Origin: Roseimaritima multifibrata
GTDB taxonomy: Bacteria > Planctomycetota > Planctomycetia > Pirellulales > Pirellulaceae
Direction of reading: 5' to 3'
DNA length: 64,000 nucleotides
Assembly: GCF_007741495.1 (NCBI RefSeq)
Contig: NZ_CP036262.1
Span: 248,001 to 312,000 of the forward strand
Shown here: positions 1-64,000 of the stretch, piece by piece
How the letters are laid out: every line of letters starts with the position of its first letter
Position numbering within the stretch: position 1 is the stretch's first letter
Notes under the pieces: generated by a model
Database searches by the model: none
What the model was told of the DNA's origin: nothing
The model's input: only the letters and a program-made list of their open reading frames with translations
Translations under genes and position numbers: made by a program

Positions 1-936
1 ATCTACGTCGGTGTGACGGAACACGGCAACGTGGAAACCGAAAACGAAATCCATGAAATCAAGGGTTACGACTACAACACCGACTTCTGGTCGCACCACC
101 ATAACCCTCGCACCGTCGCCAATAACCCCGCTGGCGAAATCGCTTTAAGCATGGGGATCACGGGGCCTCACTACACGATCGGAGCTGCCTGTGCCGCCGG
201 AAATGCGGGCTTGGTGCAAGGGGCTCAAATGTTGATGCTGGACGAATGTGACGTCGCATTGGCCGGTGGGACCAGTGAAAGTATCCATACCTTTGGGATC
301 TTTGCCAGTTTTAAAAGCCAGGGGGCGCTGGCCACTCACGAGGATCCGACCAAAGCCTCACGGCCATTTGATACCAAACGAAACGGGATCGTGGTCGCGG
401 AAGGTGGCTGCCTGTATGTCCTGGAACGGCTGAGCGATGCAAAAAAACGAGGCGCCGAGATCTACGGCGAACTGGTGGGGCACGCCATCAATACCGACGC
501 GACCGATTTCGTGTTGCCCAATCCGGAACGGCAGGCCCAGTGCATCCGCTTAGCGCTCAAGCGAGCGGGGCTGCAGCCCGAGCAGATGGACATCGTCAGC
601 ACCCACGCTACGGGAACCAGTAGCGGTGATGCACAGGAATGTCTGGCGCTCCGCGAAGTCTTTGGCGAGTGTAAAACCGTCCGTTTTAACAACACCAAAA
701 GCTACATCGGGCATGCGATGGGGGCTGCGGGGGCTTTGGAACTGGCGGGCAACCTGCCTGCGTTCCGTGATAATGTTTGTCATCCCACAATCAATGTGGA
801 TGAGCTAGATCCCAAGTGTGCGTTGCCGGGGTTGGTTCTGAATGAATCGCAGTCGGTTCCGCAAGTCAAATACATTTTAAATAACTCGTTCGGGATGCTG
901 GGGATCAATTCGGTCGTTATCATCCGTCGCTTTTAG
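1..936 (+). CDS. beta-ketoacyl-ACP synthase (FabF-like), 5' end outside window
   Basis: C-terminal 311 residues of a condensing enzyme; the reading frame is open through base 1, so the start lies to the left. The three catalytic residues of the family are visible: Cys at fragment residue 64 in IGAACAAGNAG, His 202 in STHATGTSSGD and His 238 in TKSYIGHAMGAAGA. The family extends acyl-ACP chains by decarboxylative Claisen condensation in the cytoplasm. It is followed 33 bp later by an acyl carrier protein and then an FAD-dependent desaturase-like protein, so I infer a dedicated lipid or polyene pathway rather than housekeeping fatty acid synthesis; that role is not proven by the sequence. A housekeeping FabF remains possible, although no fabD, fabG or fabH lies nearby. 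Confidence 0.9.
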   Translation: MYVGVTEHGNVETENEIHEIKGYDYNTDFWSHHHNPRTVANNPAGEIALSMGITGPHYTIGAACAAGNAGLVQGAQMLMLDECDVALAGGTSESIHTFGIFASFKSQGALATHEDPTKASRPFDTKRNGIVVAEGGCLYVLERLSDAKKRGAEIYGELVGHAINTDATDFVLPNPERQAQCIRLALKRAGLQPEQMDIVSTHATGTSSGDAQECLALREVFGECKTVRFNNTKSYIGHAMGAAGALELAGNLPAFRDNVCHPTINVDELDPKCALPGLVLNESQSVPQVKYILNNSFGMLGINSVVIIRRF

Positions 937-969
937 TCATCTGTAAGAATCAGAAAGTCATTAACTGCC

Positions 970-1230
970 ATGACCAACGAAGAAATTCGCGAAGAGATCA
1001 TCGATATCCTCGAAGACATCGCTCCTGATGAAGAAATGGACGATCTGGATGATGAAAAGTCTTTTCGTGATCAACTGGAATTAGATAGCATGGACTTCTT
1101 GGACATCGTGATGGAGCTGCGCAAGCGGCATCGCGTCCAGATTCCTGAAGAAGATTATTCGCACCTGGCTAGCATGGCCACCACGGTTGCCTATCTTGAG
1201 CCCAAGATGCGCGATATCGCCAAGAACTGA
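970..1230 (+). CDS. acyl carrier protein
   Basis: An 86-residue acidic protein with the phosphopantetheine attachment motif LELDSMDFLDIV; Ser 40 in the DSM triad is the expected attachment site. The length is slightly above the usual 75-80 residues because of a longer acidic N-terminal helix region (residues 15-30, rich in Asp and Glu). It carries acyl intermediates as thioesters in the cytoplasm. It lies between a ketosynthase and a desaturase-like oxidoreductase with short gaps (33 bp and 17 bp), indicating one transcript and a dedicated carrier for that pathway. The motif variant (DSM, followed by Asp, rather than DSL) suggests a specialised ACP instead of the housekeeping AcpP. Confidence 0.9.
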   Translation: MTNEEIREEIIDILEDIAPDEEMDDLDDEKSFRDQLELDSMDFLDIVMELRKRHRVQIPEEDYSHLASMATTVAYLEPKMRDIAKN

Positions 1231-1247
1231 TTTTTCTGGAGCCGACG

Positions 1248-2642
1248 TTGTACGACACGATCATCATTGGTGCCGGGATGAGTGGCTTGGCCGCTGGAAT
1301 TCGGCTGGCCCATTTCGATCAGCGTGTCTGTGTCTTGGAACGTCACTACACAATCGGTGGCCTGAATTCGTTCTATCGCTTGAATGGCCGCGACTACGAT
1401 GTCGGCCTTCACGCGATGACCAATTTCACTCCGAAAGGAATGAAAAAGGGACCGTTGGCAAGGCTCCTGCGACAGCTTCGCATTCGCTGGGATGATTTTC
1501 AGCTGGCGGAACAGTTAGGGTCCGAGATCCGCTTTCCGCAGGTTTCTTTGCAGTTCGGCAACGATGCGGAACTGCTTCGAGCCGAGATCGCTGAACACTT
1601 TCCGATGCATGTCGATGGCTACGACAAACTGGTTTCGCAGCTGCTGGATTATGACGATCTGGATGGTGACGATCCCAACTTCATGCGTTCAGCAAGAGAG
1701 GTCCTAGCAGAGTGTATCTCCGAACCGTTATTGGTTGAAATGTTGTTGTGTCCACTGATGTGGTATGGCAACGCGCGGGAAAACGATATGGATTTCGGAC
1801 AATTCTGTATCATGTTTCGCGCCTGTTATCTGGAAGGATTTGCACGTCCTTTCAAAGGGGTGCGATTGATCCTGAAGAATTTGGTCCGCAAGTTTCGTGG
1901 TTTAGGCGGCGAGCTGAAACTGCGTAGTGGGGTCGCGAGAATCAAGACCGAGAACGGTCGCGCGGTCGGCGTTGTACTAGACGACGGTACCGAATTGGAA
2001 GGTCGCCGGATCCTTTCGTCCGCAGGGGCCGTTGAAACGATGCGGATGTGTGACGACATCACCGAGGTGGAAGTCGCCAAGGCTGGGCAGCTTTCTTTCA
2101 TCGAATCGATCTCGGTGCTCGATAAGCAGCCGCACGAAATCGGTTTTGACAAAACGATCCTGTTTTATAACGACAGCGAACACTTTCACTGGGAACGGCC
2201 TGACGATTCGCTTTGCGATGTGCGAACCGGTGTCGTCTGCTCACCCAATAATTACAGCTATTCGCCGGATGAAGGGAATCTGCCAGACGGAATTGTGCGG
2301 ATCACGACGCTGGCCAATCATGATCGTTGGTGTGCCCTTAGCGATTTGCAGTATCGAGCCGAAAAAGTGGCTCAGCATGATGCGGCCGTTCGCTCGGCGG
2401 TTCGGTACATGCCCGACTTCCGTCGCCACGTGATCGATAGCGATGTCTTTACGCCAAAAACCATTCGGCGTTTTACGTGGCACGACAACGGGGCCGTCTA
2501 CGGAGCTCCCGAAAAGCAGTGGGATGGGACGACCCATTTGGAAAACGTTTATCTGTGTGGAACCGATCAAGGTTTCGTAGGGATTGTGGGCGCAATCGTT
2601 TCGGGGATTGGAATCGCGAATCGGTATTGTCTGCAGCCCTGA
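1248..2642 (+). CDS. phytoene desaturase-like FAD-dependent oxidoreductase
   Basis: A 464-residue CrtI-family flavoprotein. The N-terminus carries the dinucleotide-binding fold IIIGAGMSGLAAGI (residues 5-18) followed by VCVLERH, the acidic end of beta-2. The C-terminus has the matching FAD-contact segment LCGTDQGFVGIVGAIVSGIG (about 433-452). Translation begins at TTG 1248, eight bases after a TGGAG element and only 17 bp after the ACP stop; no ATG lies early enough to keep the Rossmann strand. The family performs desaturation, isomerisation or saturation of polyprenyl or acyl chains. No phytoene synthase is near, and the neighbours are a ketosynthase and ACP, so an acyl or polyene substrate is more plausible than phytoene. 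That substrate assignment is inference. Confidence 0.85.
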   Translation: MYDTIIIGAGMSGLAAGIRLAHFDQRVCVLERHYTIGGLNSFYRLNGRDYDVGLHAMTNFTPKGMKKGPLARLLRQLRIRWDDFQLAEQLGSEIRFPQVSLQFGNDAELLRAEIAEHFPMHVDGYDKLVSQLLDYDDLDGDDPNFMRSAREVLAECISEPLLVEMLLCPLMWYGNARENDMDFGQFCIMFRACYLEGFARPFKGVRLILKNLVRKFRGLGGELKLRSGVARIKTENGRAVGVVLDDGTELEGRRILSSAGAVETMRMCDDITEVEVAKAGQLSFIESISVLDKQPHEIGFDKTILFYNDSEHFHWERPDDSLCDVRTGVVCSPNNYSYSPDEGNLPDGIVRITTLANHDRWCALSDLQYRAEKVAQHDAAVRSAVRYMPDFRRHVIDSDVFTPKTIRRFTWHDNGAVYGAPEKQWDGTTHLENVYLCGTDQGFVGIVGAIVSGIGIANRYCLQP

Positions 2643-2862
2643 TTCTTCGGGGCAGACGCCGCACGGGATCGAGGTCGCTTCTGGAATGGCGCTTTGCCAA
2701 GTGTCTGCTAGACGATCGCAGGAATTTTCTGCCAGAGGGAACGCCTACTGCGACCGGTCTGCGTTCTAGCCCTCTGCGGGCAAAATGGCTAAACTGATGG
2801 ACGACAGCGCAGCTGTCCTAATCCTATTTTCGGCCATTTATCTTTCCGTTTGTTGAACCCCC

Positions 2863-3636
2863 ATGCCTTCCGTTCCCGCTGCCCAGAATGCTTCTGATGC
2901 TTCAGCCCCTCTGCGTTATAAGCGGGTGATTCTCAAGTTGAGCGGGGAGAGTTTGTCAGCGAGCGGCGATCGAGGAATTGGAGCGGTCGAAGTGGCCCAT
3001 ATCGCGGCTCAGATTCGCTCGGCGCTGGACAGTGGTTGTCAGATTGCGGTCGTCATTGGCGGTGGAAATATCCTGCGTGGGGCTCAGTTTTCAGGGCGAA
3101 ACAATAACGTCCAGGAAGCGACGGCTCACTACATGGGGATGTTGGCGACCACGATCAATGCGTTGGCGTTGCAGGACGCACTGGAAAGTGCAGGCTGTCA
3201 GACTCGGGTCATGTCGGCATTGGAGATGGATACGGTTTGCGAACGGTTCATTCGCCGGCGTGCGTTGCGGCATTTGGAAAAAGGGCGAGTCGTCGTTTTG
3301 GCGGCAGGCATTGGCAGCCCCTTTGTGACGACCGACACGGCAGCCGCACAGCGAGCTCTGGAGCTGAACGCGGATGTGGTCCTGAAAGCGACCCGCGTCG
3401 ATGGAGTTTACAGCGAAGACCCCGAAAAGAACCCGCATGCGGTGATGTACGAGTCGCTTAGCTATGCTGAGGTGATCGAAAAGAACCTTCGAGTCATGGA
3501 CGGGACCGCAATTGCACTTTGCCGGGAACACAGCACGCCGATTTTGGTGTTTAATTTCAATAAAGACGGCAATATCGTCAAAGCCGTCGCAGGGGAAAGC
3601 GTGGGAACCTGGATCGGTGAAAAACCGGTTGGGTAA
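2863..3636 (+). CDS. pyrH: UMP kinase
   Basis: A 257-residue amino-acid-kinase-fold protein, about 15 residues longer than typical because of an Ala/Ser-rich N-terminal extension before [13 protein letters not shown]. It converts UMP to UDP with ATP in pyrimidine nucleotide synthesis. Characteristic segments are [17 protein letters not shown], the phosphate-binding [14 protein letters not shown] region and [13 protein letters not shown]. No clear Shine-Dalgarno precedes ATG 2863. An internal start could remove the extension, but no ATG or GTG fits well. It is followed by frr 89 bp downstream, the widely conserved pyrH-frr order, which supports both assignments. Confidence 0.95.
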
Positions 3637-3725
3637 CCTCCCCTTCCCTGACGATTCTGATCACGTGCTGCCGTTTTAAGCGGATTCGTGATGGACTGAT
3701 TTCCTCTGTTTCAAGGATTGCAACG

Positions 3726-4292
3726 ATGCCGATGTCGACTGATGAAGTCTTGCTAGATGCTGAACAACGTATGGAAAAGGCGGTCAGCGTGCTGTCCCAT
3801 AATCTCACCGGAATTCGTACCGGACGAGCAAATCCAGGACTGGTCGATTCCATCCGCGTCGAAGCGTATGGGTCGCAGACCCCGCTAAAACAGTTGGCCT
3901 CGATCGGGACACCGGAACCGCAGCAGATTGTGATCCGTCCTTACGACACCAGCGTGATCAAAGAGATTGAAAAAGCGATTGTCGCTGGCGATTTGGGCCT
4001 GAATCCCCAAAATGATGGTCGTTTGATCCGCATCAATATTCCTCCTTTGTCGACCGAAGTTCGTAAGAAAATGGTCGCTCGGATCAAGGAATTGGCAGAA
4101 GACGCGAAGATCTCCATCCGGAATATTCGCCGCGATGCCAATAAAGCGGCCGATACGGCTGAAAAAGAAAAAGAGATCTCCGAGGACGATCGAGATAAAC
4201 TAAAGAACGACGTCCAAGAACTGACTAAAAAGTATGAAGCTCAGGCGACCGAAGCTGCGAAGGGACGCGAAGCCGAGGTTCTGGACGAATAG
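3726..4292 (+). CDS. frr: ribosome recycling factor
   Basis: A 188-residue protein of standard RRF length. It shows the family landmarks GIRTGRANPGLVDSI (residues 30-44), ASIGTPEPQQIVIRPYD and LPPLS-type IPPLSTEVRKKMV. With EF-G it splits post-termination ribosomes so subunits can be reused. The second half is a long charged helix (about residues 110-188), matching the three-helix-bundle stem. It sits directly after pyrH, as in most bacteria, and 30 bp before a zinc-ribbon membrane protein gene that is probably co-transcribed. Confidence 0.96.
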   Translation: MPMSTDEVLLDAEQRMEKAVSVLSHNLTGIRTGRANPGLVDSIRVEAYGSQTPLKQLASIGTPEPQQIVIRPYDTSVIKEIEKAIVAGDLGLNPQNDGRLIRINIPPLSTEVRKKMVARIKELAEDAKISIRNIRRDANKAADTAEKEKEISEDDRDKLKNDVQELTKKYEAQATEAAKGREAEVLDE

Positions 4293-4322
4293 GTTTCTCT
4301 CCTCGACTCGAATGGCTTTTCG

Positions 4323-5882
4323 TTGAACGCTCCGGATTCGATACGACTGAAATGTCCACAGTGCGATTCCCCGGTCCGCGTCCCAGCGTCGGCCGCCGGT
4401 CGTCGTGTTCGCTGCCCTAAGTGCAAGGCTCCGTTTAAAGTCCCCGGCGTGACGCCGGAGACTCCGGCTGACGACGATGATTGGCTGAATCTGGATCAGC
4501 CTCTGCCCGCGGCGGGGCCGCCGCAGCAAGAACCGGCTTCGGTGCCAAAACCGGTGGTGAAGGCTCCGCATGCGGCCAACGTTCCGCCTGCGGCTATTGT
4601 CCCGCCTGCGGCCACGGTTCCCGCAGTCCCTGCCTCTCCGCCCGCGGCGAAAACTCCGGCAACGCCTGCGGCGGACGATCTGTTTGCAGACGATTTTCCG
4701 CTTTCCGAACCGGCCAGCGATCTACCCGCCCCCGCTGCAAACGGATCGGGAGGTGCGTTTGACGATGGCGATTGGTCGGCGCTACAGGGCGCCATGCCCG
4801 AAGGGGCCGAGTTCGATCCGTTTGGCGCCAGTACCACGTCGAATGCCGATCCTTTGGCGGCCGAGATGTTGGGGGAGGACGATGTTGTCACCGATTTTCG
4901 TGTCACTTGTCCGATCTGTGCATCGATCACCTATGCCCGCCCCAACCAGGTAGGAAAACAGATCAAGTGCAGTGACTGTTATTCCAAATTTGTTGTCCCC
5001 CCGCCTCCGAAACCGAAGAAGGTCTACAAGCCGGATATCGAGAATGCGGAAGTCTTTCAGGTGTCCGATTCCGGGGCGTCTGGAAAGGACTACACCAGCC
5101 CGTTTCATAAATCGGCTCGTGAGCTTTTACAGGAAGCGGAAGATGCTGGGTTTGAAGAGGAAGAGAGCTATGAAAACCCCGATGTTAAGAATTGGTTTTT
5201 AAGTGTCTTCCGAATCTTTCTTGATGTTCAGGTCCCCGTGCATTGGATGTTTTTGTCCCTTGTTGGCACGATGATCGGTTTGATCGCGTGGGCATTTCGG
5301 GATGCGATGTTCTTATTGCCGATGTCGTTTGGTGTGTTGACGCTATTCTTTTGGGCGTTTGTTTGCGCATGCGGATTTTCGGTCATGGAATCGGTTTCCA
5401 ATAACGCAAAGAAGGTTGCCGCTTGGCCTTACATGGATCCGGCCGAGTGGTTTGGGCAGATGGTGACCGTCTGGGCAGCCGCTGGCATGTGTATCGGCCC
5501 CGTTCTCATACTTTCGATCCTGACGATTGGGCTGCATCCGTTGACCGTGTTGTTTGGGATGTTTGCGTTGTTTATTTTCTTCCCATTCGTCCTGATGTCG
5601 ATGCTCGATTCGGAAAGCATTTTCATTCCCTTCTCGTTGGAAGTGACCAAGTCGGTGACGCGGTGCCAGGAACAGTGGGGAGTCCTTTACCTGACGTCCG
5701 GTTTGCTGTTCACCGGCCTCTTTTTCATGTATTTGGTTTGCTTCTTTCTGCCCGGTTGGATGGCAGTTGGTCTGGTTAATTTTATCACGGTCGGCGGTCT
5801 ATTCGCCTATTTCGCAATGTTGGGACGCTTGGCCTACGCAATCGGTTACGTAGTCCCCTCCCACGAAAAATCGCCGCAGTAA
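4323..5882 (+). CDS. double zinc-ribbon multi-pass membrane protein
   Basis: A 519-residue protein of unknown role, starting at TTG 4323. The N-terminus is a zinc ribbon of the MJ0042 finger type (Cys 11, 14, 31 and 34 in CPQC and CPKC). A Pro/Ala-rich low-complexity linker (about 50-140) follows. A second four-Cys ribbon has Cys 196, 199, 216 and 219 (CPIC and CSDC), followed by a PPPPKPKK stretch. The C-terminal half has about six hydrophobic segments (roughly 307-325, 328-350, 380-402, 406-427, 453-476 and 479-505). The layout implies a cytoplasmic metal-binding head on an inner-membrane domain. Such proteins are common in planctomycetes without known function. It follows frr by 30 bp. Confidence 0.85.
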
Positions 5883-5922
5883 AAACTCCGTGTCTCCGTG
5901 TCTCCAAACTCCCCAGCTCACA

Positions 5923-7329
5923 ATGTTGCTACGTCTATTAATCGTTCCCCTGTTAATGGGGCCACTGTCGATTCTCTCCGCTCAATCGCCCAATGTGCTT
6001 TTGATCTGCGTCGATGATTTGCGACCCGAGTTGAATTGCTATGGGAAGGACTACATTCAATCGCCCAACATCGATGCACTGGCCCGTCGGGGGCGGCGGT
6101 TTGAAAGGCACTTTGTGCAGGCACCGACTTGCGGCGCCTCTCGCTATGCCATGTTGACCGGTACATACGGACCAAGCGGAAATCATGCGTTGTTTGCTCG
6201 CGCTGACGAAATGGGTAAACCTTCCGCCAGCGTTCCTCCCAGCATGCCAGCCTGGTTTCGGCAGCATGGTTACACCACGGTATCGGTCGGTAAAGTGTCC
6301 CATCATCCCGGTGGCCGCGGAGGTCCTGACTGGGATGATGAGGCGTTGCTGGAGATGCCACTTAGCTGGGACCGTCATCTGTTGCCTGCAGGCCCTTGGA
6401 AGCACCCTCGCGGGGCGATGCACGGTCTAGCGAATGGGCAGATACGTGAGGATGCCAGCAAGATGGATTTGTTCGAATCGGAGGAGGGTGACGATACCAT
6501 TTATCCAGATGGTTTGATTGTTGAATCGGCGCTGCAGGAAATGAAGGATCTTGCCGGTACGGGGAAGCCTTTCTTTTTGGCGTGCGGTTTGATCCGCCCT
6601 CACCTGCCGTTTGGGGCTCCTGCAAAATACATGGAGCCCTACAAGGAGGCTTCGTTGCCGCAGATCGCCCATCCCGAAAAACCAAGCGGTCGCACGACTT
6701 GGCATCGCTCGGGTGAGTTCATGAAATACAACCGCTGGGGCAAAGACCCGAACAAAGATGCAGCGTTTGCGATTGAAGTTCGAAAGCATTACGCCGCTTG
6801 CGTTACCTACGCCGATGCACAGGTCGGGCGACTGCTTCAGCAGTTAGAAGATCTGAAGATGGCCGATAACACGGTCGTCGTGTTATGGGGAGACCATGGG
6901 TGGCATCTCGGTGAGCACGCTATCTGGGGAAAGCATGCTCTTTTCGAAGAGTCGTTGCATTCGCCATTGATTATTTCCGTTCCCGGAATGGATCAGCCTG
7001 GTGTTTCCAGTAGCGCAATTGTCGAAACAATCGATCTGTTTCCCACGCTATGCGAGCTGGCCGAATTGCCGCAGCCAAAAGCTTTGGATGGTGTTTCCCT
7101 GAATCCGATTTTAAAGACCCCGGAAGAAGCGGGGCATGATGCCGCGGCCTATGCAAAAGCAACGACTTTGAGAACCAATGATTATCGATTGGTGTTGCAC
7201 CCAGGTGGTTACGCGGAACTGTACGACCATCGTACAGCGGCAGGCGAAACCAAGAACATAGCCGCCGAACATCCCGGCGTTGTTAAGCAACTAAGCGAGC
7301 GGTTGAACCGTCGGTTGCAAGGTCGATAG
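5923..7329 (+). CDS. secreted sulfatase, iduronate-2-sulfatase-like
   Basis: A 468-residue type I sulfatase. I chose ATG 5923 over the in-frame GTG 5890 because it directly begins the signal peptide ([19 protein letters not shown]). The mature protein begins near [16 protein letters not shown], whose Asp pair binds the active-site calcium. The formylglycine motif is [11 protein letters not shown] at Cys 70, of the C-x-A-x-R form rather than the commoner C-x-P-x-R. Later metal and sulfate contacts are [11 protein letters not shown] and [14 protein letters not shown]. It would hydrolyse sulfate esters from polysaccharides in the periplasm. Activity needs a formylglycine-generating enzyme, which is not in this window. 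The DDLRPEL form and length resemble planctomycete iduronate-2-sulfatase-like enzymes; the exact substrate cannot be read. Confidence 0.92.
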
Positions 7330-7351
7330 GTGGGCTGTCGAAAGCTTCGTT

Positions 7352-7576
7352 TTAGTCAACCAAGACGGAGTTGACGACGCGAAGGCCGTCGGCAACGTTG
7401 CGGATCGTTTCCTGAGCCACTTGCTTGTGATAGAAGCAGCAGACCCGGCCGCTGATCAAGAGAGACTCTTGGTCGCATTCGATTCGGAGGTCTCGTAGTT
7501 CGTTGATCGGACTGTTGTCCAACAAAGCTTGGGCTTCGGATTCGGTGTCAACGTGCCGCGCAATAACGTCTACCAT
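7352..7576 (-). CDS. small BON-like domain protein
   Basis: A 74-residue protein with no signal peptide. Its beta-rich pattern, LRIECDQESLLISGRVCCF followed by a helix and LRVVNSVLVD, matches a BON-type fold, in which a short strand pair with a central Gly is followed by a helix and a final V-x-N-x-V-like strand. BON domains often bind phospholipid or other envelope components. A GGAG element lies nine bases before ATG 7576. It converges with the sulfatase gene, 22 bp away. No partner is obvious; I am fairly sure of the gene and moderately sure of the fold. Confidence 0.7.
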   Translation of the reverse strand: MVDVIARHVDTESEAQALLDNSPINELRDLRIECDQESLLISGRVCCFYHKQVAQETIRNVADGLRVVNSVLVD

Positions 7577-7676
7577 GGTTCACTCCATTGTTCACAGACG
7601 ACTGTGCTGAAAAATTGTTAGCCCATAGCGTAGGATCCGACCTAATAGCTGTCAAACAGATTATTAATGCTAGCAA

Positions 7677-9020
7677 TTACGGCTCTATTTGCATGATCGG
7701 TTCGCCGCCTGGGCCTTCCATTAGCTCGTTTTCGTACAGCTCGTTTTCATACATTTCGGTTTCGGAGCCGCCCGGTTCCATTTCCATTCCCGATCCCATC
7801 ATGCCACCGCGTGCGTTGCCCGCACGGCCGCCGAGCTGGGCGACTTTCATGATTAACGGGGGAAGGATTTCATCCAGGCTGATGTTAAATTCTTCGCGGG
7901 AATTTGCGGATTCTAGGGGAGCGACATAAGAGTCAACTACTTCTTGCATCTGAGTCGAGTAAGCCCGCAGTGGTTCTAGGCTTGCGGGCATGTTCGCGAT
8001 TCTTTCTTGGTTGGTTTTAATGGACCGATTGATGCTGGCGAATGCCGAATCGGCGATCCACTGCCCTTCCACACGTGACCATTTTTCGGGACGGGACCTT
8101 GGTGTTTGACGTCCTCTTTGAGGAGTGCCTTGGGGAGCCGCTACGGAGACCGTTCCATGCGTATCGTCCTTGATGTCGACCGAGATACGCGGCGGTTGCG
8201 GAACGTTCGCCAAATTCATCAGGTGATAGACATAGCTGGCGGTATCGCTGTCACGCTGATCGATCCACTCGTCCAGGTTGCCCTCTTTGAGGCGATCGAG
8301 CGAGGCGGCTTCGGGTTTCACCAGTTGTTGAACCAGTCCGACGCCTGAGCGATAGTAGTGGCGTGCATTTTCGCCGAGGATCGGGGTGAGCATCATGACT
8401 TGCGGATGTTCGAAAATCCAATCTTCGCGACTTGCCAGCAGGCGAGTGGTTCGATCTAAGTTTTCGATCAAGCCATTCCATAATGCTGGATCAACTTTTT
8501 TGGCGAATTCGACCACCAACGCCTCGATTTCCGCTTTCTGTTTTGCGGGCATCGTGTCCCAGTAGACTCGCACGTGCCCGGATCGCCACTGCGACGCGAT
8601 GTGTTCTGCGGTGATTTGCAGCGAGGCATTTTCATCCAGCGTTTGGTAGCTGGGGGCCGTTTCGGGAGCTGGAGCCATTTCCGCTGGCCCGGGTGCCCTA
8701 GCCTCTTCGGTTTCGGCTTGGATTTGCTCTTTGAATTTTTCTAGGTGGGCCGCACGTTCCTCGGCTAGGTCGATCGCTCGCAGCCGGCTTTCCGCTCGCA
8801 GGTTTTTCAGTTCGATCGACCGGCGTTGCCCGCCCGGGAGCGCGAAAACCGCCTTCCCTTCCCACATTCCCATGAACTCAGCGGTCATGGTGTGTTGGCC
8901 GGATACGTCGGTCCATTCGTCTGCCGTGCCGATCTGTGGTGTCCCGGCCAGGGCACTGATTCCGCACCCGACGACAAGTAATAGATGACCAAACGAACGC
9001 ATTCCAGGAACTCCAGACAA
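7677..9020 (-). CDS. secreted SHD1-domain protein of unknown function
   Basis: A 447-residue exported protein. The N-terminus (MRSFGHLLLVVGCGISALAG, from the second Met at residue 7) is a signal peptide ending near TADEW. Residues about 35-80, WTDVSGQHTMTAEFMGMW, VFALPGGQRRSIELKNL, match the SLA1 homology domain 1 found in many planctomycete exported proteins. A Glu/Ala/Pro-rich linker (about 95-125) precedes a helical C-terminal region of no recognised family that ends in an acidic Glu/Met/Gly/Tyr-rich tail (EMEPGGSETEMYENELYENE). The start could be Met 1 or Met 7. It is divergent from the PSCyt/PSD1 gene at 9161. The function is unknown. Confidence 0.8.
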   Translation of the reverse strand: MSGVPGMRSFGHLLLVVGCGISALAGTPQIGTADEWTDVSGQHTMTAEFMGMWEGKAVFALPGGQRRSIELKNLRAESRLRAIDLAEERAAHLEKFKEQIQAETEEARAPGPAEMAPAPETAPSYQTLDENASLQITAEHIASQWRSGHVRVYWDTMPAKQKAEIEALVVEFAKKVDPALWNGLIENLDRTTRLLASREDWIFEHPQVMMLTPILGENARHYYRSGVGLVQQLVKPEAASLDRLKEGNLDEWIDQRDSDTASYVYHLMNLANVPQPPRISVDIKDDTHGTVSVAAPQGTPQRGRQTPRSRPEKWSRVEGQWIADSAFASINRSIKTNQERIANMPASLEPLRAYSTQMQEVVDSYVAPLESANSREEFNISLDEILPPLIMKVAQLGGRAGNARGGMMGSGMEMEPGGSETEMYENELYENELMEGPGGEPIMQIEP

Positions 9021-9160
9021 CGGGGAAACAGCTCTTCTCAGCCTCTAAAATAACCTATCAACGGTTCACATTCTTCTGAAGATCGTAAAAATCAACGAAC
9101 GAGGCATATTCTTTACGATAAACTTAAAGGCCCTTCTTTTTCCCACCTGTCGAGAATCCG

Positions 9161-11968
9161 ATGAAATCCACTTACATGGTATGCCGGTACTGGATGTTTT
9201 TGTTGGGCGTGCTGGGGATAATCTGTGGTGCGTCGGCGTCCGTTTCAGCAGCCGAGGGATCCTTCTTTGCCGATCAGGTATTGCCGTTATTGGAAACGCA
9301 TTGTCTTGATTGTCATAGCGAAGATGCGGGCGAAGGGGATTTGCGGCTTGATTCGCCACAGGCGGCCTTGCGAGGAGGGAATTCCGGAGAACCGCTGATT
9401 GTTCCTGGGGATAGTCAACGCAGTTATCTACTGGCTCGGATTACCACGTCGGATTCTTCCCGTCGGATGCCTCCTGAAAGCGATCCGTTATCGGATGCTG
9501 AAATCGAAGTTCTGCGAAAATGGGTCGAAGATACAGCCAGTTGGCAACCGTTCCTTGATTCGCAGCAAACGGAAAAGAGTGATCATTGGTCGTTTCAGCC
9601 GATCCATCGGCCACCTGTTCCCTCCAGGACTGGAAAAGCGGAGGCTGGAAAAGCGGACGCAGGAAAACCGATCGACGCATTTGTGGACTCCAAGCTTGAT
9701 CTTGCGCATCTGCAGCGGTCTCCTCGCGCGACTCGCCGGGATCGCATTCGGCGGCTCTACTTGGTGATGCATGGGTTGCCGCCGACGCCGGAGCAAGTGG
9801 ATCGTTTTTTGAATGACAGCCGCCCCGACGCGTGGGCGATATGGGTTGATCAGGTTCTGTCTAGCCCGCGTTACGGCGAACACTGGGCGACCCGTTGGTT
9901 GGATCTTGTTCGCTTTGGCGAAACGCACGGTTTTGAAATGAATCGTGAGCGTCCTCATGCTTGGCGGTATCGAGACTGGGTGGTCGACGCTCTGAATACG
10001 GACCTTCCGTACGATCAATTTGTCAGTCAGCAGATCGCTGGTGACTCGTTGGGCGCCGATGTCGCGACCGGATTTTTGGTCGCCGGGCCGTGGGATCAAG
10101 TGAAGGGGCAGGACAAACAGCTGCTGTTAACGCAACGTCAAGATGAACTGGCGGACATGGTTCATACGACGGGAACCGCATTCCTGGGGTTAACGATTGG
10201 CTGTGCTCGCTGTCACAACCATAAGTTTGATCCGATTTCTCAGACCGATTTCTATGCCATGCAAGCGGTTTTTGCGGGGGTGCTCCATCGCGATCGACCG
10301 CTCCCGTTGGCCGAAAGTGCTCGGCTTGAAATTGAAAAATTGGATCAGCAAATTCAAGACCAACGGGCGCGATTGGCGGTTTACCAGGAGGCGGTGAAAA
10401 AGAGCCCGAAGCGGCCATCGGTCACGGCCCAAAAAAATGTTGAATCCTTTTCGGCGGTCCCTGCTCAGTTCGTCAGGATGACGATTGATGCGACCAATGG
10501 AGGGAATGTTTGCCTGGACGAATTGGAGGTCTTTGCTGCCGAGGATGACCGTAACCTTGCACTGGTAAGCAACGGCGCCAAAGCATCGTCCGGAGGCGAT
10601 TTTGTCCATCCCCTGCATAACCTGGGGCACCTGAATGACGGGCAGTACGGAAACGCGCACAGCTGGATCGCGGCCCAGGCTACCGCCAGTTGGGTGCAGA
10701 TCGAATTCGCTTCGGCGCAGCCGATCGATCGAATCGTTTGGGGACGAGATCGACAGGGGGAGTACCGCGATCGGGTCGCAACCGAATACCGATTCTCGAT
10801 ATCGCTAGACGGAAAATCATGGACGGAAGTAGCCAGTTCGGCCGATCGTCAGCCGTTTGATCCAGCAAAGACGACCGAAGTTGAATACGACTTCAGCACG
10901 CTGCCGGAGGATCTTCGGGTAAAGGCAAACAAAGAACTGCAGGTCCTAAAAAATTGGCAAACCGAACGCGCGAAACTGGCGCAACCTGTTTTGGTTTACG
11001 CCGGGGCGTTTGCGGAACCTGGCCCAACGCATCGACTATACCGAGGCGAACCGACGGCACCGCGTGAACAGGTGGCACCTGCACCCTTGCACTCGCTAAG
11101 CGATTTGCAACTTCCGATGGACGCTCCCGAAAAAGAGCGTCGTTTGGCAATTGCAAAGTGGATCGCCGATCGCGCTAATCCACTTACCGCCCGGGTCATG
11201 GTGAACCGGATTTGGCAGTCCCATTTTGGAACAGGTCTGGTCGATACTCCGAGTGATTTTGGTGGCAATGGAACGCTGCCGACCCATCCTGAATTGCTCG
11301 ATTGGTTGGCTAGCGAATTCATGGACCAGGGGTGGTCGATGAAGCAGATGCATCGATTGATTCTGAATTCACAAACCTGGCAGCAACAAAGCAGGCCGGT
11401 CGAAGAAGCGATGGCGGTCGACGCCAGCACGCGACTGCTTTGGAGATTTCCCCCCAGACGACTTCCCGCGGAAGGGATTCGTGACAGTATTTTGGCGGTG
11501 ACTGGAAAACTGAATCTGCAGTCTGGAGGCCCAGGGTTTAGTCCGTTTCAGATCGAAAACGAAAACGTGCGACACTATTTTCCAAAGCAGGAATTTGGGC
11601 CTGACGATTGGCGAAGGATGATCTACATGACCAAGGTTCGCCAAGAACAGGAAGCGGTTTTCGGCGTCTTTGACTGCCCCGATTTCAATCAGGTCGTCTC
11701 CGCAAGGAATCGTTCAACGACTCCCCTGCAAGCCTTGAACCTTCTGAACAGCCGTTTTGTTTTACAGCAGGCCGATCTGTTTGTGGAGCGACTGGAACAA
11801 CAGACCAGCACGCCCGAAGAGCGGGTGTCGCTCGCCTATCAACTCTGTTTCGGACGTTCTCCGGAACCGGATGAATCAGAGGCGGCCCTCGCTTTTAGTA
11901 AAGAGTATGGCTGGCCTGCTTTCGCGCGAGCGATCTTAAACGCCAACGAGTTCGTCTTCATTCCATAG
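9161..11968 (+). CDS. secreted cytochrome-c-like, DUF1549/DUF1553 (PSD1) protein with inserted discoidin-like domain
   Basis: A 935-residue exported protein. After a signal peptide (to about residue 31) comes a planctomycete cytochrome-c-like domain with a haem-binding CLDCH motif (Cys 48, Cys 51, His 52). Then follows DUF1549 (about 165-370) containing the conserved [13 protein letters not shown] segment, and the C-terminal DUF1553 domain (about 650-920, with [13 protein letters not shown] and [17 protein letters not shown]). Between them, residues about 420-580 look like an F5/8 type C (discoidin) carbohydrate-binding fold: [20 protein letters not shown] and [18 protein letters not shown]. 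These proteins are abundant in planctomycetes and are usually paired with a DUF1501 gene, as here 7 bp downstream. A role in polysaccharide handling is inferred. Confidence 0.92.
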
Positions 11969-11975
11969 GGCTCCC

Positions 11976-13448
11976 ATGAATCGAAATAGTCGACGTCAAT
12001 TATTAATCGATACGACTCGCGGCCTGGGGGGCATTGCGCTGGCAAGTTTGTTGGCAGCGGATCCCGGTTCCGATCGTGGTCGTTTGCAGGCGGCTGATGT
12101 TTCGGGTCGTCCCGCGATCGACCCCGAGCATCCGTTTGCTTCGCGCCCTGCCCACCTGCCGGCACGCGCCAAAAATGTCTTGATGATTTTTTGTTCTGGA
12201 GCGTGCAGCCAGATCGATACGTTTGACTATAAACCCGAATTGATTCGTCGGCATGGACAGCCGATGCCGGGCGCCGAAGAGTTGATCACGTTTCAAGGTG
12301 GTCAGGGAAATCTGACCAAAAGCCCATGGGAATTCAAGCCTCGCGGGGAATCGGGCAAGATGGTTTCGGAATTGGTTCCGATGCTGGGGGAATTGGCAGA
12401 TGAAATGTGTTTCATCCATTCTCTAACGGGTAAAACGAATACCCACGGCCCGGGTGAGAACTTTATGTCGACCGGTTTTACGCTGGATGGATTTCCTAGC
12501 ATGGGAGCCTGGATGACCTGGGCGCTGGGGACGGAAAACCAAGACCTGCCGGCGTATGTCGCGATTCCCGATCCGCGAGGGACCCCTCAGTCCAGCGTCA
12601 ATAACTGGGGTGCCGGTTTCTTGCCCGCCGCCTTTCAAGGGACCGATTTCAATGCCAGTAAGCCGCTGAGGAATTTGCAGCGTCCAGAAGGTATCGATGC
12701 GAATACCGACCAGCAGACGCGGCAGTTCTTGCAGCGGATGAATCGGAAGCACGCCGAACATTATCCCGGAGATACGGAATTAGCGGCTCGGATCGCCAGC
12801 TATGAACTCGCTGCACGAATGCAGTTAAGTGTCCCCACGGTCGGGGACCTGACGACGGAATCTTTAAGCACGATGCGCATGTATGGAGCGGACGACAGCA
12901 CAAATACGCTGAAGGCGGCCTATGCTCGCAACTGCATTCTTGCGAGACGACTGATTGAATCGGGGGTCCGGTTTGTGCAGGTCTTTAACGGCGCCTATCA
13001 GACGGGCGGCGAAGGGGTTAGCAATTGGGACGGACACAAGCATCTGGCGGCCCAGTATGAAAAGCATGGGCCGGTTTTGGACCAGCCCACCGCTGCCCTG
13101 TTAAAAGACATGAAACAACGTGGGTTATTGGAAGACACCTTGGTCGTGTGGTGCACTGAATTTGGCAGAATGCCGACCTTTCAAGCGGGGGCCAGTGGAC
13201 GCGATCACAATCCCGAAGGGTTTACCGCGTGGCTGGCGGGCGCCGGAGTTAAAACGCCGTTCACTTATGGCGCAACGGACGAATTTGGCTATAAAGCGGT
13301 CGAGGACGTCGCGACCGTCTACGATTTTCATGCCACGATTCTAAGAATCTTGGGACTGGATCATGAGCGATTGACGTTCTACCACAACGGGATTGAACGT
13401 CGGTTAACCGACGTTCATGGCAAAGTCATCGAAGAAATTTTGGCGTAG
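11976..13448 (+). CDS. DUF1501 protein with Tat signal
   Basis: A 490-residue protein starting 7 bp after the PSD1 gene, so the two form a transcriptional unit. The N-terminus carries a twin-arginine-type signal ([20 protein letters not shown]), suggesting export of a folded, possibly metal-bound protein. Family landmarks are [19 protein letters not shown] near residue 70, [12 protein letters not shown] near 390 and [19 protein letters not shown]1501 has a sulfatase/phosphatase-like fold, and the conserved Asp, Glu and His residues suggest metal coordination, but the reaction is unknown. The tight pairing with PSCyt/PSD1 proteins is a planctomycete hallmark. Confidence 0.92.
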
Positions 13449-13457
13449 TCGCTGTCG

Positions 13458-14867
13458 TTAAACCAGCGTGTCTTGCCAAGGGCCTGTGATGGCGACCGTG
13501 AATCCCGGGGTCTGGATGTTCACGAACAACCATTTGCCGTCAGGGCTGAAGGTTGCGCCGGCCCATTCTTTGGTTCGGAAATCCCCTTTGATGTTGTTGT
13601 GTTGGCCGTTTAACTGAACGTTGTTTTCAGCAAATAGGCTTAGCTGTCCTGCCTGGGAGAGACCGAAGATCCGTTGAGGATATTCGTTGGCTCCGTAGTC
13701 ATTGTCTTCGCACAGCAAGATCCCGCCGCGTGGGCTGACGCATAGGTTGTCGGGCATGTTCAGCGTTGGTTTGTCTGGCGATTCAAAGATCAGCTTTAGT
13801 TTTTCTGTCTGTGGGTTGTACTGCCAGATCTGGCCTGCCTTGGCGGCGCCACCATCGGTTGCGTCAAAGGTAATGACGCCGTTCCCTGCCCAGCAGCCTT
13901 CCAGCCGAGAGAACGTGGACCCGCCCGCTTTTTGACCCTGCTTAAACACTCCCAGTTCGTCGGCGGGATCGATCCCCGGGGTGTGTGCCAGTGTCGGGTC
14001 TTTGATGGCGTGCCAGCGAACATCGAACTCCGTCCCGTTGGTGAAGCCGCCGCGGAGGTCCGGTTGTCCGATGACCTCAGCGATTTCCAGTCGCCCGCCT
14101 GCGGCCAGTTTGCCTGGCGTGTTCGGGATGAAACGGTAGAAGCCGGAGGTTCCGCGGTCTTCGGTCTCGTATACGATTCCGGTTTCACGATCGATCGCGA
14201 CGGCTTCATGAACAAACCGCCCCATCGCTTCGATCGGTTCGGGGGCTCCAACGCCGTCGGCGGGGACTTCGAAGATCCAGCCGTGTGACTTTTGGAATTT
14301 CCTCGCTACCGAGTCTTTGTATTTGTCCTTGTCGCCGACTCCGAGGACGGTTTCTTCGGCGGTTAACCAAGTTCCCCAAGGGGTCACGCCGCCGGCGCAG
14401 TTGCGGCTGGTCCCTGACATGCTGACTCGGCTGGATAACCAAGTTCCTGCGGCACTGTCGAATTTTAGCGTGGTGCAGCCTCCTCCAGCGTAAGGGTCGT
14501 AGGGGGAACCGGAACTCAGTTTCAAAGCCGGGTTGTCGTCGCCGATTTCGTGATTTCGGATCAGCGTTAACTGCTCGCCGTCCGCTTTAACAACGCCCAT
14601 GCCGTCATGGCTAGAGGGAGTTGCAACGCCGTCGGTCATGACGTCCCCGGTCCAGCCAAAGGTCCGGTAGCGAAAGCCTGCTGGTAGTCGTAAAAGTGGA
14701 AGGCCTGTTGTTTCATCTTTTACCGCAACCAGATCACTGCTTCGGGTTGCCGCTTCACCAAGGGCGTATCGGTGCCCCAGTGAACTGAATGCAGCCGCAA
14801 CAGCGAATCCACTGGCTGAAGCAAAGTTGTCGCTCAAAAACTGACGTCGATTGGTAGTGCGGTTCAT
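13458..14867 (-). CDS. PhoX-like (DUF839) Tat-exported phosphatase family protein
   Basis: A 469-residue protein whose N-terminus has a twin-arginine signal (NRRQFLSDNFASASGFAVAAAF). The body matches the PhoX/DUF839 beta-propeller family: LIRNHEIGDDNPAL, GGCTTLKFD, RNCAGGVTPWGTWLTAEETV, VHEAVAIDRETGIVYETED and DNLCVSPRGGILLCEDN. PhoX enzymes are calcium- and iron-dependent periplasmic alkaline phosphatases and Tat substrates. This protein is shorter than classical PhoX and could be a non-phosphatase propeller relative. It converges with the DUF1501 gene with only 9 bp between stops, so it is not part of that operon. Confidence 0.85.
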   Translation of the reverse strand: MNRTTNRRQFLSDNFASASGFAVAAAFSSLGHRYALGEAATRSSDLVAVKDETTGLPLLRLPAGFRYRTFGWTGDVMTDGVATPSSHDGMGVVKADGEQLTLIRNHEIGDDNPALKLSSGSPYDPYAGGGCTTLKFDSAAGTWLSSRVSMSGTSRNCAGGVTPWGTWLTAEETVLGVGDKDKYKDSVARKFQKSHGWIFEVPADGVGAPEPIEAMGRFVHEAVAIDRETGIVYETEDRGTSGFYRFIPNTPGKLAAGGRLEIAEVIGQPDLRGGFTNGTEFDVRWHAIKDPTLAHTPGIDPADELGVFKQGQKAGGSTFSRLEGCWAGNGVITFDATDGGAAKAGQIWQYNPQTEKLKLIFESPDKPTLNMPDNLCVSPRGGILLCEDNDYGANEYPQRIFGLSQAGQLSLFAENNVQLNGQHNNIKGDFRTKEWAGATFSPDGKWLFVNIQTPGFTVAITGPWQDTLV

Positions 14868-15005
14868 TTTTATTGCAACGAGAAGTGAGAAGGAAAAAGT
14901 TGCGATTTTGCGCGGGCATTCTAATCGTTGTTTATAAAGACAGCATGAAGAACAAAATTATTAGCCATGTTCGTACCTTGCCTCCCCCCCCAACACCGTA
15001 ACAGC

Positions 15006-16229
15006 ATGACAAACCCCATCGCATTCGTGAACGCTTCCGCGGTTTTGCCCGATCAAGTCCTGCGCGACGCGGTGGTGATCTGTCAGGAAGGAAAAATAGT
15101 TTCTGTTTCGGAGAGAGGTTCGATTCCCGCAGATGCCGCGATTGTGGATCTGGCAGGTCGTTACTTGACGCCAGGTTTCATTGATATCCACGTCCATGGT
15201 GGCAGCGGTGCGGACTTTATGGATGGCGATCCTCGCTCCATCCGGCAAGCGGCCGCGGCCCATCTAACGCGTGGGACAACCACTCTGTTTCCTACGACGA
15301 CCACCGGTGCCCCAGCCGAAATACAGAAGATGCTGAGTGCATGTCAGCAGGTGGCCGACGTGTCGACCGCAAAGCCTGCTGAGTTGGAGGTGCCTCACAT
15401 TCCAGGGATCCATTTGTACGGACCCTATTTTGCGGACGATAAGGTAGGCTGCCATGACAAAGGAGGACGACGCGATCCGGCTGTGGAAGAATTTCAGCAC
15501 TACTTTGAAACCGGATTCGTTCGCGTCGCAACCTGTGCAGCCGAATTGCCGGGGGCCAAAGCGTTCTACCAGATGGCTGCAGCGCACGACTGCCTAGTCA
15601 CCTGCGGGCATTCCAATTCCAGTTGGTCAGAAATGCAGTCGGCCTTTGACGCAGGGATGCGGCATGTGGACCACTTTTGGTGCGCGATGAGCAGTGTCCC
15701 GTCGTTGCGGACGCGTTTTCAAGTCCCTATGCAAGCCAGCATGACGGAGTTCGTGCTGATGAACAAAGCGATGAGCACCGAAGTGATCGCCGATGGCTGG
15801 CACCTATCGCCTGAATTGCTCGAATTTGCATACCAGATGAAGGGGCCCGAGCGGCTTTGTCTGGTAACCGATGCCAATCGAGCGCTGGGGATGCCCGCTG
15901 GTGAATACATTTTTGGGAATCAAGATTCCGGCAGCCCAATCTATAGTGACGGCAACGTTGGGTGGTCGAGCGATCGGACCAGCCTTGCCAGTTCCATTGT
16001 CGGAATGGATCACATGGTCCGGCATTTTAAGAATTCCACCACTGCGCCTGTCGAACATGTCATCCGCATGGCAACGCTGACTCCTGCAGAGCGTGTCGGG
16101 ATCGACCACGAAGTCGGAAGTGTTCAAGCAGGGAAACGAGCCGACCTATTGGTGTTGGACACAGAATTCAACATCCAGCAAGTCTACAAGCAGGGTCGAT
16201 TGGTGATCGATTCCGATTCCACGGAATGA
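15006..16229 (+). CDS. N-acetylglucosamine-6-phosphate deacetylase-like amidohydrolase
   Basis: A 407-residue protein from ATG 15006; an upstream in-frame ATG at 14967 would add 13 residues that fit no family. The amidohydrolase fold is clear: GRYLTPGFIDIHVHGG (His 62, 64), CGHSNSSW (His 202), GMRHVDHFW (His 223) and LVTDANRA (Asp 289, the expected catalytic base). NagA hydrolyses GlcNAc-6-phosphate to glucosamine-6-phosphate in amino-sugar catabolism. One oddity is that the usual HLEGPF segment, whose Glu binds the catalytic metal, reads HLYGPY here (Tyr 138). Substrate or metal use may therefore differ. The closest function is still NagA; confidence in the reaction is moderate. Confidence 0.8.
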   Translation: MTNPIAFVNASAVLPDQVLRDAVVICQEGKIVSVSERGSIPADAAIVDLAGRYLTPGFIDIHVHGGSGADFMDGDPRSIRQAAAAHLTRGTTTLFPTTTTGAPAEIQKMLSACQQVADVSTAKPAELEVPHIPGIHLYGPYFADDKVGCHDKGGRRDPAVEEFQHYFETGFVRVATCAAELPGAKAFYQMAAAHDCLVTCGHSNSSWSEMQSAFDAGMRHVDHFWCAMSSVPSLRTRFQVPMQASMTEFVLMNKAMSTEVIADGWHLSPELLEFAYQMKGPERLCLVTDANRALGMPAGEYIFGNQDSGSPIYSDGNVGWSSDRTSLASSIVGMDHMVRHFKNSTTAPVEHVIRMATLTPAERVGIDHEVGSVQAGKRADLLVLDTEFNIQQVYKQGRLVIDSDSTE

Positions 16230-16261
16230 TTCGCATGGGCTGTCGATTTAAAGGTTGTTTG

Positions 16262-16372
16262 TCGTCCTGCGCTCCGCGAAAGAACGTCCTTTTGGAGCTG
16301 CTTTCGCAGAGCGAAACACTACAGAAAACGTCACTTCTTAATTTCACATCTCCCGCGAAAGGCGACAATCAT
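16262..16372 (-). repeat. dispersed repeat family A, copy 1
   Basis: In the 211-bp gap after the NagA-like gene. On the minus strand it reads TCGCCTTTCGCGGGAGATGT then GAAATTAAGAAGTGACG, the segment AGCTCCAAAAGGACGTTCTT (identical in the copy at 26003) and TTTCGCGGAGCGCAGGACGA. Confidence 0.75.
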
Positions 16373-16440
16373 TAACCCAGTTGCCCGCGGATCGACGTTC
16401 CGGCGGGCAGATTAAACGCTGTTATCTTTTAGCGAAATAG

Positions 16441-17544
16441 CTAGTTTTGAGGTTCGTATCCCTGCCACATCCAGACCAATGTATCCGCAAGCGTTTGTTC
16501 AAAAACTTTGCGATCGCAGTGTCGGGTGGCTTTGCTGTAGACGTAGCGGTAGTCGTAACCTTTGGCTTCCAGAGCCGCTGCGGTCCGTTCGTTTGCCATC
16601 ACCCAGTTGTGGTAAGTCGATTCAGGGTCTTGGGCGCGATTGTCGTTTTCTGAAACGTGCAGGAAGATTCGCAGCGGTTTGCGTTCGCTTGATTCAATTA
16701 GTTTCTTGCTGGAGTGGTACTCCCACGCACCGAGCGGGTATTCGACTTCTTCAGCAGCATCATGATCCTGTTGATCGACAAACGTTCCCGAGTAGGTGAT
16801 CAAGCGCCGGAACAGGTCGGGACGAAACCAACCCATCGTTAGTGCCGCGGCGCCCCCGGAACTGCATCCCATTGTGGCGCGCCCCCAAGGGTCTTCGGTG
16901 AAGGCGATTTTGGGGTAAGCCGCTCGCACTTGCTTGTTCGCCAGGACGGCTGGTAATACTTCGTCATTGATGAAACGGGCAAAACGATCGGACATTGTGT
17001 CGTATTCCAGACCGCGTTCACTGCCGAAACTATCGTTCCCGCCGTTCTGTACGGCGATTGCGATAAAGGCCGGTAATTTGCGTTTGGGGTCTTTGGAAAT
17101 GGTTAAGTTGTCCAACGCGTTTTTCACCAGATCCAGTCGGCTGGGGCCATCGTGGGTAACCAAGATCGGAGCCGCCGTGCCGTCTTTATATGCCGCGGGA
17201 ACATAGACAAAGATCTTTCGCTCTTCGCGAACCGGTTTTGCTGGGTCCAGAGTGGACGCGGTTCCGGGGAACAGGGCACTCTCGGACATACGCATCGTAA
17301 ATTCAAACGATTGACCCTTGGGGTTTCCTTGGTCGGTTAGGTCGGCAGCGACGCTGTATTCCGGCCCAATCACATGCTTTCCGTTTCCGCTTTTGTCTGC
17401 AGCACCCTGCTCTTTTGGGGTTTCGCGAGCTTCGGGGGCGGTCGGATCTGCGGCGTGCGTGCTTTGGGATACTGGCAGCAGCCCGCCCCACAGGATCGCC
17501 AGTAAGGCGGCGGTGAAAGTACCTAAGTGCTGAACGGTCTTCAT
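16441..17544 (-). CDS. exported esterase, enterochelin-esterase-like alpha/beta hydrolase
   Basis: A 367-residue protein. I chose ATG 17544 because it begins a signal peptide (KTVQHLGTFTAALLAILWGG, cleavage near HAA 32); the open frame continues upstream but codes nothing recognisable. It belongs to the putative esterase family related to Fes and esterase D. It has a VYVPAAYKDG strand and a nucleophile elbow GCSSGG with Ser 218; Asp 291 and His 332 (RHCDRKVFEQ) are likely partners. It would cleave carboxylic esters, for example acetyl or feruloyl groups on polysaccharides, in the periplasm. The substrate is inferred from the context of secreted catabolic enzymes. Confidence 0.85.
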   Translation of the reverse strand: MKTVQHLGTFTAALLAILWGGLLPVSQSTHAADPTAPEARETPKEQGAADKSGNGKHVIGPEYSVAADLTDQGNPKGQSFEFTMRMSESALFPGTASTLDPAKPVREERKIFVYVPAAYKDGTAAPILVTHDGPSRLDLVKNALDNLTISKDPKRKLPAFIAIAVQNGGNDSFGSERGLEYDTMSDRFARFINDEVLPAVLANKQVRAAYPKIAFTEDPWGRATMGCSSGGAAALTMGWFRPDLFRRLITYSGTFVDQQDHDAAEEVEYPLGAWEYHSSKKLIESSERKPLRIFLHVSENDNRAQDPESTYHNWVMANERTAAALEAKGYDYRYVYSKATRHCDRKVFEQTLADTLVWMWQGYEPQN

Positions 17545-17667
17545 AGGAATTCCTGGTTGGATTTCGGAATGCAATGGGATGGTTGAAGCGGATACGTCCC
17601 GCGGTTCCGCATATCCGGAACGATTTCCGCAAGCGTATCGAATGCAGGGCGCACGAGCACCAGCCGC

Positions 17668-17685
17668 AGGGGCAAGGTCGCCCCT
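17668..17685 (-). repeat. small hairpin after the SMR exporter gene
   Basis: AGGGGC and GCCCCT form a 6-bp stem around a 6-base loop, three bases past the stop of the SMR gene. No T-run follows on the minus strand, so it is not a textbook intrinsic terminator; it may be a 3' stabilising hairpin or a GC-rich dispersed repeat. Confidence 0.4.
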
Positions 17686-17687
17686 AC

Positions 17688-18008
17688 CTAATGGGAAACC
17701 CATTTTAACCCAAGGATCGATACCGTTAGCAGGATGATAAAAAAGATCCTGGCCGGAGCCACCGATTCCCCAAGATAGACCATCCCAAAGATCGCGGTCC
17801 CTACCGCTCCGATGCCAACCCATACGGGGTAAGCCGTTCCGGTTGGCAGGTCGCGGAGGGCAAGGGCAAGCAAGCCCATGCTGGCGACCATCGCCAAAAC
17901 GGTCCACACGCTAGGCCAGAAACGGGTAAAGCCGACGGTGTATTTCAGCCCGACCGCCCAGCCGGTTTCTAGCAGCCCCGCAATCACTAATAAAATCCAC
18001 GCTTTCAT
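17688..18008 (-). CDS. sugE: SMR-family guanidinium exporter (Gdx/SugE type)
   Basis: A 106-residue protein with four hydrophobic helices, the size and layout of small multidrug resistance transporters. Start ATG 18008 is preceded by GGGAG at good spacing; the frame remains open further upstream but without family similarity. The segment [16 protein letters not shown] holds the essential membrane-embedded Glu 14 and the W-A-x-x-L-K pattern seen in the Gdx (SugE) subgroup rather than the EmrE drug exporters. Gdx proteins form antiparallel dimers that exchange guanidinium for protons. The other half of a paired SMR system is not seen, so a homodimer is expected. No guanidine riboswitch could be recognised upstream. 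Confidence 0.88.
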
Positions 18009-18370
18009 GACATCGCTCCCATGGAATGAAAAACCATAAGTGCGTCGTCTTGTCTTGACCGGGTACGGCGCGTCTCGTCCGAGGACAGCATGTCCAGAAG
18101 CCTTCACTGTACTTATTCAAGCGAGGGAAACAAGGCGGTCCCTGCAAGCCACTGCTGGATCATTGGAAGGAACAGCGTCTGGGGAAAAGGGGAAAGCTAC
18201 AAAGAGGAAAGGTAGGCCGCGACGGAGCGTTCCACACTTCGCAATCCATACTCTAGAATGGAGGCTAAGGCCCGGGGAGGACTTCATTCCCGATGCGAGG
18301 CCTTCAGTGCCTGAGAAGAGCAATGCTTTGTCAGGTTTTTACCCGTCAATTGAATGAAAAGGAAGCGGAA
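18009..18370. other. divergent intergenic region without genes
   Basis: A 362-bp stretch between the leftward exporter and the rightward STAS-like gene, so it must hold both promoters. I see no convincing ORF, strong hairpin or riboswitch motif. The last 10 bases, GGAAGCGGAA, supply the ribosome binding site for the gene at 18371. Confidence 0.5.
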
Positions 18371-18736
18371 ATGTCGTTTAGCGTTACGGAAATTGAAAAT
18401 GGCAAAACCATTGAACTGTCCCTCACTGGAAAACTATCTAGTGAAGCCTACGAAGAATTTGTGCCCGTTATTGAGGCTCAAATCGCGGCACACGGTAAAG
18501 TTCGAATGCTGGTTGTCATGCACGATTTTCATGGGTGGGATGCGAGCGCTTTGTGGGCAGACACCAAGTTTGCAATGAAGCACTTCAAGGATATCGAACG
18601 CTTGGCAATTGTTGGTGAAACCAAGTGGGAAAAGGGGATGGCGACATTCTGCAAACCGTTCACGACCGCTTCGATCAAATATTTCGATCATGCGAAAATC
18701 GACGACGCAAGAGCTTGGCTGCAAGAATCGGCATAG
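18371..18736 (+). CDS. SpoIIAA-like (STAS/SEC14-type) small cytoplasmic protein
   Basis: A 121-residue protein from ATG 18371, preceded by GGAAGCGG. The frame is open upstream to 18293, but the family begins at this Met. It has the STAS-like alternation TIELSLTGKLSSEAYEEFVP, MLVVMHDFHGWDASALWAD, IERLAIVGETKWEKG and IKYFDHAKIDDARAWL. This pattern is shared with SpoIIAA-like proteins of the DUF3478 type, which often occur singly and whose ligand is unknown. It has no membrane segment. No anti-sigma factor or kinase partner is adjacent, so a partner-switching role is not supported here. Confidence 0.85.
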   Translation: MSFSVTEIENGKTIELSLTGKLSSEAYEEFVPVIEAQIAAHGKVRMLVVMHDFHGWDASALWADTKFAMKHFKDIERLAIVGETKWEKGMATFCKPFTTASIKYFDHAKIDDARAWLQESA

Positions 18737-18866
18737 GTCCTTGGGAGCGCGAATAGCTCTTGCACGTATCAACCTAAAGTGCCCACGGACAATCCGTCAT
18801 CCCGGTTGTCCGTGATCGCTGCAGGTCTCCTGAACTTTAGTCTCACCTGTTCCGGTTCGAAAACAC

Positions 18867-19277
18867 ATGTCCAGCAACGACGGCCACGAAAAGATCAACT
18901 ACGTCGAATTTCCCTCGAGTGATCTCGCCGCAACGAAGGCCTTTTTTCAAAACTGCTTTCGCTGGAATTTTACCGACTACGGGCCGGACTATATCGCGTT
19001 TGACAAAAACGCTGGGATGGATGGCGGGTTCTACCGTTCGCCATTGGCCGCAAAGACAAGCAGCGGGTCGGCTCTGATAGTTTTCTATAGTGAGCAGCTT
19101 GAACAGACTCAGCAGAAGGTCTGTGAGCATGGCGGAACGATCGTTCAGGAGATCTTTTCGTTCCCCGGCGGTCGTCGCTTCCACTTTACCGAGCCAGCTG
19201 GAAATGAGTTCGCCGTATGGTCGGACAAAACCAATGACGCCGCTGGCGGCGGTTCGAAAGTCGCAGAGGGCCAGTAG
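18867..19277 (+). CDS. VOC-family (glyoxalase-fold) protein
   Basis: A 136-residue cytoplasmic protein with two beta-alpha-beta-beta-beta modules typical of the vicinal oxygen chelate fold. The first runs from INYVEFPSSDLAATKAFFQNCFRW to AFDKNAGMDGGFYR, the second from SALIVFYSEQLEQTQQKVCEHGG to GGRRFHFTEPAGNEFAVW. VOC members bind a metal and act as lyases, dioxygenases or resistance proteins; these short single-domain forms are usually uncharacterised. A Gly/Ala-rich tail ends the protein. The start has no clear Shine-Dalgarno, and the gene stands alone. Confidence 0.85.
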   Translation: MSSNDGHEKINYVEFPSSDLAATKAFFQNCFRWNFTDYGPDYIAFDKNAGMDGGFYRSPLAAKTSSGSALIVFYSEQLEQTQQKVCEHGGTIVQEIFSFPGGRRFHFTEPAGNEFAVWSDKTNDAAGGGSKVAEGQ

Positions 19278-19378
19278 GTGTTGATCTGCCCACATTTCTT
19301 GTTGGTAAAAATCGATAACTAAATCGTTCAAGCGTTCTCTCCCGCGACCGCTGTTCGTTGAGGGAATCACTTTTGATT

Positions 19379-19420
19379 GCCATTCGCTTGGGACGTGAAG
19401 TTTTAAGCGACGAAAGTCTG
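19379..19420 (+). repeat. dispersed repeat family A, copy 2
   Basis: TTCGCTTGGGACGTGAAG followed by TTTTAAGCGACGAAAGTCTGG. The core matches the other family A copies, and the right end (GACGAAAGTCTGG) is shared exactly with the copy at 20306-20350, which is in opposite orientation. Confidence 0.6.
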
Positions 19421-19711
19421 GCTCCCCTCGCCCCTAAGCAAGCGCTTGGTTGCGGCAGGAATTCTAGATCGCTCGTTGGGGTATCTCTGCCTTTTGTTTG
19501 GTTTCGTGGAGCTTGCTTGGGGGAGAGGGGCTGGGGGGAGAGGGGGATTTTTGCGAGGTGATCTTGCTGCGAACGGCCGGCTAACGCCTTGTTTCTTAAG
19601 CGGTTATGTCATTCGGTGCCCTGCTTCTCTTTCCAGTCTGGGCAGACGAAAAGGTTTCTTCTGACCGCGTTGCGAGGGACTTGATTCCACCAGCCGCGTG
19701 GGAGACTGCTG

Positions 19712-19883
19712 AATGAGTAATGAGTAATGAGTAATGAGTAATGAGTAATGAGTAATGAGTAATGAGTAATGAGTAATGAGTAATGAGTAATGAGTAATGA
19801 GTAATGAGTAATGAGTAATGAGTAATGAGTAATGAGTAATGAGTAATGAGTAATGAGTAATGAGTAATGAGTAATGAGTAATG
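19712..19883. repeat. tandem array of a 7-bp unit, about 24.5 copies
   Basis: The unit AATGAGT repeats without visible error for 172 bp, ending at ATGC. A 7-bp period visits all three frames, so each strand encodes a seven-residue repeat wherever no stop occurs; the minus strand is open and yields a false protein of LLITHYS units. Perfect copies indicate recent slippage, and copy number is likely to vary between strains. Confidence 0.98.
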
Positions 19884-20305
19884 CAAAATTCTTTGCAGCA
19901 ATGGTCGTTTTTCAATTCCCCTTTACCGCGTGCCCTCCGGCGCGGTAACCAATCCGCTGAAGAATGCCTCTTAAAACATGCTTTCCCGGGGGATGCGAAA
20001 AGTCTTGGTGACGGTTTCGGAGCAGGCTGCTGATGTGCGTCATGGCTTCAAATGGTCTCAACCCGCTTCGTCACTTAGGAATCGGGACCCAGAAATACTG
20101 TCTCTTGCTAACGCGTGAGTTTGCGATTTCGACAGTCAGTGACGCTTGTTTGTTTCCGCGCAGCTTGTCTCGGTCGGTGCAGCAACTGACAGCTACCTTA
20201 TTGCTGCGTCCCATTCCATCCTTCTCCGCCAGCCTGCGGGCTCGAAGCGTCGATGCAGCTGATTCCAGAGCAAGCGGCGCCGAAGCAATCCGAGCCGATT
20301 CGGAT

Positions 20306-20350
20306 CCAGACTTTCGTCAGGCTATTAATCGTACGTCCCGAGCGAAAGGC
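20306..20350 (-). repeat. dispersed repeat family A, copy 3
   Basis: Read on the minus strand: GCCTTTCGCTCGGGACGTAC, then GATTAATAGCCTGACGAAAG and TCTGG. It shares the CTTTCGCTCGGGACG core with the copy at 41152 and the GACGAAAGTCTGG end with that at 19379. Confidence 0.6.
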
Positions 20351-20517
20351 TTCAAACTTTCTCCGCTTCTGATTAAAACGCGCCCTCGCTGAGGCAGCGG
20401 TCTGGGAAGTTGGTGCTAGCATCAGCGATGCTGGCCGAGCGGTTTCGTTTGGAAACGGTATTGCACAAAAACTAACGAATTAGTAAATTCGAGTCATCAA
20501 CGCACATGGAAGTTACG

Positions 20518-21447
20518 ATGATCTCACACGGCAGTACCTGCTCGTCCGCTACGCAATACCGTATTCGCACCGCTTTCACGGTGCTGGAATTGCTGGTATC
20601 GATTTCCATTCTCGGAATCTTGTTGGCGTTGCTGCTGCCGGCGATTGGAGCAGCCCGCGAGTCGGCGCGTCGCGTTCAGTGCATTGCCCATCTGCGTCAA
20701 GTTGGCATTGCCTTGCACGGCCATCATGATACTCAGCAGAGCCTACCGGCGGGATGGAAGTTTGATCCGAGTGGTCAGACCGCTTTTGGCTGGAGTGTTT
20801 CTCTGTTGCCGTTTATGGATCAGATGCCGCTCTCTGATCGCATTGATATGAAGCGATCGATCGACGACCCCTTGCACTCGAGCGCGCGTAACGCAGTCCT
20901 TGACGTCATGCTCTGTCCATCGGACATCACCGAGTCCACGTTTATCCTATTTGCCGAGACCGAGGAGCCACTGGAAGGTGGGGATGCATTGGGGGCTGTC
21001 GGTGTTGCAGAAGATGATGACGACGATATTGCTTTGGTTCGTTTACCGACTGCCAACTATGTCGGTGTTTTTGGGACGTTGGAACCTGATGATCGCATCC
21101 CCGCTCCGCTTGGTGATGGGGCATTCCTCGAAAACCGACCGGTTCGATTTCGGGAATTTGGTCGCGGGTTGTCAAACACAATGGTGGTCGGGGAACGGAC
21201 GATGGCTCAAGTCCCTTCGACTTGGTTTGGAGTCAGTCTTGCTGGTGAAGACGCGGCGGCCCGGATCGTTGGATCGGCACTCGAAGGGGTCAATAACCCA
21301 CTTGCAGACGAATGTGATTTTTCAAGTCGACACCCTGGTGGTGCGAACTTTTTGTGGGGCGATGGGCATGTCTCTTTTGTGAGTGAAGAAATCGATCTGT
21401 ATCAATATCATGAATGGTCAAAATTGCGATCCAGTTCGTCGCTATAG
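20518..21447 (+). CDS. DUF1559 prepilin-like exported protein
   Basis: A 309-residue protein. ATG 20518 is preceded by GGAAG at five bases, better placed than ATG 20506. Residues about 18-50 are a type IV prepilin-like N-terminus, FTVLELLVSISILGILLALL, with the Glu expected at position 5 of the mature pilin, followed by PAIGAARESARRVQCIAHLR. The C-terminal DUF1559 motif H-x9-DG is present as HPGGANFLWGDG. Planctomycetes encode dozens of such proteins, thought to be processed by a prepilin peptidase and to form pseudopilus or surface structures. An acidic run (EDDDDD) sits mid-protein. It precedes the blaI-like gene by 89 bp; co-transcription is possible. Confidence 0.92.
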   Translation: MISHGSTCSSATQYRIRTAFTVLELLVSISILGILLALLLPAIGAARESARRVQCIAHLRQVGIALHGHHDTQQSLPAGWKFDPSGQTAFGWSVSLLPFMDQMPLSDRIDMKRSIDDPLHSSARNAVLDVMLCPSDITESTFILFAETEEPLEGGDALGAVGVAEDDDDDIALVRLPTANYVGVFGTLEPDDRIPAPLGDGAFLENRPVRFREFGRGLSNTMVVGERTMAQVPSTWFGVSLAGEDAAARIVGSALEGVNNPLADECDFSSRHPGGANFLWGDGHVSFVSEEIDLYQYHEWSKLRSSSSL

Positions 21448-21536
21448 TTGCCCAGGACGGATAACACCTGTCCGCGACATCCTCGCTTTTGCCAAATCCA
21501 ACGCTCCCTTGTTTTGAAGATTCCACGGAATTCGCT

Positions 21537-21923
21537 ATGCCACGTTCATCGAAGAAACTTGTCGAACTGACGAAATGCGAAGCGGAGGTGATGGACGTTG
21601 TCTGGGAAAAAGAGAGCGTTACTGTGAACGATGTTGTGGAAGCGATCGATCGTGATCTCGCTTACACGACCGTGATGACCACCATGAAAATACTGGAAGA
21701 CAAAAAGATCGTCCGCCGTGGAGAAAAGATTGGGCGCGCGTTCACGTATACCGCAAAGGTTTCGCGAGATCAGGTTCGCGAGGGAATGCTGAAATCGCTA
21801 ACCGATCAATTGTTTGGTGGTTCGGCAAAATCGCTGGTGCTTAGTCTGTTGCAGTCAGATGCGGTTTCGGTTGATGACATCGAAGCGGTCCGCAAGGCGG
21901 CTGCAAAGTTAGAGGATTCGTGA
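21537..21923 (+). CDS. BlaI/MecI/CopY-family transcriptional repressor
   Basis: A 128-residue winged-helix regulator from ATG 21537. It shows the family pattern LTKCEAEVMDVVWEKESVTVNDVVEAI, then LAYTTVMTTMKILEDKKIVRRGEKIGRAFTY. This resembles BlaI/MecI, including the recognition helix YTTVMTTMKIL and the wing. The C-terminal half (VREGMLKSLTDQLFGGSAKSL) is the dimerisation and cleavage region. Its stop overlaps the start of the BlaR1-like gene (TGATG), a classic translational coupling for this sensor-repressor pair. The target genes are not shown; its own operon and the following glycosyltransferase are candidates. Confidence 0.93.
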   Translation: MPRSSKKLVELTKCEAEVMDVVWEKESVTVNDVVEAIDRDLAYTTVMTTMKILEDKKIVRRGEKIGRAFTYTAKVSRDQVREGMLKSLTDQLFGGSAKSLVLSLLQSDAVSVDDIEAVRKAAAKLEDS

Positions 21924-23017
21924 TGGATTTTCGCTTTGCATTTGAAGTGGGCGCTACTTTGTGCTTACAAATATCTGTGGTGATCGCCCTGACCGCTGCG
22001 TTGCAGCGATGGATTGGGGACGCCCGTTTTGGTTGCCGGCTGTGGACCATCTGTTTCCTTTCGATCATTGCCTTGCTGGCCGTCGGGGTGTTGCTGCCTC
22101 ATCGAAGGCTTTTTGGAGGCGCCGTCGATTTTCAGCGAGAGACGGTTCTTGCCATTGTGATGTGGCAGGGACGCCTGACCATCGCTTTGGCTGCGGTCTG
22201 GGGCGCAGGAGTGTTGGTCTTTCTGGGGCGGCGTCTAGTGCGTTGTTTGCAGTTGCTTCGTTTTTTGAAGGACCGTTGCACGCCTGTTGATTCGCCTGGA
22301 TTGCTGAAGCGACTTGAGTGCTCGTCAAATCTGCCGGATGGTTTGAAAGTTCTGACTTCCCCGGAAATACAGGGGCCGTTCTGCTGGCAGTTGCATCGCC
22401 CGCTTATCGTCCTCCCGACGTTTTTGCTTGAAGAGGACGACACGACTTTGCGGCATGTGATGCTGCATGAGCTGGAGCACTTGAGAACTCGACATCCCAT
22501 GCAGCATTTCTTACAAGGTATTTGTTCCATGGTGTTTTGGTTTCACCCCGCGATACGATTAGCGGGACGAAACGCGGAACTGACTCGCGAATTTCTTTGT
22601 GACGAAGTCGCCGCAAAAACAGCGGGTAAATTTGGTCCCTATCTGCGCACACTGGCGATCGTCGCCGAACACTGTGGTAGATCAGCCTGTACGGCGGTCC
22701 CCCAAGGGACTCTCGCTTTTGGAAATCAAAAAAGTGCTTTGGTGCGTCGTTGTGATCGGCTGGTGGCGTTGGCACACAATCGTGTCCCCTCGCGACAGTG
22801 GCGATCGATGACCGCGATAGTCGTGTTACTGCTTAGTGTCGTTGTGGTGCAGCAGGTCTGGTTGCCCACTAATGTCATGGCATCCAGTCGAAGCCATTGG
22901 TCGCCGTGGCCGACCTGGACGGCTAACGTTTTGCATCAGTGCAATATTCAAGTCCGCGACTTCGAACTGTTCGAAGAACGTGTGCAATTGCACGAACTGA
23001 TCAAAGCGAACGACTGA
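21923..23017 (+). CDS. BlaR1-like M56 membrane metallopeptidase lacking a sensor domain
   Basis: A 364-residue membrane protein starting at ATG 21923, one base into the blaI stop. It has N-terminal helices (about 12-30, 40-58 and 83-102), a cytoplasmic zinc peptidase with HELEH at residues 182-186, the following ELTREFLCDEVA segment that supplies the third ligand, and a last helix at about 297-315. BlaR1 and MecR1 proteins then carry a roughly 250-residue penicillin-binding sensor. Here only about 50 residues follow, ending LHELIKAND, so beta-lactam sensing is not expected. It probably cleaves or relieves the adjacent BlaI-like repressor in response to another signal. Confidence 0.9.
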   Translation: MDFRFAFEVGATLCLQISVVIALTAALQRWIGDARFGCRLWTICFLSIIALLAVGVLLPHRRLFGGAVDFQRETVLAIVMWQGRLTIALAAVWGAGVLVFLGRRLVRCLQLLRFLKDRCTPVDSPGLLKRLECSSNLPDGLKVLTSPEIQGPFCWQLHRPLIVLPTFLLEEDDTTLRHVMLHELEHLRTRHPMQHFLQGICSMVFWFHPAIRLAGRNAELTREFLCDEVAAKTAGKFGPYLRTLAIVAEHCGRSACTAVPQGTLAFGNQKSALVRRCDRLVALAHNRVPSRQWRSMTAIVVLLLSVVVVQQVWLPTNVMASSRSHWSPWPTWTANVLHQCNIQVRDFELFEERVQLHELIKAND

Positions 23018-23141
23018 TTTGCATTACGGTGATTCGTCGCCACACGGGGAGCTCCGGTTTGCCCCATGATCCCCACTTCTTGCGGTACAGTCTGTGCCCA
23101 TCGTCCCAGTGAATTGTCGTTCCAGTTCGCTCGCATGAAAC

Positions 23142-23220
23142 AATTACTAAGACTTTAATATTTGGTCTTGTCTGCTTTCAGTGTTTCCTCGTACGCTCTC
23201 ATTTCCTGTTAATTACTAAG
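23142..23220 (+). promoter_or_regulatory. direct repeat AATTACTAAG upstream of the glycosyltransferase
   Basis: AATTACTAAG occurs at 23142-23151 and again at 23211-23220, 26 bp before the start codon at 23246 and just downstream of the BlaI/BlaR1-like pair. Two identical 10-mers in a 228-bp gap could be regulator half-sites, but they do not match the TACA/TGTA type expected for BlaI closely enough to assign. Confidence 0.3.
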
Positions 23221-23245
23221 TCTATCGTAGTGTAGGAGAGCACGG

Positions 23246-25816
23246 ATGCACGCCCCCACCCTTCCTCCAAAAGAAGGCCGTCCATCGATCTCGCTGGTTT
23301 TGCCGGCTTGGAATGAAGCGACCGTGATCGCGGATGCGGTCCATGAAGCTGACGCCGCGTTGCGGCTGGTCACTGACTGTTATGAAATCATTGTCGTCGA
23401 TGATGGAAGTACCGATCAGACGGCTGCTATTGTCGACGCAATCGCAGCTCAGAATGATTCCGTTCGACTGGTTCGGCATACACCGAATCAAGGTTATGGT
23501 GCGGCCATTCGTTCGGGATTCGCTGCGGCGGAAAAAGACTTGGTGGTGTTTACCGATGCCGATTGCCAATTTGATTTAACCGAACTTGATCGTTTTGTGC
23601 TGTTGGCCGAACGGTACGACATCGTTTGTGGGTACCGTATCGATCGCAAAGACACCGCACTCCGTTGTTTGTATTCCAAGGTCTACAACCTGCTGGTTCA
23701 GACGCTTCTGGGAACCGGAGTGCGCGACGTCGACTGTGCCTTCAAACTGTTTCATCGAGATGTTGCCAGAGGTTTGAAGATCACCGGCAATGGCTTTTTA
23801 GTCAATTCCGAGATGTTGGTTCAGGCGAATCAGCAGCAGCGTAGCGTGGTGGAGGTGGGAGTAACCCATCGGCCGCGGACGCTTGGTGAAAGCACCGTAT
23901 CAATCCGGCATATTCCCAAAGTGTTGGTCTCGTTGGCAAGGTTCTGGTGGAATGAGGTTCAGTTTCCGGGCGTCGCTGCAGGGGATGTCACGCAGGGTTT
24001 AAACGCATGCCAAAGCACGCCTCCAGACGCCTCGGGTTCTATTCGCTGGCCGAAGTGTTTGGCAAGTTCCACAGCGAAGTACCGCTGTCTGCAGTTTGCA
24101 TTGTTGTTGGTGGCTATGGTTTTCCTGTTTTCCAATCTTGGATACCCGCTGATCGACCGTGACGAAACGCGATATGCCGAAATTCCTCGTGAGATGATCG
24201 CGACGGGAAACTGGATTTTGCCTCAGTTGAACTTTCAGACTTACTACGACAAACCGCCAATGCTGTATTGGTTGTGCGCGATCAGTTACCAAATCTTGGG
24301 CGTCAGCGAGACCGCTGCTCGGGTCGTCCCCGCGTTATCTGCGTTCGGGATGATTGCCATGACCATGTTTTTCGGGGCCCGTATTTTTGATCGCTGGGTT
24401 GGCTTGGTTTCCGGTGCCGTTTTGATGTTGTCGGTCGGGTTTGCGTTTACCAGTCGCTACCTATTGCTTGACGGTCTGTTGTCACTTTTTGTTTCGATGT
24501 CGTTGTTCTCCGCGTACGAAGCGGTTCGCCCCCGTCATCGCAAGAGTTCCGGTCCCCAACGTTTGAAATCGGTTGGGAGCCGAAATTCGATACGCTTGAC
24601 TGCCAAGCTTCAGCTTGGCTGGTGGTTGTTGTCGGCGGTCTGCATTGGGTTGGCGTTTTTGACCAAGGGGCCGATCGCGATCGTGCTCTGGTTGCCTCCG
24701 GTTTTTGCGTTTACTTGGTTGTCGGACACTTATGTAAAGCCTCGATGGTGGCACTACGGGGTTCTTGGCGGCGTCGCAGCTGCGGTCGCCGTCCCGTGGT
24801 TCGTCGCGGTTTCACGCCAAGATCCCACGTTTCTAGTAGAGTTCTTTTACACACACAATGTCGCGAGATTCGCCGGCGAATTTCACGCTCGACCGATTTG
24901 GTATTTTGTCCCTGTACTGTTGATCGCCGGACATCCTTGGTCTTTTCTAGCCGTCCCTTACATCCGGTTTTTGTTCGGGCGTACCAAAGCCTTGTCACGG
25001 CAGCGTCCGCCTGCGGTCGGGTTCTTGCTGTTATGGAGTGCTTGGTGTTTTGTGTTCTTTTCGGTTTCGCAGTGCAAGCTGCCGACCTATCTGTTGCCTG
25101 CAGCACCTGCATTGGCACTGACGATTGGACACTATTTGGGGCAGGTGCTTCGTGACGCGGATGAATCGAGCCGTCATTTCTTTGCTCGCTTCTGGTCTGC
25201 ACGAACGGCGACGGCAACGACCTGCCTGGCGGGAGTCGGATTTGTTGGGTATGCGATTTTGGCGACGCCCGATGTATCGGTCTATGTTTACGCCTGGGCC
25301 ATGTTCTGGACTTCACTGTTGGTCGCTGCGGTTCTAATGATCAATGACCGATACCAGGCAAAGATCGCATGGGCAACGTCAGCGGGAGTCATGTTCATAT
25401 TTGCCGTGATGATCATGCACGAGATGGTGCCTGCTTACAGTCGTTCAGAAACCTTGTTTGGAGAATCCTCGCCTCTTGCTGAACAGTTGTCTGTCGACAA
25501 ACAGCCTGCGATTGCCACCGTGAATCATGAATTCTCCGAAGTTCCGTTTTACCTTGATCGTCGCAATATCTCGCATTTTGCAAACGTCACCGATAGTGGG
25601 CTCTCTGATTTTGTTAGTCAGAATCGGCAGTGCTATTTGATTGTCGAGGAGGGGATCGCGTCGCAAGCGATCCGCGCTCGTCTGCCGTCGGGGCGGAGGT
25701 TGGTTGAAGTCGCCCAGCGAGGAATCGCCAGGGTCTATCAGGTTCAAGGATTATCCGGAGTGGAGCCGCAAATCGCAGGGACGCAGGCTCCTGTGATTAC
25801 GGAGGTGTTACGGTGA
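23246..25816 (+). CDS. fused GT2 (dolichol-phosphate-mannose synthase-like) and GT39/ArnT-like glycosyltransferase
   Basis: An 856-residue two-enzyme fusion. Residues about 12-245 are a family 2 glycosyltransferase: SLVLPAWNEA, IIVVDDGSTDQT and the nucleotide-sugar site TDADCQFD (Asp 104 and 106). This subgroup moves a sugar from a nucleotide onto polyprenyl phosphate. From about residue 275 a multi-pass membrane glycosyltransferase begins, with the ArnT/PMT signature LIDRDETRYAEIPREM (acidic residues in the first periplasmic loop), YYDKPPMLYW and about 12 hydrophobic helices. It would transfer the polyprenyl-linked sugar to lipid or protein outside the membrane. The fusion couples donor synthesis to use. 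A GGAGAG element precedes the start. Confidence 0.9.
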   Translation: MHAPTLPPKEGRPSISLVLPAWNEATVIADAVHEADAALRLVTDCYEIIVVDDGSTDQTAAIVDAIAAQNDSVRLVRHTPNQGYGAAIRSGFAAAEKDLVVFTDADCQFDLTELDRFVLLAERYDIVCGYRIDRKDTALRCLYSKVYNLLVQTLLGTGVRDVDCAFKLFHRDVARGLKITGNGFLVNSEMLVQANQQQRSVVEVGVTHRPRTLGESTVSIRHIPKVLVSLARFWWNEVQFPGVAAGDVTQGLNACQSTPPDASGSIRWPKCLASSTAKYRCLQFALLLVAMVFLFSNLGYPLIDRDETRYAEIPREMIATGNWILPQLNFQTYYDKPPMLYWLCAISYQILGVSETAARVVPALSAFGMIAMTMFFGARIFDRWVGLVSGAVLMLSVGFAFTSRYLLLDGLLSLFVSMSLFSAYEAVRPRHRKSSGPQRLKSVGSRNSIRLTAKLQLGWWLLSAVCIGLAFLTKGPIAIVLWLPPVFAFTWLSDTYVKPRWWHYGVLGGVAAAVAVPWFVAVSRQDPTFLVEFFYTHNVARFAGEFHARPIWYFVPVLLIAGHPWSFLAVPYIRFLFGRTKALSRQRPPAVGFLLLWSAWCFVFFSVSQCKLPTYLLPAAPALALTIGHYLGQVLRDADESSRHFFARFWSARTATATTCLAGVGFVGYAILATPDVSVYVYAWAMFWTSLLVAAVLMINDRYQAKIAWATSAGVMFIFAVMIMHEMVPAYSRSETLFGESSPLAEQLSVDKQPAIATVNHEFSEVPFYLDRRNISHFANVTDSGLSDFVSQNRQCYLIVEEGIASQAIRARLPSGRRLVEVAQRGIARVYQVQGLSGVEPQIAGTQAPVITEVLR

Positions 25817-26002
25817 ACCGGGCGTTAAGATGGATTCGATTCTTGGGGGCGGAGTCTCTGATGGGGCCATGGTTTCCAATGTGTCGTTCTCGCCGCAATG
25901 ACCGTTGCAGTGAGCAAGACTTGGCAGCGATACGATCGATGGCAACCGCACTGAACGCAAGCGAATCCGACGTGGCAGGAAGCGATCGTACGAGTCGTTC
26001 TT

Positions 26003-26126
26003 TTAGTGTCCCCTTTCACTCAGGATGTGAAATTTATAGTTGACGGTTTTTGTCGCCTTTCGCTTCGCGTAAGTAGCTCCAAAAGGACGTTCTTTCGCGG
26101 GGGACGTGTGATAAATAAGTTGCGAG
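26003..26126 (+). repeat. dispersed repeat family A, copy 4 (two tandem units)
   Basis: The first unit reads CTTTCACTCAGGATGTGAAA then TTTATAGTTGACGG. The second unit, CGCGGGGGACGTGTGATAAA then TAAGTTGCGAG, is joined by AGCTCCAAAAGGACGTTCTT. The joining segment is identical in the minus-strand copy at 16262-16372, so the two are related over more than 100 bp. Confidence 0.75.
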
Positions 26127-26164
26127 TGTGGCAGGGAGAAAAGACCCCATGCCAGCTTGCCTGG
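26115..26164 (+). repeat. 50-bp segment duplicated at 45639-45688 (inverted)
   Basis: Starts ATAAGTTGCGAGTGTGGCAG and ends CCATGCCAGCTTGCCTGG. Compared with the reverse complement of 45639-45688 it differs at only two of 50 positions, much closer than other copies in the window, which points to recent spread. Confidence 0.85.
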
Positions 26165-26263
26165 CGGAGAAGGATCGAGTGGGGGGAAGCATTCAGGTAG
26201 CTGCCAGTTGTTGTACCGACCGGGACGAGCCCGGCGGAAACAACCAAGAGCAGCCTAAGCGGA

Positions 26264-26308
26264 AAACGTCAACTTATTTATCGCACCGCCCGAGTGAAAG
26301 GCGGCAAT
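26264..26308 (-). repeat. dispersed repeat family A, copy 5
   Basis: On the minus strand it reads GCCGCCTTTCACTCGGGCGG then TGCGATAAATAAGTTGACG. It faces the second unit of copy 4, giving inverted ATAAATAAGTTG ends about 135 bp apart. Confidence 0.65.
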
Positions 26309-26329
26309 CTGTTCGGCACGCATTGCCGG

Positions 26330-26400
26330 TCTGTCGACGCTCTGGCGAGCGTAGCTACTGGCTTGCGTCACTGCCCTCGTTATCCTCGCCAGACGGTGGT
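26330..26400 (-). repeat. dispersed repeat family B, copy 1
   Basis: The minus strand reads ACCACCGTCTGGCGAGGATA, then AGCTACGCTCGCCAGAGCG and GACAGACCGGCA. It aligns over about 70 bp, with gaps, to the plus strand at 38113-38180 (ACCACTGTCTGGCGACACTC, GTCGCTACGCTCGCCAGCGC). Confidence 0.55.
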
Positions 26401-26423
26401 TCCCTGGGAAATTCCAGGGAACC
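26398..26423 (-). terminator. strong hairpin beyond the cusA stop
   Basis: GGTTCCCTGG and CCAGGGAACC form a perfect 10-bp stem around GAAATT, 18 bp past the cusA stop codon. On the minus strand a CCTTTTTGG tract precedes instead of following the stem, so it is not a canonical intrinsic terminator; transcript-end protection is equally possible. Confidence 0.45.
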
Positions 26424-26440
26424 AAAAAGGATTCGAATCA

Positions 26441-29400
26441 TCAATCCTCTAGCGGATCGCCTTTGGGGGCGATCGTCACTTTGGCGGCAACCCAGGGATA
26501 AATCGCAGGGATTACAAGACAGGTTAGCAAGGTGCTAGTGATCAATCCTCCAATCACGACCGTCGCAAGAGGCCGTTGTAATTCCGCTCCGTCACTGCTG
26601 GAGAGTGCCATCGGTAGGAATCCTAAACTGGCTACCATTGCGGTCATCAGAACCGGGCGAAGTCGATCGTCGGCAGCTTTATAAGCGGCATCACGTGGTT
26701 TCGATCCGGCACGGCGATGATGTTCGGCATCGCTCACCCAGACTAGGCCGTTCAGGACTGCGACGCCGAACAGGGCGATGAATCCGACTCCGGCGGCGAT
26801 GCTGAACGGCATGTCACGCAGCATCAACGCGAAGACACCGCCACTTGCTGCGATCGGCACGCATAAGAAGATTAGCGATGCTAATCGAACGGAATTAAAC
26901 GACGTGTAAAGCAATAGGAAAATGACCACCAAAACAATCGGCGTGATCAACGCTAAGCGACGACTGGCCGATTGAAGGTTCTCGAAATCGCCACCCCAAC
27001 GGAGTTCGTAATTGGGAGGAAGTTTAATATCGGCTGCAACGGCCGCTTTGGCATCGGCGACGAATGACGCGACGTCACGTCCTCGTACGTTTGCCGATAC
27101 AAAAGTGCGTCGTCGCCCATTCTCGTGCTCGACAGTAGGAGGAGTCTGTTCTAGTTTGATCGAGGCCAGTTCGTATAACGGAACCGGTTTACCACCCGCG
27201 TCGGCAACCGGCAATTGCTCCAGCTGGTGAATGTCCTCTCGCCAGTGTTCAGGGATGCGAACACGGATAGGGAATCGTGCGCGTCCCTCAAGGACCTCGC
27301 CAACGGGGCGTCCGCCCAAGGCGTCGACCACGTCCATTACCTGTTGGGCGTCGATGCCATAGCGAGCCAACGCATCGCGATCGGGCCGGATTGTTAAGGT
27401 TGCCAATGTCGACTGAATGTCGGCTTTGACGTCGGCGGCTCCGGGAACGGTCCGAAGTGTCCGTTCGATCTGTTTCGCCTTGGTGGCAAGCGTTTCCAGG
27501 TCGTCGCCATACAGTAGGACGGCAACATCCGCTTTGACACCAGCGACCAGTTCATCGACTCGCATTTCAATCGGTTGCGTAAATCCGAAGGAAACGCCTG
27601 GAACGTTTTCTGTCAGGCTTGCTTCCATTTCGGAAATAAGTTCTTCTCGAGTCTTCTCCGTTGGCCAAGTCGCTGGTGGGTTTAGCATGACCCACACATC
27701 GCTTTGGTGGACGCCCATCACATCGTTCGCGATTTCCGGACGGCCCGTTTTTGTGAAGACGGTTTTAACTTCGGGCATTTTCAAAAGTTCGGATTCCACC
27801 TGTTGTGCCATGATTTCAGCACCTTCAAGCGAGGCACTCGGCAATCGAACAGCTTCGACCAGGAGGTCTCCTTCATTTAGACGCGGCATGAATTCCGCTC
27901 CAAGGTTCATTGCGACCGGGAGACTGATGGCGAAGATACAGGCAGCGATGATCGCCGTGACTGCGGGCCAGGCGACCGCTTTCCGGACCGATGGAAGGTA
28001 AACCTTTTTCAGCATCCGAATCGGCCACAGGTCATGGTCATGCGGCTTTTTGGGAAGCGATAAAGAGGCGAGAGCCGGCATCAACGTCATCGATAGGATG
28101 AAGGAGCCGAACAAGGCGAACAGGACCGTTAGTGCCATCGGTCGGAACATTTTGCCCTCGGTCCCTTGCAGCAAGAGCACTGGGACGTAGACAACCGCGA
28201 TGATCAATTCACCGAACATGGTGGGACCACGCACTTCCATACAAGCGTCGCGGATGGTCGCTAAGCGGGACTTTTGAGCAGGTGGTCGGTCGCCAGGGAT
28301 CGACGAATCGGATGGGTTCAAGTCGGAGGTCGATTCGTCGGTGTCTCCGTTTCGCTGCGCCAATCGACGCACGCAGTTTTCTACCATGATCACTGACGAA
28401 TCGACGATTAAACCAAAGTCAATCGCTCCCAGGCTCATCAAGCTGGCCGAGATTCCAAACGCAAGCATCATGTTAGATGCGAACAGCATCGACAGTGGAA
28501 TCGCTAGTGCGACGATGATACCCGCTCGTAAACTACCCAGCGTGATCAGCAGGACGATTGCGACCAATGCGCCACCCTCTAGCAGGTTCTTCAAGACGGT
28601 GTGGAGGGTTCGGTCGATCAATTCTTCGCGGTCGTAAAGGATTTCCAGCGTGACGTCGGCGGGTAAGGTCTTCTGCACTTCTTGGATACGTGTCTTTGTG
28701 CGGCTGACCACATCACGCGAGTTTTCGCCGATACGCATCATGACCATCCCCGTGACGGCCTCGCCGCGACCGTCGCGGCTGACTGCACCTTGGCGTGGCA
28801 TCGGAGCGATGGAAACGTCTGCCACATCGGATAGCAACAGCGGTGAACCGTTTTCGCTGCGGCGAATCACGATGTTCTGTAAATCTTCGACTCCGGTTAG
28901 CAATGCTTGTCCGCGAATGAAGCGTTGTTCGTCGTGGTGGATAACGTAGCCACCGCCCGCGTTTGCGTTGGCAGCTTCGATCCGGCTGTACAGTTCATCG
29001 AGGGTCAGCCCGTGGTCCATCAGTTGGTTGGGATCGGGGCGAACTTCAAAGGTTTTGTAAAACCCGCCCATCACGTTGATTTCGGTAACGCCATCGATCT
29101 CACGCAGTTTGGGAGCGATGTCCCATTCCAGCAAAGAACGAAGTTCCATCGGTGATTTGGTATCGCTGCGGACTTCGAATTGCAGGATTTCACCGAGTGC
29201 GGTGGTCATCGGTCCCAGTTCCGGTGGACCGTATCCTTCGGGCAGACTGGCTGCCGCGGCGGAAAGACGTTGGTTGATTTGCTGGTTGGCAAAATAGACG
29301 TCGGTCCCTTCGGTGAACACGATTGTGATGACCGACAGGCCAAACTTTGAAATGCTGCGTACCTCTTCGACGTTGGGCAGGCCTCCCATCGTCCATTCAA

Positions 29401-29605
29401 TCGGATAGGTGACCTGGCGTTCGACTTCGACCGGTGGCAAGGAACCTGCCGTGGTGATCACGGTGACCTGTGTGTTGGTCAAATCGGGAACGGCATCGAT
29501 CGGCAATAACAGAGCGCTTCGCACGCCCAGGCCGGCCATCAGCACCGTCCCGATGATGATCAAGAAGCGATTTCGTAGCGAAAATTCGATTAGTTTTTGT
29601 AACAT
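26441..29605 (-). CDS. heavy-metal efflux RND pump (CusA/CzcA family)
   Basis: A 1054-residue inner-membrane RND transporter of normal family length. The N-terminus LRNRFLIIIGTVLMAGLGVRSALLLPIDAVPDLTNTQVTV is the heavy-metal subgroup form. The proton-relay motif in TM4, AIDFGLIVDSSVIMVENC, retains the two Asp and one Glu typical of CzcA and CusA. The pump expels cations through a tripartite complex using proton influx. The start has a strong GGGGAGGAG site, 4 bp after the cusB-like stop, so the two are co-translated. Metal specificity (Cu/Ag versus Co/Zn/Cd) cannot be decided with confidence from the motifs. No outer-membrane factor is in this operon; the TolC-like protein at 47014 belongs to a different unit. 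Confidence 0.94.
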   Translation of the reverse strand: MLQKLIEFSLRNRFLIIIGTVLMAGLGVRSALLLPIDAVPDLTNTQVTVITTAGSLPPVEVERQVTYPIEWTMGGLPNVEEVRSISKFGLSVITIVFTEGTDVYFANQQINQRLSAAAASLPEGYGPPELGPMTTALGEILQFEVRSDTKSPMELRSLLEWDIAPKLREIDGVTEINVMGGFYKTFEVRPDPNQLMDHGLTLDELYSRIEAANANAGGGYVIHHDEQRFIRGQALLTGVEDLQNIVIRRSENGSPLLLSDVADVSIAPMPRQGAVSRDGRGEAVTGMVMMRIGENSRDVVSRTKTRIQEVQKTLPADVTLEILYDREELIDRTLHTVLKNLLEGGALVAIVLLITLGSLRAGIIVALAIPLSMLFASNMMLAFGISASLMSLGAIDFGLIVDSSVIMVENCVRRLAQRNGDTDESTSDLNPSDSSIPGDRPPAQKSRLATIRDACMEVRGPTMFGELIIAVVYVPVLLLQGTEGKMFRPMALTVLFALFGSFILSMTLMPALASLSLPKKPHDHDLWPIRMLKKVYLPSVRKAVAWPAVTAIIAACIFAISLPVAMNLGAEFMPRLNEGDLLVEAVRLPSASLEGAEIMAQQVESELLKMPEVKTVFTKTGRPEIANDVMGVHQSDVWVMLNPPATWPTEKTREELISEMEASLTENVPGVSFGFTQPIEMRVDELVAGVKADVAVLLYGDDLETLATKAKQIERTLRTVPGAADVKADIQSTLATLTIRPDRDALARYGIDAQQVMDVVDALGGRPVGEVLEGRARFPIRVRIPEHWREDIHQLEQLPVADAGGKPVPLYELASIKLEQTPPTVEHENGRRRTFVSANVRGRDVASFVADAKAAVAADIKLPPNYELRWGGDFENLQSASRRLALITPIVLVVIFLLLYTSFNSVRLASLIFLCVPIAASGGVFALMLRDMPFSIAAGVGFIALFGVAVLNGLVWVSDAEHHRRAGSKPRDAAYKAADDRLRPVLMTAMVASLGFLPMALSSSDGAELQRPLATVVIGGLITSTLLTCLVIPAIYPWVAAKVTIAPKGDPLED

Positions 29606-29609
29606 TGAA

Positions 29610-31094
29610 TCACTCCTCCCCTACGAGCATTCGTTCGCTCTTGAGCGTGAAAACGCCCGAGACGACGACGGTCTGGCCGACGGTTAGCCCTTTGCGGATT
29701 TCGACTTGATCACCGCTGCGTGAGCCAACTTCAACGGCTACCGGGAGGAAGTTATCTTGCTGACGGACGAACACACTCTCCTGCCCATCCAGGTCCACCA
29801 AGGCCGATTCAGGAATCACGATCGCATCCTGTATGGTCTCGGTTGGGACAGCGACTCGAGCAAACAACCCAGGGCGAAAATGGCCGGCGGTGTTGTCGAT
29901 GGTCGCGACCAACGGGATCGATCCTGACGATGGGTCGACTTGACGACCAACGTAATAGAGCGTTGCGGCTTGTGGCGGCACGTTGACCGAGGGGGTGGTG
30001 ACCATCACGCGGCTTCCTGCTGCGACGTTGATGGAATCCCAGTCGCGACCGCGAATGTCGGCCTCGACCCATAAACGGCTGGTGTCTGCAATCACAAACA
30101 ATTCGTCTTGTGCGGTGACTCGTTCGGTGGCAGAAAACGTTTTGCTTTCCACCGTTCCCGCCAGCGGAGACGTGATCGTTAACCGCGACATTTCGGAAGT
30201 GTTGGGCGAAATGTCCTCGTCGCTAGTCGCTCTGGCGGTTGCCCCCAATAGCGTGCTGAGCGTCTGCTTTGCGATTTGCAGTTCCCGCTCGGCCGCGTTG
30301 ACGGCCGCTTCGGCTTTGGCCTTCGATTGTTGTGTTTGAAACAGCGATTGTTCGATCGCCGATTCGAGTGCCGCGGTCGTTTGTTCGACTTCGCTTTGTC
30401 TTTGCTGGACCACTCGACCGCTAACCGCGCCGGTCCCACTGACGCTGTCGATGGAAGTGGCAATGGTTTTTGCTAATTCGGATTTACTGTAGGCGGTAAG
30501 CAGTTGTCCGCCAAAATCACCCAACGTTTTTCCTTGAAGTCGCTTTTTGATCGTGGCAACCGGTTCTCCGTCGGCGATCAGTCTGGCAGTTTCCGAGACG
30601 CCGTCATGGATATCCGCTTCCCAGTAATAGGCTTTGCGTGCTAGGTCCAGTTCCGTTTGACGAGTGAGGATCTGGCCTCTCGCCACTCCGATCGCGGGGC
30701 TCCGCAGGACGGCGACCGGTTGCCCGACCGACACCGAGTCCCCGGTTTTGACCAACACCGATTCCAGAACGCCGTCAGTCGGGGTTCGGAGTGCAACGTG
30801 ATGGGCATCGTCATAAGCAAATCGGCCCGGTAACGTCCGGGTCAGCTGCAAAGTGGTTTGGCGAACCGGTTCGGTTTGGATGCCGGCGATGGCCTGTTTC
30901 GCTTCGCTAAGCCTGACGAGGAGCTGACCGGTGGCGATGCTCGGATCTCCCGCGGATTGATCGTTGGGAGCTTCGGAAACGGAATCGGTGTGAGGCTTCT
31001 GCGAACCGTTGCCAAGCGATTTCCACGCAAACCATCCGGTCGCGCAGACGAGGGCGAGCGCAATGATTGCGCTGATCAAGTGTTTTGATTTCAT
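29610..31094 (-). CDS. RND efflux periplasmic adaptor (CusB/CzcB family)
   Basis: A 494-residue membrane-fusion protein from ATG 31094, where an N-terminal anchor or signal (HLISAIIALALVCATGWFAW) begins. Domain order: beta-barrel/lipoyl strand ALRTPTDGVLESVLVKTGDSVSVGQPVAVL, a long alpha-helical hairpin (about 140-290), the second lipoyl half TITSPLAGTVESKTF, then the barrel LWVEADIRGRDWDSINVAAG and the membrane-proximal VESALVDLDGQESVFV. It links the RND pump at 26441 to an outer-membrane channel. It lacks an N-terminal metal-binding extension with Met or His clusters such as CusB shows; the adjacent His/Cys-rich protein may serve that purpose. Confidence 0.92.
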   Translation of the reverse strand: MKSKHLISAIIALALVCATGWFAWKSLGNGSQKPHTDSVSEAPNDQSAGDPSIATGQLLVRLSEAKQAIAGIQTEPVRQTTLQLTRTLPGRFAYDDAHHVALRTPTDGVLESVLVKTGDSVSVGQPVAVLRSPAIGVARGQILTRQTELDLARKAYYWEADIHDGVSETARLIADGEPVATIKKRLQGKTLGDFGGQLLTAYSKSELAKTIATSIDSVSGTGAVSGRVVQQRQSEVEQTTAALESAIEQSLFQTQQSKAKAEAAVNAAERELQIAKQTLSTLLGATARATSDEDISPNTSEMSRLTITSPLAGTVESKTFSATERVTAQDELFVIADTSRLWVEADIRGRDWDSINVAAGSRVMVTTPSVNVPPQAATLYYVGRQVDPSSGSIPLVATIDNTAGHFRPGLFARVAVPTETIQDAIVIPESALVDLDGQESVFVRQQDNFLPVAVEVGSRSGDQVEIRKGLTVGQTVVVSGVFTLKSERMLVGEE

Positions 31095-31175
31095 GCTGCT
31101 GGTGTTAAATGAGAGTTCTCGGATGCAACCACGAATCAAAGTGTTCGCGGGTTAACAATCAAACGAGAATTCATT

Positions 31176-31604
31176 TCAGCAGCGCATCACACAGCAGAGA
31201 GTGCAGCGGTGATGTTGGTCCGCGTCCGCTGCGAATCGGTGACGAGGATCTTGGGTCGGATGCGCCGGATCAAAGATCAAATCAAGCGATACGATCCCTA
31301 TCGTGGATAAACAATCCAGTGGAAATAATTGTGCGGTTGGCCCGCACCCAAGCGAACCAGCATCGGAACTGACATAGTCGACCGGGCGACTGGGTAAGCT
31401 GCAGTCGTGCTTTCCGTCGGGATCACCCTTGGACGGCAACACGAAATGCCAGTGAGACTGATCGAGAGGCGTTTCTTTGAAACTTGCATCGCGATGGCGC
31501 TGTGCAAGGTGGCTCGAAAGTGCCTGCGGAGCCTCGATCGTGTCGTGCCGGTGCATGATCGGCATCGGCAGTGGAAGCAACAAAAAGCAAACAAACCAAG
31601 ACAT
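31176..31604 (-). CDS. His/Cys-rich small exported protein preceding the metal efflux operon
   Basis: A 142-residue protein from ATG 31604 (a GTG at 31667 would add 21 residues before the hydrophobic stretch). The N-terminus WFVCFLLLPLPMPI looks like a signal peptide or anchor. The remainder holds 11 His and 8 Cys, with clusters MHRHD, SHWHF and a C-terminal DQHHRCTLCCVMRC, which suggest binding of thiophilic or borderline metals. It lies 81 bp upstream of the cusB-like gene on the same strand, so I infer a periplasmic metal chaperone or sensor for the efflux system. I do not recognise the family. The main doubt is whether it is translated; coordinated His/Cys placement argues that it is. Confidence 0.6.
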   Translation of the reverse strand: MSWFVCFLLLPLPMPIMHRHDTIEAPQALSSHLAQRHRDASFKETPLDQSHWHFVLPSKGDPDGKHDCSLPSRPVDYVSSDAGSLGCGPTAQLFPLDCLSTIGIVSLDLIFDPAHPTQDPRHRFAADADQHHRCTLCCVMRC

Positions 31605-31765
31605 CAGGCGGTGCTCAAAAAAGCATCGTTGAGTCGTCTGTCGTGGCTGTTTAGGTAATTTTGTCACAGCTCAATTCTAGTTCACCAAGGTGTGATGGAA
31701 CAGATGCAAGATTAAATAATCTGGTTTCTCGGCTCTGGGTTTTCCTCAAACAGGGTTCCCGATAT

Positions 31766-33190
31766 TTAGAAAATGGCTTTGATCGGTTCCCCCTCATCCA
31801 GCAAATTGTAGGGTCTTCCTTGGGAATCGGTCGCTCGCAGGTCGTTGACTCCCGTTGCATAGTAGGCGGTTTTGGCGATGTCGGCGGGGGTTACAGGGTG
31901 TTCCTCGGGATAGGCTCCCAGTCGATCACTTGAACCGTACACTTGGCCTCCTTGGACGCCGCCGCCGGCCATTAACACGCTTTGGCAGTGTGTCCAGTGA
32001 TCGCGTCCTGCCCCGCTGACTCCGCCTGATCGGACGTCACCGATCTTTGGCGTCCGTCCCATTTCACTGGTGACAATCACCAAGGTTTCGTCAAGCAAAC
32101 CTTTCTGATGCAGGTCTTCCAACAAGGCGGAATAGGCCTGGTCGAATTCGGGCAGTAGGTGGTCTTTCAGGCAATTGAAGTTGTTTCCGTGGGTGTCCCA
32201 GCCTCCGGCACTTTTGCACTGATTTTTAATCGCGGTGTCCTCTTTCCAGAAAACGGTCACGAAGGGGACTTCCGCTTCGACCAGTCGTCGGGCCACCAGC
32301 AGGCTCATCGCGTTAACCGATTTGCCGTACCGTTCTCGTACGGCAGCCGGTTCGCTTTCAACATCGAAAACTTTGGTCGCTGCAGAGGAAAGCAGAAGAT
32401 CAAGCGTGCGCTGCTGATGTTTTTCCCACAGTTGCCTAGCCGGATTTTTGTCGAATTCTCGTCTGGCGCCATCGAGTTGGCTTAGCAACTGGGTGCGGGA
32501 ATGCATTTGTTGGGCGGTGATATCTCCCGAGAGTACCAGCGCAGGTGCATGGAACTTAAGTGGAGCCTCGCGGTTGCTGCTGACGTACAACGGATCAAAT
32601 TCGACGCCTAATCGAGCCGCAAATTGTCCTGGTCGAGTATAAGGCGCTTTGCTTGGTTTATGCGGTAGGGTGATCGCTCCAGGTAGGCTGGAAGCGGTCG
32701 CTTTCTTTGCCGCGATGACCGATCCCATGAATGGCCAGTCGTCGGAATAGGGGCGACGATCATTTCCGAGCGTCAAGAAAGTCGTATCGGGAACGTGACC
32801 GGTAAGGTTGTAGTAGTAGCCCGCGTGATGGTCATTGGTGTTGACCGTGCCACCGACGGAGTTAATCACCGCCATGTGATGTGCTTGTTTGGAAACCATC
32901 GGCAGGTGTTCGCAGAATCGGACTCCCGGAGCCGATGTTTGGATCGGCGCAAAGGGGCCTCGGTATCCGTCTGGGGCATCCGGTTTCATGTCCCACGTGT
33001 CAACATGGGAAGCCCCGCCACAAAGAAAGAACAGGATGACCGACTTCGCTTTGCCTGCTTTTGCTGCAGGCTTGATTTCGCTTGCCTGAGCCTGTTTTGG
33101 CGTTCCAAATTGAAGGCCCGCAAATCCAGTCGCTGAAGCAACCATGAAAGCGCGGCGACTGGGAGAGTAACGGTTTGGCTGCCAGTTCAT
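31766..33190 (-). CDS. DUF1501 protein with Tat signal
   Basis: A 474-residue protein from ATG 33190 (four residues inside the longest frame). Its N-terminus has a twin-arginine signal, SPSRRAFMVASATGFAGLQF. Landmarks are ILFFLCGGASHVDTWDMKPD, TNDHHAGYYYNLTGH, GGWDTHGNNF, IVTSEMGRTPKIG and GRDHWTHCQSVLMAGGGVQG, a sulfatase-like fold with conserved Asp, Glu and His. It belongs to the larger DUF1501 subgroup usually paired with PSCyt/PSD1 proteins, but no such partner is adjacent here. It would act in the periplasm; the reaction is unknown. Confidence 0.92.
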   Translation of the reverse strand: MNWQPNRYSPSRRAFMVASATGFAGLQFGTPKQAQASEIKPAAKAGKAKSVILFFLCGGASHVDTWDMKPDAPDGYRGPFAPIQTSAPGVRFCEHLPMVSKQAHHMAVINSVGGTVNTNDHHAGYYYNLTGHVPDTTFLTLGNDRRPYSDDWPFMGSVIAAKKATASSLPGAITLPHKPSKAPYTRPGQFAARLGVEFDPLYVSSNREAPLKFHAPALVLSGDITAQQMHSRTQLLSQLDGARREFDKNPARQLWEKHQQRTLDLLLSSAATKVFDVESEPAAVRERYGKSVNAMSLLVARRLVEAEVPFVTVFWKEDTAIKNQCKSAGGWDTHGNNFNCLKDHLLPEFDQAYSALLEDLHQKGLLDETLVIVTSEMGRTPKIGDVRSGGVSGAGRDHWTHCQSVLMAGGGVQGGQVYGSSDRLGAYPEEHPVTPADIAKTAYYATGVNDLRATDSQGRPYNLLDEGEPIKAIF

Positions 33191-33270
33191 TGCAGAACCC
33201 AAATCGGCGGGAGTGGAGGGGCTACGGAGGGAGTGCCTTTCGGTTTTCTTGCCTGTTGGCAGCCCCGATT

Positions 33271-33290
33271 AGGGCGGTTCGCACCGCCCT
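33271..33290. repeat. perfect GC-rich hairpin
   Basis: AGGGCGGT and ACCGCCCT form an 8-bp stem with a TCGC loop in the 300-bp gap between two leftward genes. It is 212 bp past the stop of the upstream gene and has no T-run, so termination is uncertain. Confidence 0.4.
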
Positions 33291-33501
33291 GTCGTTAGAG
33301 CCTCGGCTCCACTGCAAGCGGTTTCAGTGCATAAGAAATTCGAAAGGCGGTGCCAGCTTACCACATTCAAATGACGTTTTCACACAAAACCTTACCAAAC
33401 GCAGAATGTGCCGAACCCTTACCGATCACGGCTCGATGTTCCAGCTGCAAAGGACCGAGCGGTCGTTGCGATTGGGAAGCGTTGGACCGCATCGCCGTTC
33501 G

Positions 33502-34629
33502 TTAGGCGAACATGGAATTGAACGTCAGCCAACGGGCTGTCAACAGCGTCAGTACGAGGCAGCTCCACCAAGTTGCCCGTCGCGCTAGTGGAGTCTCGCG
33601 AAGCCAGTACAGCAACCCGACAGCGGTCCCCGTCGCCATCGTTTTGAACAGGAAAAGTTGCACAGGGGAATGAACCAGTTCATTGCCAAGAGGATTCAAT
33701 TCACGCATCGTCCCACTTTGGTGAGCCAAAAGGGTCCAGACCAGGTCCAATAGAGACATCAGTGACAGGATGGTTAACAGCACGATGGTTGTTCGCTTAA
33801 TTGTGGGGAGCCCATCGGACGGAACTGTCGACAAATTGACGCCAGCGATCATCTGTTCAGCGTTTGTCATCAAATGCCCGAGTGCGGCCACCACAAGAAA
33901 AAACGCAAAAATGGTGAGCGGGTATTGAAGTCGTGCAGTCCATTGATTGGCTGTAACCTGTTGCTGGTTCGATAGGAGGAGCGCGCGATGCTCAGCGAGC
34001 TGAATTCGAGCATGTTCTAAAAACGCAGCCGAAATCTGAAGTCCCGATACGGCTTGTCGCCAAGCTTCGCGATTCATTTCCGAGTGAATCAGTCCGCCGA
34101 AGGCAAGGTTGTTAATCGCATCAGGGTCGTCGCTCGCGAGCAGTTCAATCAATTCAAAACTGGCAATCCCTGGAGGCGTGAACGTGGGGCTGGCATTCTT
34201 TGCTAGCAGAACGACGACTCCGGACCGCAACATTTGAAGTTGGCTAGCTAGCGTGCTGAGGGTGGTCTGCCGAGCCGATTCCTGGGACCTCCCGCCACGG
34301 ATGCCAGGTCGTCGCCGGTGTTGCGGGTTGCGCACCTCATCCGCTTGGAGGTTGAAGTCCTCCGCTAGGTAGTTTTTTCCGTTTACGGAGAATCCGTCGG
34401 TTTGGAATTCGATCTGATAGGGAGCTTCGATGAACGTCCCGTCGATGAACAGATAGCCCTTGTCGGACTCAATGCCTCGCAAGAATCGATAGGTTTGTGA
34501 GAAGTTCCCTCGCATTGCAGAAGATTCTCTGCCTTGAGAGAAGGCAGGGCCAGCAAACCAACCGGCAATCATGAACGCAGCGATCGTACCAGTGAGGAAC
34601 GGGCGGTATTGAGGTCGTTTTGGAAGCAC
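33502..34629 (-). CDS. exported membrane protein with C-terminal DUF5658-like domain
   Basis: A 375-residue protein with an N-terminal signal (residues about 8-31, ending PAFSQG), a periplasmic domain (about 35-230) and a C-terminal membrane domain with four helices (about 235-252, 280-300, 324-343 and 352-370). The last part has the pattern LLDLVWTLLAHQSGTMRELNPLGNEL with FLFKTMATGTAVGLLYW, resembling the small DUF5658 domain, where an Asn-Pro and Lys recur in the first and second helices. The periplasmic part begins RGNFSQTYRFLRGIESDKGYLFIDG, which I do not recognise. Function unknown. Confidence 0.75.
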   Translation of the reverse strand: MLPKRPQYRPFLTGTIAAFMIAGWFAGPAFSQGRESSAMRGNFSQTYRFLRGIESDKGYLFIDGTFIEAPYQIEFQTDGFSVNGKNYLAEDFNLQADEVRNPQHRRRPGIRGGRSQESARQTTLSTLASQLQMLRSGVVVLLAKNASPTFTPPGIASFELIELLASDDPDAINNLAFGGLIHSEMNREAWRQAVSGLQISAAFLEHARIQLAEHRALLLSNQQQVTANQWTARLQYPLTIFAFFLVVAALGHLMTNAEQMIAGVNLSTVPSDGLPTIKRTTIVLLTILSLMSLLDLVWTLLAHQSGTMRELNPLGNELVHSPVQLFLFKTMATGTAVGLLYWLRETPLARRATWWSCLVLTLLTARWLTFNSMFA

Positions 34630-34813
34630 GTCATTCCTCCGTTCATGGAATCAAAAATGTTGGTAACCATGAAACTCCGCTCGCCGCCCATAGTTTCGCA
34701 CCAGCACCCGACTGACGAAATGAAAATCCGAAATGGGTTCCGCTGTTCCCGAAGTGTTTACAATGCTCTACTTCTCACGAACGTTGACTAACGACTTTCT
34801 TAAAGGACTGCAG

Positions 34814-36067
34814 ATGATTCGGAACGGTGCCAGGCTAGGCGTATTGGCCCTTTGCAGTTTGGTCGTGCCGGCGGAGGCGACCGAATCAAGCTGGCTGCGG
34901 TGGATGGGGAACGCCGAAAATGGCGTTTCCGAAGAATCGGGATGGTCCACCGATTGGCCCAAATCGGGTTTGGAAGTCGTTTGGGAGCAGGCGATTGGTA
35001 TCGGCTTTAGTAGCGTTTCGATGGATCAGGGGCGCCTGTTCACGATGGGGCATCAGGATGGCATTGAAACGGTTTACTGCTTGGATCAGGCTTCTGGAAA
35101 AGTAAACTGGACCCATACCTACCCCTCCGAATTGGTTGACAATCTGTATGAGGGCGGCCCCGGCGCCACCCCGACAATCGATGGTCAGCAGGTTTACACC
35201 CTCGGCAAAGAAGGCCAACTGTATTGCTTGAACGCTGCCGATGGAAAAGTCCAATGGCAACGGAATCTTCAAGAGGATTTAGATGTCGGCCTACCGGAAT
35301 GGGGGTTCAATAGTTCCGCAACCATCGTGGGGGATCAGCTGATCGTGCAGGGAGGAAGAGTCGTTTCTTATGACAAAACGACTGGCGATCTGAACTGGAA
35401 AACCGACAAGCATACCGCGGGCTATGGAAGTGCAGCGGTGCTAAACGTCGACGGGCAAACACTGCTAGCGACCCTTGATTCTGACAGCCTGCGAATTCTC
35501 CGTAGCAGCGACGGGGAACTGCTGGATTCCTTTCCGTGGTCATCCCCTTTTCGTACCAATTCGACGACGCCGATCGTCAAGGATCAGACTCTGTTTATCT
35601 CGACAGGGTACGGCGTTGGGTGCGGTTTGTTTCAAGTGGATTCGGGCAAACTGGATTTGGTGTATGACAATCGAGAGATGCGCAATCACTTCAACAACAG
35701 CATCTTGTACGAAGGGAATTTGTATGGATTTGACGGCAATTCAAATCTCGGTCGCGTCGTCCGCCTGGTCTGTATGGATCATAAGACAGGCGAAGTTTTT
35801 TGGGAGAAGCGAGGTCTTGGCTGTGGGTCCTTGATGATCGCAGACGGAAAATTGGTGATCCTTAGCGAGCGAGGGGAACTGGTGATCGCCGAGGCAACTA
35901 ATCAAGGCTATCGCGAGCTTGCTGAAGCCGAAATCCTTGATGGCCGCTGCTGGACCGTCCCGGTCCTTCTGGCAGGGCACGTCTACGCACGCAATGCACA
36001 AGGACGCCTTGTCTGTGTTCAATTGCCCAAAATAGAAGACAGCACGGATGCCGTCAGTAGTAACTAA
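34814..36067 (+). CDS. secreted PQQ-repeat beta-propeller protein
   Basis: A 417-residue protein. ATG 34814 follows an AAAGGA site and starts a signal peptide (IRNGARLGVLALCSLVVPAEA); the longer frame from 34733 adds unrelated residues. Seven or so PQQ/BamB-like propeller blades are visible, each with a W or Y and Gly-Lys turn: YCLDQASGKVNWTH, YCLNAADGKVQWQR, SYDKTTGDLNWKT, RILRSSDGELLDSF and CMDHKTGEVFWEK. Quinoprotein catalytic residues are not apparent, so a binding or scaffold role is likelier than dehydrogenase activity. Such propellers are frequent in planctomycetes. It converges with the orphan secreted gene at 36250. Confidence 0.88.
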   Translation: MIRNGARLGVLALCSLVVPAEATESSWLRWMGNAENGVSEESGWSTDWPKSGLEVVWEQAIGIGFSSVSMDQGRLFTMGHQDGIETVYCLDQASGKVNWTHTYPSELVDNLYEGGPGATPTIDGQQVYTLGKEGQLYCLNAADGKVQWQRNLQEDLDVGLPEWGFNSSATIVGDQLIVQGGRVVSYDKTTGDLNWKTDKHTAGYGSAAVLNVDGQTLLATLDSDSLRILRSSDGELLDSFPWSSPFRTNSTTPIVKDQTLFISTGYGVGCGLFQVDSGKLDLVYDNREMRNHFNNSILYEGNLYGFDGNSNLGRVVRLVCMDHKTGEVFWEKRGLGCGSLMIADGKLVILSERGELVIAEATNQGYRELAEAEILDGRCWTVPVLLAGHVYARNAQGRLVCVQLPKIEDSTDAVSSN

Positions 36068-36103
36068 TGATCTAGAGCGGTGACTGAAGAGGCAGTGATC
36101 TTT

Positions 36104-36133
36104 TAATGTCGCCTTTCGCTCCGCGAAAGGCGA
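36104..36133. terminator. hairpin between convergent genes, derived from repeat family A
   Basis: TCGCCTTTCG and CGAAAGGCGA (36109-36133) form a 10-bp stem with a CTCCG loop, flanked by TTTTAATG and TTCTTG. It lies between the stops of two convergent genes and shares the CGCCTTTCGCTCCGCGAAAG core with repeat family A, so it may be a repeat acting as a two-way terminator. Confidence 0.5.
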
Positions 36134-36249
36134 TTCTTGAAGATTGGATTCGGGGCCGGAGGGCTCGCGACCAATGTCATCTACGTTATTGGTGGAACGA
36201 CGCAAGCTGTCCGGCGCTCGTATTAAAAACACAACGAAACGACCGCGGA

Positions 36250-37908
36250 CTATGGGGCTTTTGCTTTAGGGGCACGTTCTTGCCGCGTGGCGATGGGGAC
36301 GTAGCCGACCTCCAGTCCTTTCGGCGGCGTGACAAGGAGTGCGGGATCCAGGTCGGCCAATTCACCTCGCGTGGGCGGTGGAAGGTAATCGCGATCCTTC
36401 GTCCAATTGCGATGGAGTAATTCTACTTTCTTCTGCATCGCTTCCCGTTCCTGGTCGGTCAAATCGGCATTCAGGATCGCGGGCTGGTCGGCGAATCGGT
36501 ACCACGAATAAGTTAGGACGCTTCCATCACCCAGATCGATTCGGAAGGGACCCGCCGCCGGTCCCGGAGACTTCCACGGGCTGGTCGATTCTTCCGGCGT
36601 TACATACGGCTGGGCACTGTGGTTGATGGCACGGGGAAAGATGACGTTTGCCAGATCGGTTTCCGCCGGCACGTCTTTGGCTTGGACCGCAACCCATTGT
36701 TTTGCACCCTTGTTGTTGTCGGTCAACCGAAAATATTCTGGCAGCTTGACGAGGGCTTGGGCGCCGGCGGCAGGTTTGGTGACAAGTTCCTCATTCCAGC
36801 GATAGCCGTAGGTGGACGCATCCAGGTTGACGGGAGTTGCAAAAGCCTTCCAGTCGATGGTGATTCTTTGGTCCTTGGGCGTTCCAACCGGATATAGTTT
36901 CCATGTTGAGCCTCCGCGGGGTTCAAAAGATTGCACGACCGATGCGTTCGCGTCGACCTTTCCTGAGGCGGGATCGCCGCCAGCAAACCAAGCTTGAACG
37001 TCGTCCCATAACGCACTCTTTTCAAAAGCGGTAACGCGATGGACGACTGGAGAGTTGCCTTCGGCATCATGCGGAAAGCGGGTCGGTGCAATGCGTGCAA
37101 AAGTGACTCCGTTTGAATCAACCGCAGTGAAAGCAGGAACGTACTGCGTTTCCATCTGAATGGCTTTGTTTGGATTGGCCGGTCGTGAATCCAGAAACTT
37201 GCCCGCCAGTGAGGCATCCTTGAGCGAAGGCTTTGTCCAAAAATAGGGAGTGAAAAACGCGACGGGGCCTTTGAAATTTCCCGTGTTCAAAAACAGAGTC
37301 CAGCATTGGTCTCCCGTCGGAACGTCTTGGCCAGCCGTTGTCGGTTTGGCGTCGGCCAGTGGTAAAGGTAGGTATCCGTATCCGAACAGTTTTCCATTTG
37401 TTCCTTGCTCCAGATTCAATCCATCCGGTGGCCATACGATGTGTGGGCTTAACTGTGCCACGCCATATTTGCCGTTGGGCTTCGACCAGTCACGCCCCTT
37501 TCCCGCTCCGGGACCGTTGGCCCATTCGGAGAAACTTTTTGCGACGCCCCCCATGATGAATTTGGGCGTCTCGGTTGCAAACCGCGTGTCACGCCACCAT
37601 CCCAGGCCTCCTTCGATGTCGCTGTAGGTATCCATGCTACGAGGGGTGTCTGACTGTGCAAACATCCAGGTTCCAAACAAACCGGTCTGAAACCGCTGTC
37701 CTGGGTAATTTTCCAGTAGTGGCCAGGCGTTGACGTAAAGCGAAAACCCCGCATCGTATTTCTTATCAACCCGCTCGTGTGGCACCAGCAAGTAGCCAGC
37801 CATTTCGGCCTCGGTAGGTCCGGCTGAATCTTGGCAGAAGAGCGATGTCTGCGGAAATGCAAACGTCACACAGGCAAGAAGGCACAACGATCGCACAATT
37901 CCGGGCAT
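36250..37908 (-). CDS. large secreted protein of unknown function
   Basis: A 552-residue protein from ATG 37908, where a signal peptide begins (PGIVRSLCLLACVTFAFPQT); the longest frame adds seven residues. I recognise no family. It is rich in Trp, Pro and Gly and has an acidic N-terminal part (EAEMAGYLLVPHERVDKKYDAGFSLY), a central segment of aromatic strands (GYGYLPLPLADAKPT, VAFFTPYFWTKPS) and a C-terminal part with a Lys/Pro-rich end (RQERAPKAKAP). The composition suggests a beta-rich periplasmic or surface protein. No operon partner exists: the gene converges with the PQQ-propeller gene and is divergent from the HTH-array gene. Confidence 0.75.
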   Translation of the reverse strand: MPGIVRSLCLLACVTFAFPQTSLFCQDSAGPTEAEMAGYLLVPHERVDKKYDAGFSLYVNAWPLLENYPGQRFQTGLFGTWMFAQSDTPRSMDTYSDIEGGLGWWRDTRFATETPKFIMGGVAKSFSEWANGPGAGKGRDWSKPNGKYGVAQLSPHIVWPPDGLNLEQGTNGKLFGYGYLPLPLADAKPTTAGQDVPTGDQCWTLFLNTGNFKGPVAFFTPYFWTKPSLKDASLAGKFLDSRPANPNKAIQMETQYVPAFTAVDSNGVTFARIAPTRFPHDAEGNSPVVHRVTAFEKSALWDDVQAWFAGGDPASGKVDANASVVQSFEPRGGSTWKLYPVGTPKDQRITIDWKAFATPVNLDASTYGYRWNEELVTKPAAGAQALVKLPEYFRLTDNNKGAKQWVAVQAKDVPAETDLANVIFPRAINHSAQPYVTPEESTSPWKSPGPAAGPFRIDLGDGSVLTYSWYRFADQPAILNADLTDQEREAMQKKVELLHRNWTKDRDYLPPPTRGELADLDPALLVTPPKGLEVGYVPIATRQERAPKAKAP

Positions 37909-38112
37909 AGCTGACTCAGTAAAATACAAGGTACAGAAGACGCGTCCTCCGTCATTCTAGAGAAAAAAGGGGAAGCCACCCCACAAAAAAATTGGTTTGG
38001 TCGCACCGACCTCAGATTCATCGCGGAGAACGTGCAAAGCATTCGTGACGGTTCCGAGCGGGGTGCAAGTTAGCGACGCGCCGAGTGCCGTCGTGACAAT
38101 AATGCAGCAAGT

Positions 38113-38180
38113 ACCACTGTCTGGCGACACTCGTTACGGCAGTCAGGTCGCTACGCTCGCCAGCGCGTGGGCCGATCGGC
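38113..38180 (+). repeat. dispersed repeat family B, copy 2
   Basis: ACCACTGTCTGGCGACACTC, then GTCGCTACGCTCGCCAGCGC and GGGCCGATCGGCA. It aligns with gaps to the minus strand of 26330-26400. Confidence 0.5.
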
Positions 38181-38269
38181 AATACCTCATTTACTGATTT
38201 CACGTCCCAGGCATTTGGCTTCCGCGAAATCGATCGCTCCGGAGGTGCACCCATGACTATCAGCTGCCG

Positions 38270-38300
38270 TCGCTTGGGATGTGATATTTATTGAAGCCGG
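38270..38300 (+). repeat. dispersed repeat family A, copy 7
   Basis: TCGCTTGGGATGTGATATTT then ATTGAAGCCGG; matches the core of the copies at 26003 (GGATGTGAAATTTATAG) and 19379 (TTCGCTTGGGACGTGAAG). Confidence 0.55.
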
Positions 38301-38563
38301 AGTACCACTGACCGACTGGGAGCGGTTACCATTGCCTGCATCGCAGTCTGCGTGGATTGGAAATGGCTGCGCGTTTCGCTAAAATCTAATCATGCGTTAA
38401 GTAATTTGGTATTCGCTGAACCTTCGTCTTGACCGACGTATTACCAACGATCAACTGGGGCGACACAAGCGTGCTTGCTTCACGCACGCGTTGTCTGCGT
38501 TCCTCGTTTGCTGCGGTTAAGGCAAGTTCGAGTGGTCGACTTTTTGCTGCCTTTTCTAGAGAC

Positions 38564-40051
38564 ATGATGATGGCTCGCCTTAAAACTTATACCGAAGCGA
38601 CTTGGACTGCTGAAACCGATAAAGTGATTTCGGTACTGAGTGTCACCGAAGCTTCGCGGCAACTTGGAATCAGTCCCCGAGCTATCAGCAAGCGTCGGAA
38701 AGACTTAGAACTCAATTCCTCGCCCCGTGTTAGTGCCATTCGTTGGACGAAAAAGCGGGATAGTATTCTTGGCACGATGAATGACAAGGATGCAGCGGAG
38801 AAGATTGGCACGAACCAATACCATGCACGCAAACGGCGGATCGAACTTGGCATTCCTGCGTATCAGCAGCCCCCTGTTCCGCTATCCCAGGCGGTCCGGC
38901 GACCGCCTCATCGCTGGACGGCCAAGGAAGATCGATTGTTGGGGACGCAACCCGATCCGGTACTCGCTGAACGTTTTGATCTGGCTCCGACCGTCGTCAC
39001 TCAACGTCGACACGAACTTGGCATCGCTCCCTCACGGCCGGGAGCACCCATCGAGTGGACCAAGGGGATGCTGAATCTGTTGGGCGACGTCCCCGACGGA
39101 TATCTGGCTGCCGAGTACGAGATCAGCCACATCGTCGTGAAGGTGCGGCGAATCCAAGAAGGGATTCTTCCCTACGGCAAAAAGTATATGGACACGGAAC
39201 CGGATTTGCCGAGGCACGTGATTTCACAGATTGGTAAGACCCCTGACAAGGTTATTTCGGACAAGTTCGGTGTCTCGCGACATCTGCTTCGAATCTATCG
39301 CGCCTTGCACGGCATTCCTTGTGCGGAAGCTCGACCATGGGCGCTGCACAAATGGACGCGTAAGGATGAAGCGTTGTTGGGCACAAAAAGTGATGGAGCC
39401 GTTGCGATCGAACTGAATATCGCCCGCAACCAAGTTCGAACCCGGCGCGTCCGTATGGGAATTCCTGCTTTTGGAGCGGCAGCATCCATTCGTTGGTCGG
39501 CAAAACGGATTGCACAGCTGGGGACCGAGCCCGACGCGACGCTCGCTCGCATGTGGAATTATTCACAAGGGGCTATCCGTGCGAAAAGGGAAGAATTGGG
39601 GATCGCTAAGTGTGAAAAATCCGAACATGAATTGACGCCGGAACAGACCGCTCGCTTGGGAACCCTCTCCGACGTGGCTCTTGGCAAAGAGTGGGGTGTT
39701 AGCTCTTCCCTTGTCCGTCAACGTCGGATCGCACAAGGGATCCGGCCGCAAAAGTCGGGCAAGAAATTCAACTGGACCGATGCCAAACTGAAACTTTTGG
39801 GCGTCATTCCCGACGAGGAACTTGCGGTCCGGCTTGGAGTCTCCTATCAGTTTGTTGTGGCGAAGCGGAGCGAGTTGAAAATCCCGGCAAAACGTCGCCC
39901 TCGAAAAGTCGATTGGTCCAACGAGAAGATCGCGGCGCTCCTGGGAACCATGAGCGACTACAAGCTAGGGGCAAAACTTGGCGTCACCAACGGAGCGGTG
40001 CGATCGCAAAGGCTGAAGCGAAAGATCCCCGCCTACAAGCCAACCTCTTAA
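38564..40051 (+). CDS. protein of ten tandem helix-turn-helix-like repeats
   Basis: A 495-residue protein from ATG 38564 (ATGs at 38567 and 38570 are equivalent). It is almost wholly ten divergent repeats of about 41 residues, joined by 6-17-residue linkers, at residues near 12-50, 60-100, 117-157, 164-204, 214-254, 263-303, 310-350, 356-396, 403-443 and 450-491. The consensus is W-[ST]-x5-LLGT-x2-D-x2-LA-x4-GVS-x3-V-x2-RR-x2-LGIPA. A Trp-containing first helix followed by a tri-helical HTH whose recognition helix has V and paired basic residues resembles Myb/homeodomain-like DNA-binding units. Basic linkers support nucleic acid binding. No catalytic, membrane or signal segment is visible. 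Function unknown; a sequence-specific modular DNA-binding protein is inferred. Confidence 0.85.
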   Translation: MMMARLKTYTEATWTAETDKVISVLSVTEASRQLGISPRAISKRRKDLELNSSPRVSAIRWTKKRDSILGTMNDKDAAEKIGTNQYHARKRRIELGIPAYQQPPVPLSQAVRRPPHRWTAKEDRLLGTQPDPVLAERFDLAPTVVTQRRHELGIAPSRPGAPIEWTKGMLNLLGDVPDGYLAAEYEISHIVVKVRRIQEGILPYGKKYMDTEPDLPRHVISQIGKTPDKVISDKFGVSRHLLRIYRALHGIPCAEARPWALHKWTRKDEALLGTKSDGAVAIELNIARNQVRTRRVRMGIPAFGAAASIRWSAKRIAQLGTEPDATLARMWNYSQGAIRAKREELGIAKCEKSEHELTPEQTARLGTLSDVALGKEWGVSSSLVRQRRIAQGIRPQKSGKKFNWTDAKLKLLGVIPDEELAVRLGVSYQFVVAKRSELKIPAKRRPRKVDWSNEKIAALLGTMSDYKLGAKLGVTNGAVRSQRLKRKIPAYKPTS

Positions 40052-40142
40052 ACGCGATTTAGGTCACCTTTTTCGTCTCAAAACCCCGCAAAGAGGCCTG
40101 CACCCTTTCTGGCTTGAGAGATTGGTGTGTTAGCATGTCGCC

Positions 40143-41135
40143 ATGCTTATCACTCCTGAATTCAATCGAGTCAATCGCCGCTGGGCGATTGGGATTTCCC
40201 TTGTTGTGGCTGCAGGGATCGCCGTGCTGGCGATCTCGCAACCCTGGTTCCTGGCAGCATTGCCTTTGCCCGGGCTGGTCTATTGGTGGTTGCGTCGCAA
40301 GACGGTGCGACGCTTAAGTATCATGGCGGCCCCCTTCCCCGAATCTTGGGAGGCGACCTTGCAGGCTCAGGTCCCTTACTTTCGCATGCTGGATGAAAGC
40401 CAGCGTGAAGGTTTTCGCAATCGCATGAAAATCTTCTTGGACGAAGTCGCCATCACAGGGATTCGAACCGATGTCGACGAGGCGACGCGTGTGTTGGTCG
40501 GGGCCAGTGCGGTCATCCCCATTATGGGGTTGGAGGGTTTTGAATATGCGGGGCTGGGAGAGGTCTTAATTTATCCAGGAGCTTTTGGCGCCGATTATCA
40601 AACCGACGGTGTGGGAGATAAAAATACGTTGGGGATGGTCGGAGTGAATCACCTGAGCGGCGTGATGATATTGTCCAAGCCCTCTTTGCTCGCGGGCTTT
40701 GCCAATCCGGGTGACAAAGAGAATGTGGGGATCCACGAATTTGCACATTTGGTCGACAAAGCGGATGGCGAAGTCGACGGGGTGCCTGTGTCGGCTTCGC
40801 TTGAGGTTGCCGAGCCATGGTTGAAATGGGTTGGCCAAGAACTGAAATCGGAGGGGACGCGTGCGGGGATTCGCGATTATGCGTACACCAGTGAAGCCGA
40901 ATATTTCGCGGTATTGTCGGAGTACTTTTTCGAAAAACCAGCTCTGTTGCAGGCGAAGCATCCAGAGTTGTACACGATGCTTCGCAAAATGTATCACCAA
41001 GATCCAAAGCGTCTCTTTCGCGGACGCTCAATGCGTCGAGGCCGAGTGCAACGCAACGCCCCCTGCCCCTGTGGAAGCGGCAAAAAGTATAAGAAGTGTT
41101 GCCTCCGCCGCTCAAAGCAAGGGCTGCCCAAATAA
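40143..41135 (+). CDS. MtfA-like zinc peptidase with N-terminal membrane helices and C-terminal SEC-C motif
   Basis: A 330-residue protein. Two hydrophobic segments (about 14-32 and 35-50) are followed by an MtfA-type (M90) domain: ILDE-like FLDEVAITGI, ASAVIPIMGLEGFEYAGLGEVLIYPGAF and the zinc site HEFAH at residues 198-202, with a later Glu in SEAEYFAVLSEYFFE. MtfA is a peptidase that in E. coli also binds the repressor Mlc to adjust glucose uptake. The last 16 residues, NAPCPCGSGKKYKKCC, are a complete SEC-C zinc motif like that of SecA, not normally part of MtfA. The fusion suggests recruitment to SecB, ribosomes or nucleic acid. It lies 91 bp downstream of the HTH-array gene on the same strand. 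Confidence 0.88.
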   Translation: MLITPEFNRVNRRWAIGISLVVAAGIAVLAISQPWFLAALPLPGLVYWWLRRKTVRRLSIMAAPFPESWEATLQAQVPYFRMLDESQREGFRNRMKIFLDEVAITGIRTDVDEATRVLVGASAVIPIMGLEGFEYAGLGEVLIYPGAFGADYQTDGVGDKNTLGMVGVNHLSGVMILSKPSLLAGFANPGDKENVGIHEFAHLVDKADGEVDGVPVSASLEVAEPWLKWVGQELKSEGTRAGIRDYAYTSEAEYFAVLSEYFFEKPALLQAKHPELYTMLRKMYHQDPKRLFRGRSMRRGRVQRNAPCPCGSGKKYKKCCLRRSKQGLPK

Positions 41136-41151
41136 AGACAGGGGCGGCGAT

Positions 41152-41191
41152 TGTCGCCTTTCGCTCGGGACGCAAAATTTATTGGCGACGT
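41152..41191 (+). repeat. dispersed repeat family A, copy 8
   Basis: TGTCGCCTTTCGCTCGGGAC then GCAAAATTTATTGGCGACG, just after the MtfA-like gene and before the convergent SBBP gene. The clearest short copy of the family core. Confidence 0.65.
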
Positions 41192-41329
41192 ATTATCGGT
41201 CCAGTATGTTTCCGCTGGGAAGTAATCACTCGCACGAATCGCAAGCGGGTAAATAAACTTCCTTCCTTCCGCGAGGAAAACCGCTCACCGATGCCAAACG
41301 AGATGGTATTTAGCGGTAGCCGCCGTCAT

Positions 41330-42886
41330 TCAGTCTGGCTGCCTTTTTAGTTTGGCTAGGATGACGTCACCGGCGTAGCAGCCTCCTTCATAGCAAAGTT
41401 CCTTGCCGCCTCCGCCGCCTGCGAACTGGGGTTGGTGGGCTCGCTTGACTGGCCAGCCAGGTCCATTGGTTGAACCGGTGAGGTAGAGATTGCCCTGCTT
41501 GTCGAGGAAACCGGCTCGGCCGTAGTCGTAGCTTTGGCCTCCTAGGTAACTGCTGAATTTCAATTGAGAGAAGTCTGCAGAAAGGAGCGTCGCGGTTGCG
41601 TCGTGAGGTTTCGCGTGCAGGGACTGCAGGGCTGTGGCGGTGATCGGGAAGTTGGCAGAGGATGTCTTGCCGGCAAAAAAGACGTTACCGTTGTGGTCGA
41701 TGCCGATGCCGTCCGGTTCCTCTTCGCCGCTCCCACCGACGTACGTGCAGGCTAGCAGTCCTCCCGTGGACGTTGAAAATTTTGCGATCGCAATGTCGCT
41801 CTTGCCACCGGCAAACTTGCGTTGGAACGCCCCTTGGGTGACAGGCAAGTCGTCGCTGGTGGTCAACGTGCAGAGGTAGGCATTGCCATCCTGGTCGAGT
41901 GCCATGTTGTGAGTGCTGTTCCCCTCTTCGATTCCGCGGCTGCCAAAGTAGGTGCCGAACAGCAGTTGTGAGCCATCGGAACTTAGTTTGGCAATGAAGG
42001 CATCCCCTTCCCCGCTGTAGCTGCGGCGATGAGCTTGATCGGTCGTAGGCACGTCAACGGAGTGCGTCGAGAAGTTCAGGTAGACGTTATTGTGCTTGTC
42101 GGTGCGAAGCCCACAGTTTGGCGTTTCGTTACCGGAGCCTCCCAGCCACGTTGCCCAATGGACTCGGCTTCCATCGCCCGCGATCTTCAAGGCTCCGATT
42201 TCAACGCCGCCTGCAGGAGTCGGTTGGTAGGCGTTCGAAAACCAAGCTGCCGGTGGCAGTGGGCCTTTAGCGGTGTAATGGAGCGCGACATAGATATCGC
42301 CTTCTGCGTCAACGGAAAGGTCGCGGCAGAGCTGTCCGACGCCGACGTATGCCGCCCACTCGATTGCCGATCCATCTGGCTTTAGCTTGGCAACGAAGCC
42401 ATTCTGGAGTCCGTAAATGCCATTGTCCGTTCCCTTGAATTCCGATTGGAACGAACCGTCGGTGACCGGGAAACCTGGCCCCGAGCGTCCGCTGATGTAG
42501 ACGTATCCCGCCGCGTCCACTTCCACCGCATAAGCGCGATCGTAGTTGGGGCCACCAAGAAGAGTCGACCAGAGCAGTTGTCCATCGGCGTCAAATTTAC
42601 TGACAAACGCATCGCAGTAACCGCCGCTTCCAATCTGGTTTCCCGATTGATCATGCTGCCGCTGAAGAACGCCCTCGGTTGTCGGGAAATCAGCGGACTG
42701 GGTTCCGCCGGTGATGTAGACACTCCCCGCTTCATCGACGAACACGTCTCGCGCGTGTTCCCAGTCGGATCCGCCCAAGTACGTCGAAAAGGCAAGTTCG
42801 TATGAATCCGCCGCGGCCGCACTGGGACCAAGCATCGCGAGAAAAGCGAACGCAAAGCAGGACGTGTAAAAAGCGATTCGTTGCAT
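41330..42886 (-). CDS. secreted SBBP beta-propeller protein
   Basis: A 518-residue protein with a signal peptide (QRIAFYTSCFAFAFLAMLGPSAAAA, cut near residue 26). The body consists of SBBP-type repeats: FSTYLGGSDWEHARDVFVDEAGSVYITG, LLGGPNYDRAYAVEVDAAGYVYISG, TYVGGSGEEEPDGIGIDHNGNVFFAG, SSYLGGQSYDYGRAGFLDKQGNLYLTG, and so on. Each ends in a strand with Asp-x-x-Gly-x-x-Y-I-x-G and is followed by a D/NFP segment. These form beta-propellers on secreted or surface proteins in planctomycetes and related phyla. It follows the DUF1559 gene by 6 bp on the same strand and is surely co-transcribed, suggesting that the propeller is delivered with or attached to a pilin-like structure. It has no C-terminal sorting domain. 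Confidence 0.9.
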   Translation of the reverse strand: MQRIAFYTSCFAFAFLAMLGPSAAAADSYELAFSTYLGGSDWEHARDVFVDEAGSVYITGGTQSADFPTTEGVLQRQHDQSGNQIGSGGYCDAFVSKFDADGQLLWSTLLGGPNYDRAYAVEVDAAGYVYISGRSGPGFPVTDGSFQSEFKGTDNGIYGLQNGFVAKLKPDGSAIEWAAYVGVGQLCRDLSVDAEGDIYVALHYTAKGPLPPAAWFSNAYQPTPAGGVEIGALKIAGDGSRVHWATWLGGSGNETPNCGLRTDKHNNVYLNFSTHSVDVPTTDQAHRRSYSGEGDAFIAKLSSDGSQLLFGTYFGSRGIEEGNSTHNMALDQDGNAYLCTLTTSDDLPVTQGAFQRKFAGGKSDIAIAKFSTSTGGLLACTYVGGSGEEEPDGIGIDHNGNVFFAGKTSSANFPITATALQSLHAKPHDATATLLSADFSQLKFSSYLGGQSYDYGRAGFLDKQGNLYLTGSTNGPGWPVKRAHQPQFAGGGGGKELCYEGGCYAGDVILAKLKRQPD

Positions 42887-42892
42887 GGCCGC

Positions 42893-43876
42893 CTAGTAGT
42901 CGCCAATGACGTTATGGTCGTTTTTGCGACTGAGGTTCGAGAAAATATCTGGTGAGACGGTTTCGCTTAACGTTCGTGTGGAACCGTCCGCCAAGACAAT
43001 CATCACGACGCCAGGGTGAAACGCGTAGGGGGATGCCTCATTATCAACATTGATGAATCGTTCGCAGGTGTCACAGCCCTTCGTCGTTCCGTCTTGCGAC
43101 CAGTTGTAGATGCCGACGCCGTTGTTGCCGGCCCATGGTCCGTAGGCATAGAACTGAGCGTTGGTTGGGTCGGGTTGCTGCTTTCCTTGATTCCAGTGCT
43201 TCGGTTTTCCTGCCATTTCGAAAAGCAGAATCGTTTGGCTGGTCCCGTCAAGGATGTCAGCAAATCGGCTTCCTGTTTCATTCAGGATGCCGCAGTCCTC
43301 ATCCCATACGTGGACCTTGCCGCCCGACGTCGACTGTTGCAGATGATGCAGTCCGCGAACGCCTTGATAGTCGCTTGCAATGGCCGTGATGTTTGGAAGT
43401 GCACTTACGTCGGTCGTCCAGCCAACGTTCCATCCGGAGTAGATCGGCATGACGCCATCGCTTGGTGAGGATGGGCAGGAGAAAGAGGGTACCTGTTGAT
43501 TGACGGCGGGCTGGTTGGCGATGTCATCGAAGCCATAATGTTGGTTGTAGATGTCATGCAGATTCGATCCTTCCATGAAAGGAAGGACCATCGCCAAGAA
43601 TCCTGTCACCACCTTGGTGGGATTACCCGTTGAGCCGATTCCATCGTAGACCAGCCTGCCCGGTGGCAAAGTGTTCAGCGAGCCGTGGTAAGTGTGGCAA
43701 GCCAAGCCCACCTGACGCAGGTTATTGCTGCACTGCATTCGGCGGGCTGCCTCTCTAGCCGCCTGCACTGCAGGTAATAACAGCCCGACCAGGACGCCGA
43801 TAATAGCGATGACGACCAGCAGTTCAACCAACGTAAAAGCGTTGCGATTCGATGGTTTATGGTTGCCAAAGTGCAT
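42893..43876 (-). CDS. DUF1559 prepilin-like exported protein
   Basis: A 327-residue protein with a textbook type IV prepilin N-terminus, RNAFTLVELLVVIAIIGVLV, then GLLLPAVQAAREAARRMQCSNNLRQVGLA, and the DUF1559 C-terminal motif H-x9-DG as HPGVVMIVLADG. The start has a GAGGA site. It should be processed after Ala 13 by a prepilin peptidase and inserted through a type II/IV-like machine. Compared with the other copy at 20518 it is more canonical. It is the first gene of a two-gene unit with the SBBP protein downstream. Confidence 0.95.
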   Translation of the reverse strand: MHFGNHKPSNRNAFTLVELLVVIAIIGVLVGLLLPAVQAAREAARRMQCSNNLRQVGLACHTYHGSLNTLPPGRLVYDGIGSTGNPTKVVTGFLAMVLPFMEGSNLHDIYNQHYGFDDIANQPAVNQQVPSFSCPSSPSDGVMPIYSGWNVGWTTDVSALPNITAIASDYQGVRGLHHLQQSTSGGKVHVWDEDCGILNETGSRFADILDGTSQTILLFEMAGKPKHWNQGKQQPDPTNAQFYAYGPWAGNNGVGIYNWSQDGTTKGCDTCERFINVDNEASPYAFHPGVVMIVLADGSTRTLSETVSPDIFSNLSRKNDHNVIGDY

Positions 43877-44112
43877 GGATTTCCTCTGCTATAGAAAGTT
43901 GTCAACATTAGTTGTCGCGTTCCTGGCTGGCGGAGGTGAAAGCGGGCGAACCCGACAATCCCAAGCTGGCTTGGTGCTGAAACTGAGAATTAGTCTCAAT
44001 AGTAATTCCGTTGTCGCCCATTCGGCAAGCCCTTACTGCCTAAAAAGTGCTAATCAGCTAAAAAAGCGGCAATTAGCGGCTGGCAAGGGCGCAAAGCAGG
44101 CGACACGGTGCA

Positions 44113-45054
44113 CTACAGCTTGGTGGTGGCATAGAAATGCATCATGCCGTAATACATGGTCGCCGCGGTGACCACGCTTAGCGATAGGACGATTCCTCCC
44201 AGCAGGCGCGTTCGCTTGATCTGCCACCACATCAGCAAACCGGTGACGCCCCAGGTGACCATCGCGATCGCCATTGCATCGATAAACAGAGACCAGATCC
44301 TGCGGAAATTCCAATGAGGGGGCTGGCCATGCGAGGTGTGCAGTCGCACGAAAAACGCACGAGGTGAATACCCGTCTTCGCCAGTGTATTTGGTGATGTC
44401 CACGTGCCCATCCCGAAGGACATAAGTGACGCGGACGGGGGTGTCGTCGACCTTCGCAAGGAAATTCAACTTGCACCAGCCGAGCGGTTCGATCTTTCCG
44501 TTCGATTCGATGCCCGTGTGGTTTAGGGCTGTTGGCACGGTCTGCTTGGCAATTTCGAACGGATTGGGGGCGATTTGGAGTCGATCGATTTCTTTCAGGG
44601 CAGGTTCAAAAGGTTCATGGTTCTCAGGGAATTTGGCAACCCAGGCCGACTTGTCGACGGGGTTTAGATGAACGGCATGCCTCGTTCCCCCCTCCTTCAG
44701 TTCGAAGGCGATGTCGTTGGTGAATTCGGGGGCTTGGTCGGGATTCACTTCGATAGTGGAATCGGGGGCAGCTTTGCGCATGGCCGCGAGGACTTGCTCG
44801 GCCAATTCAGCTCCGTCAGGAAAGTTCGCCCATGCGGAATCCGCCAGTTTACTCGCCTCCACCCGCGATATTTCGGCTTCAGGAAATAGCCCCGAATGAT
44901 TGAGCATGGCTCCCGTAGCACCGTAGAGGAACACCCAGGGAAGGAGGAACAGGCCGATGTACAGGTGCACGCGACGCAGGATCATCAGGGCTTTACTGCG
45001 ACTCTTCCGCGGCCAGCGACTTTTGGTACGCGGTGGGGCTTTATCCGTTGTCAT
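44113..45054 (-). CDS. PepSY-associated membrane protein
   Basis: A 313-residue inner-membrane protein. A basic cytoplasmic N-terminus (KSRWPRKSRSK) precedes helix 1, RRVHLYIGLFLLPWVFLYGATGAMLNH, the hallmark of PepSY_TM proteins. A periplasmic domain of about 175 residues follows, then a second Leu-His-Thr-Ser segment (FFVRLHTSHGQPPHWNFRRIW) and helices near 260-278 and 287-303. Conserved His residues in the helices suggest haem or electron transfer; related proteins act in iron uptake or reduction. There is no adjacent TonB receptor, so the substrate is unknown. Confidence 0.88.
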   Translation of the reverse strand: MTTDKAPPRTKSRWPRKSRSKALMILRRVHLYIGLFLLPWVFLYGATGAMLNHSGLFPEAEISRVEASKLADSAWANFPDGAELAEQVLAAMRKAAPDSTIEVNPDQAPEFTNDIAFELKEGGTRHAVHLNPVDKSAWVAKFPENHEPFEPALKEIDRLQIAPNPFEIAKQTVPTALNHTGIESNGKIEPLGWCKLNFLAKVDDTPVRVTYVLRDGHVDITKYTGEDGYSPRAFFVRLHTSHGQPPHWNFRRIWSLFIDAMAIAMVTWGVTGLLMWWQIKRTRLLGGIVLSLSVVTAATMYYGMMHFYATTKL

Positions 45055-45388
45055 TCACTTATCGCTCGGGTGGTGTCAGAAAAATCCAATCGCAGATAAC
45101 AAGGGTTTTGCTGCGTGCAAAGTGCAAGCGGTTGGTCCCGTTTCATCGAAAATTCGCGTTTGGATGCGACGTTTCATGCGAACAAACAAAAACCCAAAAA
45201 CCCAAAAGAGTTGCTGCAAGCGATTGGAGTATGCACGCCGCGAAACACATGTCAATGTTGGGAGCTCGCGACCGATTCGCGAAGCCTAGGACCTAAGTTG
45301 TCACGCCGCTGCTGATACTAATTGTGTTGGGAGGCGGCAATCCAACGAAATCACTTCGCCGCAGCAATCGAAATCAAGGAAGAATCCA
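45055..45388. other. divergent intergenic region upstream of csrA
   Basis: A 334-bp gap between the PepSY gene (minus) and csrA (plus). No gene, strong repeat or riboswitch recognised. It ends in AATCAAGGAAGAATCCAATG, which supplies the csrA ribosome binding site and contains the AAGGA sequence that CsrA proteins can bind, so self-control is possible but unproven. Confidence 0.45.
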
Positions 45389-45598
45389 ATGCTAGTACTA
45401 AGTCGCAAAATTGGTGAGAAGTTGGTCATCGACGGAAATATCACGGTCCAGGTAGTCCGAGCCAAAGGAAACCGAATCACCCTGGGAATCGTCGCACCCG
45501 CCGAAGTGAAGGTCCTTCGTGGTGAACTGGAGCCATACCCTGCCAAGGAATCGTCGATCGAATTCGAACTTAACGATGAACTGTTGCAGACCTGCTAA
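45389..45598 (+). CDS. csrA: carbon storage regulator CsrA
   Basis: A 69-residue RNA-binding regulator with the family N-terminus MLVLSRKIGEKLVIDGNITV and core RAKGNRITLGIVAPAEVKVLRGEL; the Arg in VLRGE corresponds to the conserved RNA-contact Arg 44. It binds GGA-containing hairpins in mRNA leaders as a homodimer to repress or stabilise transcripts. The C-terminus is longer and more acidic (SSIEFELNDELLQTC) than in E. coli CsrA. No fliW or flagellar genes are adjacent. AAGGAAG lies eight bases before the start. Confidence 0.96.
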   Translation: MLVLSRKIGEKLVIDGNITVQVVRAKGNRITLGIVAPAEVKVLRGELEPYPAKESSIEFELNDELLQTC

Positions 45599-46064
45599 AG
45601 CGATGGCTCGCTGGATTTGCCATTTGGCAAATTGATTTCCTGGCAAGCTGGCATGGGGCCTTTTCTCCCTGCCACACTCGCAACTTATGAATCGCACGCC
45701 CCGGAGGGCTAAAAGCACTGCACTCAGACTCGGATGGACAGGGTTGAAATCGTCACCTAGAAGTTTTTTACGTCCCGCAGGGATAGCCCATTCGCAATTC
45801 CCCTCACTCGCGAGCCACTTTCTTGGCGGGCAGTCCCGTCCTAACCTGCCCAGCTATCGACCGTGGAATGATTTTCATCAGGCCACTCCGGGATAGCACG
45901 GCCAAGTCTTTGCCCCTGTCTTTGTGTCGGGCCTGCAGGCTGTCGATTTGGAACTTCTTTTGTCCTGATTGGGCTTGTTTCCGCAATAGAATGGCATGGA
46001 GTTCCTTGGGGACTTTGGTGTACTGTTCTGCTGTTGTTTTAAGGATGCATCGCAAAGGATTGGA
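45599..46064. other. intergenic region with a repeat copy
   Basis: A 466-bp gap. The only structure seen is the compound repeat at 45639-45710. The remainder holds open frames in both directions (for example minus 45804-46055) with no recognisable protein. The ribosome binding site AAAGGATTGGA precedes the next gene. Confidence 0.5.
45639..45710 (-). repeat. dispersed repeat family A, copy 9, with the 50-bp duplicated segment
   Basis: On the minus strand it reads CCTCCGGGGCGTGCGATTCA then TAAGTTGCGAGTGTGGCAGG; 45639-45688 matches 26115-26164 in inverted orientation at 48 of 50 positions. Confidence 0.8.
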
Positions 46065-46994
46065 ATGCGTCGGCTTTTTGCCTGTTTAATGGTTCTGCTA
46101 ACCGTTTGTTGCTTTGCGCAGCAACCGTTGATGGACCTACGCAGCGATGACGGAATGGTCTTTGATGAAAGCGTGAACTATGACCTTGGCGATACCGAAG
46201 CGGAACTAGCCAAATTTAAGAAACAGGCACTGCAAAGCATTTCGCTAACGACCGGTTTTCTTGCCGACACGGGCGATGGCGGGCTGAGCAGTTCTTATTT
46301 GGATGCGTCGATTGGAAGTGGGATCCCCTTGGGGAGTCTGGACAATATTCTAGGCATAACGCCTCGTTTCCGAATCGATTGGATCGACGCCGATCCGTCG
46401 ATCGATATTCCCAGCCAGCTATATCAGTTCGAGCTTCAGTTCTTTTATCGACGAGTCATTCACGAACGGCTTTCGGCGATCGTCGTCTTCAGCCCCTCCA
46501 TTCGCAGTGATTTGACGACCAGCGACAACGCTTTCCGAATCTTCGCCCTGGGGCTATTGAATTGGGAGTGTGTGCCCGACCGTCTGACCCTTTCCGGCGG
46601 GGCCGTTGTGTTGGGGCGTGCCGATCTTCCTGTGTTGCCAGCAATCGGGCTTACTTGGACTCCCAGTCGTGTTGTCCAGTTGGATTTGCGTTTCCCCAGT
46701 TCAATGCTCGCCTACCGTTTCGCCAAAGATGGCCGCCGCAGCGAAAAGTGGGCTTATGGATCGATTGGCCTGGGGGGAAACACCTGGGCCGTTACGCGGC
46801 AGTCTTTTCAACCGGACGAGCTGTCGACGCGTGACATTCGCCTGACGCTAGGAATCGAAAAACGGTTGGATGGCGGCGGCGGTTGGTTTGCCGAGACTGG
46901 TTATGCTTTCGATCGACGTTTAGAGTACGAAAGCGACGGATCGGAACTGAATCTTGGCGATGCACTGTTCTGTACCGCTGGCTGGCGGTACTAA
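46065..46994 (+). CDS. exported outer-membrane-barrel-like protein (possibly DUF6268)
   Basis: A 309-residue protein from ATG 46065, preceded by AAAGGATTGGA; a longer frame from 45996 is less likely. Signal peptide: RRLFACLMVLLTVCCFAQQ. The mature part is mainly alternating hydrophobic and polar residues, consistent with amphipathic beta-strands (GILPDTG-like GFLADTGDGGLSSSYLDASI, LYQFELQFFYRRVI, GLNWECV-like LGLLNWECVPDRL, WFAETGYAFDRRLEY), and ends in an aromatic residue (CTAGWRY), typical of outer-membrane barrels. It resembles the DUF6268-type planctomycete barrels, but I hold that family name loosely. Confidence 0.7.
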   Translation: MRRLFACLMVLLTVCCFAQQPLMDLRSDDGMVFDESVNYDLGDTEAELAKFKKQALQSISLTTGFLADTGDGGLSSSYLDASIGSGIPLGSLDNILGITPRFRIDWIDADPSIDIPSQLYQFELQFFYRRVIHERLSAIVVFSPSIRSDLTTSDNAFRIFALGLLNWECVPDRLTLSGGAVVLGRADLPVLPAIGLTWTPSRVVQLDLRFPSSMLAYRFAKDGRRSEKWAYGSIGLGGNTWAVTRQSFQPDELSTRDIRLTLGIEKRLDGGGGWFAETGYAFDRRLEYESDGSELNLGDALFCTAGWRY

Positions 46995-47013
46995 CGTTTG
47001 AGAGGCTTGGGCG

Positions 47014-48669
47014 TTAGAAGCCTTCGCGTTCGTTTGGCGGTAGCTCGGCAACCATCATCGCTTGATCAAGCGGATCCAGTCCCAGGGCGTATTGCATTTC
47101 CGCTAATGCGACAAACCAAGCTCGCTGCGATTCGACAAGTTTGATTTTCGTTTCGTTTGCTTTGGTTTCAACCAAGTTAAGGTAGATCAAATCTGCCTTG
47201 CCTCTTTCAAATGCGAAACGATACAGCTCAAGCGTCTTGGTCGCTGCACGTAACGAAATATCGGCCTGCTCAACGACCTGTTGGGAAAGGACCAACGCGT
47301 TGTGCGCGGTTCTCAGTTCGGCTCCGATTTTGTCTTGAACCAGTCTCAGTTTTTCATTCAGTTGAACAATCTTCGCCGACGTTGATTGAATCTTGCCGCG
47401 TGCCTTGCGGCGTTGAATGGGTATCTCGCTCTGAAAACCAATCACTAGCTCGAATTCACTTTTGTCATCTGATTTAGTCGCCGGTGGTCCGATATCCTGC
47501 GACGCTTCGGCGACGAAATCGAATTGTGGCAGCATGTCGTTGCGAGCCAGTTGAGAATCGAGTTCCGTTTGCCGCAACGCGAACCGTATTAGCTCGGTCT
47601 CGGGACGCCGAGAAATCGCTGCCGCATAATCACTTGCGAAACTGTTCAGGTCGGGGCGTTCGATGAGCGGAAAGTGTTTCGGGATCCAGCGATCATCAGG
47701 CAACATTGGCTGACCGTTTTCATCGCGTAAAAAGAGACTTAGTTTAAAAGATGTCTCGCGGTACTTCTGTTCGGTTTCCAATCGCTTTGCACGGCGCTCC
47801 GCAATCAGTTGCTGGTTAAGAATCAAGTCGATTTCTGCAAATTTGCCTGCGTCGACACCCACCTTGAACTGTTCGCCTCGTTCTTCCGCCAAGTCAAGTA
47901 ACTCGGTCTGTGCTCGTAAGACGGCCCCTGCTGCGACCCACTGCCAATAGATTGCAGCCGCGTCGAGTGACGAATCGAGAATCGTTTTTCGGACCAGAGG
48001 CTGGGCGGCTTGTCTTGCCAAAGACGCTTGGAAGACGGCGACGCGTTGCGCGTCGATTGCACGCCCCCGCAGCAGCGGTTTCGAGAATCCCAGCTTGAAT
48101 TCGCCCGCTTCGTCCGTTTGACGTTCTTTGTACCAGGGTTGAAACGACCCGCGGCCTATGCGGTATCCGGCTGCCAGATATCCGCCCCACCAAGTCTGCC
48201 TAGCGACGCCGATCCCCTGCCGATAGTTCCTGTAGAAACCTGTTGGCTCTGAAAGCGAGTGGGCGTCTAGCTTCGTATCATACGCACCGTAAGCCGATAG
48301 CAATTGCCCGTCTGCGACGCGTGACTCTTGACGAATGCGGGTGATTTCCGGGTAGGATCGGTACAAGCTGGCCACGACGTCGGCAAGTGTTAGCATGTCC
48401 GAATCATCGCTCGGTTCCTCGGCTTGCTCCGATTTGGCAAGCTCTCCCAGCGGCAATTCCTCCGCGGCCGTGACGGTCGATCCCTCATCCGACTTCTTCG
48501 CCAATTGTTTGCTGAGCGAACTTTGGAATTCTTCTTGGTGTTCGATTTCACTTAGAAATTGAGAGAAGGATCCCGAGGCGTCGTTGTCGATGGCTTGCCC
48601 ACTGGCATTGTGGCAACAGAGAGCAAGCAAAATGAACACGAAGCATTTGACAGGCTTGCTAGCAATCAA
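47014..48669 (-). CDS. TolC-family outer-membrane channel
   Basis: A 551-residue protein. The best start is TTG 48669, which overlaps the stop of the upstream adaptor gene (TTGA). It begins a signal peptide (KPVKCFVFILLALCCHNASGQ), whereas longer versions overlap the neighbour heavily. Landmarks of outer-membrane efflux proteins: TLADVVASLYRSYPEI, the two alpha-hairpin repeats with GKFAEIDLILNQQL and RGKADLIYLNLVE, and IKLVESQRAWFVALAEMQYALGLDP. An acidic extension (about residues 25-90) precedes the barrel domain. It forms the exit duct for the HlyD and ABC proteins encoded upstream, a complete type I secretion set. Confidence 0.88.
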   Translation of the reverse strand: MIASKPVKCFVFILLALCCHNASGQAIDNDASGSFSQFLSEIEHQEEFQSSLSKQLAKKSDEGSTVTAAEELPLGELAKSEQAEEPSDDSDMLTLADVVASLYRSYPEITRIRQESRVADGQLLSAYGAYDTKLDAHSLSEPTGFYRNYRQGIGVARQTWWGGYLAAGYRIGRGSFQPWYKERQTDEAGEFKLGFSKPLLRGRAIDAQRVAVFQASLARQAAQPLVRKTILDSSLDAAAIYWQWVAAGAVLRAQTELLDLAEERGEQFKVGVDAGKFAEIDLILNQQLIAERRAKRLETEQKYRETSFKLSLFLRDENGQPMLPDDRWIPKHFPLIERPDLNSFASDYAAAISRRPETELIRFALRQTELDSQLARNDMLPQFDFVAEASQDIGPPATKSDDKSEFELVIGFQSEIPIQRRKARGKIQSTSAKIVQLNEKLRLVQDKIGAELRTAHNALVLSQQVVEQADISLRAATKTLELYRFAFERGKADLIYLNLVETKANETKIKLVESQRAWFVALAEMQYALGLDPLDQAMMVAELPPNEREGF

Positions 48670-50012
48670 AGCTTGGGCAATTTCATTTTGCTTTCTTTCG
48701 CTTTCCCGTCGGGTTCGTTGGCGGCCACAACAGGTGGAAATCCGTTTAATTGTCGCCATATCTCGTAGCCAAGAGGGACTTGTTTTAGCAGTACCCAACC
48801 ATTCGTGCGTACGCCCTGTCGTAAATATCGGTCGTCCGGCCATCCTGTCTCCCGCGCAAAGTGATTATCCGGAACAACTACTACTCGAAAGTTGCCCATC
48901 CCATCATCGGTTGGGAAGACTCGGTTAACTTTACCGCCGAAAGTGCCAACCGCTACGGAAGGCCATCCCACAAACTGCACCGCGGGCCAGCCCTCGAATT
49001 GCAGGCGGACGCGGTCCCCTTCGTGGATTAGGGGCATGTCATTTCCACTGACCTTCAATTCGACCGCCAAGTCCTCGGTGTCAGGGACAATGACGAACAA
49101 CTGATCACCTTCTTTAATCGTGTCACTTCCTTCCAGTCCAAACCATTGTTGGATGTAGCCAGACCTGGGGGCTCGGATCTCTAGTCGATCCAATTCGCCA
49201 CGCTTATTTCGCAGATCGATGATCTCTTTTTCGATGGTGTTGATTTTCTGCATCGACTCCAGCACTTTTTGGTTTGCCGTGCGATTTTTGATGTCGATAT
49301 CTTGTCTCTTCGATTCAATTTCTTCCTCTTTGGAAAGCAGTGCCGCGTAGAATTCTTGCACCCCGTTTTCGGCTTTTAGGACTTTTGCTTTTGCAGATTG
49401 AACCGCTTGCCCCTTGGAGAAAAGTTCTTCGCGAGAGATCAGTCCTTTGGCGGCAACTTCTTCGGCGATCCGCAGTTGGTTTTCTTTGTCCTGTAGTTCG
49501 GCTTGCAGTGAGGTAACTTCGTTCTTGGATTGTTCCCACTTTTGTTTGGCCGCTTGATAGTCCTGTTTAAGCGATTCGGCCAAACTCTCGCCACTTAGTT
49601 GTTGTGAATTGGCGGCTTGTTGAGCCACTTCCAGACTGGACATCGCAGAAGCTTCTTTGGATTCCATCGCGATGATTTGGGTTTCTAACTGTAGAACTCC
49701 GTCGGCCGCAAACGGGGTCAGACGAAGCACGATGTCATCTTTCTCTACGAATGATCCTTCTCGCAGTCCTTCCTTGACATAGCTGACGACCCCTTTCGAA
49801 GGGCTGCGTACACGTTGTGGGCGTTCCTGAGGATCGAGGGCAATCACCGTGCCGATCCCTCTAGCCGTTTGCCGCCACGGCAAAAAGACCATCGCGATAA
49901 TCGAAACCACCAACATTATGAATGTCACGCGAGCAATCAGACGAACCAGTCGCCCGGTGCGTACCAACTGCATCGCCGGAAAGTCGTCGAGGGTTTCTTG
50001 ATTGTTAAGCAC
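48666..50012 (-). CDS. HlyD-family secretion adaptor
   Basis: A 448-residue membrane-fusion protein. A cytoplasmic N-terminus of about 28 residues precedes one TM helix (ARVTFIMLVVSIIAMVFLP), then the beta-barrel/lipoyl strand GVVSYVKEGLREGSFVEKDDIVLRL. A long coiled-coil hairpin (about 105-275, rich in Gln, Glu, Lys and Ala) follows, then LEIRAPRSGYIQQWFGLEGSDTIKEGDQLFVI and a final barrel. It bridges the ABC protein (55 bp upstream) and TolC (4-base overlap downstream). The coiled-coil length suits a type I secretion system rather than small-molecule efflux. The cargo is not evident. Confidence 0.9.
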   Translation of the reverse strand: MLNNQETLDDFPAMQLVRTGRLVRLIARVTFIMLVVSIIAMVFLPWRQTARGIGTVIALDPQERPQRVRSPSKGVVSYVKEGLREGSFVEKDDIVLRLTPFAADGVLQLETQIIAMESKEASAMSSLEVAQQAANSQQLSGESLAESLKQDYQAAKQKWEQSKNEVTSLQAELQDKENQLRIAEEVAAKGLISREELFSKGQAVQSAKAKVLKAENGVQEFYAALLSKEEEIESKRQDIDIKNRTANQKVLESMQKINTIEKEIIDLRNKRGELDRLEIRAPRSGYIQQWFGLEGSDTIKEGDQLFVIVPDTEDLAVELKVSGNDMPLIHEGDRVRLQFEGWPAVQFVGWPSVAVGTFGGKVNRVFPTDDGMGNFRVVVVPDNHFARETGWPDDRYLRQGVRTNGWVLLKQVPLGYEIWRQLNGFPPVVAANEPDGKAKESKMKLPKL

Positions 50013-50067
50013 GTTTACACTTTGAAGAGAGTTGGTTCTGGATTCCGTTCGGTCGTGCGTTTGCCAG

Positions 50068-52170
50068 TTAGATTTCGATTCGTTCGTCGCAGAGTTCGGC
50101 GATTTCTTTATGATCGGTGAAAATTAGCAATGTCCACGGCGCATCGGGCTGGGCTAGGTAAATCCAGAGTTTGGCTCGCACTTGCGGAGTCAGTTCGTCC
50201 AGCAGACCATTGATGACGATCGCTTTTGGTTTGGTCACGATCGCGCGGGCGATCAGTAATTGGGTGACTTGGCTATCCGTGAGCGGGTAGCCATCGGATT
50301 GCAGGGGTGTTTGAAGCGCGTCGGGCAATCGCAGAATCGCTTCGCCCAATCCAACTTCACTTAAAGCCTCGCGAACATGGCTTGGACCGATGCCCGATCG
50401 TCCCAGGTCAATGTTTTCGCTGAGGGTTCCGTTGAAGATTTCGCGATCTCCCGCATACCCAACGATCGGGGTCTGCCGGCCGCCAGCAGCTAGGAAGGAA
50501 TCATGTTCGCCAACCTGAACATAGCCATGTGATGGTTTGCATAGGCCAGCAATCGCACGAGCCAAGTCTGATTTTCCGTCCAGGTCGTTGCCTCGAATTG
50601 CGACCGTCGATCCAGCTTGGATGGTTTTAGTTGGGATTTTTGAAGTCGATTGTTTTCTCGCAAAAACCAAGTCGCTCCATTGAACCGAAATGGGACCGTC
50701 GGGCAGTTTTCCTGTCTCGCTTCTCGGGTCGGTAGGTAGGTCGATCAATTGCCCGACCTTGTCCATCCCGGCCATCAAGTCATAGAACTTCTCCAGCGAC
50801 TTGCCCGCTTTTGCAAAGGCTCCCACGACAATGGTTACGACCAATTCACTGGCAACCAATTGACCAAGCGTCAATTGTCCATCAATGACCAGCCAGCCTC
50901 CAAGGACAAGCAGTGCGGTCGATGCGATCACTTGCAGACAAATCGCAAAGGCGACTTGGCGCAAAACAACGCGAAACTGACGTTGTCGCGCGGAAAGGTA
51001 TTCCGCGGTCAACAGGTTCGCACGCTGGACCGCCAGCAGTTCGCCACCACCTGTTTTAAAAACGCTTGGGCAAGCCAACACGTCTTGCAACCAATGGGCG
51101 GCTTTGTACTTGATTTTGGATTCTTCGATTGCGGTTCGAATGCCTCCGCGACCAAGGATCCAGGTTATCGAAATCATCGCGATTACCAACGCGATATCAA
51201 AACCTAGTAGAAACGGGTGATAGAACGCCAAAAGAATGGAACCAAGGATCGTCGTCAGCACAATCGAAACCCCGTCCAGCAACAGGACCGCGGTCGATTT
51301 TTGAATCGTCATTATGTCGAACACGCGATTGGCAAACTCGCGGGGAAACTTACCCTTCAAGGCATCTTGGTTGGCCCGTGGGAATCGATGGGACAGATCG
51401 CTAACAATGCGGACAAATTGTCGACGTTGAATCATTTCGACAACAACGGTTTGCAAGACTCGCAACACACCCGCGATTCCCAGACAGGTTAGCAAGATCA
51501 AACCGAGCGCCAGCAATGGCTGTAAGTAGGTCCCCCAGCTAACGACATTCACTAACGATTCAACGGCAAGCGGTGTCGCCAGAGTTAAAATTCCAGCAAC
51601 AAAAGCGAACAGGAATACCGTCCAAATGTCACGGCGTTCCAGCGCCAGTAGCGCAATGAATCGACGGGTCGGTGAAATGGTTTCAGATGGATGGTCATGA
51701 TGACTATCCGTATGAGCCGCCGACAGGGAATCACACTCAAGCTCCTTCTTGGCGACAAAAAAGCGTTTCTCGCTGTCGTTCAAAATCCATTTTGTTAGCG
51801 TTCGCTTGCTGACCGTCTGCTGCTTAACCTGGTCCGAAATGGTTGTTGTTTCAAAGTGCTTTCCGGACATGGAATCAATGACGATAAATTTGCCGTCCCG
51901 CTGCGCAATGATGACGGGATAGCCCTCTTCAACGAACCCGATCGCTTCGCTGACCTTTTCGAATTTCGATTCCTGGATAAAGATGCCTGATCGTTTGGCA
52001 CTGGCAATAAAGCCACCAAGAGGATCCGCCGGAAACGCATCGGCCGATTCTTCCGGATCCAGGATCGTCGATTGTTCGACTGAGATTTCGAACGTAAGCC
52101 CAATCTGAACAAGCAGCTTAAGAATCGTTGATTCCGTCGGAGTTTCGGCTGGGATTGAATCGTCCGGCAC
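50068..52170 (-). CDS. type I secretion ABC transporter with C39-like N-terminus and degenerate ATPase
   Basis: A 700-residue half-transporter. Residues 1-150 resemble a C39-like domain of bacteriocin/RTX exporters but lack the peptidase Cys. Six membrane helices (about 180-440) are followed by a nucleotide-binding domain. Walker A is intact, GNDLDGKS (527-534), but other ATPase motifs are not: the signature LSGGQ reads LTDSQ (630-634), Walker B Asp and the catalytic Glu are Asn 654 and Gly 655 (AIVINGLLDE), and the Q-loop Gln is missing near 573-575. The operon with HlyD and TolC supports secretion. Either the enzyme binds but barely hydrolyses ATP, it pairs with another ATPase, or this family uses altered motifs. 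Confidence 0.85.
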   Translation of the reverse strand: MPDDSIPAETPTESTILKLLVQIGLTFEISVEQSTILDPEESADAFPADPLGGFIASAKRSGIFIQESKFEKVSEAIGFVEEGYPVIIAQRDGKFIVIDSMSGKHFETTTISDQVKQQTVSKRTLTKWILNDSEKRFFVAKKELECDSLSAAHTDSHHDHPSETISPTRRFIALLALERRDIWTVFLFAFVAGILTLATPLAVESLVNVVSWGTYLQPLLALGLILLTCLGIAGVLRVLQTVVVEMIQRRQFVRIVSDLSHRFPRANQDALKGKFPREFANRVFDIMTIQKSTAVLLLDGVSIVLTTILGSILLAFYHPFLLGFDIALVIAMISITWILGRGGIRTAIEESKIKYKAAHWLQDVLACPSVFKTGGGELLAVQRANLLTAEYLSARQRQFRVVLRQVAFAICLQVIASTALLVLGGWLVIDGQLTLGQLVASELVVTIVVGAFAKAGKSLEKFYDLMAGMDKVGQLIDLPTDPRSETGKLPDGPISVQWSDLVFARKQSTSKIPTKTIQAGSTVAIRGNDLDGKSDLARAIAGLCKPSHGYVQVGEHDSFLAAGGRQTPIVGYAGDREIFNGTLSENIDLGRSGIGPSHVREALSEVGLGEAILRLPDALQTPLQSDGYPLTDSQVTQLLIARAIVTKPKAIVINGLLDELTPQVRAKLWIYLAQPDAPWTLLIFTDHKEIAELCDERIEI

Positions 52171-52283
52171 TGTTTTTCTTAGATAAGGATGCGTTGCTGG
52201 TCAGTGGAAACGAAATCCACCGAATCATTCTATTGAGGCGACAAGTTCGCCGCGGGTAAGCGGAGGGCGAGGTTCCGGGCACT

Positions 52284-55001
52284 TTACCCACTCGTTCGCA
52301 AGCCTGATGCGATACCGTTGATCGACAGTCGCGTTAAATGTCGGTGTTCTACTGAAGTGTCTTCGGATGCAATTCCTTGGTGTCGACGAAGTAGTTCCAC
52401 TTGGATCAGGTTCAACGGGTCGATGAATCGGTTTCGGATTCGAATCGATTCTTTTAACCACGGCGTGCCATCAAGAAGCTCTTGTTGCCCAGTAACCGCG
52501 AGAACAACCCGGCACGATTCGTGAAACTCATCAGCGATCATGTTGGCTAGTTGCTGACAAGATTCCCGATTGGTGGCCAACTTCAAATATTCATTCGCAA
52601 TTTCTAAATCCGACTTAGCAAGTGCCAGTTCAGCGTTGTCGACCAGGGCGCGGAAAAATGGCCAATCCGAATACATCGAATGCAGTTCAGCAAGTTGCTG
52701 ATCACTATCGATCGTTTTACCTAAAGCGGTCCCGATCCCATACCAGGCAGGAATTAGGCATCGTGATTGTGTCCATGAAAATACCCATGGGATCGCTCTC
52801 AGGTCGCTCAGCCCACCATTCGGTTTGCGTCTTGAAGGTCGCGATCCAATTGGCAATTGTTCGATTTCCGAAATCGGCGTGACGCTGCGGAAAAATTCAA
52901 TGAACCGTGGTTGCTCAAGCAGTTCGCGATATTTTACGAGCGAAGCCTTTGACACCGTCTCCATGCGTTCGTACCAACGCTGTGAATCCGAATCCTTGGG
53001 AGAGCCGGTCGCCAAAAGTGACGACCAAATGAGTTGTTCTAAGTGACGGTGAGCGATCGCGGGATCATCGTATCGGTCCGCCAGGACCTCGCCCTGTTCG
53101 GTTAATCGTAATGAGCCATTAAAAGTTCCTCGCGGCAAAGATAGGATGCTCCGTGCTGCGGGACCTCCGCCTCGGCCTAGTGATCCACCGCGACCGTGAA
53201 AGAAGGTTAGTTCAATACCGTTCTTCTTAGCGGTGTCTACCAGTGCCTGTTGGGCTTGATGCAATGCCCAGCATGCCGAGAGGTAGCCACCATCTTTTGT
53301 GCTGTCCGAATACCCCAGCATGATGACTTGTCGGTCGTCTTGTCGGCGAAGCAAGTTGCGATACGCCGGGATCGCTACCATTCCTGCCAAAATTTCGGGG
53401 CCGGCGGTCAGGTCGTCAATGGTTTCAAGCAAGGGGACGATCGGGACGCAGTCATTTGAATCTGCAGAATTGGGTTGTGTAAACTCCCACAACCACAACA
53501 CGGTTAGCACATCACTCGGTGCGTTTGTCATGCTGATAACAAGCGTGCCAATTGCAGACGGAGATTCCTCTGTGGCGACTTGGTGGAGCGTACGAAACAA
53601 AGCAAGGGTTTCGGTTGCAATGCTTGACAGACTGGATTCATCGACCGGGAAACTGCGCCCCAAGGTTTTTGACAAAATGTCGACGCGCTGGGCTTCGGTC
53701 AATCGATCTGGATCAAGGGTCGCGTCCCTTTTCTGTAATAGTTCGCCCACCACTTGCGAATAGACACTTGCGTTTTGCCTCACATCCAGTCGTGCCAAAT
53801 GGAAGCCGAAAGTTTCGATTTGCGTTTGCCAGACACTCAGTTCGCGAGCGATGTAATCATTGGACGGAAAGACCTCGGTCGCTTGGTGCAGGAGGTTGAC
53901 GTCATCCGCTAGTTGGGATGCCGACCGATAGCCGTTCGCTTTGGTTTGCGAATCGGTTGACCGTTGTGACTGTTCTAGCTTCCAACGAATAATCGAAAGC
54001 CACCGACGAATCCATTCCGTGGGGGGAAGCGATGCTAGGCGTTCTTTCAAGTGCGGCCATCGCTTCACGGCTTTGTCGATTGCATTGGCAAGCAGATCGT
54101 CGATCGACACCTGTCGCGTTGAAATGCTTAGTGAATCGAACAACCGATCGCAGGCATTCAAGTGGAAAGTGAGCGCTTCGCGTCGGAGCCATTCGAAAGT
54201 GTTTCTGGTCACGTCTGCGGTGACGCCTGGATGACCGTCGCGGTCGCCGCCAATCCATGAACCGAACGTAATGACCGGCCGGTTGGAGCGAACCTTGTCG
54301 CCATAGTTCTCCGAGACCGCCTGAGCGATTTCATCGGCGATCCGAGGGACTTCGTTCCAGAGGACTGGTTTAATCGATAGACCGCGTGCTACTTCTTGCA
54401 TTACCGAAGGTCGCCATGGCCGGATGAAATCGGTGTGCCACAGCTTTGCAATCTCGGCTTGAATCAGTCGCCTGGTTTGATCTCTTGATTCTGGAGGTTG
54501 ACCCTCGTTGTCGTCGTTTAGCAGGCGCCGAATCGCTCGTAGTTTACTTCGTACCGACCGACGTTTGGCTTCGGTCGGGTGGGCAGTAAAGACAAGATCG
54601 ATGTGGAGCGTATCAAGAATCTTTTGAACTTCCTCAGCCGATTTTCCTTGTGCCTTCAATTCGGCCAACGCGGCCCGAATCGATTCGGTACGCGGGTTCG
54701 GATAGACCTGCCTCGCACGTGTGTCCAGGACTTGGATGCGGCGACGGTCCTCGACCAAGTTAAACAGGTCCAGCATGATCGTGAACGCCCGGATGACGAT
54801 CTCCAGTTGGTCGGGATCCAAATCCGCAATCAGCTTTTTTAGAGCCTCATCGGCACGCTCCGAACCAACTCGCCGATGCCAGGCAGCAAGCCGAATTTGC
54901 TCCACGATTTGAAACGATTTTTCCCCTGCAAACTGTCGAATCGTCTCGCCCAGTTCGGTACCAAGGAACCCAATTTCTTCTCGCATTTCTGTACTATTCA
55001 T
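52284..55001 (-). CDS. ppc: phosphoenolpyruvate carboxylase
   Basis: A 905-residue enzyme of normal length. It adds bicarbonate to PEP, giving oxaloacetate, and so refills the TCA cycle. Catalytic landmarks: VFTAHPTEAKRRSVRSK (active-site His, about residue 138), SWIGGDRDGHPGVT, MLGYSDSTKDGGYLSA, the FHGRGGSLGRGGGP glycine loop, and ASGLRTSG at the C-terminus, where most PEPCs end NTG. Its ATG overlaps the cysNC stop (ATGA), so it is translationally coupled to the sulfate-activation genes. It lies at the end of the dabB-dabA-cysD-cysNC run, an arrangement that places bicarbonate uptake and a bicarbonate-using enzyme in one direction of transcription. Confidence 0.97.
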   Translation of the reverse strand: MNSTEMREEIGFLGTELGETIRQFAGEKSFQIVEQIRLAAWHRRVGSERADEALKKLIADLDPDQLEIVIRAFTIMLDLFNLVEDRRRIQVLDTRARQVYPNPRTESIRAALAELKAQGKSAEEVQKILDTLHIDLVFTAHPTEAKRRSVRSKLRAIRRLLNDDNEGQPPESRDQTRRLIQAEIAKLWHTDFIRPWRPSVMQEVARGLSIKPVLWNEVPRIADEIAQAVSENYGDKVRSNRPVITFGSWIGGDRDGHPGVTADVTRNTFEWLRREALTFHLNACDRLFDSLSISTRQVSIDDLLANAIDKAVKRWPHLKERLASLPPTEWIRRWLSIIRWKLEQSQRSTDSQTKANGYRSASQLADDVNLLHQATEVFPSNDYIARELSVWQTQIETFGFHLARLDVRQNASVYSQVVGELLQKRDATLDPDRLTEAQRVDILSKTLGRSFPVDESSLSSIATETLALFRTLHQVATEESPSAIGTLVISMTNAPSDVLTVLWLWEFTQPNSADSNDCVPIVPLLETIDDLTAGPEILAGMVAIPAYRNLLRRQDDRQVIMLGYSDSTKDGGYLSACWALHQAQQALVDTAKKNGIELTFFHGRGGSLGRGGGPAARSILSLPRGTFNGSLRLTEQGEVLADRYDDPAIAHRHLEQLIWSSLLATGSPKDSDSQRWYERMETVSKASLVKYRELLEQPRFIEFFRSVTPISEIEQLPIGSRPSRRKPNGGLSDLRAIPWVFSWTQSRCLIPAWYGIGTALGKTIDSDQQLAELHSMYSDWPFFRALVDNAELALAKSDLEIANEYLKLATNRESCQQLANMIADEFHESCRVVLAVTGQQELLDGTPWLKESIRIRNRFIDPLNLIQVELLRRHQGIASEDTSVEHRHLTRLSINGIASGLRTSG

Positions 55002-56884
55002 ATCTTTTTCAAGATCTCCTTTACCGCTTCGTTGATGGAAGTCACGCTGGTGTCAAAGACCAGGTCTGCTTGGTTTGGTGATTCATATTCAAAGGTGACG
55101 CCTGGAAAGCTTGTGATTTCACCTGAATCGGCTGCCTGGTACTGTCCGGTTTGGTCGCGTTGGCGGCAGACCTCCGCACTGGTGCAAAGGTGGACGTGCA
55201 AAAATCGTTCTTCGCCAATCAGCTGTCTGGCTTTTATTCGGACCCAGTCACTTGGAGCGACGAAAGCGGCGATACAGATTTGTCCAGAATCGTTGATCAG
55301 TTTGGCGATCTCCGAAGCGCGGCGGAGATTCTCGGATCGTTCTTCGGCTGTGAATCCAAGATCGCGACTGATTCCCAGACGCATTGTCTGACCGTCCAAA
55401 ACGATCGCGATTCGATTGCTCTCGAATAATCGTTTTTCAAGCGCCGTCGCGATGCTTGTCTTGCCGCTACCACTTAGCCCCGAAATGAGGATCGTTCGTG
55501 GCTTATTGCCGTAACGCTGGGCACGTTGATCCGCTGACACCAGGCTCTTCGCCAGTTGGGGGCGGACTACCGACGACGCGGCATCCCAATTCCCCGCTGC
55601 AGGTATTTCCGGTTTTACGACGGTCAGCATCCCTGCTGCGACGGTTTCATGATTGATTCGGTCGACTACGATGAACGATCCCGTCGCACGATTTTCGTGA
55701 TACGAATCAAAGGCGAGTGGATCCCGCAAGAGGATTCGACAGCAACCGATTTCATTCAGCGACAGCGACGACGCGGTGGTCCGTGAAAGGGTATTTACGT
55801 CAACACCATAGTGGATCGTCTGAATTTCACATGACGTTCGCCGCGTAGTTTGTTTCAGCCAGTACTGTCTGCCCGGCACCAATGCGGTTTCAGACATCCA
55901 CAAGATCGTTGCATCGACCCGTGTGCTGACGGCCGGAGGGGCTTTGTCATTGACAAACATGTCCCCCCGGGAGACGTCGATTTCATCGGCCAGGGTGACA
56001 GTTACGGCGTCCGTAGCGGCGGCCTCGTCAAGGTCGCCCGCCATGGTCACAATCCGCTCCACGCGTGACTTCTTTTGCGACGGGAGCACGGTGATGTCGT
56101 CGCCTACTCTCAGATTTCCTGACAGGATCGTTCCGCTGAAACCACGGAACGAAGCGTCGGGCCGGTTGACCCACTGAACCGGAAATCGAAGGGAGTTGTT
56201 GGATTGGGTGTTGGTCACGGGAGCGTCGTTTAACTGCTTCATTAGCGTGGGCCCATCGTACCAATCCGCTCGCTGGCTCGGTTGAACGATATTGTCGCCA
56301 TCGAGGGCTGATAACGGGATCGCCCAGATCGTTTGGATATCCAGGTCTAAGGCAAATTTGGCAAAATCGGCTTGGATTTCCTCAAAGGTCTCTTGGTCAA
56401 AATCAACCAGATCCATCTTGTTCACCGCCAGCACCACTTGTTGAATGCCCAACAAGGAAACAATAAAAGCATGCCGGCGCGTTTGAGTGGAAACACCTTT
56501 TGTTGCATCGATCAAGAGGATCGCTAGGTCTGCGGTGGAAGCACCGGTTGCCATGTTGCGGGTAAATTGTTCATGACCGGGTGTGTCCGCGATAATGAAT
56601 TTTCGAGTCGCCGAAGTGAAGTAGCGGTAAGCTACGTCGATGGTAATACCCTGCTGACGTTCGTCCTCCAGACCATCTAGTAAGAGCGCCGTATCCAGAT
56701 GACTGCCAGCAGTTCCGTGCTTGGCCGATTCGGCCTGCAAAACTTCGATTTGGTCGTCGTAGATCGCGCCCGATTCAAGTAGAAGTCGCCCGATCAAGGT
56801 GCTCTTGCCGTCGTCAACATTTCCACAGGTAATGAAACGAAGCAAATCTTTCGTGTTCTGGTTGGACATCGTTTCGGCGGTCAT
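54998..56884 (-). CDS. cysN/C: bifunctional sulfate adenylyltransferase large subunit / APS kinase (CysN-CysC fusion)
   Basis: A 628-residue fusion from ATG 56884, after an AGGAAA site; the longer frame from 56983 adds residues unlike the family. The N-terminal GTPase (about 15-440) has G1 GNVDDGKSTLIGRLL, DTPGHEQFTRNM and NKMDLVDF. The C-terminal APS kinase (about 460-628) has the P-loop GLSGSGKTS, VLDGQTMRLGISRDLGFTAEERSENLRR and SAEVCRQRDQTGQY. With CysD it makes APS from sulfate and ATP using GTP, then phosphorylates it to PAPS. It lies 105 bp after cysD and overlaps the ppc start by four bases. Confidence 0.96.
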   Translation of the reverse strand: MTAETMSNQNTKDLLRFITCGNVDDGKSTLIGRLLLESGAIYDDQIEVLQAESAKHGTAGSHLDTALLLDGLEDERQQGITIDVAYRYFTSATRKFIIADTPGHEQFTRNMATGASTADLAILLIDATKGVSTQTRRHAFIVSLLGIQQVVLAVNKMDLVDFDQETFEEIQADFAKFALDLDIQTIWAIPLSALDGDNIVQPSQRADWYDGPTLMKQLNDAPVTNTQSNNSLRFPVQWVNRPDASFRGFSGTILSGNLRVGDDITVLPSQKKSRVERIVTMAGDLDEAAATDAVTVTLADEIDVSRGDMFVNDKAPPAVSTRVDATILWMSETALVPGRQYWLKQTTRRTSCEIQTIHYGVDVNTLSRTTASSLSLNEIGCCRILLRDPLAFDSYHENRATGSFIVVDRINHETVAAGMLTVVKPEIPAAGNWDAASSVVRPQLAKSLVSADQRAQRYGNKPRTILISGLSGSGKTSIATALEKRLFESNRIAIVLDGQTMRLGISRDLGFTAEERSENLRRASEIAKLINDSGQICIAAFVAPSDWVRIKARQLIGEERFLHVHLCTSAEVCRQRDQTGQYQAADSGEITSFPGVTFEYESPNQADLVFDTSVTSINEAVKEILKKI

Positions 56885-56989
56885 CGTTTTTCCTGTCGTG
56901 TGATTAAGACCGGGGAGTAAGCTGCCGCATTGGGGGCGACGTGCCTGATGGAAGTAAAGCGAATTAGTTGCGACGTTTGGCAAATCGGT

Positions 56990-57928
56990 CTAAAAGTACC
57001 CTTCCCTTTTCTTGCGTTCCATCGCCGCCGATTCCTCGCGGTCGATCGCCCTTCCCTGCCGCTCCGAGATCCGAGTGGTCAGCATTTCCTCCACAATGTC
57101 TTCGATGGTTTCCGCGTTGGATTTAATCGCTCCGGTTACGGGATAGCAGCCAAGCGTCCGGAAACGGACTTTCATTCTTTCCGGCCTTTCGTCGGGCTCT
57201 AGTCGCATCCTTTCATCGTCGACAACGATCAGGTCTTCGCCGCGCCGCACCACGTCACGTTCTTTGGCAAAGTAGAGCGGCACAATCGGTACTTGCTCCA
57301 GCATGATGTACTGCCAAACATCCAGTTCAGTCCAATTCGATAACGGAAAGACGCGCATACTCTCGCCGGCGTGCTTCCATGTGTTAAACAGATTCCACAA
57401 TTCGGGGCGTTGGTTACGCGGATCCCAGCGATGGTTGGGGTCTCGGAAGGAGAAAACGCGTTCTTTGGCCCGTGACTTCTCTTCGTCACGCCGTCCTCCA
57501 CCGATGGCCGCGTCAAATTTGTAGTAATTCAACGCTGCTTTCAGAGGTTGGGTGCGCATGATGTCTGTGTAGTTGCGGCCATGGTCGAACGGATTGATGC
57601 CATCCCGCACCCCTTGGTCGTTTACATGGGCAATGACCTTCAGTCCCAGTTCTCGTCGCGCGTATTGCTCGCGGAATTCGATGACCTCGCGGAACTCCCA
57701 CGTCGAATCGATGTGCACAAGCGGCATCGGTGGTTTGCTGGGAAAGAACGCCTTGCGCGCTAAGTGCAGGATGACCGACGAGTCTTTGCCAATCGAGTAA
57801 AGGATCGCCGGGTTATCGAACTCGGCAGCAACCTCGCGGAGGATGTGAATGCTCTCGGATTCCAAACGCTTGAGGTGCGTCGTGGAACCGGTTGTCCGTT
57901 GCATTGAAGCGGTAATCGAGTTTGCCAT
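56990..57928 (-). CDS. cysD: sulfate adenylyltransferase small subunit
   Basis: A 312-residue ATP-pyrophosphatase-fold protein from ATG 57928, which matches the family start ([21 protein letters not shown]). An ATG at 57979 would include 17 residues lying inside a strong hairpin. PP-loop: [18 protein letters not shown]. Other landmarks are [30 protein letters not shown] and [12 protein letters not shown]. It forms the catalytic adenylyltransferase with CysN. It is the first cys gene after dabA, separated by 91 bp that contains a 34-bp hairpin. Confidence 0.96.
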
Positions 57929-57951
57929 CGGGGACCTTCGTCTGTAATGTG

Positions 57952-57985
57952 GCCGCGATGTGCGATTCAAATCGCACATCGCGGC
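57952..57985. promoter_or_regulatory. 34-bp near-perfect inverted repeat between dabA and cysD
   Basis: GCCGCGATGTGCGATT faces AATCGCACATCGCGGC around a 2-base centre, a perfect 16-bp arm repeat. It occupies most of the 91-bp gap, 23 bp upstream of the cysD start. There is no T-run, so it is either an operator, an RNA processing or attenuation hairpin separating dabBA from the cys genes, or a dispersed palindrome. Confidence 0.7.
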
Positions 57986-58019
57986 AAGGGAATCATTGAG
58001 CTACGCAAAGGTGAACAGG

Positions 58020-60539
58020 TTATGCGGCAAGTTGCTTTTCTCCCAAGACCTGCCAATGATCGCCGCCATACCGGTATTGGATTCCGTCTTCGATGACGAT
58101 CAGATGAAGCCATCCGTTATCGACTAGGTTCCCAAGCAATTCATGTTTCTTGATCACTCGATCCACCGCGTCCCGTGGTGCCGCAATCACACTTTGCAGA
58201 CGCATCGGTAAGTGCTGCAATTCATGGCCGGTGTGCAGCGACTGCCAGGGTAAGCCGATCATTAAATCGCCACTGTTACCCGACAGAATTCCAAACCGGC
58301 CCACTACATTGTGAACCGTTTTGGTGCCGCTGCCGAAATGATCGTTGTCGACCGTCGAAGCGTAGTACTGCATGTTGATCCAGTGGGCGACCACCATCGG
58401 TGCCGTCATGATCATTTCCAAGACGGTTCCATCGGGGTCGGTCTTATGGTCGTAACTATGTAAGAAGGATCGACCCTCCAGGTTTGCACTTTTGGTCATC
58501 GATCGAGGGCCAGCGACAAAAGCTGCGTTTCCTGCCAGTCCCCATTCAGGCCGTACCTCGGACCAGTCAGTGGCTTTTCGCATCAAGTTCGACAAGCTTT
58601 CGCCGGCCGTTGTCTTTGCCCGTTCCGAACCGGTTTGGCAGGCCGCGGCATTCGCATGAACGATTAACTGGGCAAGTTCCTGTTCGTGCGAAGCGGGGAC
58701 GTCATCCAGGTCAAAAAAGGTAAGCTGATCCGTCGCCGTGTTGTGCAGTCCCGCGAGGAAATGTGTTTCCTCGGGAATCGAAATCCCGCGACTGGCCAGA
58801 CCTTCGCGAACGTCTGATTGATTGAGCAACAGCGCGGCCAGTCGAGCGTTCGGTTCACCGGAGTGACCACCACAAGCGCCACAGTCAAGGCCGGCCGCCA
58901 ACGGATTGTTCTCTGTTTGACTGGCGTGACCGCAGAAAACCACGATCTTAGAAAATTTGCCAATTAGACCAAGGTTCGTAAGCATTGATTCGCAGAGGTC
59001 CACTTGGTCTGAGACCGTTACGCCCTGGCACTTGAGGCTCCTCAGCGTGGGCTTTAAGTGATCGTGTTCATGTGCAGGGACGCCATCAAATTTGCTGCTG
59101 GTTTTTCCAAAATTCCAACCGACCGAATTAGCGATTAGTTTCCATCCGTAAAACAACCCAAGCGTTTCTACGAATGAGAAACAACCGACAGCCGACGTTT
59201 GAAAGTGCTTCCAAAGACTTCGCCGTGAGCGGGCGTCGGTTCGCTGTTTCAACGAATGTTTTTCCGCTTCGGCGGAGGCTCCATGCAGTCCCTCGTGCAA
59301 TTGAAACTGGGGTTCCAGCAACACCGGGACATGGGAATCGCCGCAGGTCTGGCCCATCGGTACGAATTCGATTGGCATTCCAAAAAATCCTGCAAACCCA
59401 AAGGTTTCAATCCCAGCGGATTGTGATTCCAGTTGGCATCGAATCCTCTCGCTGCGAACATCGATACAGAAAACCATCTGAGCGAAGGTTTCTTGTGTGG
59501 AATCCTGTTCGGATGAGTCGGTTGATAGCGAGCCCAGCAGTTGTTCTCGGAAGGCGATTTCGCTTGCTCGAAGCAGAACGTATCGATAGGTCGTTTCCGT
59601 TTCGATGGAAGCGTCAAAGCTGGCGGATTCATTCTGGCAGATCGAATTCCAGTCAACTTGGATTCCAAAGTTCTTGCTGACGGCGACGTCGTAGGCTAAC
59701 CGAATCGCAAGCAGTCCAACGAAGTCGTTGTGGTCAGCCGCCTCCGCGTCGGTCCACTGCGATTGGTAGTTCGTCCACGCACTCCACCCCAGATTGGAGA
59801 ACGCTTGGCATAACAAGAACGACTTCCAAAGCGATTCAGGAACGTCTAATTCCTTCAGCAGCCAGATGATTGCAGCGTCTGCGGTATGAGGCATTTTCGC
59901 CACGAAGGCACGGAAGTTCTCCAGGCCACTCGCCTCGGGATTTCGATCGATGATCGCCATCGATCGCCATGCTTGGAACAACGGCAATCCCTTCCACGGA
60001 CTCTGCCAAACCGCCTGCCCGTCATCGTAATGCGCGGCGCAAACCTTTGAAATTTCGTCACCGATTTTTTTAGACCAATTCTCCGACGCGTAAGCATCGA
60101 CGATCTCAGCCATGGTTCGGACCAAGCGTTGCCGCGGTTCCGATTTTGTCTGGCCGATAAGAATAGCCTGCACGATTGACGAAGCCGTGACCGTTGAATT
60201 CAGCTCAAGTTCGGTGATTGCTAATTCAATGTTCTCTTCGGTGAATTGCTCTTGTTCGTATTGCGCTGCGTAGTATTCGATCGGCATCAGGGTTTCGCAG
60301 TCTGAAACCAGTCGTAAAAACGATCGCCCGGCCAAGAAGGAACGTGAAGAGATTCCCGAATATGGATTGACAGCGACATAGTCTTTTAGCGGCCAAACCG
60401 GAGCGACTGCTTCGGCGACTTCCGCAAGTAAGTCATCGATTTGGCGACGAACGTGGGGAGTCGAATAGGGGGCTGGAATCTCTTGCAGCGATTGGATCAT
60501 GTGGTCTTCAACTTGCGGTAAAGTCATTGGAATACTCAC
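58020..60539 (-). CDS. dabA: DabA-type inorganic carbon transporter subunit (DUF2309)
   Basis: An 839-residue protein. It shows the beta-carbonic-anhydrase-like zinc site of DabA: Cys 358 and Asp 360 in MVFCIDVRSERIR, His 538 in VVFCGHAS and Cys 553 in AGLDCGACGGHSGE. The 15-residue His-to-Cys spacing and the C-x-D spacing agree with characterised DabA. DabA with DabB forms an energy-coupled CO2 hydration complex at the inner membrane that accumulates bicarbonate. It lies 39 bp downstream of dabB in the same operon. The presence in a presumed heterotroph suggests feeding of carboxylases, such as the ppc gene 3 kb further downstream, rather than a carbon-fixation cycle. Confidence 0.93.
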   Translation of the reverse strand: MSIPMTLPQVEDHMIQSLQEIPAPYSTPHVRRQIDDLLAEVAEAVAPVWPLKDYVAVNPYSGISSRSFLAGRSFLRLVSDCETLMPIEYYAAQYEQEQFTEENIELAITELELNSTVTASSIVQAILIGQTKSEPRQRLVRTMAEIVDAYASENWSKKIGDEISKVCAAHYDDGQAVWQSPWKGLPLFQAWRSMAIIDRNPEASGLENFRAFVAKMPHTADAAIIWLLKELDVPESLWKSFLLCQAFSNLGWSAWTNYQSQWTDAEAADHNDFVGLLAIRLAYDVAVSKNFGIQVDWNSICQNESASFDASIETETTYRYVLLRASEIAFREQLLGSLSTDSSEQDSTQETFAQMVFCIDVRSERIRCQLESQSAGIETFGFAGFFGMPIEFVPMGQTCGDSHVPVLLEPQFQLHEGLHGASAEAEKHSLKQRTDARSRRSLWKHFQTSAVGCFSFVETLGLFYGWKLIANSVGWNFGKTSSKFDGVPAHEHDHLKPTLRSLKCQGVTVSDQVDLCESMLTNLGLIGKFSKIVVFCGHASQTENNPLAAGLDCGACGGHSGEPNARLAALLLNQSDVREGLASRGISIPEETHFLAGLHNTATDQLTFFDLDDVPASHEQELAQLIVHANAAACQTGSERAKTTAGESLSNLMRKATDWSEVRPEWGLAGNAAFVAGPRSMTKSANLEGRSFLHSYDHKTDPDGTVLEMIMTAPMVVAHWINMQYYASTVDNDHFGSGTKTVHNVVGRFGILSGNSGDLMIGLPWQSLHTGHELQHLPMRLQSVIAAPRDAVDRVIKKHELLGNLVDNGWLHLIVIEDGIQYRYGGDHWQVLGEKQLAA

Positions 60540-60578
60540 AGAGAAAATGGCGGATAGCGATGAAGAGATGCTGGGGAA

Positions 60579-62141
60579 CTAGTTTTTGGCCAAGGGGGCA
60601 AAGACGCGTTGCTCCCACTTTTCAAGATAGAAACCGTTGGTCGCATGGACATAAAATCGGTTCAACAGCGGGGATGTTTGACGCGATGAAAGGCGCATCT
60701 GCAGTAGGAACATTCCCGCGAAACCGGCGGCGATAATCGATCCTGATAACCACGCCATGGTTGGAACCGAACCTTCCGGTAGGCTGGCAGCGATCGTTTT
60801 GTCGACTGCGAGGAATCCGATCGCATACACAAAACAGATCATGGCTGCGGTCGCGATGACGCGGATAAGCATCCTGTCGGTGCTGATGCGGATTGCTTGG
60901 CTGACCCAGTGCGTCAGGGCTAAGCAGAGGATAGCGCCGAGCACTAATCCGCCCGGCTTGGCAGCGATGTCGATTCCGACAGTTGCCATAGCGAGTGCGA
61001 AGCAGGCAACGATGGCCAATGAAGCAAACGCCAGCTTGGGCCACGGCACCGGTTGGCTTTCTGAGGAAGTTGCCAGCGTGGAGGTGCGCTGGGCCATCAC
61101 GTTGCCGCTGTTTAAGAACGCGTGTGCTTTGTACAGCGAATGGGCAAGGATGTGCAGCATGGCCGCCGAGAACGCGCCCAGGCCGCACTGCAACATCATG
61201 AACCCCATTTGCGCGATCGTTGAATAGGCAAGTTGCTTTTTCACGCTGGTTTGGGTCAGCATCACGACCGCACCCAAGCAAGCGGTGATGGCCCCGACGA
61301 CTGCTAATCCCGTCAGTGCCAGAGGAGCCATCTGCAGCAAGGGACTGGTCCGGATAATGAGGTATCCCCCAGCGTTTACGATCCCTGCGTGCATTAAAGC
61401 CGACACAGGCGTTGGTGTTTCCATTGTCTGTGGAAGCCAGGTGTGGAACGGGAACTGTGCGGACTTGGTAATCGCCCCGAGGACCAGCAGGCTTCCAGCC
61501 CAGATCATGGCCGGGGATGCATCACCAACCGATTTAGATAGGGTGAACAGTTCAGAGAAATTCAGTGTCTTGAACTGCGAGTAGATCAGGGCGATCGCTC
61601 CCATCAACGCGACGTCGCCCAGCCGGCTGATCGCAAACTTGGTCCAGGCAGCTCGACGCGCTGCGCTCCGGTGACCGTAATGCATCAATAATTGGTGAAG
61701 TCCAAGGCTGGTCGTTACCCAGCACCCGAAGAACATCAGAAGGTTTCCGGAAACCACTAGCAGCGACACCGCTCCGATCGTGAATCCGGTCCACCGGAAG
61801 TAACGTCCCTGACCCGATTCACCGTCCAGGTACCGAATCGAAAATCGACAGATAACCCACCCGACCGCACTGACCATGGCCAGCATCAAGGCGGCGACCC
61901 CGTCGTAATAGATTCCAAATAACGTTGGCAGCGGTTTGAATTCGACGGCGATCGTCGGTGAGATCCCGGACGCGATGAAAACCGCCATCAGGGTTACAAT
62001 TACCAATTGGCAAGCGACCAAGCCCGTGACCGCCTGTCGAAACAGGCCAGCGCGCTGATTGGCGATGCGGGAAGGAATCAAGCCCAGGGCAAGTAAAGCG
62101 AGTGCGGGAAGTACGATCGGTACGGCAATGAATGCAGGCAT
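60579..62141 (-). CDS. dabB: DabB-type proton-conducting membrane subunit (NuoL/ND5-like)
   Basis: A 520-residue multi-pass protein from ATG 62141, preceded by AAGGG; the longer frame to 62321 is non-coding leader. It resembles NuoL/MrpA antiporter-like subunits: KFAISRLGDVALMGAIALIYS, TKSAQFPFHTWLPQTMETPTPVSALMHAGIVNAGGYLIIR and KKQLAYSTIAQMGFMMLQCGLGAF. Key Lys and His residues of the proton channel (SAQFPFHTWLP, HAGIVNAG) are present. It is shorter than NuoL and lacks the long lateral helix, as expected for DabB. It supplies proton motive force to DabA, encoded 39 bp downstream. Confidence 0.92.
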   Translation of the reverse strand: MPAFIAVPIVLPALALLALGLIPSRIANQRAGLFRQAVTGLVACQLVIVTLMAVFIASGISPTIAVEFKPLPTLFGIYYDGVAALMLAMVSAVGWVICRFSIRYLDGESGQGRYFRWTGFTIGAVSLLVVSGNLLMFFGCWVTTSLGLHQLLMHYGHRSAARRAAWTKFAISRLGDVALMGAIALIYSQFKTLNFSELFTLSKSVGDASPAMIWAGSLLVLGAITKSAQFPFHTWLPQTMETPTPVSALMHAGIVNAGGYLIIRTSPLLQMAPLALTGLAVVGAITACLGAVVMLTQTSVKKQLAYSTIAQMGFMMLQCGLGAFSAAMLHILAHSLYKAHAFLNSGNVMAQRTSTLATSSESQPVPWPKLAFASLAIVACFALAMATVGIDIAAKPGGLVLGAILCLALTHWVSQAIRISTDRMLIRVIATAAMICFVYAIGFLAVDKTIAASLPEGSVPTMAWLSGSIIAAGFAGMFLLQMRLSSRQTSPLLNRFYVHATNGFYLEKWEQRVFAPLAKN

Positions 62142-62290
62142 AAGAGCGACCCTTGTTTCGCGATTGGTGACACACGAAATGTAATGCACGACAAATGTGT
62201 CGCCAATAGCTTTTCGTGCTTTTGGCCCGGATTCTTGAGCTCCAAAGGGCGAAAGTGTTGAAAAAGCTAGTAAATCGCCTGTTTGAAGCA

Positions 62291-62304
62291 CGAAAATATT
62301 TTCG
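62291..62304. promoter_or_regulatory. palindrome in the dabB / wHTH-gene divergent promoter region
   Basis: CGAAAATATTTTCG is a perfect 14-bp palindrome, followed by the related GCGAATACTTTCTCGC. It sits in the 260-bp gap between leftward dabB and the rightward small regulator gene, where a shared operator would be expected. Confidence 0.45.
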
Positions 62305-62401
62305 CGAATACTTTCTCGCATCTGCTGTGTTACATTGAGTTATTGGCGAGAGGGCAGGCACGGAGCCTGCGGAATGCACTGTTTAGGCGGACGAGGGCCT
62401 T

Positions 62402-62713
62402 ATGAGCGAAACGCGTACTTCCGCTGCTGAGACGGCAACGGCGAATCACTGGACTTTTCTTACCAATCACGCGCACGTGCTGATCGTTTTGCACGCTCAG
62501 CCCGATTTAGTGCTGCGTGAAGTTGCCGGTCGCGTGGGGATCACCGAGCGAGCGGTGCAGCGAATCGTGCAAGATTTAGAGAAGGAGGGGTTTCTGCAGC
62601 GTGAGAAAGTTGGTCGCAAGAACCATTATGAAGTCCGTACGACCGAATCGCTGCGTCACCCGATAGAGGCTCATCGCACGATCGGCGATTTGTTGAAGCT
62701 GATCACCGGTTAA
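62402..62713 (+). CDS. small winged-helix transcriptional regulator
   Basis: A 103-residue protein with one winged helix-turn-helix: [54 protein letters not shown]. Residues about 40-62 are the HTH, and the wing is GRKNHYEV. The short N- and C-terminal extensions ([17 protein letters not shown]) may mediate dimer formation. It is divergent from dabBA, so I infer local regulation of the bicarbonate system. GAGGG precedes the ATG. Its TAA stop overlaps the TAA of the convergent ZIP-like gene in a TTAA (62710-62713). Confidence 0.85.
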
Positions 62714-63420
62714 CCCTCCATCAGTTTTCCGATTAGGCCGAGAAGGAACCCGGCGACGGCACCCAAGGCGGGGAAGCTTTTGCTTTTCAGTTTAGCTTGA
62801 GGGGCGACATCTTCAAAAACCAAGTACAGGATTCCTGATGCGGCAAACACTTGCATCCACCCGAGTATTCTTGGTGAATCGAAAAGGAACCAGAATCCGA
62901 CCGCCCCAAGAATGGGGCCCATCAGGGCAGCTGCGACGAACCAGGAGAGGATCTTTGCCTTCCCCATGCCTCCCTCGTTCAGTTCGCAAAACGAGTTAAA
63001 TCCTTCGGGCACGTTTTGTAGAGCGATCAATCCTGCCAGCAGCATCACACCTCCTTCGCCAGTGGCGATCGTGGCTCCCAGTGCGATGACTTCAGGGATG
63101 AAATCCGAGAGCATCGCGACCAGCTGCGACATGGAAGACTTGCTTCGATTGAGCAACGTTTGAAGTCCCCAAAACGCTAACCCCCCCGCGGCGAAAGCGG
63201 AGATCGTTTCCCAGGTTGCGATCTTTTTCACGCTTTCAGGAATTAGCACTAGTGCGACCGCCGAGATCAACGCACCCCCACCAAAGGCGATCACGGTGTG
63301 GCGGAATTCGTCCTCCAGCCATCGCGACCCTATGTGTTCGATCGACGCGAGGAATCCACCCAGCGGAATCGCACCGCCTGCGATACAGGTAAAAACAATC
63401 AGTTCGATGATGGGACTCAT
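62710..63420 (-). CDS. ZIP-family-like membrane protein with altered metal motifs
   Basis: A 236-residue protein with about eight hydrophobic segments, from ATG 63420, which overlaps the stop of the upstream ABM gene by four bases (ATGA). It matches the bacterial ZIP (ZupT/GufA-like) outline: a hydrophobic [15 protein letters not shown] start, [17 protein letters not shown], then [12 protein letters not shown]. In metal-transporting ZIPs the fourth helix reads HNxPEG and the fifth has HExPHE-like ligands. Here the first His is Gln (QNVPEG) and the HE motif is absent ([17 protein letters not shown]). A role other than zinc import is therefore likely, or this is a degenerate subgroup. Confidence 0.8.
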
Positions 63421-64000
63421 GATGCTACTTTTTTCTTTGGATACAACCAACCGCGAAAACACCAAGTCAACGCCGGCAGCACCACCCAGGTCATCGACCC
63501 CACGCTGATCGCCGCCAAAGTCGCGTTGGCAATCAGCGGCGGCAAGGCGGTCATCATCGGCTTAAGGGTCGCAATTAGTGGCAGGACCGTACAAAAGACT
63601 GCGATCCAGACGACCACGAACATCTTGTACTTGGGGGGAGTTTGTGTGGATGCAAGCGATTCCGGAGCCGTGAACCAAGTTTCAAAGCCGGTCAGATGTT
63701 GGATCTCTGCAGGCTGTTGTTGAAACGGTTCCAGGTGCGAAACTTTTTCGCGTCGCTCCGCCGAATCATACCAATTTCGCATGTTTTCGACGGTATCGAA
63801 TCGGGTAATCACGCGGTAATGCGGTTGATCTTCGGACTCCGGTTTCAAAACGATCGAGCCCTGATGACCAGCAAAGGACATGGATGTCCGAATCAGGTCC
63901 CCAATCGCTTGCTCCCACTGTCGCTCTTTGCCTGCAGCAGGAAACGCTGTCGCAAAAATCGTCGCCCGCAATGCTTGGTCGTTATCGATAGGCGTGTTCA
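63417..64000 (-). CDS. ABM-domain protein with C-terminal membrane helices, start just outside window
   Basis: A reading frame open to the right edge. In-frame TTG 63971 would start the visible part, but upstream codons NTPIDNDQA continue the frame, and bases 64000-63999 read TG, so a start codon whose first base lies beyond the window is likely. Residues about 10-105 match an antibiotic-biosynthesis-monooxygenase-like dimeric alpha/beta domain (ATAFPAAGKERQWEQAIGDLIRTSMSFAGHQGSIVLKP, HYRVITRFDTVENMRNWYDS). Two TM helices follow (about 115-135 and 145-170), ending [11 protein letters not shown]. Such ABM-TM proteins are uncharacterised. It overlaps the ZIP-like gene, implying a functional link. 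Confidence 0.75.
   Translation of the reverse strand, partial: NTPIDNDQALRATIFATAFPAAGKERQWEQAIGDLIRTSMSFAGHQGSIVLKPESEDQPHYRVITRFDTVENMRNWYDSAERREKVSHLEPFQQQPAEIQHLTGFETWFTAPESLASTQTPPKYKMFVVVWIAVFCTVLPLIATLKPMMTALPPLIANATLAAISVGSMTWVVLPALTWCFRGWLYPKKKVAS

Follow-up and report, generated by a model that had tools for sequence, protein, structure and literature searches.

GcrA contains one helix-turn-helix domain of the type considered here, plus an RNA polymerase-binding part, and Myb proteins contain about three repeats; other multi-unit proteins exist as well. TALE repeats are 33 to 35 residues long and have two helices and paired variable residues. According to its record, the D5 protein of phage T5 binds DNA, and both DNA replication and late transcription depend on it. 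An excerpt of one study (PMC8624392) places D5 among the virion proteins of a T5-like phage, and an excerpt of another (PMC1564403) describes NUMOD modules as usual behind the GIY-YIG domain in homing endonucleases. We analyzed a gene of Roseimaritima multifibrata that lies in a 64,000-nt stretch of contig NZ_CP036262.1 (positions 248,001 to 312,000; this whole stretch is called the window). The known kind to which this array family belongs is the tandem helix-turn-helix DNA-binding protein.

The window protein has ten units and no further domain that we found, versus one unit in GcrA and about three in Myb proteins. By analogy with TALEs and other modular DNA readers, a tandem array could read a long site, but the array is unlike TALE in having strongly diverged, 39-residue, three-helix units and in giving no Pfam TALE match at E values of ≤10. 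The PHROG 323 profile (D5-like transcriptional regulator) matched all nine ten-repeat proteins scanned, with 5.9e-23 for the window protein and 1.2e-29 for the best of them; these scores of arrays sum over repeats. T5 D5 itself matches PHROG 323 at 1.2e-71, and a direct comparison of T5 D5 with the arrays showed no similarity (-0.3 and 5.0 bits with the repeat models and -1.0 bits with the profile of group A, defined below); any kinship would be remote. Since T5 D5 is not matched by the repeat models, the relation between the arrays and D5 is one of profile likeness and not of membership. The two proteins also differ in length (255 residues for D5 versus 495) and in setting, as there are no phage (replication) genes among the eight window neighbors scanned. 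In the GIY-YIG homing endonucleases of Vibrio phages, the nuclease domain is followed by five copies of the repeat unit, three of them clear and two weak; unlike these enzymes, the window protein has no nuclease domain (Pfam, E ≤ 10) and has more units. NUMOD was searched for with Pfam in the window protein and in its phage relative P0004, and no match was obtained; any relation to these modules would be weak.

A first-pass annotation had proposed a 495-residue open frame for this gene, and the frame is present as proposed (Table 1). There are three possible ATG start codons, at 38564, 38567, and 38570; upstream of 38564 the frame stays open to a TTG at 38429, and the alignment of orthologs begins at approximately 38570. 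The 7.2-Mb genome has a single copy of the ten-repeat gene, and the predicted pI of the protein is 10.3, making it strongly basic. The composition of the gene (GC, 0.552; GC3, 0.581) is like that of its eight neighbors (GC, 0.53 to 0.58; GC3, 0.58 to 0.68), and no tRNA was found within the window. On these grounds, recent insertion of the gene from a foreign source was rejected.

A repeat model covers the protein from end to end with ten units, each with a core of 39 residues and the pattern W[ST]......LLGT..D..LA...GVS...V..RR..LGIP, at a start-to-start spacing of 46 to 57 residues. We scored each unit with a model made from the other nine and compared the score with those of 200 shuffles of the same unit. 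The held-out scores of units 1 to 10 were 12.8, 35.6, 43.0, 22.9, 15.6, 35.2, 43.9, 36.6, 34.5, and 31.6 bits, and the best shuffle of each unit (200 shuffles each) reached only 3.1 to 8.3 bits. Chance or composition was therefore rejected as the origin of the repeats (12.8 to 43.9 bits held out versus ≤8.3 bits in shuffles). All ten of the divergent tandem repeats claimed in the first-pass annotation were thus recovered by the model and the held-out test. The length assigned to them, about 41 residues, gave way to the 39-residue core, and the Trp assigned to every repeat is absent in unit 5 and replaced by Leu in unit 8.

Table 1. Coordinates in the window of the array gene and its repeats (helix-3 residues are given with the number of ten-repeat proteins that keep them)
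Feature	Position	Strand	Basis
Gene for ten-repeat helix-turn-helix protein, 495 aa	38564..40051	+	Open frame, aligned orthologs
Repeat 1, residues 13-51, most degenerate	38600..38716	+	Repeat model; held-out score, 12.8 bits
Repeat 2, residues 60-98; helix 3 Tyr27 and Arg30, 9/9	38741..38857	+	Repeat model, ten-repeat proteins
Repeat 3, residues 117-155; Thr30, 9/9	38912..39028	+	Repeat model, ten-repeat proteins
Repeat 4, residues 164-201; Lys30 and Ile34, 9/9	39053..39166	+	Repeat model, ten-repeat proteins
Repeat 5, residues 215-252, without Trp; Arg26, 9/9; Tyr32, 8/9	39206..39319	+	Repeat model, ten-repeat proteins
Repeat 6, residues 263-301; Gln28, 8/9	39350..39466	+	Repeat model, ten-repeat proteins
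Repeat 7, residues 310-348	39491..39607	+	Repeat model
Repeat 8, residues 356-394	39629..39745	+	Repeat model
Repeat 9, residues 403-441; Gln27, 8/9	39770..39886	+	Repeat model; predicted structure of repeats 9-10
Repeat 10, residues 450-489	39911..40030	+	Repeat model; predicted structure of repeats 9-10

The structure of the whole protein was predicted with AlphaFold2 from the window protein and seven orthologs. The model contained 30 helices, grouped exactly into ten triplets, with a mean pLDDT of 77.8; the only parts with values below 50 were the start and four linkers, which are flexible, and the pTM of 0.31 makes the model uninformative on how the units are arranged. Repeats 9 and 10 modeled alone formed two helix triplets with a pLDDT of 87.5. 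A structural aligner placed the GcrA DNA-binding domain at the top of the matches of these two repeats (Z, 5.3; rmsd, 1.4 to 1.6 over 39 residues; 28% identity); one unit superposes on that domain (Z, 5.3; rmsd, 1.4; 39 residues), and the GcrA matches include the domain bound to methylated DNA. Reb1-Ter, Mos1, FapR, and resolvase were among the next matches. With the whole model, the aligner returned CoREST SANT, spliceosomal Myb repeats, and c-Myb-DNA complexes (Z, 3.9 to 5.4), and one array unit superposes on Myb-type domains too. The earlier statement that known regulators have one or two units was too strict, given the roughly three repeats of Myb proteins and the existence of other multi-unit proteins; Myb-DNA, Reb1, and SNAPc chains are among the structural matches. 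Overall, GcrA, Myb/SANT, and transposase helix-turn-helix domains are the closest solved domains, with weak scores: all Z values are ≤5.4, a range in which mere resemblance is possible. Foldseek searches of the PDB with both models (the whole protein and repeats 9 and 10) gave nothing at E ≤ 0.001, and a sequence search of solved structures with the window protein gave no match.

By Pfam, the window protein alone matched helix-turn-helix families only, all below the curated cutoffs, with HTH_AsnC-type as the best match (24.9 bits versus a cutoff of 27) and no other domain at E ≤ 10, in agreement with the proposal that no further domain is present. HTH_AsnC-type was matched in all nine ten-repeat proteins, the window protein included, at 1e-10 at best. 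Because this match in nine of nine proteins adds to otherwise ambiguous Z values, we regard the predicted assignment of the repeats as tri-helical helix-turn-helix units as sound. The helix-turn-helix character claimed for the repeats was thus borne out by the AlphaFold2 triplets and the Pfam matches, and neither structure prediction nor profile comparison indicated units of another kind. A search of a defense library gave a single weak match, mad1, at 7.8e-05. Neither Pfam nor NCBIfam has a family of its own for bare tandem arrays, no description of such arrays was recognized in searches of open-license full-text literature, and helix-turn-helix terms do not occur in PMC7070040. Arrays that consist of helix-turn-helix units alone, as many as ten in a protein, are real and, to the extent of these searches, undescribed.

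We searched for relatives in planctomycete genomes, plasmids, phages, and viral contigs, and a general genome collection was covered by one two-pattern scan. With the window protein as the query, matches were found in 5 of 60 genomes (all genome counts of matches include the window's own genome) and were not found in the three other genomes of its genus. The repeat model gave at least one match in 33 of 241 genomes of the family (17 of 68 genera) at E ≤ 1e-4, in 8 of 296 genomes of the order at E ≤ 1e-5, with only one or two matches per genome outside the family, and in 24 of 246 genomes of the phylum at E ≤ 0.001, mostly as a single unit. Relatives with other numbers of repeats, for which the first-pass annotation had suggested looking, do exist, with shorter arrays in other planctomycetes: among 48 frames from the loci analyzed, 13 had six units, 9 had ten, 7 had five, 5 had four, eight and seven units were found in 4 frames each, 3 had one, 2 had nine, and 1 had two. 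Besides the window protein, ten-repeat proteins occur in ten genomes (L050, L085, L086 to L090, L092, L093, and L114). In L085, which is 93% like L086, nine units are visible and the contig end cuts the array. Pairwise identities of the ten-repeat proteins are 40 to 59%, except for one pair at 93%. Strains known to carry an array gene include Neorhodopirellula pilleata Pla100 and Rhodopirellula solitaria CA85. The computed dN/dS ratios were 0.03 to 0.21 across seven related array pairs, one of them saturated (dS, 4.2) and one ten-repeat pair having the value of 0.21; these ratios suggest purifying selection on the array genes of these pairs.

Some relatives combine the unit with other sequences. 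Two genomes that belong to one planctomycete genus carry a lone unit after an HTH_17 (excisionase-like) domain (L039:8505-9464, L040:1937-2998, and L043:2506-3342; the domain was assigned by Pfam in L039 and L043). A single unit follows a NUMOD3 motif at L019:1486-2181, and another stands at the end of a frame at L005:1489-1845 that by eye is like a recombinase tail and has no Pfam match. A six-repeat array at L051:9457-10410 has a C-terminal tail of four NGRATS repeats and two partial ones.

Conservation within the units was compared in nine ten-repeat proteins (group A) and in eight shorter arrays with five repeats each (group B). The counts exclude L085, repeat 1 of group B, and 13 of the 21 arrays aligned for group B, which were near-duplicates or of uncertain orthology. 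Arg33, the last arginine of helix 3, is present in 90/90 cells of group A and 40/40 of group B, and Asp15 is present in 89/90 and 40/40, respectively. Units correspond one to one across species: the single best match of a unit was the unit of the same number in 526 of 720 comparisons in group A and in 215 of 280 in group B. As a measure of specificity, we used the ratio of within-ortholog to between-repeat entropy at each position. In group A, the mean ratio was 0.587 at exposed helix-3 positions 26, 27, 28, 30, 31, and 34 versus 0.769 at ten other exposed positions, and 1 of 8008 relabelings was as extreme, the position classes having been set after group A was viewed. Group B, which served as a check, showed a modest difference (0.66 versus 0.823), which 362 of 8008 relabelings equaled or exceeded. 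In group A, some buried and helix-2 positions (2, 3, 6, 7, 10, 16, 22, and 32) were equally repeat-specific; thus, the signal is wider than contacts and is partly structural. Residues that differ between units and are kept in at least eight of nine species include Tyr27 and Arg30 in unit 2, Arg26 and Tyr32 in unit 5, Gln28 in unit 6, and Gln27 in unit 9. This retention of repeat-specific helix-3 residues between species is what would be expected if a long site were read by the units one by one, each in a fixed way.

On balance, we favor a model in which the ten GcrA/Myb-like helix-turn-helix units make up a selective regulator or architectural protein that binds double-stranded DNA at a long composite site, and we infer DNA binding, specificity, and a regulatory role for the array protein. 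Ten tri-helical units with short flexible linkers between them would contact double-stranded DNA, the third helix of each unit sitting in the major groove. The arginine common to all units would hold the DNA backbone, and residues that vary between units yet are kept between species would contact bases. Jointly, the units may recognize or wrap a single composite site, much longer than the sites of ordinary regulators, which would make the protein very selective.

The same features could be read as those of a nonspecific or weakly specific DNA-coating or nucleoid-type protein whose ten units lie side by side and bring about compaction or broad repression. The strongly basic character of the protein fits such a role, as does its closest annotated profile, the one for phage D5-like regulators, with the DNA-binding, replication, and late transcription functions noted for T5 D5; the gene is also single copy and has no shared partner. 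However, a coating protein would have no need of ten different, fixed units, and repeat-specific helix-3 residues are kept between species at ~45% overall identity. Moreover, the gene is absent from most relatives, the three other genomes searched from the genus among them. We therefore consider a coating function unlikely.

Of the 97 plasmid records in which protein searches detected the unit, 87 are from Pseudomonas; there are 20 units in pQBR103, 19 in pPma4326F, 18 in a Pseudomonas rhodesiae plasmid, and 9 in each of two others. The array regions of pQBR103 and pPma4326F (L132:5859-6995 and L129:4320-5822) are alike in gene order (phospholipase D family, array, hypothetical, DUF808). Ten phage records contain the unit; a query of viral contigs with the window protein found no relative. 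The plasmid array genes whose annotation was examined are called hypothetical. A Vibrio phage protein has a GIY-YIG nuclease domain at residues 2 to 85 (Pfam, 8.7e-11) followed by repeat units. Matches to this form span >90% of its length in six records, which belong to four phages, and part of it in three further records. In phage eugene, the gene for the array-bearing nuclease precedes the terminase gene, and its relative 1.193.O has a different gene, annotated IPR018306, at that position; such a swap is as expected for a homing-endonuclease hot spot. GIY-YIG homing endonucleases with an array lie before the terminase gene in two Vibrio phage loci (L123:2722-3723 and L128:2725-3765), and the terminase of 1.187.O and 1.193.O is annotated as three pieces.

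The strongest hint that the arrays may target DNA comes from these nuclease fusions. A broader proposal, which we make tentatively and hold to be possible but somewhat doubtful, is that there is a previously undescribed bacterial class of modular DNA readers with 4 to 10 bare GcrA-like units, each with a fixed specificity, that together read one long composite sequence. The same module would serve on planctomycete chromosomes, on Pseudomonas megaplasmids, and in phage homing endonucleases, and site length would rise with the number of units. If each unit reads its own bases, bacteria would have in these arrays a natural system for modular DNA recognition. Fixed-length orthologs, shorter variants, and phage nuclease fusions are available for comparison, so the relation of site length to unit number is directly testable.

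Alternatively, the array could be a targeting part that derives from a mobile-element nuclease or plasmid system, either a homing endonuclease stripped of its nuclease or a plasmid-borne regulator, and that is now chromosomal and regulates or defends against such elements. Array units behind GIY-YIG domains in Vibrio phages and standalone arrays on Pseudomonas megaplasmids are in line with such an origin, as is the patchy distribution in planctomycetes, where 33 of 241 genomes of the family, the window's own included, have any match. Nevertheless, no nuclease or integrase was found among the eight window neighbors scanned, the window has no tRNA, the base composition equals that of the neighbors, and the ten-repeat architecture is kept across genera, like a long-settled gene; we find this origin improbable. 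SANT and spliceosomal Myb repeats serve protein or RNA assemblies and are among the structural matches (CoREST SANT being one), but a protein- or RNA-binding scaffold of SANT-like tri-helical units is very improbable given the basic, invariant helix-3 arginine, the Pfam and PHROG matches to DNA-binding families, and the occurrence of the unit in homing endonucleases.

No binding site was found in the flanks of ten ten-repeat genes (~600 bases upstream and 500 bases downstream), where only one short match, between two of the genes, stood out. The best flank match between two genes, 27 bases in L088 and L090, is a dispersed repeat, CCCTCGCTCACGCTTCGGG, which is present in 25 of 60 genomes searched and absent from the window genome. 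Because of this dispersal and this absence, it is not the site of the array and was rejected as a conserved operator. With ≤1 mismatch, the repeat reaches up to 482 copies per genome, often as inverted pairs in the listed places (for example, in G011, G030, and G051).

Partner genes were sought by clustering the 502 open frames (arrays included) of 46 array loci, and no partner family that names a pathway was shared widely enough among them. The largest nonarray cluster comprised protein kinases, found in 8 of 46 loci, of different build and ~30% alike between genera (four of the eight were checked with Pfam); such kinases are common in planctomycetes. Other clusters were of the DUF1559 type (5 loci) and the DUF1501 type (4 loci), a methyltransferase lies near the array in 4 loci of two genera, and clusters in ≤3 loci include GlnE, sulfatase, secretion, and ABC proteins. 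In five loci of one genus (L091:8254-10638, L097, and L105 to L107), a RecQ-type helicase frame lies 0 to 78 bases from the array on the other strand; the assignment comes from the Pfam domains RQC and HRDC in L091, one of the five. The eight window neighbors scanned (DUF1501, DUF5658, PQQ, an unassigned protein, an M90 peptidase with SEC-C, SBBP, DUF1559, and PepSY) do not suggest a role for the array. The M90 (MtfA-type) peptidase with its SEC-C motif (40143 to 41135) shares the strand of the array gene and begins 91 bases downstream of it, and a homolog lies ~3 kb from the array in L090; MtfA of Escherichia coli binds the repressor Mlc.
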